64,000 bases of DNA from Planctomycetia bacterium (GTDB taxonomy: Bacteria; Planctomycetota; Planctomycetia; Pirellulales; Thermoguttaceae). Below the pieces are notes generated by a model. That model searched no databases, was not told the origin of the DNA, and worked only from the letters and a program-made list of their open reading frames with translations. The position numbers and the translations under genes are program-made. The stretch covers positions 1-64,000 of the forward strand of contig JAUNMR010000007.1 in NCBI GenBank assembly GCA_030537455.1, read 5' to 3'. This document shows positions 1-64,000 of the stretch, piece by piece (position 1 is the first letter of the stretch; the number at the start of each line of letters is the position of its first letter).

Positions 1-2430
1 TTAGTAAATCAAATACCCGGCGCGGAACTTATTGAAGCGCTCGAGGTCGTCATTCCACAGCTTGACGATATCGTCCAGCTTTTGGCCGTCTTTAATGGCC
101 TGGAGCGTTTGGTCGTTGAGCAGTAAGGTATTCGCGTTTTGGAGTTCCCAGTTCTCGGGGTAATCTTTTGCGAGTTGGGTCATGAGAGCGACGCCGAGTT
201 GCACGGGTTGCAGAGCGTTGCGGTCGGTGACGGTGAACTTGAGACCGTGTACTTCCTCGTCGGCGTATTTACTGGCGGTCGGGGTATAGGTAATCGGCTC
301 GAAGGAGACGCCAGGAAGATTGAGCGCGGTCATTTTCTTCGCGAGGTCGTCGGCGTTAATCCACGGCGCGCCAATGACTTCAAAGGGCGTGTCGGTACCG
401 CGCCCGACGGAGAGATTAGTGAACTCGGGAATGCCCAGACCGGGATAGAGGAGCGCTTCGGTAAGGGAGCGCATATTAGGCGAAGGATTGACCCAGGTCA
501 AACCGGTTTGGTCGAAATAGAGGTCGCGCGACCAGTTTTCGCACGGAACGACCGTCAGTTTGAGATTAAGTTTGTAGTAATGAGCGAACGCCAGCGCGAT
601 TTCGCCGACTGTCATACCGTGTTGAATCGGCATGGGGAAGAAGGCGACATAGGATTCACAACCGGGGTCGAGCCATGGACCGTCGACCTTAACGCCGCCG
701 ATCGGGTTCGGGCGATCGAGAACGACAAATTCCTTGCCCATATCGGCAGCGGCCTGCATGGCAGAGCACATCGCGCTAATATAGGTATAGAAGCGCACGC
801 CGACGTCTTGGATATCAAAGACAAAGGCGTCGATATTCTTGATCATTTCGGGAGTGGGACGACGAACTTCCCCGTAGAGGCTATAGACGCGCAGACCGGT
901 TTCCGGGTCGGTGGCGTTGTCAATATTCGCCTGATCGAGCGCGCCATACAGACCGTGTTCCGGGCTAAAGAGGGTGGTGAGTTCAACGCCGCCGTCTTGC
1001 ATGGCTTTGGGGATCTGGCGACCGTCCTTGAGACGACCGGTTTGATTCGTGAGAAGCCCGACTTTTTTACCTTTCAGAAGTGCGTAATCGTCGCGTGCGA
1101 GAACGTCGACGCCGGCGAGGGTTTCGCCTTCAATGCGATCTTGGCTGGTCGCGGCATTCGGGGAACGATAGACTGATTTCTCGACAAACGCCTTAGCGTC
1201 CTGTTCGTCGATCGGGTCGTGTATGGAGTCGAGCGCGATTTGACCGATCTTACCGCACATGCCGACGTAATTGCCTTTGCCGTCCGGATGCAAACGATTA
1301 CCGAGGAAGATGACAAACAGATCCATATCGGCGTCGATCCAGTAGGACGTACCGGTAAAGCCGCTGTGTCCAATTGCGGCGGGGGACATGAGAACCGCGC
1401 GATTGCCGGAATAAGGCGAGCGTTTGTCCCAACCGCGAGAACGAATGCCGCGCGGAACGACAATCGCTTCGGTCATGAGTTTAAAGGTTTCAGGCGTCAT
1501 GATTTGAACCGGATCCGCGCCAGAAGCCGGCGTGTAGGTTCCGTGCCCAATGAGCATAGAAGCGAGAATCGCCAGGTCAGTGGCGGTGGAGAAATTACCG
1601 GCGTGACCAGCAACGCCCTTCATTTCATAGGCGCGCGGGTCATGGACTTGACCTTTGATCCAATCTTCGTCGTCGGGGGTTCTTTTTTCCGCGGCGGCGG
1701 CGCGAGCGCGTTGTTCTTCGTTCGGATTATAGCCGGTATCGACCATGCCAAGGGGGAGATAGATATTCTGGCGAACGAATTCGTCTTCGGAGACGCCGGT
1801 AAGCTTTTCGATAAGATAGCCCAGGGTAATAAACCCGACGTCGGAATAGGCGAACGCTTCCCCTCGGGGCGTGCGCAGACCGAGTTTGCAGATGTTTTGG
1901 AAGATTTCCTCGCGATTATAGCCGATGTAGTCGTTAATGCTATTATCGGGGGTAAAGCCGGAGGTATGGGTGAGGCAGTCGAGCACAGTGACGTCCTCTT
2001 TGCCATTTTGCGCGAAATCGGGGAAGAATTTCGAGATTTTGTCGTCGTATTTCACCAGACCGCGTTCGACGAGAATCGCAATGGAGATCGCAGTCGCCGT
2101 GACTTTGGTGACAGACGCCAGGTCGTAAGTTGTGTCAAACGTCGCTTTTTCGACAGTCGGTTCCGTTTGACGATTGCCATAGGCGCGCAGGAACCCGATT
2201 TTATTACCGCGACCGACAGCGACGACAGCTCCAGGGAAATCGCCGTCTTGAATACCCGCTTCCACGAGCGCGTCGATTCGATCGAGCGCATCGGCGTCCA
2301 TACCGAGTTCTTCCGGGGCAACGACTGGAGTCGCCATTTTAGCGGGGTCAGGGAATTCAGCGTAGCATCGCGGAGTGAATAGAACCATCGAGACGAGCAG
2401 TCCGAAGGCAAGCAGTAACAAACGTTTCAT
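1..2430 (-). CDS. Secreted serine hydrolase fused to DUF1343 (NamZ/GH171-like)
   Basis: An exported two-domain protein of about 809 aa. A signal peptide (MKRLLLLAFGLLVSMVLF...) is followed by a class C beta-lactamase-like domain at about residues 35-400. It has the SxxK motif (Ser106, Lys109), a YSD motif near residue 195 and HSG near 355. From about 440 to the end runs a DUF1343 domain (GLLTNQTG, FSPEHG, DIQDVG, PNPIGG). DUF1343 contains the exo-N-acetylmuramidase NamZ, and the serine-hydrolase half resembles AmiE-type amidases, so a role in peptidoglycan-fragment turnover is inferred. The frame is open 36 codons further upstream, but the ATG at 2430 starts a clean signal peptide and has a GAAAG purine run upstream. 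The stop codon occupies bases 1-3, so the gene is complete. The next gene upstream (2789-4846) is separated by a terminator. Confidence 0.85.
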   Translation of the reverse strand: MKRLLLLAFGLLVSMVLFTPRCYAEFPDPAKMATPVVAPEELGMDADALDRIDALVEAGIQDGDFPGAVVAVGRGNKIGFLRAYGNRQTEPTVEKATFDTTYDLASVTKVTATAISIAILVERGLVKYDDKISKFFPDFAQNGKEDVTVLDCLTHTSGFTPDNSINDYIGYNREEIFQNICKLGLRTPRGEAFAYSDVGFITLGYLIEKLTGVSEDEFVRQNIYLPLGMVDTGYNPNEEQRARAAAAEKRTPDDEDWIKGQVHDPRAYEMKGVAGHAGNFSTATDLAILASMLIGHGTYTPASGADPVQIMTPETFKLMTEAIVVPRGIRSRGWDKRSPYSGNRAVLMSPAAIGHSGFTGTSYWIDADMDLFVIFLGNRLHPDGKGNYVGMCGKIGQIALDSIHDPIDEQDAKAFVEKSVYRSPNAATSQDRIEGETLAGVDVLARDDYALLKGKKVGLLTNQTGRLKDGRQIPKAMQDGGVELTTLFSPEHGLYGALDQANIDNATDPETGLRVYSLYGEVRRPTPEMIKNIDAFVFDIQDVGVRFYTYISAMCSAMQAAADMGKEFVVLDRPNPIGGVKVDGPWLDPGCESYVAFFPMPIQHGMTVGEIALAFAHYYKLNLKLTVVPCENWSRDLYFDQTGLTWVNPSPNMRSLTEALLYPGLGIPEFTNLSVGRGTDTPFEVIGAPWINADDLAKKMTALNLPGVSFEPITYTPTASKYADEEVHGLKFTVTDRNALQPVQLGVALMTQLAKDYPENWELQNANTLLLNDQTLQAIKDGQKLDDIVKLWNDDLERFNKFRAGYLIY

Positions 2431-2788
2431 GGCAAGTCTATTTCTTTCAACGACTAATCTCAACGCAACGGGGAGTCCGTATGGGGTTGAGCGCGAATGG
2501 AGCAATGGGTGGAACGTCGTGGTACGACACAACGTCACAAGGGATTATAGCGATTATCGAAGACAACGCAAGTTCTAACGACGATAACGTCGCCGCTGTT
2601 GGAGCAACGTAAGAGTCCACAGTGGCAAACGTTTTCGTAAAGAGATTAGCGACAAGACGCGCAACGTGCGTCAAACAAAGGAAAACGGAAGGGTTCGAGG
2701 GAACAGAAATAAAAAGGGCGAGTCAACGCGTTGAAAAATGCATTGACTCGCCCTATTCCCTGGGGGGGGGAGGTTCTACTCTAACGCA
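2431..2788. other. Intergenic region with terminator
   Basis: This 358-bp stretch holds the upstream region of the serine hydrolase/DUF1343 gene and the terminator of the following minus-strand gene (2711-2753). A run of nine G lies at 2762-2770. No credible small gene or RNA was seen. Confidence 0.6.
2711..2753 (-). terminator. Intrinsic terminator of the 2789-4846 gene
   Basis: A perfect 11-bp stem, GGGCGAGTCAA at 2716-2726 pairing with 2743-2753, is followed on the minus strand by a TTTTTATTT tract. It lies 36 bp beyond the stop codon at 2789. Confidence 0.85.
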
Positions 2789-4846
2789 TTAGAGGGAGTA
2801 TTCCGGGCGTTCGAGGTTCGGGGTAGCGTCTTGAACGGCCTGAGCGGTAAGTTCATCGAGTTGCGCGTCGGAGAGTTTAATCTCGGCGTTATTAGCGATG
2901 AGTTCGCGAGCGAATTCAGCTTCTGGGGTAGCGTCGGAATCGAAATCGAACCAGGATTCACGGAATTCAACCGTCTTATTCAGGTTGGCGGAGATATTCG
3001 TGACCAGCGCGATAATGGCGTCGGCGATAGCGATTTCACCACGGCAACGTGTCAAGAGCAGCGGCGTGGCGCCCTTTTGGTCGCCGAACGCTTTTTCGCC
3101 GAAAGCCTGCAGAAGTTGTTGCATGATTTCCGTATCGTAGATCTCTTCGGCATTGGGGTTCTGACGAATGCAGTACGCCCAGTGTTCGAGTTCTTCGCAG
3201 TATCCGCGGCTCACGTCGGTGGCGTAAACGCCCTGGTAGCCGATCGCGGAGGAGAGTTGATCGCCGTCTTCGGAGATAACCACGTCAAGATTGCCAGCGG
3301 TACCGGCAACGCGCGTCTTATCGTTAATGGCAGAGGTACGATAGAGATAGGCTTCTTTTTCCAAGTCGATTTGGATCGTGCCTTTGGTACCAAAGACGAC
3401 CTCGCCGTAACCGCCGAAGCCATTGCCGTTAATAGTGGCGTAGGCGACGGTAATTTTGCGTTGTTTTCCAAGTTGGTCGTTGGGGTCATAATCCGCGGCG
3501 GGGTACTCGTAGAGCGCGGCGACGTGGTCGTCGACGTCACGGTCGAGCGAATTAAAGAGGGAGCGCGAGCCGGTGGCGGAGACGCTAAGCGGATGCTGCT
3601 TAACGCCTTTGTGCATAGCGGCGACAAAAATACTGGCGGCGTCGAGCTGGTGACTTCCCAATTCGGCCATGAGACCGCCGCCGGTACGATCCCAGAGGCG
3701 CCAGCGAATAAGTTCTTCGATCGCGGGACGCTTATAGACTTCGTCCCCTTCGCTACGCACGGCTTCCTGATAGCCATATTCTTGCGCGGAACGATAGGTC
3801 ACGCCGTCGATTTCGCCGCCTTCGATCAAGATGAAGTCTTTGAGTTGCGCTTCTTTCTGTTCGATTTTCTTATTGAGCGCGGCGAGTTCTTTTTCGGCGA
3901 CGGAGCGTTCGCGCGTGCGTCGTTTTGCTTCGTCGATAAGCGCGGGCGTTTTTTCTTCGTCGGGCATGTCCTGGATTTCAGAGACGCGCTCGTTATTACG
4001 TTGAATAGTAGCCTTGAGGCGGTCGGCCTCGTCGTTCCATTCTACGTATTCGCGCATAAGTTCGCCTTTTTTGACGTCGACGTCTTTGGCGCCTTCGGGC
4101 AGCGGCATTTGCCAGCTGTCGGAACCGGGAAGATTACCGCGGTGCCATTGTGCGCGAATGTAGTGGATATCGCCGATCACGCTGGAATTAATCAGGTTAG
4201 TGGCGTGATCATAGAGAATATTGTAATGGCGCTGGTGACCAATGGCCAAGTGCTTTTTGCACTGATGCGCGACGCGAATCATTTCTTTGCAGTTCGCGAC
4301 GGAGTGCGCCATGAGTTTTTCGGTGAGCACGTGGCATCCGGCCTTCATAGCGAGGATCGCCGCGGGCGCGTGGAGGAACAGGGGCAGACCGATAATAACG
4401 CCTTCAATGCCGAGTTCGTCGACGTGTTGAAGCAATTCGCGGTAGTCGTTATAGACTTTAACGTGCTGGCGCGCTTCCGCTTCGGTCTTCCAGCCGTATT
4501 TCTTCATGAGACCGGGACGCACCGCGGCCGCGGTAGCGCTATAGCAATCGCCGTGGAAAGCGCGATATTGGTTATAGGGACGGATATCCGCGATCGCAAC
4601 GACCTGGATATATTTCGGATTGATCCCGCCGATAAGCACGCTGCCTTCGTCGCCGGTTCCAAGCACAGCGACGCGAACCGGACGATCCACCACCCCGTAC
4701 TTGAAGTAATAAGAGCCAATGCCTTTACCGGAGGCAAGATCGGCACGAGACGATTGCTTGAGGAAATCGCGACGCGTCAATGGACTACCGATCGCCGCGA
4801 GGAAATTCTCCTTACCGATCGCTTTTTGTTCGCTAGTTAAATTCAT
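2789..4846 (-). CDS. Gfo/Idh/MocA-family oxidoreductase, Tat-type N-terminus
   Basis: A 685-aa NAD(P)-dependent oxidoreductase-type protein. A twin-arginine motif (TRRDFLKQ) near residue 25 precedes a Rossmann fold beginning VRVAVLGTGDEGSVLIGG. The family's EK motif is seen as TEKLMAHS and a C-terminal domain contains GGGLMAELGSHQLDAASIF. Between the fold and the C-terminal domain sits a Lys/Glu-rich, coiled-coil-like insertion at about residues 260-350 that is not part of the usual core. The hydrophobic stretch after the RR motif is weak, so export is less certain than for its neighbour. It is a paralogue of 4996-6795 on the same strand, 149 bp apart, and probably arose by tandem duplication. 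Substrate unknown; family members act on sugars or sugar derivatives. Confidence 0.88.
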   Translation of the reverse strand: MNLTSEQKAIGKENFLAAIGSPLTRRDFLKQSSRADLASGKGIGSYYFKYGVVDRPVRVAVLGTGDEGSVLIGGINPKYIQVVAIADIRPYNQYRAFHGDCYSATAAAVRPGLMKKYGWKTEAEARQHVKVYNDYRELLQHVDELGIEGVIIGLPLFLHAPAAILAMKAGCHVLTEKLMAHSVANCKEMIRVAHQCKKHLAIGHQRHYNILYDHATNLINSSVIGDIHYIRAQWHRGNLPGSDSWQMPLPEGAKDVDVKKGELMREYVEWNDEADRLKATIQRNNERVSEIQDMPDEEKTPALIDEAKRRTRERSVAEKELAALNKKIEQKEAQLKDFILIEGGEIDGVTYRSAQEYGYQEAVRSEGDEVYKRPAIEELIRWRLWDRTGGGLMAELGSHQLDAASIFVAAMHKGVKQHPLSVSATGSRSLFNSLDRDVDDHVAALYEYPAADYDPNDQLGKQRKITVAYATINGNGFGGYGEVVFGTKGTIQIDLEKEAYLYRTSAINDKTRVAGTAGNLDVVISEDGDQLSSAIGYQGVYATDVSRGYCEELEHWAYCIRQNPNAEEIYDTEIMQQLLQAFGEKAFGDQKGATPLLLTRCRGEIAIADAIIALVTNISANLNKTVEFRESWFDFDSDATPEAEFARELIANNAEIKLSDAQLDELTAQAVQDATPNLERPEYSL

Positions 4847-4948
4847 TCTTGAACCTGCAATATAGAAACCTCGGACAGACGCTACTGAGGCGTCGCCGGG
4901 CTTTTGGACTTAGTGAAACTTAAACCAATACCCTAAGCGTACACTGAA

Positions 4949-4985
4949 GTCGTCGCGACGTGTAAGAGGCGCGCGTCGCGACGAC
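4949..4985 (-). terminator. Possible terminator hairpin after 4996-6795
   Basis: A perfect 12-bp stem (GTCGTCGCGACG at 4949-4960, complement at 4974-4985) lies 11 bp past the stop codon of the upstream oxidoreductase. No T-tract follows on either strand, so it may be a weak or Rho-assisted terminator, or an mRNA-end stabilising structure. Confidence 0.4.
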
Positions 4986-4995
4986 GCAAAGGCGA

Positions 4996-6795
4996 TTAGA
5001 GCTTATAACGCGGCTGATCGAGATTTGGAACGCCGCGTTCCACGCCGAGGTCATATTCCGGCGTTTCGTCGTTATCCGGATCGAACCAGGATTCTTTGAA
5101 CGAGACGCTCGCGCCGCGATCGGCCGCGATATTAGTAACCAGCGCGATAACAGCGTCGCCGAGTGCGATACGAGGATTGCAACGCGGCTGAATCGCAGGA
5201 TCAGAGCAATTGGGATTTTCCTGAGCGCACCAAGCCCAGTGTTCGATTTCTTCTTTGTAACCGCGGCTCACAGCCGGTCCGGCGGCGCCGGTCGCAACGG
5301 CTTTTTGAGCCGGAGCGCTCGCTTGAGTATCGAGCGCCGCGGCGCCAGCGGCTTTCTTTTCGACTTTACTGGTAGAGGGACCGCGCAGGAGTTGGGAATC
5401 TTGTTCGCGTTCCAGAACGATCGTGCCTTTGGTGCCGTAAACGATTTCGCCGTAGCCGCCGAAGCCGTTGCCATTGATCGTGGAGTATTGAACCGTAATA
5501 GTTCTTCGACGTCCGGCTGGAGTTTCTGCGTTATAATTCGGGGCGGGAAATTCCACGAGGGTGGTAATGTGGTCTTGCACTTCGCGGTCGAGACCGAAAA
5601 GATTACGGTTGGCGGACACGTGTACGCGTAGCGGATGAACCTTGCCGTTATCGGGCAGGAGATTGGGGTCTTCGCCGCGGAGCATGGCGGCGCGACGATT
5701 AGACGCGGCCAGGAAGATCGAGGCGGCGTCGAGCTGGTGGCTACCCAATTCGACCATGAGACCGCCGCCGGTGCGTTTCCAGAGGCGCCAGCGAATGAGT
5801 TCTTCGGTACTGGGTCGCACGTATTCGCGCGCGCCTTCTCCGACGGTCATGTCTTGATATCCGTATTCAGCGGGGGACTTTAGATCCAGACCTTTATAGG
5901 TCGCGCCGCTTTCGAGCATGAGCGCGTCGGCGAGTTGTGCTTCTTTCTGAGCTACCTTCAGACGCCAGGTTTCGATCTCAAGTCCACGAGCGTCGGCGAG
6001 TTCTTGCTTCCACTGCTCGAGTTCTTCGGCGAGTTTACCGGCCTGGGGATCTTCCGGCTTAAAGTTTTCCGGCATCGGCATCTGCCAGCTATCGGCGCCC
6101 GGGGAATTGCCGCGGTGCCATTGCGCGCGGATATAGTGGATATCGCCGAGCAGACCGCGCTCGATTTGATCCGTCGCCTGTTGATAAAGAATATTGTAGT
6201 GACGTTGGTGTCCAATTGCCAAGTGCTTGTGGAACTTCTGAGCGGCGCGCGCCATTTCTTTACACTCGATAATCGAGTGACCCATAAGTTTTTCGCAAAG
6301 CACGTGCAGACCTTTGCTCATCGCCTGAATCGACGCTTGAGCGTGCAGGTGCAGCGGCAGACCGATAATAACGCCTTGGATACCGAGTTTATCGGCGTCA
6401 TTGAGCAGGTCGCGATAATCGGAGTAGACGGCGACGTGTTTACGCGCCTCGTCTTCGGTCGCCCAGCCGTATTTTTCCATGAGACCGCAACGCGCGGCAA
6501 ACGCGGCGTCGCCGAAGCGGTCGCCATGGAACGCGCGATACTGATTATAGGGGCGAATATCGGCGATCGCGACGATCTGCACGAATTCCGGATTACAGGC
6601 GCCTAGTAGCACGCTGCCTTCATCGCCGGTTCCGAGAATGGCAATACGCAGAGGAGCGCTGTGGGTCTTTTGATAACCGTAGTAAAAGGCGCCAACGCCG
6701 GCCACGGGGACAACGGTAGCAAGCGCGCCAGCCTTGAGAAAATTTCGTCGCGAGCAACCGCAGTTGGCAGTTTTTCCCACTTTCGGTGACGTCAT
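4996..6795 (-). CDS. Gfo/Idh/MocA-family oxidoreductase, Tat-exported
   Basis: A 599-aa protein with a clear Tat signal (CSRRNFLKAGALATVVPVAG). The Rossmann motif LRIAILGTGDEGSVLLGA is followed by the family EK dyad (CEKLMGHS) and the C-terminal GGGLMVELGSHQLDAASIF block. A shorter Glu/Lys-rich insertion at about residues 245-285 corresponds to the longer one in the neighbour at 2789-4846. A second low-complexity Ala-rich stretch sits near residue 490. The two neighbours share long blocks such as AIADIRPYNQYRAFHGD and NGNGFGGYGE, and they probably act on related substrates in the periplasm. The ATG at 6795 has an AGGA upstream. Substrate unknown. Confidence 0.88.
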   Translation of the reverse strand: MTSPKVGKTANCGCSRRNFLKAGALATVVPVAGVGAFYYGYQKTHSAPLRIAILGTGDEGSVLLGACNPEFVQIVAIADIRPYNQYRAFHGDRFGDAAFAARCGLMEKYGWATEDEARKHVAVYSDYRDLLNDADKLGIQGVIIGLPLHLHAQASIQAMSKGLHVLCEKLMGHSIIECKEMARAAQKFHKHLAIGHQRHYNILYQQATDQIERGLLGDIHYIRAQWHRGNSPGADSWQMPMPENFKPEDPQAGKLAEELEQWKQELADARGLEIETWRLKVAQKEAQLADALMLESGATYKGLDLKSPAEYGYQDMTVGEGAREYVRPSTEELIRWRLWKRTGGGLMVELGSHQLDAASIFLAASNRRAAMLRGEDPNLLPDNGKVHPLRVHVSANRNLFGLDREVQDHITTLVEFPAPNYNAETPAGRRRTITVQYSTINGNGFGGYGEIVYGTKGTIVLEREQDSQLLRGPSTSKVEKKAAGAAALDTQASAPAQKAVATGAAGPAVSRGYKEEIEHWAWCAQENPNCSDPAIQPRCNPRIALGDAVIALVTNIAADRGASVSFKESWFDPDNDETPEYDLGVERGVPNLDQPRYKL

Positions 6796-7032
6796 TTTAT
6801 ATGATTCCTATTTCTATATTGAAAACGCCGAATCGAATCGGTCGCGGCGTTCGCTGTTAGTCTATATTATGCGTGGTCTACCGCGGCAGTACGCCGCCTT
6901 TTCTGGAAAAAGTCGACCGAAACGCACGACGCGCGCTACAAAAGGACGTATTTATCGTCTGTACTAATTCGCCATGAAGTAACGAAAAAAATAAATACAA
7001 CGAGCCGCGTCACGTAGAGAACGATTGAATTC

Positions 7033-8157
7033 TTAGCAGGTCGCTTCGGAATTCATGCAATCGGGCACGAGCGGATCTTTTTCCACGCCGTACCAACGGT
7101 AGATGAAGCGACCAAAGTAATTCCAGAGGAACCAGTCCAGACCGGCCCAACGACCGGAAGGAAGCGCCGCCAATAGCAGGAGAATGCACAATTCAATGAG
7201 GTCTTTATTAAAGACCATAGCGTGACCGATCATATCGCTGGTGTAAGGATAGACGGTCGGCCAGGGGAATTGGGACAAAACGACGTTGATCAGGAAGCAG
7301 ACGCCGCCGAGCGCCGCCAAGCGCGTGCACAGACCGAGGATCAGACACAGACCGATCGCGGTCAGACCGAGCGTCACGGCCAGGTCGAGCGCGCCCATGG
7401 TCGAGGGGGTTGTGAAATTACGAAGACCCGGCAGGCTAGCGAGCCAGCGCATGAGAGCGCATTTATTCGAACCATAGGTCATCGGACTGAGGGAACCGCG
7501 GTCCTTTTGTTCTGCTGTGAGAATATTCCAAAGATCGAGTTCGAGATTTTCGCCCATACGAACCGGCTCATTGGCGAACTTTTCGCCTTCGGTACGATAG
7601 CTCATTTGTGCGTCCCAGTCGCGAATGCGTTGGTATTCCGCCTTATTTTTCGTCGTCGCAAGAGAATGTTCAAAGCGACGTTTGCTAGCGATGAAAGCGC
7701 GGATATCTTCACGGTTTTCGAGGGTGTATTCACGCAGAGATTGGACATACTGATTAAAGATAGCCTTCGCTTCTTTGAGCTGACCTTCGTTTTCTTCGGA
7801 ATTCAGATCGTACTTTTCGCGATAATCGCGGAAGTAGGCGTACCATTCGCGTTCGATGACCGGCAGGGTCCAACCGATACGTTGTTTCGCGACGACCTGA
7901 CCGTCTTCGAGTTTGACTTCATAGGCTTCTTCCATGTGAAGTCGTTCTTCGCCGCCCAAGTCGGGAAGGAACATATAATAGAGTTCTTTCGTCGGACCCT
8001 TTGCCATGCCGAGGAAGCCTTTGGAGGAGAAATTATTAGCGGGATTCATCTTCCATAGACCTTCGTACAGGAAGTGGCAACCGATCCCCAATCGCAGTAA
8101 CACGACTAGAACCACCACTACTGTCGCATAGCAGCTACAAGTTTTTGTCTTACCCAA
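7033..8157 (-). CDS. DoxX-like integral membrane protein with a large soluble insertion
   Basis: A 374-aa protein. The first membrane helix (about residues 12-30) ends in LRLGIGCHFLYEGLWKMNP, typical of DoxX/DoxD-type proteins. A charged, Glu/Lys-rich stretch of about 190 residues follows. The remaining helices resume near residue 240 (LDLAVTLGLTAIGLCLILGLCTRLAALGG). Ordinary DoxX proteins lack such an insertion. The start codon is TTG at 8157: it is preceded by a perfect AGGAGG with 6-nt spacing, which decides the start. A role in quinone-linked or thiosulfate metabolism is known for some relatives but cannot be assigned here. It may be transcribed separately from the oxidoreductases. Confidence 0.75.
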   Translation of the reverse strand: MGKTKTCSCYATVVVVLVVLLRLGIGCHFLYEGLWKMNPANNFSSKGFLGMAKGPTKELYYMFLPDLGGEERLHMEEAYEVKLEDGQVVAKQRIGWTLPVIEREWYAYFRDYREKYDLNSEENEGQLKEAKAIFNQYVQSLREYTLENREDIRAFIASKRRFEHSLATTKNKAEYQRIRDWDAQMSYRTEGEKFANEPVRMGENLELDLWNILTAEQKDRGSLSPMTYGSNKCALMRWLASLPGLRNFTTPSTMGALDLAVTLGLTAIGLCLILGLCTRLAALGGVCFLINVVLSQFPWPTVYPYTSDMIGHAMVFNKDLIELCILLLLAALPSGRWAGLDWFLWNYFGRFIYRWYGVEKDPLVPDCMNSEATC

Positions 8158-8700
8158 GAGACGCCTCCTCTCGACCGTTTGGGGCGGCGCAAACTGTAGC
8201 GCCGATTCGTTCGGTCTGCATTTATGTTAGTATGCTAGTTGCTTGTATGAGGTTGTCTGTGCGGCGGCGCGTCATGCGCGTCACGCGCTTTCTTTGCCAA
8301 GCAGGCGTTAAAACAAGCAAACAGAACGCCGTTTGCCTATTTAAAATAGTTTGCCTTATTTTAGCGCTACTGTGCAAAAAAATAAACCGTCAAACTTCAT
8401 TTTTATCTAAAAAAACTATCCTGAATACCCAGTTTAACATTAAAACCTAGTACAGATAGTATATTCTGCACAATCATTAAACCTTGTAAAGACCACAGAG
8501 TGATTTGACGTGAATTTCTCGAAGAATACATGACGCGACGACGCTCGTGGGCGTGAGCAAAACCGCAACGCGTTGCTCTACCCGCCCTTGAACCGACGCG
8601 ACTTCATCATATAATGGGGCGTGCGCTCACGCCATGGCATGAGAGCGCGCTAGCCTCTTGGTATAGTCACTTTTTAACGTATTTTTTCGAGTCAAACGTT
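8158..8700. other. Divergent intergenic region
   Basis: This 543-bp region lies between the divergent DoxX-like and PFL-family genes. An AT-rich core spans about 8335-8480. The PFL promoter lies at 8588-8615, followed by a small hairpin (GGCGTG 8618-8623 with CACGCC 8628-8633) in the presumed 5' leader. No small gene was recognised. Confidence 0.6.
8588..8615 (+). promoter_or_regulatory. Sigma70-type promoter of the PFL-family gene
   Basis: TTGAAC at 8588-8593, a 16-bp spacer and a perfect TATAAT at 8610-8615. An upstream in-frame ATG at 8614 overlaps the -10 box, which argues for translation from 8701. Confidence 0.65.
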
Positions 8701-10086
8701 ATGCTCAGAACCGACGAAATTCTTTCGACCATACGTATGCTACACGCGGAGCACCTGGACGTGCGCGCGGTCACACTTGCGCTTAATCTCAACGACTGCG
8801 CCTCGGCCAGCGTTGATCAGCTTTGCAAAAAGGTCTATCACAAGATCGTCTCACGAGCCAGTCAACTGGTCGAAATCTGCGACGACGTCGGCGCGAAATA
8901 TGGCATTCCGATCACGAATAAGCGTATTGCGATTTCGCCCGCGGCTATTCTTTTGTCGGGTCACAACGTTCAGGCGGCGGTCGAACTGGCGCGTGCGCTC
9001 GACAACGCGGCGGAACGCTGTCGCGTCGACTTTGTCGGCGGATTTTCCGCGCTGGTACAAAAGGGCGTGTCCGCGGGCGCGAGCGTGGTCATTGAATCGT
9101 TGCCGGAGGTTCTCAATACCACCAAACGCGTGTGCGCCTCGATCAACGCCGCCTCGCGTAAGGCCGGAGTGAATATGGACGCGTTACACCGTTTGGGACA
9201 TGTGATCTCCCAGACTGCTAACGCTGACAAAGAGAAGGTAGGGTTCGCCGCCGCGAAACTAGTGGTTTTCGCTAATATTCCGGACGACAATCCCTTTATG
9301 GCGGGCGCCTATATGGGCGCGGGCGAACCGGAAGCGACGATTAATATCGGCGTATCCGGACCGGGCGTGGTCGATAGCGCGTTGCGTCGACGCATTCTCG
9401 CCGCGCAAGAGGAAGGCAAAAGGCTCACGCTTGCCGATCTTTCCGAAGAGATTAAGACCGCAAGTTTCCGCGTCACGCGCATTGGCGAGCTGATCGGTCG
9501 TGAAGTTGCGGAACGACTGAACACGCAATTCGGCGTCGTCGACCTGTCGCTGGCGCCGACTCCGCAGGTCGGCGATAGTATCGGCGAGATTCTAAAGACG
9601 CTTGGAATTGCAAATGTCGGCGCGCCTGGCTCAACTGCGGCGATCGCTATGCTCAACGACGCTGTCAAAAAGGGCGGTCTATTTGCCTCCAGTTCCGTGG
9701 GGGGACTCAGCGGAGCCTTTATCCCCGTGTCGGAAGACTCCACGCTCGCCGACGCCGCCGCGCAGGGACACCTGCACCTGGAAAAACTCGAAGCCATGAC
9801 CGCGGTATGCTCCGTTGGTCTCGATATGATTCTCATACCCGGCGACACGCCTCCTGAAACCATCGCCGCAATTATGGCGGATGAAATGGCGATTGGCGTG
9901 ATTAACAACAAGACGACCGCGACGCGTCTTGTCCCCTGCCCCGGCAAGGTCGCCGGCGATCGCGTCTCCTTTGGAGGTCTTTTTGGCGCGTCGCCGGTCA
10001 TGGAGGTTCGCAACGTTGGCGCCAGCGACCAGTTTGTACGCTTTGGCGGACGTATCCCCGCGCCGTTGCAATCTTTGGGCAACTAA
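8701..10086 (+). CDS. PFL-family protein (UPF0210/DUF711)
   Basis: A 461-aa protein matching the length and motifs of the UPF0210 family: MLRTDEILSTIRMLHAEHLD at the N-terminus, then GGFSALVQKG, PDDNPFMAGAYMG, ISVGVSGPGVV-like and DLSLAPTPQVGDSIGEI, and LIPGDTPPETIAAI near the end. The family is structurally related to pyruvate formate-lyase-like glycyl radical folds but lacks an established reaction. No signal peptide; cytoplasmic. The start at 8701 is chosen because an upstream ATG at 8614 lies inside the promoter -10 element and family members begin at this methionine. A strong terminator follows at 10125. Confidence 0.88.
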   Translation: MLRTDEILSTIRMLHAEHLDVRAVTLALNLNDCASASVDQLCKKVYHKIVSRASQLVEICDDVGAKYGIPITNKRIAISPAAILLSGHNVQAAVELARALDNAAERCRVDFVGGFSALVQKGVSAGASVVIESLPEVLNTTKRVCASINAASRKAGVNMDALHRLGHVISQTANADKEKVGFAAAKLVVFANIPDDNPFMAGAYMGAGEPEATINIGVSGPGVVDSALRRRILAAQEEGKRLTLADLSEEIKTASFRVTRIGELIGREVAERLNTQFGVVDLSLAPTPQVGDSIGEILKTLGIANVGAPGSTAAIAMLNDAVKKGGLFASSSVGGLSGAFIPVSEDSTLADAAAQGHLHLEKLEAMTAVCSVGLDMILIPGDTPPETIAAIMADEMAIGVINNKTTATRLVPCPGKVAGDRVSFGGLFGASPVMEVRNVGASDQFVRFGGRIPAPLQSLGN

Positions 10087-10124
10087 TTGCAAATTACGCC
10101 TAAAGCGATAGGCACAATAGTTCC

Positions 10125-10158
10125 GGCGTCACAAGCGCGTGTTTGTGACGCCTTTTTT
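10125..10158 (+). terminator. Intrinsic terminator of the PFL-family gene
   Basis: A perfect 10-bp stem (GGCGTCACAA 10125-10134 with TTGTGACGCC 10143-10152), an 8-nt loop and a run of six T. It lies 38 bp after the stop codon and only 17 bp before the next start codon. Confidence 0.9.
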
Positions 10159-10175
10159 ATAACAGTGAGTTAAAA

Positions 10176-11249
10176 ATGACGTCGAATGTGCAAACCGATA
10201 CGTCGCAGGCGTCAACGAGAGATTGGCGCTTGGATCTTTTGCGCATTTTGGCGTGCGCACAAGTCGTTCTTTTACACGCGGTTAGTAGTTACGCCGCGGT
10301 GGAGAATACGACCGTCTCGGGGGTATTCGGCGCATTTTTCAACGCGATGATTCGCGAGCCAATACCGCTGTTTCTCATGCTCGGGGGCTATTTTTTTCTG
10401 AGCAAATCGCAAAGCGTGCGTCGACCGTGCCAACTCATTTTCGCGCGCTGGCGGCGCATACTTCCGGCGTTGCTACTATGGTCGACCCTTTGCGCGCTAG
10501 CCTACGTCGCGCCGAGAATAGCGCTTGCGCTACGCGTCGGCAAGCCGATAACCATGGCGCAGTGGCGCGTTTTTTTCTACGATTGGGCTATATACGGCAA
10601 GCCGGGCGTCGGCTATCATCTGTGGTATCTTTATGTGATACTGGTCTGTGAACCGATCGTACTGGTCATCGCGCACGCCATGCGTAAGGCGTCGCGGCGC
10701 CGCACTTTTCTGGCAACGTGCCTATGGAGTCTTCTCGGCGCGGCGACGGCGACGACGCTAATAGCGTTGGGACACGGCAATCTCCCATTTGTGAGCATTG
10801 GCGTTATGGTCGTGCCTTACTACTTTTGGGGCAAGTGGTTATTCGAAAGAATCAAAGCGCGCCAGAGCGACTTGTCCTGGCGCGCAAAGCTAGCGTCCTG
10901 GGCGATCTTTCTGGGCGTCGTGGCGCTGATTATGACGTTAAGTTCACTCGGCGCGCAAGATTACGCGCGCTCCTATCTACTGCCCCACGCGCCGCTACAC
11001 GCCGTGGCGCTGTGTTTAATCGTGACCTCGCTGAAGTTCAAACCGTCGGAGTCGACCAAGAGAATTTTACAAATCTTGTCTCAACAGACCTTTGGGGCGT
11101 ATCTTTGCCATATCTTCTTCTTAGCGCTGGCGCAACGTGCGGTTCCGATTCTGTGGCATACAGAATGCTTTGCACGCGCGTTACTTACCGGCGCTATCGC
11201 ACTAGCGCTCTCCCACCTGTTCGTGTGGACCTATAAGAACCTCAGCTGA
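10176..11249 (+). CDS. Acyltransferase 3 family membrane protein
   Basis: A 357-aa polytopic protein. The N-terminal motif WRLDLLRILACAQVVLLHAV is the family signature, with the conserved His in the first membrane helix. About ten hydrophobic helices follow, including the GVGYHLWYLYVILVCEP segment. Members transfer acyl groups, often acetyl or succinyl, to sugars of surface polysaccharides, glycolipids or peptidoglycan. The acceptor cannot be told from the sequence. It lies just after a terminator and is probably a single-gene unit. The first 15 residues are polar and cytoplasmic. Confidence 0.85.
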   Translation: MTSNVQTDTSQASTRDWRLDLLRILACAQVVLLHAVSSYAAVENTTVSGVFGAFFNAMIREPIPLFLMLGGYFFLSKSQSVRRPCQLIFARWRRILPALLLWSTLCALAYVAPRIALALRVGKPITMAQWRVFFYDWAIYGKPGVGYHLWYLYVILVCEPIVLVIAHAMRKASRRRTFLATCLWSLLGAATATTLIALGHGNLPFVSIGVMVVPYYFWGKWLFERIKARQSDLSWRAKLASWAIFLGVVALIMTLSSLGAQDYARSYLLPHAPLHAVALCLIVTSLKFKPSESTKRILQILSQQTFGAYLCHIFFLALAQRAVPILWHTECFARALLTGAIALALSHLFVWTYKNLS

Positions 11250-11265
11250 GGCGCGTTAAGCGATA

Positions 11266-11306
11266 AAAAACAGTCGCGTCCGGAGCGAAGAACTCCAAAC
11301 GCGACT
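11266..11306 (-). terminator. Terminator of the RND efflux genes
   Basis: AGTCGCGT (11272-11279) pairs with ACGCGACT (11299-11306), with an inner GGAG/CTCC pair. On the minus strand the stem is followed by GTTTTTTATCG. It lies between the convergent acyltransferase and RND genes. Confidence 0.75.
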
Positions 11307-11384
11307 CTGGCAAGGGGAATGGACGATATCATCGTGAGCGGATAGCTCCAGCGCGACGCGCAGAAGGCGGCTGGTCGCCAATCG

Positions 11385-14300
11385 TTAGCGCGACGCGCGC
11401 TTCACCGCGCGTTTGGGCGCCTTAACACGGAAGAGGAGCGAGTAGAGAATCGGCACGATATAAAGGGTTAGAGCCGTCGCAACAATCAGACCGAACATAA
11501 TCGCGGTCGCCATTGAGTCGAAGAGCGGATCCTTGAGCAGAGGAATCATACCGACGATAACCGTCATAGCGGCAACGGTAACCGGTCTCATTCTCTCAAC
11601 GGACGCGTCGACAATAGCGTTATAGGGACTTTCGCCCTTTTGAAGTTCTTCGTCGATTTGATCCATAAGCACCACGCCGTTGCGCACCATCATGCCGAGC
11701 AGACTCATGGCGCCAATGAGCGCCATAAAGCCAAAGGGCTTGTGCATCGTCAGCATGCCGAGCGTAATACCGATCGACGCCAACGGGAAAGTCAAAAGGA
11801 TAATCAACGGCTGACGTAGACCGTTGAATAGAAACACGACAATGAGCGCCATAAGCACAAAGGCGATGGGTGTTTGCGCCATAAGAGCTTTGGTCGCGTC
11901 ATTAGAGCGTTCGGCCTGACCGCCCCATTCGAGTTTATAGCCGGGGGGCAACTCTAACGCCTCGATCTTGGGTTTGAGTTCACTGAGCAAATCGGACCAA
12001 TTGCCGACGTTGGGATCCGCCCCGATGGTGATCGTGGGAATACGATTGCGTCGCGCGATAATCCCGGGCTCCCAATGCATTTGCGTTGATTCGGCAACCT
12101 GCGACAGGGGCACGCTCTTGAGACCGCGCCCCCAGATCGGGAGATTCTCGAGTACCTCGGAGTTATTACGATCCGCTTGAGAGGCGCGCAGGAGGATAGG
12201 CAGTTTCTTTTCACCTTCTGCATAAGCGCCGCAGGGGATCCCCTTGGTAGCCCAGCGCAGTGCAAAGGACATTTCCGCGCGTGACCCAAGCGCTTGACGT
12301 CCTTTCACTTGGGAATAGACCGGACGCCAAGTGGGAACGTCCTGACGCCAATCGTTTCGCACAAATTTCGCGTCGCTCTCCGCGCGCATAATCTCTTCGA
12401 CTTCAGCCGCGAGTTTACGTAGCGTTGCGTGATTAGGACCGCTAATACGCGCTTCCACTTCCGATTTCGTCGTCGGTCCCATGGCGAAACGTTGCGCGCG
12501 AATATCGGCTTCAGGACAATGCAAGGCGATCCAGCGTTCCACAGGCTCCATGAGTTCAGAGATACGATCGAGCGAGTCGACGTTCACGACCAATTGCGCA
12601 TAACTGGAATTCATAAGCTCCGGTTCATAAGGGAGATAGAACCGTGGCGGACCCGCGCCAATAAAGCTGGCGACATTAACGACGCCTTCCTGCTCCTTGA
12701 GATACTGTTCAACTTTCTGCAAGTCGTCGGCGACCTTATTAATCGCGACGCCCTCGGGCTCCCAGAAGTCGACCATAAACTGGCAACGTTGCGCGCGCGG
12801 GAAGAAGATCTGAGGAATGCGCTGGAAGCCGATAAAGGAGAGGTACAGAGCGAATACGAGAACTCCGAGCGTCAGAATGCGCGCATGCAGAACCCCTTCC
12901 AGGGTACGACGATACAGACGATAGATCAGACCGGCATGAGGGTCTTTGTTCGACGTCTTGACGTTTTTAACAAAGACGTAGTACACGACCGGAGTCTGGA
13001 GCATTGCCACAAACCAGCTGATAATAAGGGATACGCCAACTACAATAAAGAGCGATCCGGCGTATTCGCCCGTCATATTCGGAGAAAGATAGATCGGCCA
13101 GAACGCCAGCGCCCCGACGAGGGTCGCGCCGAGGAGCTGAAGGGCCGCGCGACGCGTGCCTTCAATGCAGGCCTGTTTGCGTTCCATACCGCGTTGCATA
13201 CGCACTAGAATCAAGTCGCCCACCACCACGGCGTCGTCGACCAGAATACCGAGCGCGACGATAAGAGCGCCCAGAGACGTGCGCTGGAGATCGACTCCGA
13301 GCGCTTTCAGAACGCAGAACGTACCAAGAATCACAATCAGAAGACTACTGGTAATAAGAATACCGCTCTTCCAACCCATTGCGATCATTACGACGATCGT
13401 GACGATAAAGATCGCCTCGTAAAGGTTTTTGGTAAAGGCGTGAATAGAAACCTGAACGCTGTCGGGTTGATAACTCACGTCGGTGATCTGAAAACCGGCG
13501 GGCAGATTCGCAAGCGCTTGGTCGAGTTTCTCGCGCACTTCCTCGCCCATCTTAAGAACATTACCATTGGGAATGGGCGAGAGCGCCAGCGCCACGGCGC
13601 GTTCGCCGTTAATGCGCATGATTTGCGTCGGTTCGTCATTAACAACGCGACGCACCTGTGCGACGTCGCGCAGACGAATCTGGCGAGCGCCGCTACCGGC
13701 CGTCTCAAACGCGCGAGACGCTATGCTTTGAAGCGCGGACTCGTCCAGTACGTCGCTGGCAAGATTAGCAAGGGAAGCGCGCGCGCCGTCGACAATCAGA
13801 AGATTTTCGATCTCTTCGAGGGATTCGAACTTACCGGTGGGCGACACGCGCACTTTCGTTCCGTCGATACGCATCGCGCCGGTCTCGGTACTGAGATTCT
13901 GACTCTGCAGCGTCAGTAGGATCTGCACCGGCGTAACGTTCAGTTCCGCCATACGCGAGCGGGAGATTTCCACCTCAATCCGCTCATCGGGCAGTCCCCA
14001 AAGTTCGACGCGACGCACCTGGTCAATCAGGAGCAATTCTTTCTGTAAATCACGCGCGGCGTCGACGAGTTCCGCGTCGGAAAACCCTTCGGCGGTCAGA
14101 GCAAAGACGCAACCGTAGACGTCGCCGAAGTCGTCCTTAACAATCGGAACTGACGCTTCAAGGGGAAGTTCTAATTTGACTGTCGATAGTTTATTGCGAA
14201 GATCCTGCCAGATCGTCGGCATTTCGTCGGATTTGATCTTTTCTTGCAAGTCGACAAAGACGAAGGAGACGCCCGGCTTAGAGATCGAACGCACGCGTTC

Positions 14301-14528
14301 CAGACCTTTGATCTGCTGTGCGGCGCGTTCCACGACGTTCGTCACGCGCGACTCGACTTCCTCCGCCGAGGAGCCGGGACAAAGGGTCACAACGACCGCG
14401 GTTTTGACCGCAAATTCGGGATCTTCGAGTCGTCCGAGCGTGAGATAAGACCAGATTCCGCCCGATATAATGAGAAAGACGGCAAAGCCGACCGCAACTC
14501 GATGATTTACTGCATAATGAGGCAACAT
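11385..14528 (-). CDS. RND-family inner-membrane efflux transporter (AcrB/HAE-like)
   Basis: A transporter of about 1047 aa with the two-fold RND layout: helix 1 (VAVGFAVFLIISGGIWSYL), a periplasmic porter domain, a helix cluster with LGALIVALGILVDDAVVVGD (the paired Asp of the proton relay), a second porter domain, and a final helix cluster (GFMALIGAMSLLGMMVRNGVVLMDQID). It exports hydrophobic or amphiphilic compounds using the proton gradient. The ATG at 14528 follows GCGGAG; an upstream TTG at 14552 is less likely. The adaptor gene (14630-15940) lies 101 bp upstream on the same strand and is probably co-transcribed. No outer-membrane channel gene is in the window. Confidence 0.92.
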   Translation of the reverse strand: MLPHYAVNHRVAVGFAVFLIISGGIWSYLTLGRLEDPEFAVKTAVVVTLCPGSSAEEVESRVTNVVERAAQQIKGLERVRSISKPGVSFVFVDLQEKIKSDEMPTIWQDLRNKLSTVKLELPLEASVPIVKDDFGDVYGCVFALTAEGFSDAELVDAARDLQKELLLIDQVRRVELWGLPDERIEVEISRSRMAELNVTPVQILLTLQSQNLSTETGAMRIDGTKVRVSPTGKFESLEEIENLLIVDGARASLANLASDVLDESALQSIASRAFETAGSGARQIRLRDVAQVRRVVNDEPTQIMRINGERAVALALSPIPNGNVLKMGEEVREKLDQALANLPAGFQITDVSYQPDSVQVSIHAFTKNLYEAIFIVTIVVMIAMGWKSGILITSSLLIVILGTFCVLKALGVDLQRTSLGALIVALGILVDDAVVVGDLILVRMQRGMERKQACIEGTRRAALQLLGATLVGALAFWPIYLSPNMTGEYAGSLFIVVGVSLIISWFVAMLQTPVVYYVFVKNVKTSNKDPHAGLIYRLYRRTLEGVLHARILTLGVLVFALYLSFIGFQRIPQIFFPRAQRCQFMVDFWEPEGVAINKVADDLQKVEQYLKEQEGVVNVASFIGAGPPRFYLPYEPELMNSSYAQLVVNVDSLDRISELMEPVERWIALHCPEADIRAQRFAMGPTTKSEVEARISGPNHATLRKLAAEVEEIMRAESDAKFVRNDWRQDVPTWRPVYSQVKGRQALGSRAEMSFALRWATKGIPCGAYAEGEKKLPILLRASQADRNNSEVLENLPIWGRGLKSVPLSQVAESTQMHWEPGIIARRNRIPTITIGADPNVGNWSDLLSELKPKIEALELPPGYKLEWGGQAERSNDATKALMAQTPIAFVLMALIVVFLFNGLRQPLIILLTFPLASIGITLGMLTMHKPFGFMALIGAMSLLGMMVRNGVVLMDQIDEELQKGESPYNAIVDASVERMRPVTVAAMTVIVGMIPLLKDPLFDSMATAIMFGLIVATALTLYIVPILYSLLFRVKAPKRAVKRASR

Positions 14529-14629
14529 TGCAAATGACTCCGCTAGAAACAAAAGCGACGCCGCCGCGACATAAACGCGCGAGGCAAACGCGTTAGAGCA
14601 AGCTCCACGCGAACGCTTGTGCGTTATGA

Positions 14630-15940
14630 CTACGGTTCTTCAGCCAGGCGCACGGTCTGACCGTCGGTGAGAAAGCGCGCGCCGGCGGCGACGATTGTTT
14701 CGCCCTCGCGCAAGCCTTCGAGAATCTCGACGCGGTCGTTTTCTAAGCGTCCGACGCGAACGGCGCGGCGTTGCAATTGCAATGTGTCTGTATTAATAAT
14801 CCACACGTTGGAGGAATCGTGATCGGTCGGCGTAGAGTCTGGAGGGATAAGCGCGGCGGTCGGGATCCAGATGAGGTCGTTTCGATCGTTCCACTGAAGC
14901 GTCGCGACGCCGACCATTCCGATAAGTAGTCCGTCGTCGGGCGAGGCGTTAATGCGAAGGGTCGCAAGATAGGAGCGATTGCCGGTCTGAAGCGTCGTGG
15001 ACGTCTCCAAAAGCTGTGCGGAAAAGCTCTTGCCGGGCAACGCTTCGAAGACACAGGTCACTTGTTCGACCGCATTCTGACGCGCCACGAAATCTTCGGA
15101 AACGTTCAGATCGCCTTGGAAGCTCGAGTCGTCGACGAGAGTGAGAATCGCGACATTGGGCAGTACGGACTCGTGGACGTCGTAGAAACGTTCGGAGATC
15201 ACGCCGGAGAAAGGCGCGTAGAGAGACGTGTCGGAGAGCTTATTGCGCGCGAGCTGCAGATCGATTTCCAGACCAGAGATCTTCGCTTTGACCATTTCGA
15301 TTTCTTCTTCGCGGGAGCCCTTACGCGCTTTTTCGAGGTTCTTTTCCGCGGCGCGTTGGGCGGCAAGAGCGCCGTCGAGCGCGGTGCGAGCAAGGTCGAG
15401 TTGCATTTCCGAGGCTGTTCCGTCGGAGCGAAGACTGGAGATGCGATCGAACTGCTTCTGAGCCGTCTGAGCCTGAGATTTCGCCGCTTCGTAAGCCGCC
15501 TCTAACGAGGAGACGTCTTCGGAACGCGCGCCGGTCTCCATCGCTTTGAGGCCGGCGTGTGCTTCCGCAAGGGACTGCTCCACGCGCGCGACGGCAAGTT
15601 CGTAATCGCGAGTATCAAGTCGAGCAAGCAGGTCGCCGGCGGCTACGCGCTGACCGACTTGAACCGTAAGTTCTTCAATTTTGCCCGGGACGCGAAAGGA
15701 GAGTTTCGTCGTCACGCCGCTCTTGACTACTACTGGATAGGCGCGATGTTCCGACTGAGCGTCAACTCTGGTCGTAAAGGTCTTAACAGCGCGAACGGTC
15801 TTTTCTACCGCGTCGGCGTCAAGTTCCGGAGACTTAGTTGGACGTTTACAGGAAGAAAGACACAGCGTCGAGAGCGCCAGCACAAGAATGGCAAAAGCGC
15901 GCACAGAGCACGCGCGCGCGCGTCGAGTCGGGACTGCCAT
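14630..15940 (-). CDS. RND efflux periplasmic adaptor lipoprotein (MFP/HlyD family)
   Basis: A 436-aa lipoprotein-type adaptor. A signal sequence ends in the lipobox LSSC. Next comes a barrel-sandwich hybrid half (VPGKIEELTVQVGQRVAAGDLLARLDTRDY), a long alpha-helical hairpin rich in Ala/Glu/Lys (about residues 100-220), the second lipoyl half (TSLYAPFSGVISERFYD) and a beta-barrel/membrane-proximal region ending VAAGARFLTDGQTVRL. Such proteins link the RND pump to an outer-membrane channel. The ATG at 15940 is chosen because GAGAAGG lies 6 nt upstream; the open frame extends only five codons further, to a TTG. First gene of the pair with 11385-14528. Confidence 0.9.
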   Translation of the reverse strand: MAVPTRRARACSVRAFAILVLALSTLCLSSCKRPTKSPELDADAVEKTVRAVKTFTTRVDAQSEHRAYPVVVKSGVTTKLSFRVPGKIEELTVQVGQRVAAGDLLARLDTRDYELAVARVEQSLAEAHAGLKAMETGARSEDVSSLEAAYEAAKSQAQTAQKQFDRISSLRSDGTASEMQLDLARTALDGALAAQRAAEKNLEKARKGSREEEIEMVKAKISGLEIDLQLARNKLSDTSLYAPFSGVISERFYDVHESVLPNVAILTLVDDSSFQGDLNVSEDFVARQNAVEQVTCVFEALPGKSFSAQLLETSTTLQTGNRSYLATLRINASPDDGLLIGMVGVATLQWNDRNDLIWIPTAALIPPDSTPTDHDSSNVWIINTDTLQLQRRAVRVGRLENDRVEILEGLREGETIVAAGARFLTDGQTVRLAEEP

Positions 15941-16218
15941 AAGAAGCCTTCTCAAATGTGATCAAATCAGAGCGCGCGTCGCCGAGTGGTCGCGCGTCGA
16001 CTCCAAAGTTGCGTAATTCGGACTATCGTCGGTTGATTGTAAACGTCAAGGCGCGCGCGTCAAGCGTTTCGACGTGCAAATACCGATACGATTGACAAAA
16101 GCGCAAGAAAAATCTCTTGCTAATATCGTTTTTATCTTTTAACATAGACGCGCGTATTATAGCCGTTGTACGCGTATTAAGTTGAATACCAGCGTCGAGC
16201 GCACGGGAGACGAAACAC

Positions 16219-17070
16219 ATGACTGAGCCGAACAATCCAGTGACAATAGGTCCTTACCGTTGCGGAGTTGGACAAAAGCTTCTTCTGGTTGCGGGTCCCT
16301 GCGTTTTGCAGGAGGAAACGTCCTTTGAAATTGCTCGCGAACTCAAACGGATTGTGTCGGAACATAACGCGCAGGCGAGTCAGGCGAGTGAAGAGATTCA
16401 GCTCGTCTTTAAGGGCTCCTTTGACAAGGCGAATCGCACCAGCGTAAGCTCCTGGCGAGGGCTGGGAATCGAACGTGGTCTGGAGATTCTAGCGCGTGTC
16501 AAAGCAGAACTTGCGCTACCGGTCACGACCGATATACACGAATCGTGCCAGGCGCAAAGCGTGGGTGAAACGGTCGATTTAATACAAATTCCGGCCTTTC
16601 TCGCGCGACAGACCGACCTCTTGGTCGCCGCGGCTAGAACCGGCAAGCCGGTGCACGTTAAGAAGGGCCAGTTCATGGCGCCCAAGGACATGCAGAACGT
16701 TGTGGGCAAGCTTCTAGAGAGCGGCTGTCGCGACATAATCCTGGGAGAGCGCGGGACATTCTTTGGTTACGGAGCGTTAGTAAACGACATGCGTTCCCTG
16801 GTCATTATGCGTCACACGGGCGCGCCGGTACTCTTCGACGCAACGCACAGCGTTCAGGAGCCCAGCGCCGGTCAGGGCGTTTCGGGGGGTAAGCGGGAAT
16901 ACGTCGCTCCACTAGCGCGCGCGGCGGTAGCAGTGGGAATCGACGCGCTCTTTTTAGAGACGCATTTCGATCCGAAGCTGTCCCCCTGCGACGGTCCTAA
17001 TATGCTGCCGTTATCGGAAATACCAGAGTTACTCAAGACTCTTATAAGGATTCGAACGGCGCTCAACTAG
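16219..17070 (+). CDS. kdsA: 3-deoxy-8-phosphooctulonate synthase
   Basis: A 283-aa enzyme that condenses phosphoenolpyruvate with arabinose 5-phosphate to make Kdo-8-phosphate for lipopolysaccharide. Family motifs are plain: [69 protein letters not shown] and FDATHSVQ. The Cys in AGPC is the metal ligand of the metal-dependent class, so this is not the E. coli-type Asn enzyme. The start is supported by GGGAGA 8 nt upstream. It is divergent from the RND operon and followed by a strong terminator. Its presence implies a Kdo-containing outer leaflet. Confidence 0.95.
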
Positions 17071-17226
17071 GACGCTTTAACGCTAAACATTAGAAGCTGT
17101 TTCATAACTCTCCCAGCCGGTGCGAATATTCCAGTTGCCGTCCTCTCGAGGAAACGCTTGCGTCTTTTTACGACGCGGGCAAAGACGCGCATGGCGCAGG
17201 ACAAAGCGCGCAGAGATTGAAAAGCA

Positions 17227-17276
17227 AAACGCTCGCACAGCCACAGTGGCGATACGAGCGTTTTCTTTATTTTTTC
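17227..17276 (+). terminator. Bidirectional terminator between kdsA and the Cys-rich gene
   Basis: A 10-bp stem (AAAACGCTCG 17227-17236 with CGAGCGTTTT 17256-17265) is followed on the plus strand by CTTTATTTTTT and on the minus strand by GCTTTTC. It serves convergent kdsA and the gene ending at 17358. Confidence 0.8.
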
Positions 17277-17357
17277 GCAACGTCAACCGCGCGGGTCAAC
17301 TACTTAATTGGACTGATAGCGACAAGCGCGGCGCGTTTACGGATTGAGTCTTAAAAC

Positions 17358-17987
17358 TCAGTTGCAGGTCGCGGGAGCGCAAGGAGCGATCGCGGCGGGA
17401 GCGCAAGGAGCCGGAGCAGCGCAAGCGGCGGGCGCGGCAGGAGCGCAAGGAGCGCAAACGGCGATCGGAGCGGCGCAGCAAGCGAAGCGAGCTTTCAGAG
17501 CGGCGAACGGCTTGAAGCAGCAGGACGCTTTAACGCAAGTCGGAGCGGCGGTGCAAGCGGGCGCGCAAGGAGCGGGAGCGGCTTCGCAAGTAGGAGCGAC
17601 TTCGGTGGTCGGAGCGCAAGGAGCCGGAGCCGGAGCCGGATCGCAAACCGGAGCGCAAGGAGCCGGAGCGACGTCACAAGCGGGAGCGCAAGGAGCGGGA
17701 GCGGCGCAAACGACGGGCTTGCAGCAACGAACCGGGCAAGCGGCTTTCAGAGCGCTGACAGCGCAAGCAACGCGAGCTTTAATCGCGACACAGGGACGAA
17801 TGCAAGGAACACAAACCGGCGCGCAAGTGGCGACAGGGGCGCAGGTAGCGACCGGCGCGCAAGTAGCGACGGTAGCTTCACAGGTCGGGGCGACGGCGCC
17901 ACAAGGAGCCGGAACCGTACAGTCTTGAGCCATGACGCTACAAACCATGCTGAGCGCAACAGCGACGGAAAGGAGGATACGAGTCAT
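17358..17987 (-). CDS. Secreted Cys/Pro/Ala-rich repeat protein
   Basis: A 209-aa exported protein. A signal peptide (MTRILLSVAVALSMVCSVMA) precedes a mature part made almost entirely of short repeats of the type APAPCAPA, ATCAPV and VAPTCEA, with two Lys/Arg-containing spacers (about residues 75-105 and 160-180). Cysteine is extremely frequent and regularly spaced, so a disulfide-linked wall or surface structural protein is inferred; function unknown. GGAG lies 6 nt before the ATG at 17987, which supports this start over the in-frame ATG at 17999. The opposite strand is also open and reads like a Gly/Ala/Gln collagen, a by-product of the repeats. Confidence 0.75.
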   Translation of the reverse strand: MTRILLSVAVALSMVCSVMAQDCTVPAPCGAVAPTCEATVATCAPVATCAPVATCAPVCVPCIRPCVAIKARVACAVSALKAACPVRCCKPVVCAAPAPCAPACDVAPAPCAPVCDPAPAPAPCAPTTEVAPTCEAAPAPCAPACTAAPTCVKASCCFKPFAALKARFACCAAPIAVCAPCAPAAPAACAAPAPCAPAAIAPCAPATCN

Positions 17988-19701
17988 TTGGAACTCCATA
18001 AATCAAGTTGGTTAATTGGGGCTTTCGCCCGTCTAAAGTCTTGTTCGTTTTTGTATATCGGCGCTAAACCTACAGAAATTTAGCTATTTTCCACAAGTTT
18101 TTTATTACACGCTAATAACGCAATCGAACTAAAATCCCTGTTCCAACATCGAACAGAAGAAGCAATGTTCGCCCAGTTCGCGGTTGGAACGTGAGGTCGA
18201 CAATACGACCACCGCTATTCAGTCCTCGACGTTATTTCGCGACAGCGCCTCTGGCATGAGTAGCGTCTGGCGACAGTGGCAAAACAATGCACAAAAACGT
18301 GAACGGGCGAATGAGCCGTTCGCGACTCAATTCGCGTGCGATACGACTCAATATCAATCCTGAGTATAATTGCGACCGACCTAGTTTCAAGCTTTTTTTT
18401 ACAGCTTTGTTAGGAGTTGTCTCACTTCTCTAGCGGAATAATCGTCACAAACAAAACATTAACGATCACGCTAGAAATAACGGTAATAGGCGTTATTGTT
18501 TTTACTACTAACGCAGTGAAAATCGCGCCTAACCGCTCGCGTTATACGCTGGAATTGAACGAACCTCGCGCAAGACGTTGTCGTAATGCGCGCGGCTGTC
18601 TACATTATCGTCTTCAATGTAAAAAGCTGAGTCCTTTTTTCAGGCTTGACTTCCTTTTTTTCCGTGGTCAAGACGCTCTGGCTACCTTTAATTCCACAAA
18701 ATCGTCATACCTGTTACGTCATAGTGACTTACGGCGCGTAAAGACGCTAGCATTCTATGGATAGAGCGGCAAGCGCCCGTTGACATAACATGTCATAGAC
18801 GCGCCAGCTACCGTGACGGCGTACGCGTTCGCTTCAAAGACTACTTTTCGGCTTTCTCCTATTGACTACAACAACGCCTCTTTCCCAGTCTCTTTAATTT
18901 ATCCCCTGTCCCGACGCCCTCTTCGACCCGACCGTCGCCAGAGCGGAACGGCGCGCGCAGAGATTACGTCCCAACCGTTGCAGGTAAACGCACGATCAAA
19001 ACCGACGGCATGAAGAATAGACCTAAGAATATATAGAGAAACGAACAGGGACACAGACCGGGCAAATCGGGCGGAGTCGACCTGACGAAAGCGACCGTTG
19101 CCAGGGGGGATTACAGCGCGCCAGAAAGAGGTTTCTACCCCAAATCAAGCATGTCAGACGTCATGTGAAAACGCCTTGTGCTCATGCGTTTAATATCAGA
19201 AAGGGGCATTTAACTCAGGGGGCGAGCGTGATTGGCATGAAAAAGGGAAAAAACCGTGAAAAAGGTTCAAGTCAATGACGTAGGCGCGCCGATTATAGCG
19301 CTAAGCGTGGAAATACCACGCGGAAGCAAACGTCGGTTGAGGTCATTAACCGGCGTGCGAACGGTTCGAGAAATTGAATCTAGAGAATTGACGTCTTTTT
19401 CAACGATTTGACGCAAGTCTCCAGAGTCAAAAGTACGATATACCTTGTGACAAGCGCACAGCGCATAGTCACAATTTAAGGATTGACGGGGAGAATTCAT
19501 TCTGCTCGCTCCTGAAAAGTCCGTGCATTCGTCGAAGGAATTCGGTCGATTTCCAGAGAAAGAAGCCTGAACGCGACCGGCAAGGTCGCTGTGAACAAGC
19601 GGTTTCAGGAACAATGCCGTCGTAGCGTTACCAGCGCGAAGACGCAGCAAAATGCCCCAAAGTTGTTCATTCTTGAAAATCATTCGTCAAGGAAGTTAAA
19701 G
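17988..19701. other. 1.7-kb region without recognisable genes
   Basis: The region between the Cys-rich gene and the 19702 lipoprotein holds only short open frames without a credible start, composition or known motif (for example 18417-18764 plus, 19267-19683 minus). A small GGGCTTTCGCCC hairpin lies near 18020-18031 in the leader of the Cys-rich gene, and GAACGG/CCGTTC pair at about 18301-18320. No tRNA, rRNA, IS element or CRISPR was seen. It could hold an unannotated RNA or a decayed gene. Confidence 0.5.
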
Positions 19702-20280
19702 ATGAAGAAAATGAATTTCAGAATTGCCGCTTGCCTAATGCTCTTAGCCGCGGCTGTGACGAGCGGTTGCATCGGATTCGGTGGGTTCTCGCTCGGTATT
19801 TTCGGTATTCCGGTTCCGGTGAGTCCCTACTTCCAGGGCGCCTACGAAGACATGGCGTTCGAACAAGATCGTTATAGCCAAGTCCCGATTCTCCCGCCGA
19901 TCGTCGACGGCGTGCCGGAAGGGTTGGACGCTCCCTCCGACGACGAAGTCATTCGTCTGCTCGAAAAAGCAAAGCCCGACAACGGCGGCGTGCCTTTCCT
20001 GGAAACACGGTATCGTAACGACGTGAGAATCGTCAAAGAACTCATTGCCGACTATGTCGATCCCCCGAGATTCTTCCCCATGGTCGGTCCGGTACAAGTG
20101 CACCACGTTCACTATAAATGCACCGTCTACTACGAACAGAACGTTCGCGTCGGTTGGCCGATTCCTTACTCCATGGAGAAAAAGGACGCCTCGGAAGTCA
20201 TCTACATTGACAAAGACCACCTGCACGCTGTTCAACAGACCCCTGACGGCGGGATCAACAACGGCGGCATTATGCAATAA
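19702..20280 (+). CDS. Small lipoprotein of unknown function
   Basis: A 192-aa protein. The signal sequence MKKMNFRIAACLMLLAAAVTSGC ends in a lipobox with acylated Cys23. A Gly/Phe-rich hydrophobic stretch follows (IGFGGFSLGIFGIPVPVSPYF), then a mixed alpha/beta region with ETRYRNDVRIVKELIADYVDPP and a C-terminal KCTVYYEQNVRVGWPIPY segment. It is not recognised as a named family; lipid anchoring to a membrane is inferred. AGGAAG 6 nt before the ATG fixes the start, although the frame is open 37 codons further upstream. It is followed by a strong terminator and so is a single-gene unit. Confidence 0.8.
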   Translation: MKKMNFRIAACLMLLAAAVTSGCIGFGGFSLGIFGIPVPVSPYFQGAYEDMAFEQDRYSQVPILPPIVDGVPEGLDAPSDDEVIRLLEKAKPDNGGVPFLETRYRNDVRIVKELIADYVDPPRFFPMVGPVQVHHVHYKCTVYYEQNVRVGWPIPYSMEKKDASEVIYIDKDHLHAVQQTPDGGINNGGIMQ

Positions 20281-20334
20281 GATACTTCTTTCAACCGTGA
20301 AAAAATAGGCTCTTTCCAGATATCGACCGAATTG

Positions 20335-20373
20335 AACGGAGGACGCGATTGCGCGTTCTCCGTTTGTTATTTC
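20335..20373 (+). terminator. Terminator of the 19702 lipoprotein gene
   Basis: A 13-bp stem with one G-U pair (20335-20347 with 20352-20364), an ATTG loop and a TGTTATTTCTT tail, 54 bp after the stop codon. Confidence 0.85.
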
Positions 20374-20418
20374 TTGACAATCGTTCCGAACCACGCATGA
20401 GCTAACGCGCCAAAGCTC

Positions 20419-20447
20419 TTGACGACACTGACAGAATTAGATAGTCT
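20419..20447 (+). promoter_or_regulatory. Possible promoter of the YCF48-type gene
   Basis: TTGACG at 20419-20424, a 17-bp spacer and a weak TAGTCT at 20442-20447, about 70 bp before the start codon. The -35 is good and the -10 poor. Confidence 0.35.
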
Positions 20448-20515
20448 TACTGCGCTATGCGCGCGAGCGACGTGCGCGATAAAAAAAGCCCCTTTTCAAG
20501 CACAAATTTTAGAAT

Positions 20516-23500
20516 ATGCGTACCGTCCGACTAATCTTGGCGTCAATACTTTTCGCGTACTGCGCGCTAGCGTACGCGCAGGCGCTCCACGCGCAGAGCT
20601 GGAAGGACTACGCAGAGCAACTCAAAGCGCAATCTCGCCAGGAGCGCGCGCCGCGGGAAAATCACGACGCCGTGGAGCGTCAAGATCAGACGTACTCAGC
20701 GCAGGAGGAGTACGAACCGACGCTGCGCGACGTACGCTCGCCGGTCTCACAGGGGGGAATTTTGGACTTTTCCAGCGCTCTGGGAGACGACGGCGCGGAA
20801 CTTTACGGCGATGCAGAAAATGAGCCGACGACCTTCGAAGACCAAGGCGTCTTGCGCGCGCCGTCTCCGCCGTCCTATCGCAACATACCGGAAATCCAGG
20901 AGAGCGCCAAGCTCAACGACGTTTGCTTTATAGACGCCAATACCGGCTGGGTCGTCGGGGATCGCGGCGTTATTCTGCACACGTTCGACGGCGGCGCGAC
21001 CTGGACGCAACAGGACAGCGGCGTCGACGTGAATCTCTTTGCGGTGAGTTTCTTTGACCAGAACTACGGTCTGGCGGTCGGCGGACGCGTAATGCCGTAC
21101 CTACGCGTCGGTCAGGGCGTGATTTTACGCACAGTCGACGGGGGCGCGACCTGGACGCTCATTGAGACCTCGGCGCTACCGATCCTTCGGGACGTTAAGA
21201 TCATTGACGAGACAGTCGTCTGGGCGGCGGGCGACTCGTCGAACCTTTATTCCACGGGACTATTTCTCAGTTACGACACTGGCATAACCTGGACGCCAGT
21301 GGAGGGCAATCGTCGGCGCGGCTGGCGCGCGGTTCTTTACGATCCAATTGAGCGCCTGGGCGTGGGCATAACGACGCAGGGTCAGGGTCAATACGTTGAG
21401 GGGGGCGCGATCACGGGCGTCGACCTTCAGCTCGGAGAGAACCAGCTGTACGACGTCGCCTATGACGCCAATTCGAATCAGACCTGGCTTGTGGGCGATT
21501 CGGGGCTGATCCTGTGCTCGAGCAACTTTGGCAAGAGTTGGACGCCGGCGCCGAACGCGTTGCCGAACGACGCCGCGCGCTACTTCGATCTCTACTCGGT
21601 CGTTGCGAAAGACGGGCTACTCGCGGTCGTGGGAGCGCCAAGTTCAAAGATATTTCTGTCAGACGACCAGGGCGTCACCTGGCGCGTGGCGAATTCTGGA
21701 ATTTCAACGCCGCTACGAAAGTTGTGCTTTATCGACCGCTCGCACGGCTGGGCGGTCGGGGATTTAGGCGTGATTCTCGCCACACAAGACGGCGGTCAGA
21801 CCTGGACAACGCAACGTCAACATGTTTCGCGCGCGGCTATTCTCGCGCTCTTTGCACGCGCTAACGAGGCGCCATTAGAGGCGTTTGCTCAACTGGCAGG
21901 CGACCAAGGTTTTATAACGCAAGTGGCGCTACTCACGCGAGAAATCACCGAGTCGGGACGCTCGGAAGAGATACCGTTACTGCTGAGAATGAACGAGGCG
22001 CTCGTACAGGTCGGCGCCCAGGGCGTGACGCAATTTCCACAATTTCCACTGGCGCCGGAACGTTACCAGGAATCGTTAGACCAGGTCGTAAAACGATTTA
22101 ACGACGCGAACGACTCACAGGGATTGTATCGTCTGCGTGAGAGAATGGTGCGACTGATACGCACATGGCGACCGAGTATTGTGGTCGCCTCCAGCGACTT
22201 AACCGAAGGCTCGGAAGCGGAACACGAACTTAACGTCGACCTGAATAAATCGAGCGACCTCACGGCGTTACTGGGCGCGCTGGCGCAGGACGCACAGAGG
22301 GTGGAACAGACGCCAAGAGCGCCGCTACAAGCGCTACTTCTGCGTGAAATCTTAGGCGCGATCAATGACGCCGCCGACCCAACGACCTTTCCCGAACACA
22401 TGGGCGTCTGTGGACTAGAGCCATGGACGACCTCGCGCGCACACGTGGCGTTGCGCGGCAAGTCCCAGGGCGATCTCACGCTTGACGCCGCATACTACTG
22501 TCCCTCGCTCGGACGCGCCGCAGGCGAAATCGCAAGGGACGCGCGCGCGATACTGGATCAGAACCCCGAAACGCTCAAGAGCGTGAGTTTCCAACGCGTC
22601 TACGCCTCCGGCGCTGACAATAACGCGGCAAATGAACGTGCCCAAAGCTCCTTTGCCGGCGCTGACCTGCCCTACGGCGGGGACGCAAGGCGCAGAGCTA
22701 ACGCTTTGCCCGAGCAAGTCGCGCAGACATTGGTTGAACGCGCGGGCAGACGGCGGCAGCTACTGGGAATGGTAGAGACCCTAGCGCGACAAAGCGCTAA
22801 TAACGCGAGAAATTCGCAGTTCTTACTCTCCGGTCTGGAGCAGAGCCTTACTGGTCTGGACGCGGAGCTGGCGGTGGAATACCTCAGCGCGTTGGGCGCG
22901 CGACTGGCAAGGGACGGCAATTGGCTCGCGGCGGAGCAGGTATGGCAGTACGCGCCAAGGGAATACCCCGACATACCGCAGAGTTATGAGATCTTTAGAG
23001 CGCTCATGCAGTACTACTGCAGTACGGAGTTAGAGAACCTCGCGCTCCAGCAGGGTCAAACGACCTTGGGGCAGGATCGCAACACACGACTGCGCAACGC
23101 GTTAAAGCTCGCGGAGGTCGTGAGGGACTTTGCGCCTGACGCCTATATGTCGCCGGAGTTACGCTTTCCGCTCGCAAGCGCGCAAATCGCGTTGGGGGAC
23201 GCTCCAACCGGGTTGAATTACTATTTGAACCGTTCCAATGCCAATCGGGACGACGTCTGGGCGGTACGCGCCGCCACGGAATACTGGTTGCGCGCGCCCA
23301 AGAGCGATATACTCGCGCGGGATCAGAAGTACCCGCCAACGCAGACGGCAAACTGCCGACGTATCGCCGTAAAGCCTTATCTCGACGGAAATTTAGATCC
23401 GGAACACTGGGCGGAGGCGCCGACCTTCTACCTCGCGACCCCATTTGACGCGCCAATGCCTGAAAGGGCAATGAACGAACAAGAGAGCGACGCGCAAAAG

Positions 23501-24058
23501 TGGCGTCAGGCGAACCGCGCGCTGGCTCAATCTCATGGCGCGGCTGTTGGCTTTGCTTACGACCAAGAATACCTCTACATCGCGGCGAACTGTCCTAAGG
23601 CGTCGGGCGCGTTCTATCAGCCGAATGAGCGTACGCAACGCACGACGATCGCGGAGCAACTCAACGATTCCACGACCTTGGAGCAGGAGAAACAACCGCC
23701 GCGACCGCGCGACGTGACATTGGAGAGCGTCGACCGTTTGGAAATTGCGCTCGACCTTAACGGCGACTACCAGACCGCCTATCGTTTCACCGTGGACTAT
23801 CGCGGAGTTCTGTGCGACGAGCTGTGGAATGATAAAACGTGGAATCCGGAAATTTTCGTCGCGCAACGAGAGGACATGCAGAAATGGACGCTAGAAATTG
23901 CGATTAAACTCACTGACCTCACGAGTAAGACGCCGCAATCGGGCGACACATGGCGCGTGGCGCTCAAACGTACGGCGCCCGGCGCGGGGGAAGAGACTTG
24001 GAATATCGAAAATTCCGATCGTGGAGAGGACGCCTTTGGGATTTTGACGTTCGAGTAG
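20516..24058 (+). CDS. Large secreted YCF48/BNR beta-propeller protein with CBM9-like C-terminus
   Basis: A 1180-aa exported protein with a signal peptide (MRTVRLILASILFAYCALAYA). After a polar linker come repeated propeller blades at about residues 130-440, marked by GWVVGDRGVILHTFDGGATWT, GVILRTVDGGATWT, FLSYDTGITWTPV and GWAVGDLGVILATQDGGQTWT. These are Asp-box/YCF48-type repeats. A helical, Ala/Arg/Glu-rich middle follows (about 440-940). The last 220 residues (LDGNLDPEHWAEAPTFYL ... DRLEIALDLNGDY ... WTLEIAIKLTDL) resemble the CBM9-like/DOMON-type domain. YCF48 relatives assist assembly of membrane complexes, but here the context suggests a surface or periplasmic protein of unknown role. 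It converges with the caspase-like cluster. Confidence 0.8.
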   Translation: MRTVRLILASILFAYCALAYAQALHAQSWKDYAEQLKAQSRQERAPRENHDAVERQDQTYSAQEEYEPTLRDVRSPVSQGGILDFSSALGDDGAELYGDAENEPTTFEDQGVLRAPSPPSYRNIPEIQESAKLNDVCFIDANTGWVVGDRGVILHTFDGGATWTQQDSGVDVNLFAVSFFDQNYGLAVGGRVMPYLRVGQGVILRTVDGGATWTLIETSALPILRDVKIIDETVVWAAGDSSNLYSTGLFLSYDTGITWTPVEGNRRRGWRAVLYDPIERLGVGITTQGQGQYVEGGAITGVDLQLGENQLYDVAYDANSNQTWLVGDSGLILCSSNFGKSWTPAPNALPNDAARYFDLYSVVAKDGLLAVVGAPSSKIFLSDDQGVTWRVANSGISTPLRKLCFIDRSHGWAVGDLGVILATQDGGQTWTTQRQHVSRAAILALFARANEAPLEAFAQLAGDQGFITQVALLTREITESGRSEEIPLLLRMNEALVQVGAQGVTQFPQFPLAPERYQESLDQVVKRFNDANDSQGLYRLRERMVRLIRTWRPSIVVASSDLTEGSEAEHELNVDLNKSSDLTALLGALAQDAQRVEQTPRAPLQALLLREILGAINDAADPTTFPEHMGVCGLEPWTTSRAHVALRGKSQGDLTLDAAYYCPSLGRAAGEIARDARAILDQNPETLKSVSFQRVYASGADNNAANERAQSSFAGADLPYGGDARRRANALPEQVAQTLVERAGRRRQLLGMVETLARQSANNARNSQFLLSGLEQSLTGLDAELAVEYLSALGARLARDGNWLAAEQVWQYAPREYPDIPQSYEIFRALMQYYCSTELENLALQQGQTTLGQDRNTRLRNALKLAEVVRDFAPDAYMSPELRFPLASAQIALGDAPTGLNYYLNRSNANRDDVWAVRAATEYWLRAPKSDILARDQKYPPTQTANCRRIAVKPYLDGNLDPEHWAEAPTFYLATPFDAPMPERAMNEQESDAQKWRQANRALAQSHGAAVGFAYDQEYLYIAANCPKASGAFYQPNERTQRTTIAEQLNDSTTLEQEKQPPRPRDVTLESVDRLEIALDLNGDYQTAYRFTVDYRGVLCDELWNDKTWNPEIFVAQREDMQKWTLEIAIKLTDLTSKTPQSGDTWRVALKRTAPGAGEETWNIENSDRGEDAFGILTFE

Positions 24059-24069
24059 AATTGAGACGC

Positions 24070-24107
24070 AAAAATGCGCGCTGAGTCAAGACTCAACGCG
24101 CATTTTT
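24070..24107. terminator. Bidirectional terminator
   Basis: AAAAATGCGCG (24070-24080) pairs with CGCGCATTTTT (24097-24107), with an inner TGAGT/ACTCA pair. The arms themselves supply A/T runs on both strands. It separates the convergent genes ending at 24058 and 24158. Confidence 0.85.
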
Positions 24108-24157
24108 GTTACCGAAGACACGCTCTTGGCGAATTACCGAAGAGTGAAAAGAAACGA

Positions 24158-25162
24158 CTAGCGTCCGACCAGAACCGCCTCGGGCTTTTGAGGACTTTTG
24201 AAATCTTTGGTCTTCTCCACGACGTCTTGCGAGGCGCGCGCAATAATCGCGAACCAGTCGACGTCATCGAAATTATCCAATGCGTTTACTTCCTCAAGGA
24301 GCTCTTGTAGGAAAAGATCATACCCTTGATTTTGGTTGACAATTTCCTGATGGGAACAGGCAAAAAGCGTAACGAAAGACGTTTTGGGGTCGACGACCAC
24401 CGGTCTTTTGAGTGCATTAACCTGCTCCGCCGGCACAGACGTCACTTCCACGCGATCCGCTAGCCATAAGAGGAAAATGCGTTGTGCTTTGGAAGCGCTC
24501 AGGAGCGCTTGGATTTCACTGAGCGCAATCCAATTTTTGACCTCCATGAGGTTAGACTTCTTCGCCAAAAAGCAAGGTTCGCCCTGAACGCTCGCCCCTT
24601 CGCCGCTAACGACAACCAGGAGCGTATCGCGAGAACCGGCGGAATTTGCCATACTTGCAACGGTCGCGAGGATATTATCGCGAGTCGGCAGAAGATAGAA
24701 CGGGCAGGGGTCATTATCCACAAGTTGCGCGATATTACGACTCTCAACGCCCTTGTCCTGTAGCGCTTTCGCCACAGCTTTGACGTCGTTCTCAGGGAGC
24801 AAGCGCGGCGGTAGCATGGGCGAGGTAAAGAGCGCGTCGTAACCAACGAGTACGGCGTAAATCTTACCAGGCGTCGGCTTAAGAGGCGTCGTGTTAATCG
24901 CGCCATTCGCGGGTCGTGTGCCCGGGACAGACGGGACGTTCGAGGCGGTTTGACGTTCCAGAGCGCTAACGCCACGTCGGAGCCGATCCTCAGGGGTATC
25001 GGTCGTCGGCTTGAGTTCGGGCTGCTGTGGCGCCGCTTCTTGCGCAATCTGTTCCGGGGTAAGTTGCGTCGGAGAATCAGCCTGAACTACCGCACGCAGA
25101 CCGCCAAGCAGAAGAATGCAAAAGGTCAGAGCAAACGTTAGGAAACCTTGAGTTCGCGTCAT
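24158..25162 (-). CDS. Secreted caspase-like (peptidase C14) homologue lacking the catalytic dyad
   Basis: A 334-aa exported protein with signal peptide MTRTQGFLTFALTFCILLLGG and a Gln/Pro-rich linker to about residue 98. A caspase/metacaspase p20-like fold follows: IYAVLVGYDALF, ENDVKAVAKALQDKGVES, TRDNILATVASMANSAGSRD. The usual SGHG is SGEG (Glu188 for His). The strand that normally ends in DACHSG reads LLWLADRVEV, with Asp236 at the Cys position. The later SFVTLFACSHQEIV ... GYDLFLQELLEEV segment fits the end of the fold. Family assignment is clear from the layout; loss of protease activity is inferred. A strong AGGAGG sits 5 nt before the ATG. The caspase-like gene 25175-26524 is 12 bp upstream, so both are probably on one mRNA. 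Confidence 0.78.
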   Translation of the reverse strand: MTRTQGFLTFALTFCILLLGGLRAVVQADSPTQLTPEQIAQEAAPQQPELKPTTDTPEDRLRRGVSALERQTASNVPSVPGTRPANGAINTTPLKPTPGKIYAVLVGYDALFTSPMLPPRLLPENDVKAVAKALQDKGVESRNIAQLVDNDPCPFYLLPTRDNILATVASMANSAGSRDTLLVVVSGEGASVQGEPCFLAKKSNLMEVKNWIALSEIQALLSASKAQRIFLLWLADRVEVTSVPAEQVNALKRPVVVDPKTSFVTLFACSHQEIVNQNQGYDLFLQELLEEVNALDNFDDVDWFAIIARASQDVVEKTKDFKSPQKPEAVLVGR

Positions 25163-25174
25163 AAGTTCCTCCTG

Positions 25175-26524
25175 TTAGCGTTGCGGCGGATTACAGAGGA
25201 TGAAATCATTGAGATTATCAATCGTCACCGGCGTTTGGGCGACGTCCTCGTCAAGGTTGTCCTTCAACGCGTCGACGGTCGATTGTACCGTCAGGCAAGC
25301 CAGTTCGGTAAAATCTTTAAAAGAGACCTGGGTATTTTCGTCCATTGCGATAGCAAGCGAGAGGCAATATGCGAAAGCGACAGGATTAATCTCATAGCAC
25401 GTATATTCCCCGTCCTCTTCGAGAATCGTACCAGCGTGAGATGGTTCCGACTCCGCCGAGGAGAAGATCGCGCAGAGCTTCGCATTGCGCGAGACGTCTT
25501 TCGCATTATGACTATCGAGCAGATCGGCGACGTTATGCGACGTTATGGCAGAGGCGGTCGAAGAGCCGCGATTGCCGGCGGCGCGCAAAAGCAGAGCAAG
25601 ACCGTTGTCGGAACTGGCGACGTCGTTTCGTGCGCCGGTACGACCGTCGTTAGCGCGCGGCGTAACCTTCCGACTCGGCACGCTATTGAGCAGGTAGTCG
25701 TGCTGGTTACGATCGCCGCGAGCGGCGCGCGCGTCGGCTGGGGCGCATTCGACAAACTCATTGCGAATTTGCGACATTGACAGCGTTTCGCCCAAACCTT
25801 TCATATCGGGTCGTCGAGCGCTATAGGTTCCCTGCGAGGTCGTCAGACCGCCGGAGAAACACGCTTCGATCAAGACAAAGACGCGTCGACCTTCTAGCCC
25901 GTCAATGAGTCGTCCGAAGTCGTCGTCGGTCAAAGCGGAGTTACGATACGACTCATAGGGGTCGGCCTCATACCAGGGACCGGTCTCATAGAGAACGAGG
26001 AATTCGTCTTTACCGTCCGATTCATCGCCGTCGTCGTCGGGTAGCCAGTTACCGCCGTGACCATTCCAGTAGATAAAGATCTCGTCGCCGGGCTCGGTCT
26101 TCTCTTTGAGGAGCGCGAAAGTCTTAATGACGTTCTCTTTCGTCAAACGCTTACCTGCCATGGAGATCCAGCCGTCAAACATACCGCTTCCGCGCGACAA
26201 ACTCTCGACGGTTTCGTAACTCTCCCACATGAAATCGTAGAGATCGTCCTTTTCGAAGGTATCGGTCACGTAGTTGTAATGATGCGTGCCGACGAAATAA
26301 GCGGCGATTCGCTTATGACCATCGTCGCCATAACTACGCGCGGGCGTGTCCGAGCTGACGCGTTGCGATAAGGCGTCGGCGTTGGCGTTCAAACCGTCTC
26401 GGCGAATAAATGGTCTGAGTTCATTAGGAATCTGTTGACCTTGAACCATGGAGTCCGACGCGACAAGCGCAGAGACTGCCGTGAACACGACGATCAGCGA
26501 CAGGAATAATCGTTCATGTTTCAT
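25175..26524 (-). CDS. Secreted caspase-like cysteine protease (peptidase C14 type)
   Basis: A 449-aa protein with an N-terminal signal segment (MKHERLFLSLIVVFTAVSALVA). The caspase-like fold shows KRIAAYFVGTHHYNYV, then PGDEIFIYWNGHGGNW with catalytic His156, an acidic DDDGDESDGKDE loop, and RRVFVLIEACFSGG with catalytic Cys222. A long, partly low-complexity C-terminal half (about residues 230-449) includes a segment resembling the closing strands (NAKLCAIFSSAESEPSH). An exported active protease is inferred, with specificity unknown. It overlaps no gene and lies 12 bp upstream of its degenerate homologue, which suggests an enzyme/pseudoenzyme pair. Confidence 0.8.
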   Translation of the reverse strand: MKHERLFLSLIVVFTAVSALVASDSMVQGQQIPNELRPFIRRDGLNANADALSQRVSSDTPARSYGDDGHKRIAAYFVGTHHYNYVTDTFEKDDLYDFMWESYETVESLSRGSGMFDGWISMAGKRLTKENVIKTFALLKEKTEPGDEIFIYWNGHGGNWLPDDDGDESDGKDEFLVLYETGPWYEADPYESYRNSALTDDDFGRLIDGLEGRRVFVLIEACFSGGLTTSQGTYSARRPDMKGLGETLSMSQIRNEFVECAPADARAARGDRNQHDYLLNSVPSRKVTPRANDGRTGARNDVASSDNGLALLLRAAGNRGSSTASAITSHNVADLLDSHNAKDVSRNAKLCAIFSSAESEPSHAGTILEEDGEYTCYEINPVAFAYCLSLAIAMDENTQVSFKDFTELACLTVQSTVDALKDNLDEDVAQTPVTIDNLNDFILCNPPQR

Positions 26525-26654
26525 CTGAATAGCCTAATCTGTTTAACCTTATCTTGTTAGTTAGCGCCAAGGATAGAAATACCATAGCGTCAATCTTAAT
26601 GGCGCCAAAATCTCCCATACGCCCAGGGCTTTTCCCCTGGTTAAAACATAGCGT

Positions 26655-27665
26655 TTATTTCTTCGCGGCGGCGCGAGTCTCGATGGATAATTCAACTTTC
26701 GCCAAGTATTCCGAATCGTTCAGCTCGCTCGCCAGATCGATCGGCTTACTCATGAGCCAGAAGCTAATCTTTTTAATACCGAAGTTCTTCGTGGCGATAC
26801 GCCATCGGAAGGCGTCCTCTTTGGAAGGAATCAAAAGACTTTGCCCCGCCTCAATTCGATATTCCTCGCAATTCTTATTCGGCAGTAGCACGGCGCCGTT
26901 TTCATCGTCCGTTTCTACGAGAACGTAGAGATAGCCGGTACGTTGGGACGTCACGCGCGCGAACAGATACTCACCGTCTATGTAAAGACTGCCGGAATGC
27001 TCCAGTACGACAGTGAGCGGCTCCTGAGATTCGGCGTTGGAGTCGGTGGACGGTCCGGTCGGGTATTTCTTCTCGCGAATTTCAAAGTCCTTAATCGCAA
27101 CCTGAGCGGCGTCGGCGTTGAGCTGATTAACAATATCGGTCAAACCTTTCCTAGCGACGTCTGGCGCAAGAAGGGCGACGACGTCGCCAATAGCGTTTTG
27201 AAACGCCTCAACCGGTTCTTTTGTCACAAAAGCATAAACCTTTTCGCGACCACAAGGAGCGGTGACGGTCAGATTAAAATTCATCTTAGGCGCGGGATAG
27301 GTCAGAAGTTTACCAGCCTCAATGGGCTCCTCGCCGGGTAAGAAGCGATTAGGCAGAAGCAAAATGATCTGACCGGTCGACGTTTCATCCAGAAGATAGA
27401 GATACCCGGGCTGCGACGATTTCACGATGATCGTCATTCGAGAATCGATCGTATAGACTCTATCAATACGATCAAGTTGCAGGCTCAGCGTGGAATTATC
27501 CGCGCTTTTCGCCGCACAAGTTCCAATTGTGCTCAGACACGAGGCGATAACGTCTTGATCTCCCGACGGATCCGAAGGCTGTGCGTCCTGTGCAAAGACG
27601 CCGCTGGATACGACCAAAAGTAATAACACGCCAAAGAAACAATAACGTTGTATTAGAGACTTCAT
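26655..27665 (-). CDS. Secreted protein with two DUF4384 domains
   Basis: A 336-aa protein. A signal peptide (MKSLIQRYCFFGVLLLLVVSSGVFA) is followed by two similar beta-rich domains. The first (about 55-155) reads LDRIDRVYTIDSRMTIIVKSSQPGYLYLLDE ... IILLLPNRF ... EKVYAFVTKEP. The second (about 220-335) has GSLYIDGEYLFARVTSQRTGYLYVLVE ... AVLLPNKNCE. These match the DUF4384 pattern, found next to caspase-like and kinase genes in bacteria. The function of DUF4384 is unknown. AAGGAAG precedes the ATG. A terminator lies between it and the next gene upstream, so it may have its own promoter. Confidence 0.8.
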   Translation of the reverse strand: MKSLIQRYCFFGVLLLLVVSSGVFAQDAQPSDPSGDQDVIASCLSTIGTCAAKSADNSTLSLQLDRIDRVYTIDSRMTIIVKSSQPGYLYLLDETSTGQIILLLPNRFLPGEEPIEAGKLLTYPAPKMNFNLTVTAPCGREKVYAFVTKEPVEAFQNAIGDVVALLAPDVARKGLTDIVNQLNADAAQVAIKDFEIREKKYPTGPSTDSNAESQEPLTVVLEHSGSLYIDGEYLFARVTSQRTGYLYVLVETDDENGAVLLPNKNCEEYRIEAGQSLLIPSKEDAFRWRIATKNFGIKKISFWLMSKPIDLASELNDSEYLAKVELSIETRAAAKK

Positions 27666-27689
27666 TGTACTTCCTTATTCACTTTATTG

Positions 27690-27725
27690 CAAAAGAGAAG
27701 ACGCAGGGTCGCCTGCATCTTCTCT
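27690..27725 (-). terminator. Terminator of the DUF4384-caspase gene
   Basis: A 14-bp stem with one mismatch (27694-27707 with 27712-27725), a GTCG loop, and TTTTGC on the minus strand after the stem. It lies 50 bp past the stop codon at 27776. Confidence 0.75.
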
Positions 27726-27775
27726 GGCACAAACATTAGACGTCACGATAAACGCCAGGCGCGACAAATCGCTCG

Positions 27776-29308
27776 TTACTTCTTAATCAAGAGGACGGGG
27801 GCGCCGCTGATCAGATCTTGAACGAGAATCTTTTGACTTCGCCCCTTTCCTTCGCTTTTGAAGTAGCCGTCAACGCCCTTCTGCACTTCGCGTTGAAGAT
27901 CCGCTTGGGTAATACGATCGTTCTTCTTGTCGTTCAAGACCTGGAAGAGGTAGTAAGTCGCAACGCTACCTTTGGAACGATCGGAATTCAGGAAGGACAA
28001 CTGGTCAACTGCGCAGGAGCACAGAACAAAGGAATCGGATTGACTAATCGATTTAAAATCGGCGTCAGCCTTTCCGAAGAAGTTGAAGGCGAATTCAAAC
28101 TTGACTTCGTCGCTAGTGTTACTAGAAAGACTTTTGGAGTCGCCGAGTCCCTTAGCGTTCTCCGCCATACCAGCTGCGTGACACGCGTCGATAAAGACAA
28201 AGATCTGACGACCTTGAAGCTCCTTAACCCAATTGCCGAATTCTGTATCGTCAATCATCGTATTGACGGAATCATTGAGGTTAGACTCTGTCGGCAGAAG
28301 GTAGCAGCTATTGTTGTTAAGTTTAAGGTCTGCGCCGACAGCGCCGTGGCCGGTCCAAAAGATAAAGATAGTATCGCCCGGTTTCGTCAAGCTCTTCAAC
28401 GAGGCAATGCCTTCTTTGACGTCCTTCTTCGTGGGATTGAGTTTCGTATAGACGTCCCCAGACGCAACGCCTAAACGATCAACGGCAATTTTTGCAAAAC
28501 CTTCAAGATCGACGCGGCAACCGGGAAGATTATGGATACGATCGTCTTTATAATCAGAAGTAGCAAAACCGTAGGCGTAACGCTTAGGTTCAGCGTCCGT
28601 ACGCTCTCTTTTTCCGACAATTTGATAGTCAATATATTCGCGGAGAATTTCGTTGGCGACGTCTTGTGCCTCCTCGGTGACGCCGTCTTCTTTCTCAACA
28701 ACCGCGACGAATTTAGAGCCTGCTTTTCTGATCTCTTCAAGCATTTGATCAAAGGCGTGACCTGTCAATACGGTATAGTTGTCGTCTCCCAAGCTCTTTA
28801 CCGCCTTTTCCAAATCCAGAGGTTCAGAAGTGACAAACGCCACGATATGCTCTGTGGTAGCCCTGCTATTTGGAGGGAGAACGACTCTAAACTCGAAACG
28901 GCTTTCCTTAGAAGGATACGTTACCGCCTTACCCGCCTCAATACGAAGCGCATTATCGGTGAACTTGTTCGGAAGCAAGAGGATCGGATCATATTCGTCG
29001 CTTTCCGGCAGACAAATCAAATACAAGTATCCGCTCTTAGAGGATTCCACCGTAATCGTGAGTTTATCCTCCTCCTCATAGACGCGATCGGAACGATCAA
29101 GTTGAATGCGCACCTGTTCGGTTGCATGGTCGGCTCCAGGCGTCGCCTCCCTTACTGCGATGAGGCGTGGTGTAACTTCCATCTTTTCTTTGTTCGGAAC
29201 CGGTTTAAGCTCCTCAGCAAGGCCGACGGAGACGCCCAGAACCATGAGAGCGAGAGTCATCGCGCTCGTAAGCAAAGTACGTTTAGTTTTCATTTTCATC
29301 TTTCCCAT
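27776..29308 (-). CDS. Secreted DUF4384-caspase fusion protease
   Basis: A 510-aa exported protein. The signal peptide MKTKRTLLTSAMTLALMVLG precedes a DUF4384 domain (about 66-165: IQLDRSDRVYEEEDKLTITV, GYLYLICL, ILLLPNKF, HIVAFVTSEP). After a linker comes a caspase-like domain (about 242-500) with RYAYGFATSDYKDD, PGDTIFIFWTGHGAVG (His321) and RQIFVFIDACHAAGM (Cys376), both residues intact. The C-terminus contains FVLCSCAVDQLSFLNSD and a GSVATYYLFQVL helix typical of the fold's end. GGGAAAG favours an internal ATG at 29293 over the outer one given here; the choice only moves five residues. It follows 29331-30989 by 22 bp and is surely in that operon. Confidence 0.82.
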   Translation of the reverse strand: MGKMKMKTKRTLLTSAMTLALMVLGVSVGLAEELKPVPNKEKMEVTPRLIAVREATPGADHATEQVRIQLDRSDRVYEEEDKLTITVESSKSGYLYLICLPESDEYDPILLLPNKFTDNALRIEAGKAVTYPSKESRFEFRVVLPPNSRATTEHIVAFVTSEPLDLEKAVKSLGDDNYTVLTGHAFDQMLEEIRKAGSKFVAVVEKEDGVTEEAQDVANEILREYIDYQIVGKRERTDAEPKRYAYGFATSDYKDDRIHNLPGCRVDLEGFAKIAVDRLGVASGDVYTKLNPTKKDVKEGIASLKSLTKPGDTIFIFWTGHGAVGADLKLNNNSCYLLPTESNLNDSVNTMIDDTEFGNWVKELQGRQIFVFIDACHAAGMAENAKGLGDSKSLSSNTSDEVKFEFAFNFFGKADADFKSISQSDSFVLCSCAVDQLSFLNSDRSKGSVATYYLFQVLNDKKNDRITQADLQREVQKGVDGYFKSEGKGRSQKILVQDLISGAPVLLIKK

Positions 29309-29330
29309 TTAGTGCAGTACGGATCCAATA

Positions 29331-30989
29331 TTATTCGAGACGGATTCCTCCCTTGGCTTCGGAATCGTCGTCGCCGGGATTACGAATATCAACAAGGGTA
29401 AAGGTTTTCGCAACCAGACCGACGCGTTGCTTGATTCTTTCGGACAGGGAGTCGGTCTTAGCTCCAGCGTCTTTACCGTCTTGTTCCAGAATATCTTTGG
29501 CGACCTGTTCTTCGGAAGGATTTACGCGAATCGCAAGGTCGGAAAGCGAAAGATCAAGCACAGGCTTTTCAACGGCGTCGTCTTTCTCTTCAACTTCTTG
29601 GGAGTTATTGAAGGCGGTAACGCCAGAGATGGCGATGGGATTCTCGGTGACAAACGCCACGAGTTTGACCAGACCGGTTGGTTCGCAGGCGCGCCACACA
29701 TAGGTCGAGTTTTCCACCGGGAATTCATAGCCCTTGTCGCCGCTGACGAATCCAGAGTCGCCGGGACGAGGATAAAGCGCGCAAACCTTGCCGTCGGGTT
29801 CAATTGCGAATACGTAGAGGTAACCGTCATGATAGGAACGGCACACGAACTTCAGCTCATTGCCAACTTCCAAAGAATGACCGCCGATCACGTTAATGGA
29901 CAATTGGAAATCGGAATGGGTCTCCGAAAGGAACTGTACCAGTTGCGGATATTCTAGACAGAACATATCGTCAATCGTTTCCTCGCTAGAATCAACGTCG
30001 TCGTTGGGTTGATCGTTGTTGGACGGCTGATCGTCAGCGACCGGTTGGACGTCATCGGGCTGATCGTCAGTAGACGGTTCGTCGTTGGTATCGACCTCGT
30101 CGACTTCGGGTTCCGGTGGATTTGTCCCGGGATTGCGATTGAGGATTTCGCAAACCTTCGCGTAGCTCAGTTCGGGGTTATCGGACTGAATCACGTAGGG
30201 AACCCAGGCGAAGTCCGGATGACGCTTTTGCGCGACGCCGACCCAGCGACCAGAACCGACAACGAAGTCGGAGCCATTCATCTGAATCGTGAAGGGCAAT
30301 TGGCGATAGACCAGGGTAAGACCGACGTAATCGGGCGCGACGCCGTCGTCAGCCGCCCAGATTTCCAGTATGCCTCTGTAGTTGTTACCGCCGGCGGGTT
30401 GATACTGCAGGCGATAGGCGTAGACCGGGTAATTCCACACTTGCGGACCGGGTTCCAGGTCGAGTACTACCGAGGTATGCTGGTCGCCGACGTAGTAACG
30501 CAGCACGGAGATCAGCAATTCCGGCGACATATCGTTGTAAGCGGCGACGTCGGAGAGGTCGTTACAACGCGTTCCATAGGAGTTGGCGGAATCGCCGGAG
30601 TGCGCTACGGCCAGCCAACCTTTTTGATCGCCGATACCGAGATTGAAATTACGACCGTTGACCGGAATAACAGCGCGTGGTTCGCTATCCATGACGCTTG
30701 AGGCGGCCCAGCCGTGGCATAGGCCTTCCCAACCGCCGAGGGTTTCCGCGGGGGGCCAAGCGGCCTTTTCCGCGTCGGCTGAATGAGCGCCGGTGATGGC
30801 GTCGTATTTCGCCAAAGGTTGAAGAATCTGTTGGGTCTTAATGGGCCACCAGTATCCGGACCAAACGTTTTTGGTCACGTTGCCTTGTTCTTTGTGAACG
30901 CGGTTATTCTGCGCCCAAGACGTTTGCACGCTCGCGCCAAGACATACGACGCACAGCGATAAGCATAACGCATAGAATTTCATTTTCAT
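29331..30989 (-). CDS. Secreted transglutaminase-elicitor-like domain fused to DUF4384
   Basis: A 552-aa exported protein. The signal peptide MKMKFYALCLSLCVVCLGASVQ is followed by an N-terminal domain (about 30-290) with WEGLCHGWAASS (Cys91) and WVGVAQKRHPDFAWVPYV. This pattern recalls the transglutaminase elicitor family (GP42 of Phytophthora and bacterial relatives); the match is from memory and should be checked. An acidic, Asp/Gln/Pro-rich low-complexity linker spans about 295-345. A DUF4384-like domain follows (about 355-455: FKLSINV-like, LKFVCRSYHDGYLYVFAIEPDGKV, KLVAFVTENP), then a polar tail. AGGGGGAT sits 5 nt before the ATG. It lies 12 bp after 31002-32264 and 22 bp before the DUF4384-caspase gene, in one operon. 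Confidence 0.68.
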   Translation of the reverse strand: MKMKFYALCLSLCVVCLGASVQTSWAQNNRVHKEQGNVTKNVWSGYWWPIKTQQILQPLAKYDAITGAHSADAEKAAWPPAETLGGWEGLCHGWAASSVMDSEPRAVIPVNGRNFNLGIGDQKGWLAVAHSGDSANSYGTRCNDLSDVAAYNDMSPELLISVLRYYVGDQHTSVVLDLEPGPQVWNYPVYAYRLQYQPAGGNNYRGILEIWAADDGVAPDYVGLTLVYRQLPFTIQMNGSDFVVGSGRWVGVAQKRHPDFAWVPYVIQSDNPELSYAKVCEILNRNPGTNPPEPEVDEVDTNDEPSTDDQPDDVQPVADDQPSNNDQPNDDVDSSEETIDDMFCLEYPQLVQFLSETHSDFQLSINVIGGHSLEVGNELKFVCRSYHDGYLYVFAIEPDGKVCALYPRPGDSGFVSGDKGYEFPVENSTYVWRACEPTGLVKLVAFVTENPIAISGVTAFNNSQEVEEKDDAVEKPVLDLSLSDLAIRVNPSEEQVAKDILEQDGKDAGAKTDSLSERIKQRVGLVAKTFTLVDIRNPGDDDSEAKGGIRLE

Positions 30990-31001
30990 TATATCCCCCT
31001 G

Positions 31002-32264
31002 TTACTCTTGAAGGTTGGACTCTAACAGAACCGCTTGGGTCGTACCGTTGTCAGAGTAGACAGGCCAAGGCGAGTTCGGGATCCAGACCTGTTTGACGTC
31101 AGCGTTAGCGCTATCGGTCAGATGGACTTCCACGGCGTCTTGCAGAGCGTTGGGCTCGCCGATCGCTTTGGAGTCGACTTCCTGAGCGCCGAGCAGTTGC
31201 GCCATTTCAGGAGAGAGCGGACGAACCGATTCTTTAACGGTATAGAACATCCCGCCGCCGACGACGCCGACTTGACCGAGCGCTTTCGCGTCGTCTTGAC
31301 CGGCGTACTTAGAGTAAGAGGCGGAGTAGTCGAAGGTCAGATCGTCAGATTCTCCAAGCGCTTTGGAATCGCCGTCCTCTTGCTGAGCGGTAAAGATCGG
31401 CATATCCAGCGGCAGGAGCGGAATGGAGCCCAGAACGCCGGCGGCCTTGCCGTCTTTAGCGGAATAGAATTCCGTATGTTCGACCCAGGAACCGTTCTTC
31501 CAGGTGTATTCGGTGGTGCGCACAAGCGCGCCGGTCTCAACGTCAACCCAGATATAGACGACCGGCTGACCCGGGGCGACAATATCGCGTTCCACCTTCA
31601 CTTGATAAGCGGGGCGTTTATTGATCGACGCGAGCTTAACGACAGTGAAGCGCCACTTCAGAACCGAGCGTTTCTGCGTCTTGGTCGAATCCTGACCCTG
31701 CTGGCTCGTCGCCTGAATCACCCAGGAATCCCCCACATTCCAGTTAGGTCCATACTTGCTCTTCGGCTTCGCAGGAACTTGTTGCTGCTGCTGAGCCTGT
31801 TGTTCCTGTTGTTGCTGGGTCTGTTGCTGTTGCTGGGTCTGAGTCTGTTCCGGCTGTTGCTGAGTCGGCTTTTGACCTTGCTGAGTCTGAGATTGTTGCT
31901 GTTGCTGAGCAGGCTTTTGACCTTGCTGAGCTTGAGGTTGCTGCTGCTGTTGAGCAGGCTTTTGACCTTGCTGAGCCTGAGGTTGCGGCTTCGCAGGTTC
32001 AGACTTCTTTGGCTCGTCCTTTTTCGGGGTATCCTGCTTCTGAGCTTGAGTCTGCGTCTTAGAGGCTTGCGCCTTGATCTGCTCCACAGTTTTTACGCCG
32101 GGCGTTTGGGGGGCCGCAGAGTCTCCCTTGGCGGTCTTTCCTGCGGTAACATAAAGCTTAGCGACGTCAGTTTCGCCAGGCTTGACGTCCTCCGCCAACG
32201 CTAGCGAGCATGAGAGCGTCGCAAAGAGCATTAGCGCGAGGCTATTTTTTAACAGTCTATTCAT
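31002..32264 (-). CDS. Secreted Gln-rich repeat protein of unknown function
   Basis: A 420-aa exported protein. A signal peptide (MNRLLKNSLALMLFATLSCSLALA) leads to a long low-complexity region at about residues 55-170 with imperfect tandem repeats of the type QAQQGQKPAQQQQQ. The C-terminal domain (about 175-420) begins WNVGDSWVIQAT and carries WRFTVVKLASINKRPAYQVKVERDIV, VYIWVDVETGALVRTTEYTW and several KALGE/KAIGE motifs. The family is not recognised. The repeats could act as a flexible surface spacer. It starts a tight operon with the two genes downstream and lies 103 bp after the small lipoprotein gene. Confidence 0.72.
   Translation of the reverse strand: MNRLLKNSLALMLFATLSCSLALAEDVKPGETDVAKLYVTAGKTAKGDSAAPQTPGVKTVEQIKAQASKTQTQAQKQDTPKKDEPKKSEPAKPQPQAQQGQKPAQQQQQPQAQQGQKPAQQQQQSQTQQGQKPTQQQPEQTQTQQQQQTQQQQEQQAQQQQQVPAKPKSKYGPNWNVGDSWVIQATSQQGQDSTKTQKRSVLKWRFTVVKLASINKRPAYQVKVERDIVAPGQPVVYIWVDVETGALVRTTEYTWKNGSWVEHTEFYSAKDGKAAGVLGSIPLLPLDMPIFTAQQEDGDSKALGESDDLTFDYSASYSKYAGQDDAKALGQVGVVGGGMFYTVKESVRPLSPEMAQLLGAQEVDSKAIGEPNALQDAVEVHLTDSANADVKQVWIPNSPWPVYSDNGTTQAVLLESNLQE
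31779..32046 (-). repeat. Gln-codon tandem repeats within 31002-32264
   Basis: Imperfect repeats of CAG/CAA-rich units of about 45-50 bp encode QAQQGQKPAQQQQQ-type segments. Unit number is likely to vary between strains by slippage or recombination. Confidence 0.65.
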
Positions 32265-32367
32265 CTTGCAACCCTTTTATCCTAAGATAGGTTGTGGCAA
32301 TAATGTGGTTCACTTGCGGAAACCGAAACGCAATAACGAAGGTCACGGCGCGTGAGCGTCATGAGTA

Positions 32368-32715
32368 CTAAAAGGTTTTAACGTCAGAGTTGTCGACCTT
32401 GTCGTCTGGCTTAATGACGTCGTCCTGTTTCTGCGTGGCGGGAGGATCGACTTTACCGACGTTTTGCTTTTGGATTTGGGTCTTGTCGTCGTCTTGATTG
32501 ACCGCCGGCGCGGCAGGTTTATCGCTCTTCTTCTTCGAATCCTGACCTTGATCGGCGATCGTGGCGTCCGGATTGCCCGGAACGTCGTTAGCGTTAGCAT
32601 TAACGCTAATGTTGTCGTCAGAAGAGTTCGAACCAAACTTGCAATTGCCCCCGTCGCAGCCGATGAATGCGGTCAGAGATAATGCCATAGCGAAAACCAA
32701 ACAAGTACGTTTCAT
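32368..32715 (-). CDS. Small Asp/Lys/Gln-rich lipoprotein
   Basis: A 115-aa protein. The signal sequence MKRTCLVFAMALSLTAFIGC ends in a lipobox (FIGC, Cys20). The mature part is polar and low in complexity (SNSSDDNISVNANANDVPG, then Asp/Lys/Gln-rich runs to the C-terminus) and looks unstructured. No family recognised. AAGGAG 7 nt before the ATG at 32715 fixes this start; the frame is open 18 codons further. It is the first gene of the cluster running leftwards to 24158, preceded by a candidate promoter. Confidence 0.72.
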   Translation of the reverse strand: MKRTCLVFAMALSLTAFIGCDGGNCKFGSNSSDDNISVNANANDVPGNPDATIADQGQDSKKKSDKPAAPAVNQDDDKTQIQKQNVGKVDPPATQKQDDVIKPDDKVDNSDVKTF

Positions 32716-32875
32716 TTCATACTCCTTAACACGCGTGTCACACGCATTATGAGGCGCGGCGCAAAACACTTGTCACGCTCGACCCCAATCGGTTACATAG
32801 TTCAGGACGTCGTTTCGCCCCTAAAAATGGAAGAAAAACAAAACTTGTTTATCTTCCTGCCCGTTTACATGTCCA

Positions 32876-32903
32876 ATATTATCATAGAACAAACAAAAGT
32901 CAA
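32876..32903 (-). promoter_or_regulatory. Candidate promoter of the caspase/DUF4384 cluster
   Basis: Reading the minus strand: TTGACT (32898-32903), a 16-bp spacer and TAATAT (32876-32881), about 160 bp before the lipoprotein start. Confidence 0.45.
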
Positions 32904-32905
32904 GG

Positions 32906-32934
32906 CTTCTTTTTGAAAAAAAGAAGTTTTTTTT
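32906..32934 (+). terminator. Terminator-like hairpin without an upstream gene
   Basis: CTTCTTTTT (32906-32914) pairs with AAAAAGAAG (32918-32926) around a three-base loop, followed by eight T. No plus-strand gene precedes it, so it may block stray transcription or lie in the control region of the minus-strand cluster. Confidence 0.4.
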
Positions 32935-33530
32935 CTGACCATTCGTCTATAACAACGCGTTTTTACCTACCACAACTTATTAAAGCCCTTAAAACACGAC
33001 GTTTCCTGTGACTCTAGCGCTCTGTCGACCACGAACGAATACGTCCATTGTCTCGCCACAGCGCTCCACTGACGTCAATTTGGCGTCTTGCCTCTTGGCG
33101 CGTCAAACGCAGGATTCGGTCGGGCGGTGTGTAAAACCACGCGATTTGTCATTATAATAATTTTTCTTTTTATAGCAAGGGACGGCGTACACACGATAAT
33201 AACAATTAAGCTAAAAACATGTTCAATTGCCAAACTTTTAATACGTTATCGACCTTGTATGCCACGCCTGCGCCTTAAGAACGGCTTCTTATCGAGCAAT
33301 CTGGGGAGAAAAGTTTTTAAAAAGCGGCATTTCACCGCTAGGACACAAGCGCTCCGTCTCAAAAGGGCTTCTGAGTCCTTGTCCTGACTCTACTATGGAA
33401 ATTAAAAGAGTTCGTTGACGTCGGTAACGTTTCGTAAATAGAGGTTCTTTGCGGGGGAGTCCCGCGTATAGGCGCAAGCTCGTGCGTTCACGACGCCTGC
33501 GCCACGATAGCTACGCAGAGCGCAACGCGG

Positions 33531-35024
33531 TTATTTCGCGAGTAGTTCGATCTCCCCGAGAAGGTAGCGTTTCTGACCGTCAGTTGGCGCGTCGAGGGGC
33601 AGTTCGTAAATAGGAGAGCCGTCGCGACTGCCAACGCTTAGATAGAGCTTATACTTTCCCGGCAGCGTCGTGGGCGCGACGTGACCGATACGAAAGCGCG
33701 CGGTTCGCTCCACACGCGGCGCCGCCTCAGGCGCGCCGACTGGAAGCTCGTGCACGTCGAACGTTTCGTCCACTAGAACCGAGACGATACCGTCCTGTTC
33801 GTCTTTGAGCGTGAGCGTCACAAAGCCGCCGTCGTAGCAGGGCGCGACGCCGCGGTTCTGCAGACGCCACTGGACGTCGAAGAATTCGTCGATTTTAACC
33901 GCGCGAGGATAGCTCACGCGCTCCGGCATGAGACGATACCCGAGTCGACGATTGATCTGACGCGCTGTCTCCTGCTCTTCCTCCCACTCCTGCTGAGGGA
34001 ACCAGTGGATCGACATATAGGAGGCGTGGTAATCTTCGACCGATTTTTTGAGCAGTTCCGAATTCCAAGCGCCGCGCTCTTGCGACGCTTTGAAGTGTTC
34101 ATGTTCCAGAATGACGGGTAGCGTGGGCCAGAACTTTTGCGCCATATCGTCATGGAACCAATTTTTCGGCGCGGGCTGAACGAGGATACTATCGTCGCGC
34201 AGTGAGACGCCCTGTGAGAAAGCGTAATCAGTTTCGGGGAAATCGAAACCTGGGCGTTCCGGACCGGCGACGTCGTCGCTAATGCACAGGAGCGTGTCGG
34301 GAAAATACTTTTTATGCAGGTCGATATGTTTCTTAACGACCGCCAAGGTTCGTTCCGGGGTCATTCTGGAATAAGAGGCGCCGCGATCGATCCCGAGGGT
34401 GGAGTGTCCCTCGCCCCACATGCCGTAGGTACCCACGTCAATAAAGGCGACGTTCGGATTACCGTTGTAACGCCGTCCGGCGGCGGCAAGGAAGTTTTCT
34501 AACTTTTCGAGGTAGACGGGGTCGTCAAATTCGGGGTCGACCGAAGTACCGTCGTCGCCCTCATGACTTCCCCAGGTGTAGCGCACATATTTAGCGCCGG
34601 CGTCAAAGACCCACTTCGGCGTGGCGTATTCCATCCAGTTTTCAGACGTGGTAAAACGAAAGGCAACCTTTTTGCCCTTGCTGATCCAACGCTGCGCCGG
34701 CGTGTCGACAATCGCCCAGTTAAAAACGCCCTCCTCCGGCTCAAGGTAAGCCCAGGGCAGACGAAGATAGACCGTGGAACAGCCCTCAAACCATTCCAGA
34801 GAATCGCTCGGCGCCAAACGACTGCCGTAATTCGAAGGAATATTCGAATAGAAATGCATCGTCCAGCCCATCTTAGGATTAATAAGCGCCTGACCGTTGT
34901 CTTGAAATTCTATAACGACCTGATCGTCGCCGACTTGTTGCGCAACGCCGCGCGCGTAAGGAAACATCGCGCAAATCAAGAGCGCCGCGAGAATCAGAGA
35001 TTTACTCAGCAAAGCTTTAGACAT
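33531..35024 (-). CDS. Secreted DUF4832-type, glycosidase-like protein
   Basis: A 497-aa exported protein with signal peptide MSKALLSKSLILAALLICAMFPYARG. The N-terminal two-thirds looks like a TIM-barrel: INPKMGWTMHFYSN, STVYLRLPWAYLEPEEGVFNW, KKVAFRFTTSENW, NVAFIDVGTYGMWGEGHST. The C-terminal third is a beta-sandwich (VQWRLQNRGVAPCYDGGFVTLTLKD). This layout fits the DUF4874/DUF4832 proteins, related to family-42-like glycosidases. Polysaccharide or glycan degradation is inferred; no substrate can be named. The ATG at 35024 gives a compact signal peptide; in-frame alternatives lie at 35066 (ATG) and 35075 (TTG) and none has a clear ribosome binding site. A second glycosidase-like gene follows on the same strand. 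Confidence 0.7.
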   Translation of the reverse strand: MSKALLSKSLILAALLICAMFPYARGVAQQVGDDQVVIEFQDNGQALINPKMGWTMHFYSNIPSNYGSRLAPSDSLEWFEGCSTVYLRLPWAYLEPEEGVFNWAIVDTPAQRWISKGKKVAFRFTTSENWMEYATPKWVFDAGAKYVRYTWGSHEGDDGTSVDPEFDDPVYLEKLENFLAAAGRRYNGNPNVAFIDVGTYGMWGEGHSTLGIDRGASYSRMTPERTLAVVKKHIDLHKKYFPDTLLCISDDVAGPERPGFDFPETDYAFSQGVSLRDDSILVQPAPKNWFHDDMAQKFWPTLPVILEHEHFKASQERGAWNSELLKKSVEDYHASYMSIHWFPQQEWEEEQETARQINRRLGYRLMPERVSYPRAVKIDEFFDVQWRLQNRGVAPCYDGGFVTLTLKDEQDGIVSVLVDETFDVHELPVGAPEAAPRVERTARFRIGHVAPTTLPGKYKLYLSVGSRDGSPIYELPLDAPTDGQKRYLLGEIELLAK

Positions 35025-35161
35025 TGTTTTATTGTGAACCCTTTGACTACCCTGTGTCTTTGGCATTGTGACCAACTAACGTCGGAGAGTCGGTCGCGAG
35101 TAAGCGCAAAGGCAAACTCACGACCGACGTAATTACAAACGAGCGTTGCACAGCGCGCCGG

Positions 35162-37903
35162 TTACTTCACGACGATTTCATACCAAATCGTCTGCATTGT
35201 GGCGTCGACGTGGATTCTAACGCCGTCGTTCTCTTGGGTTAGCGCAACGCTTGACTTACGTTCCCCTCGCGGGTCGAGCGCGTAGCATTCGACGTTGGAA
35301 GCCTTAAGCGTCTTGAGCGACACGGTCGCGTCCACTCCTTCGCACAGTAGCGGCGCGTGACCATTGGAACCGCCGAAATGCGCGGCGGTCGTTACGTCCT
35401 TTTCACCGACGTTCACGAACTTCGCGTCGGTATTATACATGTGACCGGTGATCGTGAGCAGATAGCGACCCGGCGTGAGCGCGCCGGTCTTCTCCTGATC
35501 CGCGCGAGCCTGCGTCCCTTTGACCAGGGATAGCGTAGCCCAGCCAAGTAGGGTTTCGCCGAATTCCACGTCAAGCGCGTCAAAGGACGTCTTACCCTCG
35601 GGCGTAAAGCCGCTAAACACTTTGCTATTGGCTGTGTCTACTGTAAAGTACCCGCGACCGGGAGTCTGGAAATTCCAGCGAATCTCACCGAACTCGTTCA
35701 CGATTTCCTTTTTATCTGGCGAACCGCAACGCTCCGGAAGATCAGACCAGGACTGAATCACACGCGCCTGCGATAACTTAGCAGACTGCTCAATGTCAAG
35801 GTCGGTCAGCTTCAGACCGGAATAGACCGCCAGGGACGTCGACGCGTCGAGGTCGAGTTCTTTTCCAACGGAACCGTGATATCCGCCGGGCGAGTTCGAC
35901 ATAATCTTCTGCTCCAGCGACTCGCTAAGCTCCTTCATATAGATAAATTCGCCCGGTCCATTGGCGACGTCACCGCGAGTAAAGAGCGCATAGCACGCCG
36001 GTAAGTGCGCTAGTTTCACGGTATTGCAACACATGTCGAAGAATGTGCCGACCGCGTCGCGTTCGAAGCTATCGCCATGAGACCACGCGAACTGGAAGGT
36101 CGCCGCCCAGTCTTGGAAGGACGCCACCGCCGCAAGCATGAGATTCCCCTCGGCGTTGTAGTAATTAGGATAAGGATGGTCGTATTCGCTACAGGTATAC
36201 GCGCGACCTAACACGCGCACCGACGCGAGATTCGTCAATGTCCCGTGGGTCGGAGAGTTCGCTAAGCTGGTATTGCCGATGAGCCAATCCTGACCGTCCC
36301 AAGCGCGACGAGGAAAGTTCGGATGATTCCAATAGGCGTGGATATCGCAGTAGTCCAATCGTGCCTGATTATACCAGTACCCGTACTGAAGCTGCGTACC
36401 GGTCACCGGCTGTTTGGCGCCCAGAGACTTCACGTACTGATACATCTCTTGCCAATAATTATTTTCCAACTCATAGAGGAATTCGGCGAAATCTTCACTG
36501 GCGCGCTGTCCCATGAGACCGCCGGCGCTCGGGCGCATAATTGCAGGCACGGTATTATCTTCGAGTTTTTCCTCCGGGGCGATCCCGAAGTCGCCCCCTT
36601 CGCGCAGGGAGACTGAGGCGATCTCGATTTGCGTTCCCTCGGGAATGCCATTGATTGTCACGCGCATATTGTCGTCGTCCGCGGGCGCGACGAAACGCGA
36701 CTGGAAGGTCTGCCACTGACCAGAGAGCGTTATGCTATTTTGAGCGCCAAGCGACGCCCAGGGGTCGTGATTCTCTTTGACGTCGAAGGCGAATTTCGCG
36801 CCGTTTTCACCGCGCGCAACGACCGTAAGAATATAGGGTTTACCCTGCTCAAGAGTCACGGGGGAATAGTGGAACTGCGGGCGCCAGGCGACTTGCCCCT
36901 GTTTGATCAGCTTGAGGCGTAGCGCGCGCGAAGCGTCGGGCGCGTCGCAGGCAACGATTTCCGCGCTAAATTGACCTTCCGCGTCGTTTTCAGCGCGCCA
37001 TTTCCCCTGATTAAAGCGAAAATCTTCGGCGAACGGCTCAGTTACCATTTCCTCGCCCAGCGGGAAATGCTTCGCCTGCCACGCGTCGCGCAGTTTTTCA
37101 GTCGTGCCATATTTCCGCTTGAGGAAATCGTTCCAGAGCGTGCGGAATTCGGTCGCGTACGGTTCCGGCAGGGACGCCAGTTCGCCCCAGCGCCAACTGG
37201 CGACGACGGAGTTTTCGTTATTAATCTCAATGACCGCCACGCCGGGGTCGTCGACATACGCCTTGCCGGTGTACTGGTTTACATGTTGCAGAAGGTCTTT
37301 GGCGTATTTCTTCTGGAATTCGATCATACGTCGATCGAAATTATCGACGCCTTTGTTGTGCGTGGGGAGCTGATCGGCGTTTTCAAAACCGTCAACGGCG
37401 CGGAAAGCGCGGGAAACGTGGAGGTTAATATTGACGTAAATACCGTGCTTTTCCAGACAGTAGACAAGATAATCGAGCCGTTCGAGTTTCTTCGGGTCGA
37501 TTTCCGTGGTGGAGCGTTCGTAGTTGTCGCCCCAGATATCGCGCGAATCCATGTGATGCAAACGCACTACTTCAATGCCAAAGCGCGAAAGGGACTGCGC
37601 GAGTCGCTCTGCCTTCTCATGCGAGGCAAAACTCGCGCCGAAGCAGATATTCGTACCGAGCAGTCGTTTGCGCTGACCCTGCAGAAAGAACTGACCCTGA
37701 CGCGCCTCAATAAAGCCAAGGGAGCCCGCGGCGACGCTAGGCTCGCCCCACGTCTGCACATTAGTGATATTCTCAGGAACGCCCTGTTCGATCACAAAGG
37801 GGAAAACACGCGAATCTTGCCCATACGTCGGCGCGCAAAACAAGAGCGCAATAAGCGTCGAAAATACGCCAAAACACAGCCGTGAATACCTCGCTGTCGT
37901 CAT
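35162..37903 (-). CDS. Secreted glycoside hydrolase-like protein (clan A type barrel)
   Basis: A 913-aa exported protein. A signal peptide (MTTARYSRLCFGVFSTLIALLFCAPTYG) is followed by a short beta segment and a TIM-barrel-like region (about 60-300) with GTNICFGASFASHEKAERL, GIEVVRLHHMD, LEKHGIYVNINLHV and VAVIEINNENSV, where the Glu of NNEN fits the acid/base position. A jelly-roll carbohydrate-binding segment follows at about 310-430, then a further barrel-like region to about 720 (YWNHPNFPRRAWDGQDW, YTCSEYDHPYPN) and C-terminal beta domains. GH5-type cellulase superfamily membership is inferred. GAGG lies 7 nt before the ATG at 37903, deciding the start. Confidence 0.75.
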   Translation of the reverse strand: MTTARYSRLCFGVFSTLIALLFCAPTYGQDSRVFPFVIEQGVPENITNVQTWGEPSVAAGSLGFIEARQGQFFLQGQRKRLLGTNICFGASFASHEKAERLAQSLSRFGIEVVRLHHMDSRDIWGDNYERSTTEIDPKKLERLDYLVYCLEKHGIYVNINLHVSRAFRAVDGFENADQLPTHNKGVDNFDRRMIEFQKKYAKDLLQHVNQYTGKAYVDDPGVAVIEINNENSVVASWRWGELASLPEPYATEFRTLWNDFLKRKYGTTEKLRDAWQAKHFPLGEEMVTEPFAEDFRFNQGKWRAENDAEGQFSAEIVACDAPDASRALRLKLIKQGQVAWRPQFHYSPVTLEQGKPYILTVVARGENGAKFAFDVKENHDPWASLGAQNSITLSGQWQTFQSRFVAPADDDNMRVTINGIPEGTQIEIASVSLREGGDFGIAPEEKLEDNTVPAIMRPSAGGLMGQRASEDFAEFLYELENNYWQEMYQYVKSLGAKQPVTGTQLQYGYWYNQARLDYCDIHAYWNHPNFPRRAWDGQDWLIGNTSLANSPTHGTLTNLASVRVLGRAYTCSEYDHPYPNYYNAEGNLMLAAVASFQDWAATFQFAWSHGDSFERDAVGTFFDMCCNTVKLAHLPACYALFTRGDVANGPGEFIYMKELSESLEQKIMSNSPGGYHGSVGKELDLDASTSLAVYSGLKLTDLDIEQSAKLSQARVIQSWSDLPERCGSPDKKEIVNEFGEIRWNFQTPGRGYFTVDTANSKVFSGFTPEGKTSFDALDVEFGETLLGWATLSLVKGTQARADQEKTGALTPGRYLLTITGHMYNTDAKFVNVGEKDVTTAAHFGGSNGHAPLLCEGVDATVSLKTLKASNVECYALDPRGERKSSVALTQENDGVRIHVDATMQTIWYEIVVK

Positions 37904-38233
37904 TATATTACCTCGCGGAAGGGATACTAGGACGGAAAGTCGGCGCAACTTGCGCGACTATACGCATTGTAACGACCGTCTATCCCAATTACAAGCGTCG
38001 CGCCGAAGCGCTAGCGAAGGGATTTTGCCCTTAGCCGACCTGTTACGCCGCGAGGTACGTCAACGGCGTGACGACGACTTGACGTCGTCACAATCACACA
38101 ACGACCAAAAAGGCGACTTCGCATGCGGAGGCGGCACAGCGAAGACGCCTTCAACAATAAATGCGAAAACGCGCAAAGCGCATCTCCATGTATTCTTCCT
38201 GACGTCGTCATTACAACGTGCGCGCAAGAGGCG
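37904..38233. other. 330-bp intergenic region
   Basis: No gene seen. It contains several GACGTC-centred motifs, including TGACGAC (38069-38075) paired with GTCGTCA (38084-38090). No T-tract makes this a convincing terminator for the minus-strand gene ending at 38234. Confidence 0.45.
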
Positions 38234-40402
38234 CTATTTTGTTTGACTTTTGATTTTCTCGCGGAGCTGACGCTCATCTTGCAGCTTGCGCTCGCGATAT
38301 CCTACTGGGTCACGTTTTTCTTCTTCATTGTCAAAACAACGTAATAACAACAGAGCAATATATTCGAACGACTGCAGGTAATTTGGGATATTATCGTTCA
38401 ACGTGCCAACGGCGTCCTTCGGGAAGTTACCGGCAAGCCGTGAACATGAAAATTGTGTCAGAAGATACTCGCGCATGACGTCGAGCTGTATTTGACATTC
38501 ACCGCTCAGATGCGTCTGGGACTCGTCCGGAGTCTTATCGTTGACGTCCGTCAAGTCGATAATTCGTTTGGAGTCTTGTAATGTCTTCTGGAAATCAGAC
38601 GCCTTGGCTACTACATTGTCGTCAATTGGCGGCAGTGAATCGGTACAGAGGTCAGAATAGAGTTCCCACGCGGCAAGCGCATATAAAAACCGACACGAAG
38701 TCTCGTCACAGACCTGCGTGAGTTCCTCCGGGGCACATCCCATTCTTATGAACGGATTATGAGCGCCAAGAAGACCTTGAAGCAAGAGTATGTCGTTACG
38801 AAAGTTCTTTTCCCACTCTTTCTCATCAAGCCTCGGTAATTGAAACAGGGCTGGTAAATGAAACAGAACTTCTTTTGAATCTGCAGACGCCTTGAGTCTC
38901 TTCACCAGACGTTCTTTGTCGATTGCACAGACGTCTTTGCCGTAAGATTCTGATCTCTCATATTGTATAACATAATACGTAAGCGCAATCAAAACAAGCG
39001 CTTTCTCTTTGTCATTGAGTTCATCGAGACAATCAAAAGCATTGTTGAGCTCCAAAGCCGTCGCGTTTTCCACTCTTTTACAAAACGTATAGAACGGGCT
39101 ATAGAAGCTATACCTTAAATTGTATATGGCTTCAAAGTCATAATAAAAATCTTCTGTAAAAAGAACGTAAAGCTCAGGCTGATTGGGGGCGCAAATCTTT
39201 TCTGGACGATCAATAACAAGCGTGGGGTTAAGGAACGTTAAAGTTGGAGCAATTCGACGAACAAAAGTTAAAAACGTTTCTTTCTCATCTCCCGATGAAA
39301 TAGGCTTGACAGTAGGCGCGTCTTCTACTGTAGCGACGTCTTTTACGGATTGTATTCGTTCCTTAGTTATAGGAGCTTGCTCGTGACTGATTGCCTCAAG
39401 TATCTGTTGAGCGATCGTTCCTAGCTCGATTCGCTCTGAGGAGCTATCGCCGCATCGACCGAGCTTTTGTTCCGATCCATGCAATCGCGTATAGGAATAC
39501 TGAGTTCGTAGAAACTCCCGCATGATAATCACTTCAAAGAACGACTCGCTAGTATTAGCGCGTTCAAGCACGTCGGATTGACTCTTCCGGAAGACGTCGT
39601 TTAATAACGCACGGGGAAAGATCTTCTCAGACGGTGACGTCAAGTCTCTCTTTAGCCGTATCGTGGGAAGAGTCTTACCCAAATACGATAGTTCGTATAC
39701 CGGGAGTTCGTCGTTGACAGTCTCCAATACGAGTAATGCGTATAAAAAACGCAATGAAGTATTGTGTGTCATAAAGTTACGATAAAAAAGCGGAACCCCA
39801 CGAACGCCCGTTGCATGGTCAGTGAATCGCAAGATCGAATGAAAGAGCAAGAATTGTCTGCGAAAGTCTGCTTCCCACTCTTGGAGAGAGGCTTCTGTCT
39901 CTTTGACAAAGCAGACTTCATTACTACTGGTATAACGCTTAAGAGCATCGATGAATTGTGTGCGTTCAGAATCGTTCAACGGTTCGCCCAGCTCAACTCT
40001 CTTATCAGGATGGAAACGCTCGACCACGTTGAGATTGAAAGGCGACGTGTGATTACGGTCATAGACGTATAACGCCGCCAACGCGAGCGCTCGTTCTTTC
40101 GCCGTCATCTCCTCTAGACGTTCGAGACATTCCAGCGCCTCGCCTTTGGTCGCTAACTCCGCCGTCAAAAGCGTTAGGTACAGTTGACGAAATTGACTGT
40201 ACCTAACGTCATAGCGTAGATCCCACTGAGAATACATTTCCGTGGAATTACCTAGGACAACGTCAATGGGAAAGACCGATAGCTCGTTTGCCGTGCGTTG
40301 AATGGTCTCTAGGAGCGATACATCGGTTTGTGCCAACGTGATTCGTGCGCATAGGATGATCGCTACGGAAAGGATCAACTTAACAAGGAGTCTGGGAGGC
40401 AT
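38234..40402 (-). CDS. Secreted two-repeat protein of unknown family, copy 1
   Basis: A 722-aa exported protein with signal peptide MPPRLLVKLILSVAIILCARITLA. No family recognised. It is built from two homologous halves of about 280 residues: ECLERLEEMTAKERALALAAL corresponds to DCLDELNDKEKALVLIALTYY, EWEADFRRQFLLFHSIL to EWEKNFRNDILLLQGLL, LRFLYALLVLE to CRFLYALAAWE, and IMREFLRTQYSYTRLHG to VMREYLLTQFSCSRLAG. The halves are mainly helical. It is nearly identical to 40648-42807, ending three residues later because CAA replaces that copy's stop TAA. GGAG 7 nt before the ATG at 40402 supports this start. An in-frame ATG at 40546, with AAGGG 7 nt upstream, would add 48 residues. Confidence 0.78.
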   Translation of the reverse strand: MPPRLLVKLILSVAIILCARITLAQTDVSLLETIQRTANELSVFPIDVVLGNSTEMYSQWDLRYDVRYSQFRQLYLTLLTAELATKGEALECLERLEEMTAKERALALAALYVYDRNHTSPFNLNVVERFHPDKRVELGEPLNDSERTQFIDALKRYTSSNEVCFVKETEASLQEWEADFRRQFLLFHSILRFTDHATGVRGVPLFYRNFMTHNTSLRFLYALLVLETVNDELPVYELSYLGKTLPTIRLKRDLTSPSEKIFPRALLNDVFRKSQSDVLERANTSESFFEVIIMREFLRTQYSYTRLHGSEQKLGRCGDSSSERIELGTIAQQILEAISHEQAPITKERIQSVKDVATVEDAPTVKPISSGDEKETFLTFVRRIAPTLTFLNPTLVIDRPEKICAPNQPELYVLFTEDFYYDFEAIYNLRYSFYSPFYTFCKRVENATALELNNAFDCLDELNDKEKALVLIALTYYVIQYERSESYGKDVCAIDKERLVKRLKASADSKEVLFHLPALFQLPRLDEKEWEKNFRNDILLLQGLLGAHNPFIRMGCAPEELTQVCDETSCRFLYALAAWELYSDLCTDSLPPIDDNVVAKASDFQKTLQDSKRIIDLTDVNDKTPDESQTHLSGECQIQLDVMREYLLTQFSCSRLAGNFPKDAVGTLNDNIPNYLQSFEYIALLLLRCFDNEEEKRDPVGYRERKLQDERQLREKIKSQTK
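38283..40360. repeat. 2078-bp near-perfect direct repeat, unit 1
   Basis: I found no difference between 38283-40360 and 40688-42765 (offset exactly 2405 bp). Immediately outside, the copies diverge: about 4 of 49 bases at the stop-codon end and about 11 of 43 at the signal-peptide end. Confidence 0.88.
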
Positions 40403-40647
40403 GTCTATACTCCGTCGATCAGAAGCTAGGCTGAGCGTATGAGGATACGTTACAAAAGTATGAGTTTGTCGACAAGAATCGAATAGCCTGGTTATAGCGG
40501 CGTAGGCTTTAACTGCGAACGTACGTGCGTATGATACAAATTTCATACATAGACCCTTGCTATTATTACGATAGACTCGACTAAGATTAATCGTTATATT
40601 CGATAAATTAGCGCCGTTGTGACCGTCAAGTAAGAGGCCTATTTTGT

Positions 40648-42807
40648 TTAACTTTTGATTTTCTCACGGAGCTGACGCTCCTCTTGTAGCTTGCGCTCGC
40701 GATATCCTACTGGGTCACGTTTTTCTTCTTCATTGTCAAAACAACGTAATAACAACAGAGCAATATATTCGAACGACTGCAGGTAATTTGGGATATTATC
40801 GTTCAACGTGCCAACGGCGTCCTTCGGGAAGTTACCGGCAAGCCGTGAACATGAAAATTGTGTCAGAAGATACTCGCGCATGACGTCGAGCTGTATTTGA
40901 CATTCACCGCTCAGATGCGTCTGGGACTCGTCCGGAGTCTTATCGTTGACGTCCGTCAAGTCGATAATTCGTTTGGAGTCTTGTAATGTCTTCTGGAAAT
41001 CAGACGCCTTGGCTACTACATTGTCGTCAATTGGCGGCAGTGAATCGGTACAGAGGTCAGAATAGAGTTCCCACGCGGCAAGCGCATATAAAAACCGACA
41101 CGAAGTCTCGTCACAGACCTGCGTGAGTTCCTCCGGGGCACATCCCATTCTTATGAACGGATTATGAGCGCCAAGAAGACCTTGAAGCAAGAGTATGTCG
41201 TTACGAAAGTTCTTTTCCCACTCTTTCTCATCAAGCCTCGGTAATTGAAACAGGGCTGGTAAATGAAACAGAACTTCTTTTGAATCTGCAGACGCCTTGA
41301 GTCTCTTCACCAGACGTTCTTTGTCGATTGCACAGACGTCTTTGCCGTAAGATTCTGATCTCTCATATTGTATAACATAATACGTAAGCGCAATCAAAAC
41401 AAGCGCTTTCTCTTTGTCATTGAGTTCATCGAGACAATCAAAAGCATTGTTGAGCTCCAAAGCCGTCGCGTTTTCCACTCTTTTACAAAACGTATAGAAC
41501 GGGCTATAGAAGCTATACCTTAAATTGTATATGGCTTCAAAGTCATAATAAAAATCTTCTGTAAAAAGAACGTAAAGCTCAGGCTGATTGGGGGCGCAAA
41601 TCTTTTCTGGACGATCAATAACAAGCGTGGGGTTAAGGAACGTTAAAGTTGGAGCAATTCGACGAACAAAAGTTAAAAACGTTTCTTTCTCATCTCCCGA
41701 TGAAATAGGCTTGACAGTAGGCGCGTCTTCTACTGTAGCGACGTCTTTTACGGATTGTATTCGTTCCTTAGTTATAGGAGCTTGCTCGTGACTGATTGCC
41801 TCAAGTATCTGTTGAGCGATCGTTCCTAGCTCGATTCGCTCTGAGGAGCTATCGCCGCATCGACCGAGCTTTTGTTCCGATCCATGCAATCGCGTATAGG
41901 AATACTGAGTTCGTAGAAACTCCCGCATGATAATCACTTCAAAGAACGACTCGCTAGTATTAGCGCGTTCAAGCACGTCGGATTGACTCTTCCGGAAGAC
42001 GTCGTTTAATAACGCACGGGGAAAGATCTTCTCAGACGGTGACGTCAAGTCTCTCTTTAGCCGTATCGTGGGAAGAGTCTTACCCAAATACGATAGTTCG
42101 TATACCGGGAGTTCGTCGTTGACAGTCTCCAATACGAGTAATGCGTATAAAAAACGCAATGAAGTATTGTGTGTCATAAAGTTACGATAAAAAAGCGGAA
42201 CCCCACGAACGCCCGTTGCATGGTCAGTGAATCGCAAGATCGAATGAAAGAGCAAGAATTGTCTGCGAAAGTCTGCTTCCCACTCTTGGAGAGAGGCTTC
42301 TGTCTCTTTGACAAAGCAGACTTCATTACTACTGGTATAACGCTTAAGAGCATCGATGAATTGTGTGCGTTCAGAATCGTTCAACGGTTCGCCCAGCTCA
42401 ACTCTCTTATCAGGATGGAAACGCTCGACCACGTTGAGATTGAAAGGCGACGTGTGATTACGGTCATAGACGTATAACGCCGCCAACGCGAGCGCTCGTT
42501 CTTTCGCCGTCATCTCCTCTAGACGTTCGAGACATTCCAGCGCCTCGCCTTTGGTCGCTAACTCCGCCGTCAAAAGCGTTAGGTACAGTTGACGAAATTG
42601 ACTGTACCTAACGTCATAGCGTAGATCCCACTGAGAATACATTTCCGTGGAATTACCTAGGACAACGTCAATGGGAAAGACCGATAGCTCGTTTGCCGTG
42701 CGTTGAATGGTCTCTAGGAGCGATACATCGGTTTGTGCCAACGTGATTCGTGCGCATAGGATGATTGATACGGAAAGGATCAGTTGAGCAAGACGTCTGG
42801 GATACAT
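40648..42807 (-). CDS. Secreted two-repeat protein of unknown family, copy 2
   Basis: A 719-aa exported protein (signal peptide MYPRRLAQLILSVSIILCARITLA). The mature chain is identical to copy 1 (38234-40402) from TDVSLLETIQ to YRERKLQ, apart from Glu for Asp near the C-terminus and the earlier stop codon. It has the same two internal repeats, at about residues 55-335 and 415-690. An AGGT precedes the ATG at 42807; the frame is open five codons further upstream. It begins 36 bp after the LEPR/transglutaminase-like gene, so the three genes appear co-transcribed from the promoter at 45603-45631. Function unknown; a secreted partner of the large protein is inferred from position only. Confidence 0.78.
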   Translation of the reverse strand: MYPRRLAQLILSVSIILCARITLAQTDVSLLETIQRTANELSVFPIDVVLGNSTEMYSQWDLRYDVRYSQFRQLYLTLLTAELATKGEALECLERLEEMTAKERALALAALYVYDRNHTSPFNLNVVERFHPDKRVELGEPLNDSERTQFIDALKRYTSSNEVCFVKETEASLQEWEADFRRQFLLFHSILRFTDHATGVRGVPLFYRNFMTHNTSLRFLYALLVLETVNDELPVYELSYLGKTLPTIRLKRDLTSPSEKIFPRALLNDVFRKSQSDVLERANTSESFFEVIIMREFLRTQYSYTRLHGSEQKLGRCGDSSSERIELGTIAQQILEAISHEQAPITKERIQSVKDVATVEDAPTVKPISSGDEKETFLTFVRRIAPTLTFLNPTLVIDRPEKICAPNQPELYVLFTEDFYYDFEAIYNLRYSFYSPFYTFCKRVENATALELNNAFDCLDELNDKEKALVLIALTYYVIQYERSESYGKDVCAIDKERLVKRLKASADSKEVLFHLPALFQLPRLDEKEWEKNFRNDILLLQGLLGAHNPFIRMGCAPEELTQVCDETSCRFLYALAAWELYSDLCTDSLPPIDDNVVAKASDFQKTLQDSKRIIDLTDVNDKTPDESQTHLSGECQIQLDVMREYLLTQFSCSRLAGNFPKDAVGTLNDNIPNYLQSFEYIALLLLRCFDNEEEKRDPVGYRERKLQEERQLREKIKS
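40688..42765. repeat. 2078-bp near-perfect direct repeat, unit 2
   Basis: This is the partner of 38283-40360. Identity is complete by eye within the unit and falls abruptly at both ends, which points to recent gene conversion or recombination between older tandem copies. Confidence 0.88.
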
Positions 42808-42843
42808 GATTATACCTGTCAATCTGGATCTAAGTTGACAATC

Positions 42844-45516
42844 TTACGGTAGGTACAGAATTGTGAAGTCGTCTTTGATAATATACTTGCTTTCATACAC
42901 TGGAGTGTAGGTCCAACCATATTTCAAGTATTCGGTCTCATCGTTTTCTTCGGTCTCATTGGTCTTTTTGTTCGCTGTAGAGATTCCAATACTGTGTAAG
43001 TTCTCTATGAACTTAGTGAGGGCAAATTCCAGAACCCCATAACAAAGACCATAAGAGGGATCGTAGATCACTCCGTTAAAATCGATCAATGCATGACCTT
43101 GCCAGATGCTTTCCTTAGGTACGACCCCACCTTGCCCCAAGATATTCGGTTTGACTTTTAAGTAACGATCATTCTTGACGCGAAACGCCATCTTCTCCAC
43201 GGAAATTCCCTGAATTCTGAATAAATGATACGCGAGATCTCGCCATGCGTTGCATGTGCCATCTGTATAATATAACAACGAATCGACGCCTGAACCACTA
43301 ACAACTAACGTATACTCGTTGTTGCTCTTGTAAGCTACCTCACGTGCTAATGACGGGACTTGATCTACTAGATAATCAGTATCGCTTAATTTAGTGACGG
43401 CAAGTTCATCATATAATTTGTCTTTGAAATACTCACTCGAAGGCTCTTGACCGTAGTAAGTAAGTAGATCGCCATTAACAATAGCGCCGTTAACGCAATC
43501 TACTTTGTGAATCGACATTGCTGCGACGACATTCCAAATCGCTTGAAATACGGAGGCGTCTGTCGATGCATTCGCGGCATACGCCGACGAACAACCCAAA
43601 TGCATTAACGATAAATAATTAGTACATCCAGACAAAGGAGCCTTATAGGCGACGTATAAAGGATTGGAACTAGTGCCCATTTCGCCGAGTTCGTCGCGAT
43701 CGTCATCGCCGGAAATTTTAAACTCCCAGTCAATTTCAGAGCTTGAATCGTAATAAGCCTGCGTACAACCGAAGATAGACGCAAAGTTTGAGTTTAATTC
43801 AACGACACAGGGACTGTAGACGCTAACTGTTTGCCAGTCAGAATATACTGCGCTACCGTTAAGACGATTCCACTTCATACGCACTTGGTATGTTTGTGTG
43901 TAGTCCGATATGCCGTCCAAGGTAATCTGACATTTCATGGCGGCGTCGCTAGAATACGCTACCGGTAAGGTTTTGGTTGAATCGTCTTTATACCAGTGGG
44001 TAAGGTTTTTCCAGTTTGTGCCAAATGAGTCTGTTGAATCTGAAAGCAAATCCAGATTATCCAGGAACTTAACTGTGGAAACGCGAAAGACGTCGTTGTC
44101 TTTGATTCTCGCTTGAACGGATTCAGAGGAAACGTTGTAGGAGATATAAGAAAGCGGGTAAGACGCCGCGGAGGTGACCGAGATATCGATCGTTTCGTAC
44201 AGTCGTTCGACAATTGCGTCGTTATTGGCTTTGACGGTTAGCGTCGCAAAGAGTTCGTTCTCAGGGATTCGTACCGTGAAAACGCCAGAATAATTCGGCG
44301 TTAATAGAGTACGAGAGCCGTTGGCATTGTTTAGGTAGACGTTGTAATCGGCGTCGTAACCGTTAGCAGTCGCCGAACCGTCAAAACGTAGCGTTGCGTC
44401 GATAGCGTAATGTTTGTCCTCGCCGTAGCCGGAACCGGCGTCAACGCGCGCGACTCTGAACAACGCTTCGGTTTGTTCTTCTTCTGTGAGTAGGGTATAG
44501 CCTAGTTCGGAATCGTCGAGCACGGGATAGACCGTAATTATCCAGTCGTCATTGTCAACGATGGTTGCAGTTACTGAGGTATTGATATTATTGAAGGAAT
44601 AGAAAGTCTCCGGTTCAAAGTCGTAGTAAGGGGCACCCATAGTGAGCGAAACAGTTTCTAGAGACTCCGTCTGTCTATCGTCCACAGGTACAATGTAGAG
44701 CACAGCGGCGCCGCCGGAGTGAACGTAGCCGTTGGTAACGCTCGTAGAACCACCGTCATAGGGAATAAAGACGTAATAGTCATTAACCGAAGCAGTTCCG
44801 CCTAAGGTCACCGTCGCCATATATCCGTCGGGCAACGCAGGGAGCGTTACGGCAAGGTAGTCGCTAGAGGCGGGATCGCCTAGACTGCCGGGAAAGCTCA
44901 ACACAGAACCGTGTCCTTCGTGCAACGCGTAGTCGGCGCCTTCAGGAGTTGTGGCAGATGAGTCGCTACAATACCTGGTTACCTGAAACTCAAGATTCCA
45001 TGTAGGCACGCCTTCGTCAGTCGGCGCTTCAATCGGCTCCTCGTCGACATTGTCGTAATAAAGACACATTTGGTTCTTTTGAGCGAACGAAAGCGCCACG
45101 TACGGTTCCCCGAGAATGTAGAGACCTTGGTTGGCAAAGAGTTCGTCAGAGTCAGCGAGAGATTGTGAATCACAGAGATCTTGTTCTACAAGGGAAATTA
45201 CTGAGTCCGAGTCGGCGTTTACGTCGTGTAGTGAATCAAGAAAAGGCGTGGGGTATATGGGCGAGGCTTGCTCCGCTTCATACGCCTGAGCGATTTGTCG
45301 CAAGACATGCTGTTCGTAACTTGGCGATGCGCAGGACAAGCCTGAGGAGTCGAGTAATTCGCGCGACTCCAAGCCTTCTAGTCGGAGCTGGCGATAACCT
45401 GGAGGCGTGGTTTTTATTCTGCTTCGTCCCTGAATGACGAAGTTCATCTTGACGAGGTTGGTCACAACGACGAAGATCTTGGAAACAAAGACGTAAACTT
45501 GTGATTCGAATTTCAT
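42844..45516 (-). CDS. LEPR-type surface protein with Calx-beta domains and a transglutaminase-like C-terminus
   Basis: An 890-aa protein. The extended N-terminus carries LEGLESRELL at residues 47-56, the LEPR-type motif of planctomycete secreted proteins. Two Calx-beta-like domains follow, at about 190-325 (ending VTATIVDNDDW) and 330-475 (ending VQARIKDND). The C-terminal region has a papain-like/transglutaminase arrangement: TDGTCNAWRDLAYHLF (Cys755), WQGHALIDFNG (His808) and VIYDPSYG (Asp819). The order and spacing of Cys, His and Asp fit a transglutaminase-like catalytic triad. An exported enzyme that modifies or cleaves surface proteins is inferred. It is the first gene of an apparent operon with the two repeat proteins. 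GAGTAAG precedes the ATG. Confidence 0.75.
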   Translation of the reverse strand: MKFESQVYVFVSKIFVVVTNLVKMNFVIQGRSRIKTTPPGYRQLRLEGLESRELLDSSGLSCASPSYEQHVLRQIAQAYEAEQASPIYPTPFLDSLHDVNADSDSVISLVEQDLCDSQSLADSDELFANQGLYILGEPYVALSFAQKNQMCLYYDNVDEEPIEAPTDEGVPTWNLEFQVTRYCSDSSATTPEGADYALHEGHGSVLSFPGSLGDPASSDYLAVTLPALPDGYMATVTLGGTASVNDYYVFIPYDGGSTSVTNGYVHSGGAAVLYIVPVDDRQTESLETVSLTMGAPYYDFEPETFYSFNNINTSVTATIVDNDDWIITVYPVLDDSELGYTLLTEEEQTEALFRVARVDAGSGYGEDKHYAIDATLRFDGSATANGYDADYNVYLNNANGSRTLLTPNYSGVFTVRIPENELFATLTVKANNDAIVERLYETIDISVTSAASYPLSYISYNVSSESVQARIKDNDVFRVSTVKFLDNLDLLSDSTDSFGTNWKNLTHWYKDDSTKTLPVAYSSDAAMKCQITLDGISDYTQTYQVRMKWNRLNGSAVYSDWQTVSVYSPCVVELNSNFASIFGCTQAYYDSSSEIDWEFKISGDDDRDELGEMGTSSNPLYVAYKAPLSGCTNYLSLMHLGCSSAYAANASTDASVFQAIWNVVAAMSIHKVDCVNGAIVNGDLLTYYGQEPSSEYFKDKLYDELAVTKLSDTDYLVDQVPSLAREVAYKSNNEYTLVVSGSGVDSLLYYTDGTCNAWRDLAYHLFRIQGISVEKMAFRVKNDRYLKVKPNILGQGGVVPKESIWQGHALIDFNGVIYDPSYGLCYGVLEFALTKFIENLHSIGISTANKKTNETEENDETEYLKYGWTYTPVYESKYIIKDDFTILYLP

Positions 45517-45602
45517 CTTACTCTTTCATTTAATACTGTTGTAACCCTCTTACAATAGTATTGACCTTGGTCGACAAACCTTATCGAAGACCCTCTGCTG
45601 AT

Positions 45603-45631
45603 ACTGTAATATCACATAACTAATATGTCAA
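45603..45631 (-). promoter_or_regulatory. Promoter of the LEPR/repeat-protein operon
   Basis: On the minus strand: perfect TTGACA (45626-45631), 17-bp spacer, TACAGT (45603-45608). The predicted leader is about 80 nt. Confidence 0.65.
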
Positions 45632-45996
45632 GAACAAATTTATTGTTTATCAAAATAATATTAGCAATAATAACTACCTATATTTAAGTACGCATTACAT
45701 TAAAGGTAAACATTCCAGAATGAACGCCTTGTGTCCAGTCTGACGACATTTGTATGCTAATTAAAGTATTATATTCCAGAAGAAGCGTACTAGGTAACAG
45801 CAAGAGATTTAACTGATACACAATGTTCGAGAACAACGTGTTTCTACAGAACCAGAGCAAGGGCATAGCGGCAGACGCGCAACAGGTAAAAACGCGCAAC
45901 ATGCGTATTACAACGACCGCCGACGTTATAGGCGCCAGCGCAACGCCGAGGCGTGAGAATTTCAACAAAGACGTCAAGAAATTCACCCAAAAAACG

Positions 45997-46027
45997 TTCA
46001 GGTAGGACGTCTGACGTCCTACCTGAA
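45997..46027. promoter_or_regulatory. Perfect palindrome directly upstream of the umuC promoter
   Basis: TTCAGGTAGGACGT (45997-46010) and its exact complement (46014-46027) flank a CTG. On the minus strand it is followed by CGTTTTTT, so it could end leftward transcription. On the plus strand it abuts the candidate -35 box of umuC and could be an operator. Confidence 0.5.
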
Positions 46028-46055
46028 TTGCACGGGGGCGTTTCGGGTATAGAAT
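46028..46055 (+). promoter_or_regulatory. Candidate umuC promoter
   Basis: TTGCAC (46028-46033), 16-bp spacer, TAGAAT (46050-46055). It is weak at -35 and directly follows the palindrome at 45997-46027. Confidence 0.4.
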
Positions 46056-46178
46056 TAAGGACGTGACGCGCGTACGAAAATGGCTTTTTCCACGAAGGTA
46101 AAAGTCGTAACGCGCGTACGAAGCCGCACGTTGTCCACGATTGTAAAATCAGTGCGTGCCGAGCGTTGGAGTATGGAG

Positions 46179-47615
46179 ATGACGACGAAAATCATTGGAC
46201 TTATTGATTGCGACTGTTTTTTTGCGTCCTGCGAAAAGGTCTTTCGTCCGGACTGGAAGAATCGCGCGGTGGTCGTGCTCTCGAATAACGACGGCTGTGT
46301 CGTAGCGCGTTCGCCGGAAGCGAAACGCCTTGGCATACCGATGGGCGAGGCGTATTTCAAACTGAAGGATTTCGCTCGTCGTTACAAGGTGATTGTACGT
46401 TCCGCGAATTACTCTCTTTACGGCGATCTGAGTAGTCGGGTTGTCCAAACCCTGGAGCAGTGGTCGCCGCAGATCGACGTCTATTCGATCGACGAATCCT
46501 TTATCGACCTTACCGGGCGATTCTGCGACGCCGACGCGCGCCTGCACGGTCAGACGCCAGACGCCGAGACGCTCGCGCACGATTTCTATAAAAACCGACG
46601 TCGATACGACTTAGCCTGGCCAGAATGTCCGTGGCTGGGGGAGATTCCACAACAGACTGCGCGCGAGCTGGAGGAGCTGGCGCAGGAGATTGTCAAGACG
46701 ATCCCTAAATGGACCGGCATACCGGTTTCCCTAGGGTTAGGACCGACGCGTACGCTCGCGAAGGCGGCCAGTCGTCTGGCGAAGGATCGCGGACATTATC
46801 AGGGTCAGAAGTACGTCATGCTCTTCGACCGTGAGGAGCGCCTCACGGCTCTGAAGGAATTACCGATCGACAAGGTCTGGGGGGTCGGACGCCGACTACT
46901 AGCGACCTTTCAAAAGTCGGGTATTAAAACCGCGTACGATCTGGCGAAACTCGACACGGAGTTTGTGCGTAAATCCTTTACCGTCGTTCAGGAGCGCCTA
47001 GTGCGCGAACTGCGAGGGGAGCTCATGTACGACGCAGTCGCCGCGCCCGTGCCACAACATACCATGCAAATTTCAAGGTCGTTCGGCAAGACGTTGGCGT
47101 CTCTGGAGGAATTAGAACGACCAGTGGCGACCTTTGCCGCGCGCGCGGCCGCTAAACTTCGCGCGCGCAATCTTCTCGCTTCCGGTCTATTTGTATACGT
47201 CACAACCAATCGTTTTAATACAAACGCCCCGCAATATCATGGCGCAATGGCGTGTAATTTTCCGATCGCGACCAATTCCTCGCCCGAAATTATAAACGCC
47301 GCTATGAAATTACTGCACAAGATCTACCAGGACGGGTACGAATACAAACGCGCCGGCGTGATCGCCATGGACCTAAGCGATAAGAACGTCGCGCAACGTC
47401 AGCAGTTCCTATTTGACCCGGATCCAACACGACCGGAACAGATCAGAAAGCGCGACAACTCAATTAGCCAACTCGTTGACCAACTCAATAGTAAATTCGG
47501 TCAGGGCGCCGTCTTCTTTGGCACACAGGGAGTCAATCCCATGTGGACGCCAAACTCGAACTTCATTTCGCCCTCCTACACCACGGACTGGGACGCGTTG
47601 CCCTGCGTGCAATAG
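46179..47615 (+). CDS. umuC: Y-family DNA polymerase, UmuC type (Pol V catalytic subunit)
   Basis: A 478-aa error-prone translesion polymerase. Motifs: GLIDCDCFFASCEKVFRPDW (first catalytic Asp), VVVLSNNDGCVVARS, VYSIDESFIDLTG (catalytic Asp-Glu), a helix-hairpin-helix region (VWGVGRRLLATFQKSGI) and a little-finger domain. The C-terminus ends in the DUF4113 pattern (FISPSYTTDWDALP), usual for UmuC. GGAG lies 7 nt before the ATG at 46179; the ATG six bases earlier would leave only one nucleotide, and an open frame from 46080 lacks a ribosome binding site. No umuD lies next to it, so the partner is elsewhere or absent. Damage-inducible control is likely from family knowledge, and the upstream palindromes are candidates for it. 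Confidence 0.92.
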   Translation: MTTKIIGLIDCDCFFASCEKVFRPDWKNRAVVVLSNNDGCVVARSPEAKRLGIPMGEAYFKLKDFARRYKVIVRSANYSLYGDLSSRVVQTLEQWSPQIDVYSIDESFIDLTGRFCDADARLHGQTPDAETLAHDFYKNRRRYDLAWPECPWLGEIPQQTARELEELAQEIVKTIPKWTGIPVSLGLGPTRTLAKAASRLAKDRGHYQGQKYVMLFDREERLTALKELPIDKVWGVGRRLLATFQKSGIKTAYDLAKLDTEFVRKSFTVVQERLVRELRGELMYDAVAAPVPQHTMQISRSFGKTLASLEELERPVATFAARAAAKLRARNLLASGLFVYVTTNRFNTNAPQYHGAMACNFPIATNSSPEIINAAMKLLHKIYQDGYEYKRAGVIAMDLSDKNVAQRQQFLFDPDPTRPEQIRKRDNSISQLVDQLNSKFGQGAVFFGTQGVNPMWTPNSNFISPSYTTDWDALPCVQ

Positions 47616-47660
47616 AGCGTTTGCCACTTGCGCCGGAGGCGACGCGCTTCTTATAGACGG

Positions 47661-47688
47661 TTGTCAGCTTGACTATTACGCTTATAAT
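47661..47688 (+). promoter_or_regulatory. Promoter of pyrE
   Basis: TTGTCA (47661-47666), 16-bp spacer, perfect TATAAT (47683-47688). The expected leader is about 73 nt to the pyrE start at 47768. Confidence 0.65.
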
Positions 47689-47767
47689 TAGCGCAGTGCG
47701 TTCGCGGAAGCGGTGCGAGCGCGAGACGGCGCGCGGTATCTGTGCGCATTCACAAGGCGGAACGACC

Positions 47768-48328
47768 ATGTACGATAGAGAAGAATTAAAGAATTTCATT
47801 CGGGAAAACTCCCTTAAATTTGGCGACTTTATCCTCGCGTCGGGCAAAAAGGCGAAGTACTACCTCGACTGCAAACAGACGACCCTAGACGCGCGCGGCC
47901 TCACACTCGTGGGCGAAGGGATCTTGGAAATGCTACTGAGCGATCCGGCGTTGCCAGACGCCGTGGGCGGAATGTCGATCGGCGCCGACCCGATCACTGC
48001 CGCGGTTCTCACCGCCGCCGGCGCGCGCGACCTCAAGCTCAAGGGATTTCTCGTACGCAAAGAGAGCAAAGGGCACGGTACGAACAAGTACATCGAAGGA
48101 CCGGTCCAAGAGGGCAATAAAGTCGTTGTGGTCGAAGACGTTGTGACAACCGGCGGAAGTTCGCTCACCGCGATCGAACGACTCGAAGCGGCCGGAATTA
48201 AGGTGGAAGGCGTGATCGCGATTGTCGACCGTATGGAAGGCGGACGTGAGAACTTTGAGGCGCGAGGCTATAAGTTGCGCTCGCTCCTCACAATTAAAGA
48301 CTTCGGTCTGGAACCGCCAAAGGACTAA
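47768..48328 (+). CDS. pyrE: Orotate phosphoribosyltransferase
   Basis: A 186-aa enzyme that joins orotate to PRPP to give orotidine 5'-monophosphate in pyrimidine synthesis. Visible motifs: FGDFILASGKKAKYYLDCK at the N-terminus, GGMSIGADPI, GFLVRKESKGHGTNKYIEG (the catalytic-loop Lys) and the PRPP-binding VVVVEDVVTTGGSSLTAIE. The length is typical. The ATG at 47768 is chosen because family members begin at this point, AAGGCGG lies upstream, and the promoter TATAAT is inside the longer open frame. Monocistronic, with a strong terminator shared with the convergent DUF4091 gene. Confidence 0.95.
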   Translation: MYDREELKNFIRENSLKFGDFILASGKKAKYYLDCKQTTLDARGLTLVGEGILEMLLSDPALPDAVGGMSIGADPITAAVLTAAGARDLKLKGFLVRKESKGHGTNKYIEGPVQEGNKVVVVEDVVTTGGSSLTAIERLEAAGIKVEGVIAIVDRMEGGRENFEARGYKLRSLLTIKDFGLEPPKD

Positions 48329-48413
48329 TAACGACTAAGAGATAACAGACGTCATAACACGAGATATCGCACTGGCGTTCCACAACTCTCGAGATCAACG
48401 CCATTAAGCGTCA

Positions 48414-48470
48414 TAAAAAGGGACGGTCAAGCTTGGAATGGATCTTCAACGCTTGACCGTCCCTAATTTT
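48414..48470. terminator. Bidirectional terminator between pyrE and the DUF4091 gene
   Basis: A perfect 13-bp stem (GGGACGGTCAAGC at 48420-48432 with 48451-48463). TAATTTTAT follows on the plus strand and TTTTTATG on the minus strand. Confidence 0.88.
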
Positions 48471-48511
48471 ATACCAACGCTACATAACGCAAGTTACGCG
48501 ATTACAGTGTG

Positions 48512-50485
48512 TTATTTCACAACAAAGGTACGCGTAGTCTTAACGACATTGCCATCGAGCTGTGCAACGACGTCCACGACGTGCGTGCCGGCGTCGAAAT
48601 TGAGTTGCTTTTTGAAGAAACCGTCTTCGGAAACGTTTTGCTTTTCGTCGTTGATCAGCACGGTCGCGCCGGGGGTAGCGTAGCCGTAAAGCTCATGCAG
48701 AGCGGGTCCGAGCGCGGTCACGGAATTGTCCTCGGGGAACGTTTGAACCACAAGCTTGACCGGGCCGGTCGCGGCAATGATTTCATTCACAAGGGTTTGA
48801 CGCGTTTGATTAATGACCTGATAATCAGTCGTGGCGTGCTTCAGATCGGGCACAACGCGTCGCGCCAGCTCCATGGCGCGCGCTTTCGGGTCGATAAACC
48901 ACGCCTTTTCGGGGTCGAGGCTCTCTTTGATTTGCGCCACGGCGTTTTCCAGGAGTTTGAGATACTCGTAATCCTCAACGCTCTCGCGTTCCACTTCCCA
49001 ACGAATCGAATCAAGCGGACCGTCCTTGCCGTTATAGACGACGTGAGTGTCGCCCGGACCATAGTCGGTGGTCGGAGCGCCAAAGGCGTCGCCACGCCAG
49101 TAGTTGTAACCCCAGTGAAGATAGCCAATTAGGTCTTCGGAGTAATTCAGCCAGTGCAAGGTGCGCACACGCGCCGCGGGAAGATCCATAAAGCGGTTCG
49201 GATACGTTTCGCCAAAGGGATGGCAGCAGATATAATACCAGAATTCGCCCTGAGCGCGACGCGCTTCAAACGCGCTGCGCCAGCGGTCAAAGTGCGAAAG
49301 CTTAGGAACCCAGACCTCGAGGCGATCGGTGAAATTGATCGTTTCAATCGCGTCGATACGCTTGAGTTCCGGCTCAATGTCATGAACGCGCTGCGACGCC
49401 TCACGCCACGCTTCGATATCCGGAATATAGGGTTCGTCGGCGACATGAATCATAGCGCGGTCAAAGACGCCGCGTGCACGAAGAAGATCGCAAACCGCCT
49501 TGAGGTAAGGTTCCAGCCACTGGTCAATACCGACGTTACGACTTTCCCCGCTCTTTTTGTCGTAAACTTGGGCAACGCTGAAGTTTACAATATGCTCCTG
49601 ACGATTAATACCGCCGATATGGGTCAATTCCAAACGATCGTCGACGCCATATTTCTTCGCAAGGTCAAGGAGCTTTTCCAGATTCGAGAAATCAAAGCTC
49701 CAAGAGCCGTCCTCTTCGATCGTTGCGCTCACGAAACCACCGGGATAAATACGACACGGCAGTAACAGAACGTTCTGGCGATGCTCCGCCATATTGGCGA
49801 TATACTTCTCAAGGACGTCCCAATAGGCGTCGGATAAGAAATCGACATGATGACGATCCGCGATATTCCCGGGCGACCACCAGTTTGTCATATAGAGGTG
49901 GCGCGCGTCGGGCAATTCGAAGGGAAAGACGTCCAACTGCACCGGGATGGTCTGCTCGACCTGGTCGTTTTTGACCGTGAGCGTACCGTCATACCGACCG
50001 GGCTGAGCGCCCTTAGGGACGCGCACGGTGAGCCATAGCGCTTTGGCGGTATTGGCCTCCAGGTCGAAAGTCGGCTCTTCCAGAATCGGATCGGGCATAT
50101 CACAGGGCGCTTTGCGCGTAATAATCGCGTCCGCCATTGGGGTATTATGCACAAGCGGCACATACCCGACTTGACGCACGCGTAGCGCGTCCGCTGGAAT
50201 CGTCTGACCGTTCGCGTCGCAGCGCAACGGGGACAGACTCGCGACCAGTCCAGCGAGCGCTTGTTCGCTGCGAATACCGACCTGCGCCGATTCGTATTCA
50301 TTACTCGCGGCGCTCAGTTTAACGACGTCGCAATCCGGCGACGGCGTGGCGTCGTAAAAGACCTTGTCACAAACGTCGACCTGCCAGAGCGTGAACTCTT
50401 GCGCCAACGCTGGACACAGCGCGCCAACGAACGTCGCTGTCGTCAGCGCCAGGGAACGGGACACAGATAGAAGTTTACGTTTCAT
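48512..50485 (-). CDS. Secreted DUF4091/GH123-like protein
   Basis: A 657-aa exported protein with signal peptide MKRKLLSVSRSLALTTATFVGALCPALA. An N-terminal beta-sandwich (about 25-190: AASNEYESAQVGIRSEQALAG, ALWLTVRVPKGAQPGRYDGTLTV) is followed by a TIM-barrel-like part with MIHVADEPYIPDIEAW, the region where GH123-like enzymes carry Asp-Glu, and a DUF4091 segment (FWYYICCHPFGETYPNRFMD, YLHWGYNYWRGDAFG, SIRWEVERESVEDYEYLKLLE). A C-terminal beta domain closes it. An N-acetylgalactosaminidase-like or related glycosidase role is inferred. GAGGAGG 5 nt before the ATG at 50485 decides the start; the longer open frame upstream overlaps the promoter. Confidence 0.83.
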   Translation of the reverse strand: MKRKLLSVSRSLALTTATFVGALCPALAQEFTLWQVDVCDKVFYDATPSPDCDVVKLSAASNEYESAQVGIRSEQALAGLVASLSPLRCDANGQTIPADALRVRQVGYVPLVHNTPMADAIITRKAPCDMPDPILEEPTFDLEANTAKALWLTVRVPKGAQPGRYDGTLTVKNDQVEQTIPVQLDVFPFELPDARHLYMTNWWSPGNIADRHHVDFLSDAYWDVLEKYIANMAEHRQNVLLLPCRIYPGGFVSATIEEDGSWSFDFSNLEKLLDLAKKYGVDDRLELTHIGGINRQEHIVNFSVAQVYDKKSGESRNVGIDQWLEPYLKAVCDLLRARGVFDRAMIHVADEPYIPDIEAWREASQRVHDIEPELKRIDAIETINFTDRLEVWVPKLSHFDRWRSAFEARRAQGEFWYYICCHPFGETYPNRFMDLPAARVRTLHWLNYSEDLIGYLHWGYNYWRGDAFGAPTTDYGPGDTHVVYNGKDGPLDSIRWEVERESVEDYEYLKLLENAVAQIKESLDPEKAWFIDPKARAMELARRVVPDLKHATTDYQVINQTRQTLVNEIIAATGPVKLVVQTFPEDNSVTALGPALHELYGYATPGATVLINDEKQNVSEDGFFKKQLNFDAGTHVVDVVAQLDGNVVKTTRTFVVK

Positions 50486-50541
50486 AGCAACCTCCTCGCC
50501 TTCACTACATATTACGCGCAGAACTACTGCGCTTTGATAAA

Positions 50542-50570
50542 AGTATACCCGAGCGAAGAGCAAATTGCAA
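50542..50570 (-). promoter_or_regulatory. Promoter of the DUF4091 gene
   Basis: On the minus strand: TTGCAA (50565-50570), 17-bp spacer, TATACT (50542-50547), 57 bp before the start codon. Confidence 0.55.
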
Positions 50571-50624
50571 AGGCGCGCAACGACGAAGGCGCGAAAGCGT
50601 CGCACGGCGCAATAGCGCGTTGAT

Positions 50625-50652
50625 TTGACGTCACGCGCTAAATCGATATAAT
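50625..50652 (+). promoter_or_regulatory. Promoter of the MATE gene
   Basis: TTGACG (50625-50630), 16-bp spacer, perfect TATAAT (50647-50652). Confidence 0.7.
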
Positions 50653-50760
50653 CAAGGTAATTGCGTCGCGCAGTCGCTTGGCGTGGCTACGCTGAGGCAA
50701 GGAGGTAGAAACTCGGCGGTAAGAGAATCCGCGTATAAGCGTCGGAGCGAAAGCAGAGCA

Positions 50761-52176
50761 ATGCACAGTAAGAGCATGACCAGCGGGGCGCCGTGGAAAC
50801 ACGTGCTATCCTTTTCCCTCCCGGTACTGACAGGCTCCCTTTTACAGCAACTCTACAATACGGCAGACGCGATCATCGTGGGTCGCTTCTGCGGGGAAGA
50901 CTCGCTCTCCGCGGTGGGTACGACTGGTAGTTTAGTTTTTTTCTTTCTGGCGATCGCGATTGGATTTTCCGCTGGCGTGGGGGTTGTGATTGCGCAATTT
51001 TTCGGGGCGAGGCAGGAGGAGAAGGTTCGCGCCGCGGCGTCCTCCGGCATAATACTCTTGGCGATTCTCGGCATAATCGCGACGATTCTCGCATGGCTGA
51101 CCGCAAGGGTCGCCGCCGTTCAACTCTTGGACGTCGACGACTCGATCGTCGATCTCACAGTCTCCTATTTCCGCTGGTATGCGCTGGCGATGCTCTTTCA
51201 GTACGGCTATAATATCGTCGCGTCGATCTTGCGCGCCATTGGCGACAGCGCCGCGTCGCTGTATTTCCTTATGGTCTCCACCGTGCTGAATATCGGATTG
51301 GATCTGCTCTTTGTCGCGTGGTTCCATTGGGGCGTGGTCGGCGCGGCGGTCGCAACGGTCATAGCACAGGCGGGCTGCTACGTGGTCGCCCATCGCTACT
51401 TGACGCGGAAATATCCAATCTTTCGGTTCACATGGCGCCAATTGACATGGGATCCAACGCTGGCGAGATCCGCGCTGAAAGTCGGTATGCCGATCGCTTT
51501 ACAACTGGTCATAGTTTCCTTCGGTCTGACCTTTATCCAACGCGCCGCCAATGGTTTCGGCAAAGCAATGACCGCGTCCTTTACGGTCGGTCAGCGCATC
51601 GAAATGTACCTGAATCTTCCGGGTAATGCGTTTCAAACGACCATGGCGACCTTCGCCGCGCAAAATATCGGCGCCGGTCAACTACAACGCGTGAGAGTCG
51701 GCGTGTGGCAGACCTTTGCCATATGCCTGACAAAGGTCTTAATCATTAGCGCGTGCGTTACGCTCTTTGCCGACCAGATCGTCGTGCTCTTTGGGCTGGG
51801 CGAGCAAGCGTCGACATACTGTCATGCGCACCTACGCGCCATTGCGCTCGCCAATATTATTCTCTCGTTGTATATTCCGCTCTTTGGGGTCTTTCAGGCG
51901 TCGAATCACAGTTCTGTCCCTATGATCGTTGCGCTCTCCGCGTTAACATTGCGTAATCTTGTGACCTATGCGTTCCGTCACAGTCCCTTCCTAGGCTATA
52001 GCGTGGTCTGGTGGAATAGCGTTTTTGGATATAGTCTTGGCTTGATTATCGCCTGGAGTTACTACCTCAGCGGTCGCTGGCAGCGCAATTCTTCATTTGC
52101 GACACATCGCCATAGCGTCCATACGGCGCTGTGTGAACAGGAGGAAAAAGCGCCAGCACAAAACACGACGCAATAG
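50761..52176 (+). CDS. MATE-family multidrug/cation exporter
   Basis: A 471-aa polytopic membrane protein with about 12 helices in two homologous halves. The N-terminal signature HVLSFSLPVLTGSLLQQLYNTADAIIVGRFCGEDSLSAVG and the second-half RSALKVGMPIALQLVIVSFGLTFIQRA are typical of the NorM/DinF-like superfamily. It is expected to export drugs or metabolites in exchange for H+ or Na+. The ATG at 50761 is 109 bp after the -10 box; a second in-frame ATG at 50776 (with AAGAGC upstream) is equally possible. A 16-residue hydrophilic N-terminus and a polar C-terminal tail are cytoplasmic. Monocistronic. Confidence 0.92.
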   Translation: MHSKSMTSGAPWKHVLSFSLPVLTGSLLQQLYNTADAIIVGRFCGEDSLSAVGTTGSLVFFFLAIAIGFSAGVGVVIAQFFGARQEEKVRAAASSGIILLAILGIIATILAWLTARVAAVQLLDVDDSIVDLTVSYFRWYALAMLFQYGYNIVASILRAIGDSAASLYFLMVSTVLNIGLDLLFVAWFHWGVVGAAVATVIAQAGCYVVAHRYLTRKYPIFRFTWRQLTWDPTLARSALKVGMPIALQLVIVSFGLTFIQRAANGFGKAMTASFTVGQRIEMYLNLPGNAFQTTMATFAAQNIGAGQLQRVRVGVWQTFAICLTKVLIISACVTLFADQIVVLFGLGEQASTYCHAHLRAIALANIILSLYIPLFGVFQASNHSSVPMIVALSALTLRNLVTYAFRHSPFLGYSVVWWNSVFGYSLGLIIAWSYYLSGRWQRNSSFATHRHSVHTALCEQEEKAPAQNTTQ

Positions 52177-52311
52177 ACGCCCAACGACGCTGAAATGAGG
52201 TTACGCAAAAAAGACGATGCACACGCTAAATACGGCGTATTATCCGCTAGAATTAGCTGATAACGCCTGCGATTGATAATCTAACGTCCCTGCGCCGACT
52301 TCTGCGTCCCC

Positions 52312-52339
52312 TTGTGTTTTTCAACGTCTGCGGTACAAT
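52312..52339 (+). promoter_or_regulatory. Promoter of the HAD hydrolase gene
   Basis: TTGTGT (52312-52317), 16-bp spacer, TACAAT (52334-52339), 65 bp before the start codon. Confidence 0.5.
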
Positions 52340-52404
52340 TCTACGAGTGCGCGCGACAGCGCAAATACCCCTTTTTACCGATAAACTGCGGAGTTTACAA
52401 CCTC

Positions 52405-53277
52405 ATGGCGAACCAATACGTAAAACAGAACGACTTTCTGATCGGCGTCGATTCCGACGGATGCGCTTTCGATACTATGGAACTCAAGCACAAGGAATGC
52501 TTTATTCCCTGTATTATCCATCACTGGGGGCTGAAAGGGGTTAGCAAGTACGCGCGTGAAGCGGCGGAATTTGTGAATCTGTACTCCAAGTCGCGCGGCG
52601 TCAATCGTTTCCCCGCGCTCATTGAGGTCTTTAAGCTCCTGCAACGCCGACCGGAAGTAGTCGCGCGCGGCGTGAAAGTAGAAATTCCCGAGTCTCTCGT
52701 GAAATGGATCGAACAAGAGACCAAGCTCGGCAACCCGGCGCTCATTAAATTCCTGGAAACTCACGACGACCCCGTGCTGCAAAAGACTTTGCAGTGGTCC
52801 GCCGATATCAATCAGACTGTCGATCGTATCGTCGGCGAGGGCGTGCCCCCCTTCCCGTACGTGAGAGAATCCATGCAAGCGCTACAAGGAAAAGCGGACG
52901 TGCTGGTCGTCTCCGCTACTCCTCAAGCGGCGCTGGAGAAGGAATGGGCAAATCAAGGTCTCGCCCAACTGGTCAGCGCCATTTACGGGCAAGAGATGGG
53001 TACCAAAAAGGAATCGCTCGCGCTCGCCTCGCTGTATCCCGCCAACCACACGCTCATGATCGGCGACGCGCCCGGTGATTATAAGGCCGCTAAAGCCAAT
53101 AACGCGCTCTTCTTCCCCATTAACCCCGGCGAAGAAGAAGCAAGCTGGGAACGTTTCTACAAAGAAGCAATGGCAAAGTTCCTCAACGAAGAATTCGCCG
53201 GAGAATATCAGCAGGCGCTACTCGACGACTTCGATTCACACCTGCCGCTCGATCCGCCCTGGCGACAAATTGATTAA
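52405..53277 (+). CDS. HAD-superfamily hydrolase
   Basis: A 290-aa cytoplasmic protein with the haloacid dehalogenase motifs in order: LIGVDSDGCAFDTME (nucleophile and acid Asp), VLVVSATPQAA (Ser/Thr motif), a Lys in GTKKESLALA, and HTLMIGDAPGDYKAAKANN (acidic motif IV). A long helical cap lies between motifs I and II (about residues 30-160). Phosphatase activity on a small phosphorylated metabolite is likely; the substrate is unknown. The ATG at 52405 has GGAG 11 nt upstream. The longer open frame starts inside the -35 box, which rules it out. Confidence 0.88.
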   Translation: MANQYVKQNDFLIGVDSDGCAFDTMELKHKECFIPCIIHHWGLKGVSKYAREAAEFVNLYSKSRGVNRFPALIEVFKLLQRRPEVVARGVKVEIPESLVKWIEQETKLGNPALIKFLETHDDPVLQKTLQWSADINQTVDRIVGEGVPPFPYVRESMQALQGKADVLVVSATPQAALEKEWANQGLAQLVSAIYGQEMGTKKESLALASLYPANHTLMIGDAPGDYKAAKANNALFFPINPGEEEASWERFYKEAMAKFLNEEFAGEYQQALLDDFDSHLPLDPPWRQID

Positions 53278-53363
53278 TTTTGTAAGCGCCAATTCCAGTC
53301 GTAATCCTACCAATTTTTAAAGATTCTATACAAGACTAACTCCTCAAATTGTCGTAGTATACC

Positions 53364-53396
53364 GCGCGTCGTCGGCTCAATGCCTTGACGACGCGC
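53364..53396. promoter_or_regulatory. Inverted repeat overlapping the nrdR promoter
   Basis: GCGCGTCGTC (53364-53373) and its exact complement GACGACGCGC (53387-53396). The right arm covers the end of the -35 box. It may be an operator, or the remains of a terminator for the upstream HAD gene, since only a pyrimidine-rich tail follows. Confidence 0.45.
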
Positions 53397-53413
53397 CGCC
53401 TCCTCCTTATATT
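53385..53413 (+). promoter_or_regulatory. Promoter of the nrdR-murB-argJ genes
   Basis: TTGACG (53385-53390), 17-bp spacer, TATATT (53408-53413). The leader to the nrdR start is about 47 nt. Confidence 0.55.
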
Positions 53414-53466
53414 ATACTTCTCATCTACTCTTTGCTGCGAACACTACCTAGAGGATAGCATACGAA

Positions 53467-53937
53467 ATGAAATGTCCATTTTGCAAAAATGACAACGACC
53501 GCGTCATCGAAACGCGCACCAGTGACGACGGCTTTACGATCCGACGACGACGCGCATGTCACTGTGGGCGGCGTTTTACCACCTACGAACGAATTGAAGT
53601 CGTCAATGTTCGCGTGGTCAAGCGCGACGGCTCGCGCGTGCCGTTCGACCGCAATAAGGTCAGACGCGGCGTGGAAAGAGCATGTTGGAAACGCTCCATT
53701 AGCGAGTCTCAAATCTCCGAACTGGTCGCCGCGTTGGAAACCTCGCTCGAGGGCGAAACCGAAGTCTCAACTCAAACGATCGGTAAAATGACAATGGATC
53801 TGCTCAAGCGCCTTGACGACGTCGCCTACGTGCGCTTCGCAAGCGTCTATTACCGCTTCGAGTCGGTCGACGACTTCGCCACCGCGCTCAAGAGAATGAT
53901 AAACGAAAAGACAAATGAACGTCAACGCAACGGATAA
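53467..53937 (+). CDS. nrdR: Transcriptional repressor NrdR of ribonucleotide reductase genes
   Basis: A 156-aa protein of normal family length. An N-terminal zinc ribbon (MKCPFCKNDNDRVIETR ... RRRRACHCGRRFTTYE) is followed by an ATP-cone domain (VVKRDGSRVPFDRNKVRRGVERAC ... MDLLKRLDDVAYVRFASVYYRF). NrdR senses (d)ATP and represses nrd operons through NrdR boxes. The second half of the ribbon is unusual: Cys-His-Cys, one residue shorter than the normal CxxC. The frame is intact. It heads a plus-strand series with murB 39 bp and argJ 64 bp further on. The ribosome binding site is GAGGA, 11 nt upstream. Confidence 0.93.
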   Translation: MKCPFCKNDNDRVIETRTSDDGFTIRRRRACHCGRRFTTYERIEVVNVRVVKRDGSRVPFDRNKVRRGVERACWKRSISESQISELVAALETSLEGETEVSTQTIGKMTMDLLKRLDDVAYVRFASVYYRFESVDDFATALKRMINEKTNERQRNG

Positions 53938-53976
53938 CGAACTTGCGTAGGCGTTAAGCTACACAAAGGGACGAAC

Positions 53977-54858
53977 ATGAGCAAACTAGACGCGTTTAAA
54001 AGCGTCCTCGAGCGCGCCGCCGACGCCAAGGCGCTCACCTGGCTGGGTCTGGGCGGTCCAATCGAAGCGCTCGCAAGACCACAAGACCAGGCGCAGTTGC
54101 TCGCGCTACTCAAGGTCGCCTCGCAAGAGAACGTCGACGTGAAAATGCTCGGCGACGGCGCCAGTGTGCTTGTGTCAGACGTTGGCGCGCCGGGCTTGGT
54201 CTTGCAATTAAGCGCCGCGTCCTTTACCGAGCTTAAAGTCGACGGTACGCGCGTGCGCGCCGGCGCGGGCGCTAAGCTTGGCAATCTCGTGACCACTGCG
54301 ACGAGCGCCGGTCTCGCTGGCGTCGAGGGACTGGTCGGCATACCGGGAACCGTAGGCGCCGCATTGGCGATCAACGTGTCGACCTCCGACGCTACCCTCG
54401 GTCAATATGTCGAAAGCGCGAAGGTTGCGACCTATCAGGGCGAGATCCTCGAACTCACGCGCGACGATTTCCTCTTTGGATATCGCAGTAGTAATTTAGA
54501 AAACGTCGTCATTCTTGAGGCAACCTTCCGATTCGAACAGGACCAGCCGGAGGAACTCGTTAAGAGAATGCAGAAGTTCTGGATCGTGCGTAAAAAGAAG
54601 ACGTCGGATCTGGAAAACCTCGGGTATGCGCGTATGTTCAAGAATCCGCGCGGTCAGAGCGCGGCGGAACTCATTGACCAAGCCGGATTTCGAGGCGCCG
54701 CCGTGGGAGCTGCGCGCGTGAGTATGGTCGATCCGAACCTGGTATGCGCGGAAAAAGATTGCAAAAGCGACGACGTCAAACGTCTGGTCACGCTCATTCA
54801 AACGCAGGCGCGTGAAAGAATTGGCGTCGATTTAGAACTGGAAATCGTGATTTGGTAA
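53977..54858 (+). CDS. murB: UDP-N-acetylenolpyruvoylglucosamine reductase (divergent MurB)
   Basis: A 293-aa protein with the MurB layout: FAD-binding part (ALTWLGLGGPIEALARP, MLGDGASVLVSD, GIPGTVGAALAIN), FLFGYRSS (Tyr169, Arg170) and the C-terminal type II domain (MFKNPRGQSAAELIDQAGFRG, then LELEIVIW with the conserved Glu). MurB reduces the enolpyruvyl group to make UDP-MurNAc. The normal Gly-Ser/Cys-x-Phe-Lys-Asn-Pro site reads Ala-Arg-Met-Phe-Lys-Asn-Pro, so Arg219 occupies the place of the proton-donating Ser/Cys. The following H-x-NF motif is also missing (VDPNLVC). It may be a low-activity enzyme or a paralogue. It lies 39 bp after nrdR. Confidence 0.85.
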   Translation: MSKLDAFKSVLERAADAKALTWLGLGGPIEALARPQDQAQLLALLKVASQENVDVKMLGDGASVLVSDVGAPGLVLQLSAASFTELKVDGTRVRAGAGAKLGNLVTTATSAGLAGVEGLVGIPGTVGAALAINVSTSDATLGQYVESAKVATYQGEILELTRDDFLFGYRSSNLENVVILEATFRFEQDQPEELVKRMQKFWIVRKKKTSDLENLGYARMFKNPRGQSAAELIDQAGFRGAAVGAARVSMVDPNLVCAEKDCKSDDVKRLVTLIQTQARERIGVDLELEIVIW

Positions 54859-54922
54859 AAGTTGCGTCGTAGCGCGCCTATTCAACTGCGCCGACGCGTC
54901 AACAAGAAGACACGGCGATAAA

Positions 54923-56125
54923 ATGTCAAAGGAATTTTACCTACCTCAAGGCTATAGTTACGCAGGGGTTAACTGCGGGATTCGACCGAACTCGACGAAA
55001 CTGGACTTCGCTCTGGTCGTCTCAGACTATTCCGCAACCGTCGCAGGCGTGTACACACAAAACCTAAACTGTGGCGCGCCGGTTATCTACGACCGCGAAC
55101 GCACGCCAGGACGCGGTTTCCGCGTCATTGCGACCGACTCCGGGTGCGCTAACGCTTGTACCGGTCAAGAGGGACTCTTTAACGCCAAAAAAATGGCCGA
55201 ATACGCCGCGGAAGCTGTCGGCGCAAACGGCGACCAAGCGATTGTCATGTCGACAGGCGTGATCGGCGTGCAACTGCCTATGAAACGCATTGCGCTCGGC
55301 GCGGAAAAGGCAGCCTCGAAACTCGGAAAAGCTTATAGCGACTTCGAAAAGTGCGCCACTGCCATTATGACGACCGACACGAAACTCAAGGTTGTATCGC
55401 GTCAGTTCACGCTTTCCTCCGGCGAAACAATTCGTCTGGCCGGAATGTGCAAGGGCGCGGCCATGATCGGTCCGAATATGGCGACAATGCTCGCAACGCT
55501 CCTGACCGACGCGGCGCTGGAGCCGAACGACGCGCAAACGATCCTGCGCGCCTGCGTGGAAGACTCCTTCAACTGCGTGAGCGTCGAGGGACACACCAGC
55601 ACTAGCGACACGGCTATACTCATGGCCAATGGCGCCGCGAAGAAGGAACCGCTACAGGGCGACGACCTGAAGCTCTTTGAAAACTATCTGCGCGATATGT
55701 GCCAAGAGCTCGCGCCCATGATTCCCAATGACGGCGAAGGCGTCACCCACTTGGTCACAATCGACGTGCGCGGCGCAAAGACACGCGAAGACGCCAAAAA
55801 GCTCGCGAAAATCGTCGCAAACGACGCTTTGGTTAAGACCGCGCTCTACGGCGCCGACCCGAACTGGGGACGTATTGTCTCCGCAACTGGTTCCGCCGGC
55901 GTTCCTTACGACACAACGAAAGTCGCGCTCAAACTCAACGGCTATCTGCTCTACGAACACGGCTCCCCGGTCGATTTCGACAAGCCGGTCGTCTCCGATT
56001 CGATTCGCAATAACCGTAACGTGCGTATTGAGCTGACCTTCCAAGAGGGAGACGCGTCGATCCGATTCTGGACCTCCGACCTTACGGTGGAATACGTCCA
56101 TCTCAACGCGGACTACACCACCTGA
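54923..56125 (+). CDS. argJ: Glutamate N-acetyltransferase / ornithine acetyltransferase
   Basis: A 400-aa enzyme of arginine synthesis that transfers the acetyl group from N-acetylornithine to glutamate. The self-processing motif KGAAMIGPNMATML contains Ala187-Thr188; cleavage there gives the alpha and beta chains with Thr188 as nucleophile. Other motifs: NSGCANACTG-like TDSGCANACTGQEG, MSTGVIG (oxyanion hole), SVEGHTSTSDTAILMANG and GADPNWGRI. Whether it also uses acetyl-CoA (bifunctional) cannot be told from the sequence. AAGAAG lies upstream of the ATG. It follows murB by 64 bp; the next gene begins 111 bp downstream. Confidence 0.95.
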   Translation: MSKEFYLPQGYSYAGVNCGIRPNSTKLDFALVVSDYSATVAGVYTQNLNCGAPVIYDRERTPGRGFRVIATDSGCANACTGQEGLFNAKKMAEYAAEAVGANGDQAIVMSTGVIGVQLPMKRIALGAEKAASKLGKAYSDFEKCATAIMTTDTKLKVVSRQFTLSSGETIRLAGMCKGAAMIGPNMATMLATLLTDAALEPNDAQTILRACVEDSFNCVSVEGHTSTSDTAILMANGAAKKEPLQGDDLKLFENYLRDMCQELAPMIPNDGEGVTHLVTIDVRGAKTREDAKKLAKIVANDALVKTALYGADPNWGRIVSATGSAGVPYDTTKVALKLNGYLLYEHGSPVDFDKPVVSDSIRNNRNVRIELTFQEGDASIRFWTSDLTVEYVHLNADYTT

Positions 56126-56159
56126 CGCTTTGCGTTAAGTTTCGTAGCGAAAGGACATA

Positions 56160-56190
56160 CGGCGCGTCGTGCTATGGCTCGGCGCGTCGT
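56160..56190 (+). repeat. Direct repeat of 11 bp upstream of the SelA-like gene
   Basis: CGGCGCGTCGT occurs at 56160-56170 and again at 56180-56190, exactly 20 bp apart, about two helical turns. It is a possible site for a dimeric regulator. Confidence 0.35.
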
Positions 56191-56236
56191 TTCTTGCTAT
56201 TAACGCGCCCCAAATCTACGCCAGAGGACATGAGTT

Positions 56237-57658
56237 ATGACGAAAAATCCGACCTTTTCAATTGCCTATTTATCGGAGATTCTCGCCTCGCCGAAGGTCA
56301 AGACGATCGCCTCCAAGCTTCATCCGGCAACGGTTATGAGCGTAGTCAAAGGGGTTTTCGACGACCTGTCTCAGGAATTCTGGGCGTCACTGGCGGCGCA
56401 ACGTCGACCCGACCTGAACGATCTGATCGATAAGATCGTCGCCAGACTAGCGGAGGCGCTGGAAATCACCGAACCGCTCGTACTCGACGCGCGTGGAAGA
56501 CTCTTCCCGAACGAGGTGGAAAAACTACCGGAGGTCGCCGCAGAACAGGCCGCTTGGCTACTGGCGGAGCCGCAAACCGACTACTCGCGACGTCAGGAGC
56601 AGGTCAGCGAACGCGCCGCCTTGGGCAAACTTGCCAAACTTGGCGGCGCTGAATCGGTCGCGGTCTTTGCCACGACCAAGGCCGCGCGCGCCGCCGTCTT
56701 AAACTGGGCGCTAAATAAACGCGCGCGCGTGATCGTCGCGCGACGGGAAATGTACGAAAAGGACGCCGGCGACCGATTCGAAGACGCCTTGGACATGTTC
56801 CCCGCGCTGGAACGTCGTGAGGTCGGCGCTTGTAACTCTGTACGCTATGAAGATTACGCGCGCGCATATGAGAATGGAAACGCGCTGGTATGGCGCTCCA
56901 TTGGTCGATGGAACACAGAGGGACGCTATGTGACCGCGGACGAACTCGTGAAACTCAAGAGCGCCGCGTCAGGGGAGGTTACGCTCCTAGGGGAATTTGA
57001 GTTTGCGCCTCTCATTGACCTGAGCGCTTACTTTAACGTGGCGATTCCCACAGTGGCGGAACGACTCAAATCCGGGTTCGATCTCGCGCTACTGGACGCG
57101 GCGCAACTCATTGGCGGTCCAAACGCCGGTCTACTCTTTGGCTCGCGCGCCACGCTCAACGAAATCTCACTAACCCCTTACGCACAGCTACTCAAACTTC
57201 ATCGCGTCCCCTTTGCGATCCTCGCTAAGACGGTCGACCTTTACGAAACCAGAGAGAAAGCGCTGGAGAAAATTCCGATTTTGCGCACGCTCTCCACCTC
57301 GCTGTCGAATCTACAGAGTCGTGCGGAACGCCTGGCGAACTTCCTCGACACGTGCGAATGCGTGCGAAGAGCACAGCCCCTGCAGGGTCACTCCGCGCTG
57401 TGTCTAAACTCGCCCTTTGGCGCCTCACCCACAAGACTTGTCGAAGTCTTTCCCAGCGCGACCTACTTCTCGCCCGCGGAACTGGCCGCGAAACTGGAAA
57501 AGGGTTCGCCCAAACTTCTCGTGAGATGGACGCAAGATTCCGTACTACTCGATCTGCGAACCCTCGCGCCGGAAAACGACCTGCTCGTGCTGGAGATTTT
57601 CGAACAATTCGACGCAAGTCTACGCGCTGCCAACTTAACCGAGAAGTCGGAGCAATAA
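56237..57658 (+). CDS. SelA-like fold-type I aminotransferase-related protein lacking the PLP lysine
   Basis: A 473-aa protein resembling L-seryl-tRNA(Sec) selenium transferase in length and order of blocks: an N-terminal helical part (YLSEILASPKVKTIASKLHP), LTGAEAAL-like KLGGAESVAVFATTKAARAAV, RVIVARREMYE, and GFDLALLDAAQLIGGPNAGLLFG followed by PILRTLSTSLSNLQSRAERL. In true SelA the Schiff-base lysine lies in SGDKLLGGPQAG; here Gln290 takes that place. The N-terminal glycine-rich LHTNLGR-type motif is also lost (VLDARGRLF). PLP catalysis is therefore doubtful. It may be a scaffold or a non-catalytic tRNA-binding paralogue. GAGGA is 10 nt before the ATG. It lies 111 bp after argJ. Confidence 0.72.
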   Translation: MTKNPTFSIAYLSEILASPKVKTIASKLHPATVMSVVKGVFDDLSQEFWASLAAQRRPDLNDLIDKIVARLAEALEITEPLVLDARGRLFPNEVEKLPEVAAEQAAWLLAEPQTDYSRRQEQVSERAALGKLAKLGGAESVAVFATTKAARAAVLNWALNKRARVIVARREMYEKDAGDRFEDALDMFPALERREVGACNSVRYEDYARAYENGNALVWRSIGRWNTEGRYVTADELVKLKSAASGEVTLLGEFEFAPLIDLSAYFNVAIPTVAERLKSGFDLALLDAAQLIGGPNAGLLFGSRATLNEISLTPYAQLLKLHRVPFAILAKTVDLYETREKALEKIPILRTLSTSLSNLQSRAERLANFLDTCECVRRAQPLQGHSALCLNSPFGASPTRLVEVFPSATYFSPAELAAKLEKGSPKLLVRWTQDSVLLDLRTLAPENDLLVLEIFEQFDASLRAANLTEKSEQ

Positions 57659-57681
57659 CCGAACGCCAAAAACCTTCGATC

Positions 57682-57710
57682 TTGACGCAATGCGCGCGCA
57701 TGGGTATACT
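57682..57710 (+). promoter_or_regulatory. Promoter of the 57791 gene
   Basis: TTGACG (57682-57687), 17-bp spacer, TATACT (57705-57710). It shows that 57791-58969 has its own start, separate from the nrdR series. Confidence 0.6.
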
Positions 57711-57790
57711 CACGCGTCGCGTTGCTACCGCATAGGGCGCTGTAGCGCGTCTGAAGTTCGGTTAAACGCTTATTGTGTATTGTTTTCGCC

Positions 57791-58969
57791 ATGTCGCGTC
57801 GCTCGCTCGTACTGACAATCGTCGCCTTTTTCTTAGGTTTTGCCTGGCAATACCTAGGGGGGTGGACTTTTGTCTGCAATATGCGCCACATGCTAGCGCC
57901 AGCGCAGGAACTCACCGCGCCGATACAAGACGAAACGCTTATACCAGTGACGGCGCCCAGCGCGCTATCGCCTGAGGACGCGTCGCAAGAGCAAGAGCGT
58001 TCGGACGATATAACCTCGACTGCGCCGACTGCGACGTCGACGCCAACGTCTATTGCAACGTCGCAAACGCGCATAGCGCCTGGCGTTACGCGTCCGCTGG
58101 CGTTACCGCTCACGTTGCGTCGTAACGGTCTGCAGACCCCAATGCAGTTTCCGCTCTTCGGACTCAGCGCGTCCATTCAGGCGCAAATAGACGCGGTTCC
58201 AGCGCAGGGCGACGCCATTCCCGTCACAACGCCCCAGACACAGAATAACAACGAGGAACTGCCCGTCTACGCGTCAAATTGGGCAAAGTTCAAACCCGGC
58301 GCATGGATTCGTAAACGCATCACGAGCGTCGCTTACGAAAATAATAAACCGATCCAAAGCGTCACTGAAACCAAGGTCGAACTCCTCGACGTCGACCTGC
58401 AGGCGCAAAAATATACCCTCGCGTTCGACTCCACTGTTAAGGTCGGCAACGTCGACTACTCTCACCGTCACGAAACCGTCGACTTTGACTTCCTCGATCA
58501 GCCCTGGAGCGAAGACGCGAAACTTGTACCCTCCGCGCCGGTCAATCTCATAATCGGGCAACGCGTGGTGCCGTGTCAAACGCGCACGGTGGAGAAACAA
58601 GCCGACCGTCAGCGCGAGCGCGCCGTCGTCTATTATTCCAGCGTCGTCGCCCCTTATGTCATGCAGCGCGAGGTCACGCGTGAAATCATTGATAACGACG
58701 CGACTGACGCAAACGCCACGCGCGTGAGCCATGAACTCTACGTCGTACAACAAACCGAGTCGCGGCAGGCCTTTGGCACAATGGAATCAAGCGGCTACGT
58801 CGCGTTGCGCTCCATTGAGCGCGGCAAACGCAAACAAAACGCAAGACTGACATGCTCTAGCGACGTTCCAGGCGGAATCATAAAAGAATACGTCACGGAA
58901 TTCGACCCACAGACGAACGCTGCGCTATTGCAGACAAATACCGTACTGCTCGACTATTACGTCCCCTAA
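57791..58969 (+). CDS. Membrane-anchored or secreted protein of unknown function
   Basis: A 392-aa protein with a single N-terminal hydrophobic segment (SLVLTIVAFFLGFAWQYLGG) that may be an uncleaved anchor, since no clear cleavage site follows. A Thr/Ala/Pro/Gln-rich linker spans about residues 40-155. A folded beta-rich domain follows (about 165-392: WAKFKPGAWIRKRITSVAYENN, VTETKVELLDVDLQAQKYTLAF, RERAVVYYSSVVAPYVMQREVTRE, ending LLDYYVP). Not recognised as a named family. The ATG at 57791 is preferred over the TTG at 57773 although no ribosome binding site is obvious. Confidence 0.7.
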   Translation: MSRRSLVLTIVAFFLGFAWQYLGGWTFVCNMRHMLAPAQELTAPIQDETLIPVTAPSALSPEDASQEQERSDDITSTAPTATSTPTSIATSQTRIAPGVTRPLALPLTLRRNGLQTPMQFPLFGLSASIQAQIDAVPAQGDAIPVTTPQTQNNNEELPVYASNWAKFKPGAWIRKRITSVAYENNKPIQSVTETKVELLDVDLQAQKYTLAFDSTVKVGNVDYSHRHETVDFDFLDQPWSEDAKLVPSAPVNLIIGQRVVPCQTRTVEKQADRQRERAVVYYSSVVAPYVMQREVTREIIDNDATDANATRVSHELYVVQQTESRQAFGTMESSGYVALRSIERGKRKQNARLTCSSDVPGGIIKEYVTEFDPQTNAALLQTNTVLLDYYVP

Positions 58970-58991
58970 AGAACTAGGGCGTCTTGACGCT

Positions 58992-59031
58992 AAACACAAT
59001 CACAACCGTTCTGCGTGTGTTTTTTTTTATC
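58992..59031 (+). terminator. Weak terminator of the 57791 gene
   Basis: A short AAACACA/TGTGTTT stem with a 15-nt or longer loop, followed by a long T run, directly after the stop codon region. Confidence 0.4.
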
Positions 59032-59233
59032 CGCAGGATAGCGCCTGGGGATTGTACAGGCGTCAATGCGACGTTGAACGTGTCTGGGTTCGGCTCACAA
59101 GGGTCAGACGCATCGGCGTCAGGTATAAAAAACTCAATAAACGCCTCATCGGATTTATCAATTTGTCTCTTATTTACGACTTTACTCGTGTTTAGCGTCA
59201 ACACGCTAGACTCAACCCCACAACGCACAAAAA

Positions 59234-59279
59234 AAACGCCGTAGCGTCCTGGAGATTCACTCCCTACGCTACGGCGTTT
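59234..59279 (-). terminator. Terminator of the ketosynthase-like gene
   Basis: A perfect 14-bp stem (AAACGCCGTAGCGT at 59234-59247 with 59266-59279), an 18-nt loop and a run of T on the minus strand. Confidence 0.88.
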
Positions 59280-59320
59280 CTACTTATTAGATTTTAGAGG
59301 CGACGTCAAAAGTCCTAACC

Positions 59321-60697
59321 TCAGGCGTTCCAACGTTTTAGTAGTACGCCAGACGTCTGACCGAGAGTATTGCCACACAGTTTAAGCGCGTAATCGCCGG
59401 TGGTCGCTCGCGCTTGTGTCACCGGTTGTACGCCAAGAGCCGGATCGCACGTGCTAAAGCCGAAAGTCGGGAAGACCGCGCCCTCTTGAAGCGCAAGAAT
59501 ACTAGCGACCGTCGCGATCGCGCCGCCGCCCGCGCCGGGATTGCCGATGTGACCGCCAAGAGACGTCAAGGCGACGCTGTCGAGGTCAGAACCGAAAACC
59601 TTACGCAACGCCAACGCTTCGGCCGCGTCGAGCGTTGTCTCGCCACGACTAGCGCCGTTAATGTGAGCAAGGTCAGACGCGTGAAGGTCGGCGTCAGTCA
59701 CAATGGCGCGCAAGGTCAATTCAAAGGATTCGCGTAGAGAGTCAACCGACGTGGTCAGATCGCAGTTCGAACCGCCGCAATCGCGCTCATGACGATAGGA
59801 CGCGCGATAGGCGCCGGCAACGACTTCGGCGTAAATCTTAGCGCCACGCGCTTTAGCGTGCTCGTAGGTCTCTAGAATAACCGCGCCGGCGCCTTCTCCA
59901 GGCACGGAGCCGTTACGCATGGCGTCATAGGGTTTCGCGGGCGCGTCGGTTCGCTCGCCTTGTCCTAGCGCATTGGGCGAGATCTGGTCATATTTCAAAG
60001 CGTCAGCCAATCTTACGGGGTGCAGTTTCGAACCGGTGGCGCCCACGACCATAACATCGGCGCGACCGGAGCGTAGCGCGCTGGTCGCTTCCGCAAGAGC
60101 CGTGCAGAAGGACGACTCGCGATTGGTCACGTCAAATGCCGGTCCGAAAAACTCATTGTAGATCGTAATGTGGCTCGCCGACATATTGGTGAGATATTTC
60201 AGCTGCCAAATCGGCGTCATTTTGGTCAGGCCGTCGGCGCGCCAGCGTGGGAAATCAAGATAATATTCCCCTTGTTCGTCCTTTTGTCGGCACGCTTTAA
60301 TCGCGTCGACCAACTCCTGAGGGGTCGTTACGATATAATCGGAAGCAAAGGCGACGCCGACGCGACCGGAGGGAGTGGAGAAATCGTAACCGCTGTGTTG
60401 TAACGCCAATTGCGCCGCGGCGACTCCCAGTTGAATTTCGCGCGCCATGAGCTTAACGCCCTTGCGAATTGCCTTGCGTTTGGAGTCCGGCATTTCTCCA
60501 AACTCTTGGATTTTACCAGTGAACGCGTCTACAGGCGCCAGCGACGTCAACGTGCGAATGTCATGAGCTTGCGCGGAGCGAACGCCGGTACGACAAGACA
60601 AAGTTCCGACGCTTAAAGAGTCTAATTCAACTCCCAATGCGCTCAACGCGCTCAAACCGGTGACGACAACGCGTCGTGACGTGGCTTTCTTATCCAT
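59321..60697 (-). CDS. Beta-ketoacyl-synthase-like protein lacking Cys and His of the active site
   Basis: A 458-aa cytoplasmic thiolase-fold protein. Recognisable blocks: RRVVVTGLSALSALG, FDVTNRESSFCTALAEATSALRSGRADVMVVGAT, PYDAMRNGSVPGEGAGAVILE and ALTSLGGHIGNPGAGGGAIAT. In FabF-type enzymes the active Cys lies in TACASG before the helix ending in GRADVMVVG; counting back from that block, the position holds Glu194. A Cys four residues later (Cys198) is probably not equivalent. The first His motif (NAHGT) reads NGASR, so it is lost; the second His (GGHIG, His383) remains. Condensing activity is doubtful. A role as chain-length-factor-type partner or in polyketide/lipid synthesis is inferred only. 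Confidence 0.78.
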   Translation of the reverse strand: MDKKATSRRVVVTGLSALSALGVELDSLSVGTLSCRTGVRSAQAHDIRTLTSLAPVDAFTGKIQEFGEMPDSKRKAIRKGVKLMAREIQLGVAAAQLALQHSGYDFSTPSGRVGVAFASDYIVTTPQELVDAIKACRQKDEQGEYYLDFPRWRADGLTKMTPIWQLKYLTNMSASHITIYNEFFGPAFDVTNRESSFCTALAEATSALRSGRADVMVVGATGSKLHPVRLADALKYDQISPNALGQGERTDAPAKPYDAMRNGSVPGEGAGAVILETYEHAKARGAKIYAEVVAGAYRASYRHERDCGGSNCDLTTSVDSLRESFELTLRAIVTDADLHASDLAHINGASRGETTLDAAEALALRKVFGSDLDSVALTSLGGHIGNPGAGGGAIATVASILALQEGAVFPTFGFSTCDPALGVQPVTQARATTGDYALKLCGNTLGQTSGVLLKRWNA

Positions 60698-60810
60698 CTG
60701 TGTGTTTGTTCCAAAGTTTAAAACGGCGCTAACGCGCTTGCGCCTGCGATAAATTGGCGCAAATGCGACGTCGCGACGTCTTCCAGTAAACTAGACCGAC
60801 GTGGTTTCCT

Positions 60811-60816
60811 ATTATA
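60811..60816 (-). promoter_or_regulatory. -10 element upstream of the ketosynthase-like gene
   Basis: A perfect TATAAT on the minus strand about 115 bp before the start; the -35 region is poor. Confidence 0.3.
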
Positions 60817-60977
60817 TCGACTCACAGCGTAAAAGTAAAGGGCGCCTAACACAATTCAAGAAAGGTTTGCTAGCGCGTGAAAGGAAAGACACAGATATAA
60901 AAAGAACCAACGCGCACGCTCGGCGTTGCAATCACGCAATAGCGCCGCGTTGGCGATTGTTTTCGAGCGCCCAAGCG

Positions 60978-62681
60978 TCAGAAGCTCGGGGCCATATTAG
61001 CTGGGTCGGTTGTGGGCGAAATCGTCGGAGTTGCGTTCCCTAGACTCCCGTTGTTTGGAGAGTTGTTTTGTATTCTAGTCGCAGGCGCGGTCTGCGTCGA
61101 GGATTCCGTCGGGGGATTGACGTTCATGGAATTTGGCGCTTGAGCCGGCGCAGGATTAGGCGCGACGGCTGGCGAAGCGTTTCCGGTTGGGTCGGTCGGA
61201 CTGGCGGAGACCAGGCGAATCGACGGGTTCGCCGCGATGTTCTCGACGTCTTTACGAATCGCGAAGGAGAGCTTTTGAGTATGACGCGCCGGGACATAGA
61301 CCTTCCACTGGAAAGCGGAGGAGTCTGCGGCGGCGTAGGAAATACTTGGGTTCGCGCTCACAACGGTCACGCCTTTTGGCAACTGAACTTCGACCTCCGC
61401 GAGTTGAGTGAAGTCGGAGAGATTATTCACGTCGATCCAGCAGTCGGCGACGTCGCCAACGCGCTCGATTTTACCGCCGTAAGAGGTGAGCGTCACCGGC
61501 GGCGCGTCGGTCCAGGTGTAGTAGAACGTCTTACTATCGACCGCCACGTCGCTTTGACCCGACCCGTCGGGACGATAGATCGTCGCTTTGAGCTGACATG
61601 TGCCCGCGACGCCGTTGCGTTGCGTCAGGGTCGTCTGCGCTTGACCGTTCACGTCTGTCGTGACCGTAACGCTATTGGCAAGATTAGGTCCAAAGCCCGC
61701 GTCGCCAGAAAGGGAGTCGTAACGCACATACCAGCCGGAGCGCGCCTCGCTCGTCGACGTTTTACGAACTGTCGTAACGATCGGAACGCTCGTCTTGAGC
61801 GCGGAAACGCCGGAGCTGGGATAGAGAAACGCCGCGTCGATCCAATGGATTGTGGAGCTGGCGCGACGGCGATCCCAGTTGTTAATCGTATCGGACTGTA
61901 CGTCGACCGTGGTCGTGCCCTCCTCGTAAGAGGTGACCGACGTCCAGGATTGACCGCGAAGAATGGTGATATCGTCGAGGGTCGTCTGAGTACCGCGGTT
62001 TACGCGCCAGAGCTGACCGGTCGTGACTGTTGAAAGGGAGCGCGAATCGACTTCTTTCGACGCTTTAAGAAGATTGCACTGCAGACAACTACTATTCCGG
62101 GCGCGCGAGCCCAGACCGGATGAGGTCAATGCGTTTTCATTTGCGTTCGCCTCGACAAAACGACCGGCGCCGGCCAGACTCCAGTTCAACTCCTCGCCCA
62201 CGCGAAGATACTCCATATCGTCTCCGATATAGCTGGCGACCAGTACGACTTCCGAACCAACCGGCGCGGTAATCACGTGAGGCTCCATAACGACCTGCTC
62301 CCCTCGAGCCACGAGCTTCTCGGGAAAAAGAGCCCCGCCATTGGGACGCTGAGTCGGCCAGACGTAATCGCGCATATCGACCCCGGCGCGACGAGCCGCC
62401 GCTTCTTCTGAGTCGGTCGACTCCCAAGCGCCACGAACGTCGCTGGTCGTTGTCGCGCGCGCAATTGCCTCGCTTTCCTCCTTACTGCCGACGCGTTCCA
62501 CCTCGGAACGACGACGAGCAAAAAGACCTTCGTCGGAAAAAAGACAGCATTTATGATTCTCCAACGACTCACAACCGCAAGACGTCAGAATCACAGCGCA
62601 TAACAATAGAGACAGCGTTACGCACGTCGACGCGCTTAAACGCCGCTCCGTTACGGTCTTCTCTGGGGTGTTAAACGTCAT
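60978..62681 (-). CDS. Large lipoprotein with DUF11-like C-terminal domain
   Basis: A 567-aa lipoprotein-type protein. A signal sequence with TLSLLLCAVILTSC ends in a lipobox Cys; the next residues are Cys-rich (GCESLENHKCC). A linker is followed by beta-rich domains: VITAPVGSEVVLVASYIGDDMEYLRVGEELNWSL (about 135-170), a middle Ig-like part with VTTDVNGQAQTTLTQRNGVAGTCQLKATI, and a DUF11-like domain (about 400-490: DCWIDVNNLSDFTQLAEVEVQLPKGVTVVSANP, AFQWKVYVPARHTQKLSFAI). A Pro/Asn/Ala-rich tail ends the protein. It is probably an envelope protein. Upstream, AAAGGCG precedes the ATG; the region is divergent from rimO. Confidence 0.78.
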   Translation of the reverse strand: MTFNTPEKTVTERRLSASTCVTLSLLLCAVILTSCGCESLENHKCCLFSDEGLFARRRSEVERVGSKEESEAIARATTTSDVRGAWESTDSEEAAARRAGVDMRDYVWPTQRPNGGALFPEKLVARGEQVVMEPHVITAPVGSEVVLVASYIGDDMEYLRVGEELNWSLAGAGRFVEANANENALTSSGLGSRARNSSCLQCNLLKASKEVDSRSLSTVTTGQLWRVNRGTQTTLDDITILRGQSWTSVTSYEEGTTTVDVQSDTINNWDRRRASSTIHWIDAAFLYPSSGVSALKTSVPIVTTVRKTSTSEARSGWYVRYDSLSGDAGFGPNLANSVTVTTDVNGQAQTTLTQRNGVAGTCQLKATIYRPDGSGQSDVAVDSKTFYYTWTDAPPVTLTSYGGKIERVGDVADCWIDVNNLSDFTQLAEVEVQLPKGVTVVSANPSISYAAADSSAFQWKVYVPARHTQKLSFAIRKDVENIAANPSIRLVSASPTDPTGNASPAVAPNPAPAQAPNSMNVNPPTESSTQTAPATRIQNNSPNNGSLGNATPTISPTTDPANMAPSF

Positions 62682-63033
62682 AATAAAGCGCCTTTGTCGC
62701 TAGGGGAATTGGCAGTCTACTCCATTATTACCTACTCTATATTATACATATTATCTATCTTATACGACTAGTCCTGTTTACGAGAACGATATTTTTTTAC
62801 ATATCGTCACATGTGCCATCCTGTACGATCGGCGTCGTGCTTATACATTGCAAAACCGTCGCAATTAGTAGACTTCAACGCTGTTGTGCTCGCACGCTAT
62901 GTCTAATTACGCGATAAAACCGAAGTTAGCGCGTCGCGTCCCTTTTAAGCTTCTTAATTTTGAGTATATTAAAAAGGAATAGTTCCACTGTCTCACGACA
63001 GAACTTTGCGCAAGAAAGACAAGAGAAATTAGG
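62682..63033. other. 352-bp divergent intergenic region
   Basis: AT-rich around 62730-62770, with a TATAAT on the minus strand at 62741-62746 that may serve the lipoprotein gene but lacks a good -35. The rimO start follows at 63034. No small gene seen. Confidence 0.5.
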
Positions 63034-64000
63034 ATGCACTCGACGTCGCAACATTCTCAATCCGGCGCGGCTCAAGAGGCCGCAATCTCGCCGAAGACCG
63101 GCGCGGTTAGAACCTGTTCGATCACCTCTTTGGGTTGTCCCAAGAATCTGGTCGATTCCGAATCAATGATCGGTCGCCTCCTCTCTCACGGGTTCGAACT
63201 GGTAGAGGAAGCGCCGAGCGTGGATTTACTGCTCGTCAACACCTGCGGGTTTCTGCGCGAGGCGACTCAAGAGGCGAAGGAGGTTATTGCGGAAGCGTGC
63301 GCGCTCAAAGAAGCGGGCGCGGTCGGTAAGCTCCTTGTCGCGGGCTGTGCCGTCGTGTCAGACGGCAAGGCGCTCAGGGACGAATTCCCATTGGTCGACG
63401 TCTGGGTAAGTCCCTACGACGAAGTCAATATTGCCAAGATCGTCGCGGCGCTTTTTGCCGATTCCGACTCCGACGCTCAACCGAGCGCCGCCACGTCAGC
63501 GTCGCCCCTGCCGAACCTCCTGCCGATGGTCGAGCGTCCCAATGTCGAGGCGACGCGCGCCGAAGCAAAGTTTTATTACGACCAGGCGAAGTCGATACCA
63601 TTAGATTCAGCGCCGCGCGCCGCGCTCACCGAACCGCACGTCGCCTATGTCAAAATCGCCGACGGATGTGATCGCTTCTGCTCATACTGCACGATCCCCA
63701 AAATTCGAGGACGATACGCCAGTAAGCCAATGGAGGCGATCCTCGAGGAACTGCGCAAACTCGCCGATACCGGCGTGCGCGAGGTCAATCTCATTGCGCA
63801 AGAGACGACCTTCTGGGGCATGGATCTGTACGGTCAGCCACAACTGGCGAAACTACTGCGTGAAATCCAAGCGTTAGGACTATTCGACTGGGTCAGAACG
63901 CTCTATACCTACCCGCTCTATTGGACCAAAGAGCTAACGGAACTCTTTGCGCTTCAGCCACAGGGAACCACTTCGATTTTGCCCTATATCGACGTGCCGC
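63034..64000 (+). CDS. rimO: Ribosomal protein S12 methylthiotransferase RimO (partial, cut by the window end)
   Basis: At least 322 codons; the gene runs off the right edge. After a polar N-terminal extension (about 24 residues), the UPF0004 domain begins with VRTCSITSLGCPKNLVDSE, NTCGFLREATQEAKE and VAGCAVVSDGKAL. A linker rich in Asp/Ala/Ser (about residues 147-190) leads to the radical SAM domain: VAYVKIADGCDRFCSYCTIP carries the CxxxCxxC cluster-binding motif, followed by REVNLIAQETTFWGMDLYG. RimO adds a methylthio group to Asp89 of ribosomal protein S12 using two iron-sulfur clusters. The ATG at 63034 is chosen because the upstream open frame in this register has no better start. Confidence 0.93.
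   Translation, partial: MHSTSQHSQSGAAQEAAISPKTGAVRTCSITSLGCPKNLVDSESMIGRLLSHGFELVEEAPSVDLLLVNTCGFLREATQEAKEVIAEACALKEAGAVGKLLVAGCAVVSDGKALRDEFPLVDVWVSPYDEVNIAKIVAALFADSDSDAQPSAATSASPLPNLLPMVERPNVEATRAEAKFYYDQAKSIPLDSAPRAALTEPHVAYVKIADGCDRFCSYCTIPKIRGRYASKPMEAILEELRKLADTGVREVNLIAQETTFWGMDLYGQPQLAKLLREIQALGLFDWVRTLYTYPLYWTKELTELFALQPQGTTSILPYIDVP

Follow-up and report, generated by a model that had tools for sequence, protein, structure and literature searches.

The window analyzed here, the whole stretch of 64,000 nt from a contig of a Planctomycetia bacterium, harbors seven ORFs on the minus strand at positions 24158–32715, in the order p7, p6, p5, p4, p3, p2, and p1. The intergenic gaps from p7 to p1 are 103, 12, 22, 110, 130, and 12 nt; the spacing of 12–22 bp given for several of the genes in a first-pass annotation of this DNA applies to three of the six gaps. 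A rule-based signal-peptide scan scored a signal peptide for p1–p6 and the lipobox FIG|C for p7. The same rule was positive for 12 of 50 control ORFs, so that single export calls are weak, but the seven positives out of seven are not due to chance. Promoter and terminator scans gave results no better than those for shuffled sequences.

The first-pass annotation had described seven minus-strand genes, all with an export signal, that encode two apparently active and one degenerate caspase-like domain, four DUF4384 domains spread over three proteins, and one transglutaminase-elicitor-like domain. This inventory was borne out by the ORF calls, the export scan, and the domain searches and alignments described below. 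The Pfam matches were Peptidase_C14 in p4 and p1, DUF4384 in p3, p4, and p5, and TGase_elicitor in p5.

Domains of the encoded proteins

The exported protein p5 (29331–30989) consists of a TGase_elicitor domain (30129–30890) and a DUF4384 domain (29637–29867; Pfam and profile). It matched PF16683 (TGase_elicitor) with an E-value of 2.1e-15, which is over the Pfam cut-off, and the sole PDB match of its family profile A3 was GP42 of Phytophthora (3TW5, E 5.8e-21). The active site of GP42 is an unusual Cys-His pair, in which the His is displaced next to the Cys (PMC10318531). In p5, this pair is found at residues 91–92 within GLCHGW (codons 30714–30719), and the CH motif is kept in all 21 aligned core loci. 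The crystallized chain of 3TW5 reads SH at this position, as expected of a Cys-to-Ser variant. D177 and N186 of p5, both candidates for the Asn/Asp partner of the active-site His, do not vary in A3 and line up in sequence with an Asp and an Asn of 3TW5. By these sequence data, p5 is a GP42 homolog and an exported transglutaminase (TGase) with predicted transamidation activity.

The exported protein p4 (27776–29308) carries DUF4384 (28820–29080; Pfam and profile) followed by a caspase domain (27920–28561; Peptidase_C14, E 1.8e-18), and represents the conserved core protease of the cluster. Profile A4, compared with metacaspase structures, matched Metacaspase-4 (E 1.9e-25). H321 and C376 of p4 are invariant in 16 aligned proteins, and none of the 21 core loci lacks the His/Cys dyad; the acidic residue two positions before the catalytic Cys (D374 in p4) is Asp in all 21. 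Members of subfamily C14B cut their substrates after Arg or Lys (PMC12445089), and specificity for basic P1 residues is therefore expected for p4. The exported protein p2 (25175–26524) had no Pfam match; a home-made profile and the caspase model of PADLOC (E 2e-5) indicated a caspase-like protease with an intact His/Cys pair, its NGHGG and EACFSG motifs aligning with p4. In the exported protein p1 (24158–25162; C14, E 6.6e-7), the column of the catalytic His holds Glu and the Cys-containing segment fails to align; visual inspection would place an Asp where the Cys is expected. By this alignment, p1 is a caspase homolog that lacks the dyad, a predicted pseudo-enzyme. As a defense system, the cluster was matched by the generic PADLOC caspase model and by nothing else, and this reading was rejected.

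Export of caspases is not special to this cluster. C14 matches were found twelve times genome-wide and most of these proteins scored for an export signal, so that export is typical of the caspases of this organism. The premise that bacterial caspases are usually cytoplasmic was too strong, since many prokaryotic caspase homologs carry N-terminal helices or extracellular domains (PMC3501461).

The exported protein p3 (26655–27665) has two copies of DUF4384 (Pfam, E 1.5e-30, and profile) and no other known domain. The E-values for DUF4384 in p4 and p5 were 5e-11 and 1e-12, respectively, and the genome contains just one further copy, on another contig. A structural model of the domain (pLDDT 94) gave a best Foldseek E-value of 0.35 and structural matches with complement C3/C5, RbmA, Wzt, and the barrels of FXIII (Z ≤7.1). 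As none of these matches is strong, the claim is limited to a predicted generic Ig-like sandwich, and its earlier description as a substrate-binding module is a hypothesis.

The 420-aa exported protein p6 (31002–32264) consists of a Gln/Lys-rich tract and a LolA/RseB/DUF1849-like half-barrel domain (31005–31769), the latter tentatively assigned from its predicted fold (pLDDT 80.6, pTM 0.81) and structure matches: DUF1849 (Foldseek E 4.6e-4), LolA (Z 8.6), and RseB (Z 7.8). Lipid modules of vitellogenin stood higher than these in the ranking. A Z score near 8 is the level of common fold arrangements. A p6 homolog at another locus (L050) matched Pfam LolA_like with an E-value of 6.2e-5, below the Pfam cut-off. 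The NCBIfam matches of p6, DNA polymerase III among them, reflect low complexity and were discarded. The cluster begins with p7 (32368–32715), a 115-aa lipoprotein by its ORF call and lipobox, with a low-complexity K/Q tail.

Conservation of the gene neighborhood

We searched 119 genomes of the same family and mapped loci with home-made profiles, in which the order p6, TGase-DUF4384, DUF4384-caspase recurred. TGase relatives, judged by domain content, were present in 20 genomes. Both the TGase and a full-length DUF4384-caspase were found in 18 genomes, the TGase only in 2 (both with broken contigs), the caspase only in 5, and neither in 94 (odds ratio 169, p 6e-15). The distribution of the TGase is patchy, with 5 positives among 20 genomes of the genus. 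The distance matrices of p6, TGase, and caspase correlate with r of 0.64–0.71, which is partly due to shared ancestry.

A scan of one genome per species gave 79 TGase loci among the best 80 of 205; some of them are from the same genomes as in the family search, and rarer arrangements could lie beyond these best 80. In 27 of the loci from other species among the best 80, the TGase carries DUF4384. The DUF4384-caspase lies directly downstream of the TGase in 23 of the 27; in L133 it is split over two ORFs, and in L125, L136, and L147 the contig ends before the caspase position. Within the best 80 of 205, the caspase follows TGase-DUF4384 in 24 of 24 loci with enough contig. These results agree with the expectation that related genomes would hold the genes together rather than scattered. 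The TGase-DUF4384 loci are nearly all from Planctomycetota, and two single contigs (L143, Krumholzibacteriota; L146, Zipacnadia) may be transfers or binning errors.

The hosts bear on one alternative, a scavenging or digestive set whose exported proteases would break down protein from the environment and whose TGase domain would act as a peptidase. Several of the metagenome-assembled genomes (MAGs) have titles naming rumen or gut, and GP42 belongs to the papain-like superfamily, most of whose members are peptidases (PMC10318531). However, the loci were also recovered in MAGs from marine, groundwater, and other environments, and a conserved order with p6 and Gln/Lys-rich proteins would be unexpected for digestive enzymes. 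We regard this alternative as very improbable.

In 21 of the 27 TGase-DUF4384 loci (best 80 of 205 loci), the gene immediately upstream of that for the TGase encodes the p6 homolog, and this neighborhood marks p6 as a core component of the cassette and partner of the TGase. Two further loci (L131, L143) encode p6 fused to the TGase as a single protein; these fusions suggest that p6 is probably a physical partner of the TGase, as a carrier, inhibitor, or substrate. A joint alignment of the fusions with the single proteins misaligned the p6 tail and was left out of the results. The other 52 TGase loci of the best 80 of 205 (Riflebacteria, Ozemobacteria, Desulfobacterota, and others) had neither DUF4384 nor caspase, and a p6 homolog was present in 23 of these 52. 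The p6-TGase pair thus looks like a more widespread two-gene module, to which the DUF4384-caspase seems to have been added almost only in planctomycetes.

In one genus (L063–L065, L078), the TGase has lost both Cys and His. The DUF4384-caspase still adjoins this TGase in L063–L065, so that crosslinking is not the whole basis of the pairing. The P6 profile had no match in L063–L065, where a diverged p6 may exist. The locus of this genus sits with T2SSE/T2SSF and kinase-LRR genes, a context that hints that the TGase-caspase pairing can serve a non-crosslinking role.

The likeness of p6 to RseB raises the possibility of envelope-stress signaling, in which the set would be under the control of an ECF sigma factor and an anti-sigma factor of the zf-HC2-TPR type, p6 would sense damage, the caspases would be regulated proteases, and crosslinking would be secondary. 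Genes for zf-HC2-TPR or TPR proteins are found upstream of the cassette in L050/L134, L058, L053/L132, L131, and L144, mostly with an adjacent sigma-70-like gene, and would make the cassette inducible in these relatives. Sigma factors have also been reported in metacaspase operons of myxobacteria and others (PMC3501461). However, the cluster in the window has no neighboring gene for a sigma or anti-sigma factor, and the same holds for most of the other loci whose contigs extend upstream; the match of p6 to RseB is no better than those to LolA-like and other half-barrels; and this explanation leaves the Gln/Lys tracts unaccounted for. We consider it unlikely, though worth keeping in mind. The first-pass annotation had mentioned neither the ECF sigma/anti-sigma pair of some relatives, nor p6 as the core partner of the TGase, nor the Gln/Lys-rich probable substrates.

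Gln/Lys-rich tracts and a possible crosslinking cassette

The half-barrel domain of p6 is preceded by a tract of 108 residues (31761–32084, residues 61–168) with 46% Q, 12% K, and no aromatic residues or Arg. It is the richest in Q of the ORFs in the window (Q50 0.66 vs a median of 0.10 in other ORFs), consists partly of 45-bp imperfect repeats, and occurs once in its own genome. An origin by triplet slippage is unlikely, because the codons are mixed (CAA 23, CAG 27) and the longest identical run is 3. In two congeneric species (L124, L125), the p6 tracts are also rich in Q and K but worded differently (AQKQDQ..., KQDQKQDV...). The tails of the TGase itself are Q-rich in two more species (L145, L147). 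Small secreted QK-repeat proteins fill the p6 slot in L133 and L138 and adjoin p6 in L142. Downstream of the caspase, QK-tailed lipoproteins are encoded in L138 (12857–13144) and L133 (13086–13391); we propose the same role for p7, whose likeness to them lies in composition and lipobox only.

Enrichment in Q and K was assessed by comparing genes near to and far from the TGase and by searches of six genomes. Q-rich tracts, called by a composition threshold, were found in 23 of 111 genes near the TGase and 3 of 135 far from it (p 1.7e-6), in loci that are phylogenetically non-independent; this count misses L124 and L125, whose p6 is hidden by ORF selection. With L124 and L125 counted, 7 of the 27 loci have no tract above the threshold. 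QK-rich ORFs numbered 11 of 246 in the caspase-linked loci vs 1 of 593 in the caspase-less TGase loci. That single ORF has a coiled-coil-like stretch. When a QK protein was searched against six whole genomes, it matched at TGase loci only, and no Q-rich ORF was found in the DUF4384-caspase loci without TGase. Because transglutaminases link the side chains of Gln and Lys, the most economical explanation is that the loci supply the substrate for their own enzyme. These results suggest that probable crosslinking substrates, newly recognized here, are encoded beside the TGase; the p6 tract is one predicted substrate, and p7, with a Q/K content that is only moderate, is predicted to be a lipid-anchored one.

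The presumed substrates also bear on a role in cell death or killing, in which the exported caspases and the TGase would act on neighboring or sibling cells. Prokaryotic caspase homologs are often discussed in programmed death, and surface or fratricidal roles have been suggested for exported ones (PMC3501461). No immunity gene, toxin-delivery module, or defense-system match beyond the generic PADLOC model was found at the locus, however, and the presumed substrates encoded alongside point to self-assembly. We judge such a role quite improbable.

With a confidence slightly better than even, we favor the interpretation of the cluster as an exported and self-contained cassette for protein crosslinking, whose TGase would weld Gln/Lys-repeat proteins encoded beside it and whose caspases would activate or trim the product. 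In such a cassette, p5 would crosslink Gln with Lys, both inside a QK segment and from one segment to another, with the lipid-anchored p7 included, and the product would be an insoluble layer on the cell surface or at the outer membrane. The Ig-like DUF4384, present on both enzymes, could tether TGase and caspase to one common partner. Activation of the TGase or trimming of the product would fall to p4 and p2, which have, ahead of the catalytic Cys, the acidic residue typical of metacaspases specific for Arg/Lys. p6 would hold or deliver the substrate, and p1 and p3 may be non-catalytic regulators or scaffolds. The exported proteolytic/crosslinking system proposed by the first-pass annotation is thus retained with regard to the conserved neighborhood, catalytic residues, and export signals, and is a conjecture with regard to substrate binding by DUF4384. 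Overall, the cluster is real, conserved, and mechanistically suggestive, and its function is proposed from sequence.

Exported bacterial caspases would gain from this cassette a concrete partner and a testable class of substrate. The old idea of a resistant protein wall in planctomycetes was set aside once peptidoglycan was found (PMC4432640). The cassette would give a genetic handle on that idea, and wall and peptidoglycan could both exist if some lineages crosslink their surface proteins. In other phyla, the p6-TGase pair occurs without caspases, which hints at a crosslinking module of broader distribution; such pairs might also yield new transglutaminases that come with substrate tags of their own.

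Comparison with known systems

Phytophthora GP42 (3TW5) is clearly homologous to p5, is exported, and shares the Cys-His motif. To our knowledge, GP42 has neither DUF4384 nor a caspase partner. Reiss et al. (cited in PMC10318531) reportedly described GP42 relatives in marine Vibrio, not this operon. p4 resembles the prokaryotic metacaspases/orthocaspases (C14B) in its His-Cys dyad and the acidic residue two before the Cys. The half-barrels of LolA, LolB, RseB, and DUF1849 may share the predicted fold of p6 and are likewise exported, but differ in sequence (~5–11% identity in the structure matches). We know of no link between these families and a transglutaminase. The occurrence of DUF4384 in caspase-homolog proteins has already been noted (PMC3501461, PMC6426788); the literature searched contained no case of caspase and DUF4384 paired with a transglutaminase, a partner like LolA, and proteins rich in Q and K, which is no proof that none has been described.

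More tentatively, and short of an even chance, the cassette may be a bacterial counterpart of clotting or the cornified envelope, in which an extracellular transglutaminase, caspase-family proteases controlling it, and Gln/Lys-repeat proteins would give planctomycetes a lipoprotein-anchored, covalently crosslinked coat. Such a structural role for bacterial caspases would be the first known to us. In the thrombin-factor XIII-fibrin system, an extracellular protease activates both the transglutaminase and its substrate to yield a covalent protein network (PMC6490927). That system, in contrast, is from animals and uses a serine protease and another TGase family, and protease activation is only a hypothesis for the cassette.

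Among bacteria, the cassette is comparable to the Tgl-YabG-GerQ/SafA system of Bacillus subtilis, in which a transglutaminase crosslinks dedicated surface-layer proteins (PMC6490927, PMC12445089). YabG, a His-Cys protease with Arg specificity that is proposed to belong to clan CD, the caspase clan, is functionally tied to Tgl (PMC6490927, PMC12445089). In the Bacillus coat, the substrates are assembled first and welded afterwards, as may also apply here. The likeness is one of function only: Tgl and YabG are sporulation proteins that act on the spore coat, whereas the GP42-type TGase and C14 caspases of the window carry signal peptides and are encoded in one cluster with their presumed substrates.

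Genes flanking the cluster and other caspases of the genome

Convergent to the cluster of seven minus-strand genes, the plus strand of the window encodes an exported protein of 1180 aa that carries YCF48/BNR beta-propeller repeats (20516-24058). The DUF4832/GH42-like protein encoded upstream on the minus strand (33531-35075) is probably unrelated to the cluster. Elsewhere in this assembly, further C14 (caspase) domains were found on contigs C24, C36, C66, C77, C78, C79, C80, and C83, in mostly exported proteins of 390-1113 aa.

Neighbors of the cassette in related loci

In three loci from other genomes, sigma-70-like and TPR genes lie immediately 5' of the cassette (p6, TGase-DUF4384, and DUF4384-caspase genes) or of its neighboring exported caspase gene (L131:2652-4768; with zf-HC2, L134:6841-9018 and L144:1686-3975). 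A cassette neighbor at L056:5196-7184 encodes an exported protein that combines a caspase with a sulfatase-modifying-factor (FGE) domain, and a second FGE protein is encoded upstream.

Variants of the TGase component

L063, L064, L065, and L078 encode a TGase domain from which the Cys-His motif has been lost; T2SSE or T2SSF and kinase-LRR genes adjoin the locus in L063-L065. Single exported proteins at L131:4765-7311 and L143:5-2326 fuse p6-like (LolA/RseB-like), TGase, and DUF4384 domains. Two-gene p6-TGase modules, without caspase or DUF4384, are present among L152-L198 (for example, L194:9132-10903 and L173:9153-10975), in Riflebacteria, Ozemobacteria, Methylomirabilota, and Desulfobacterota.
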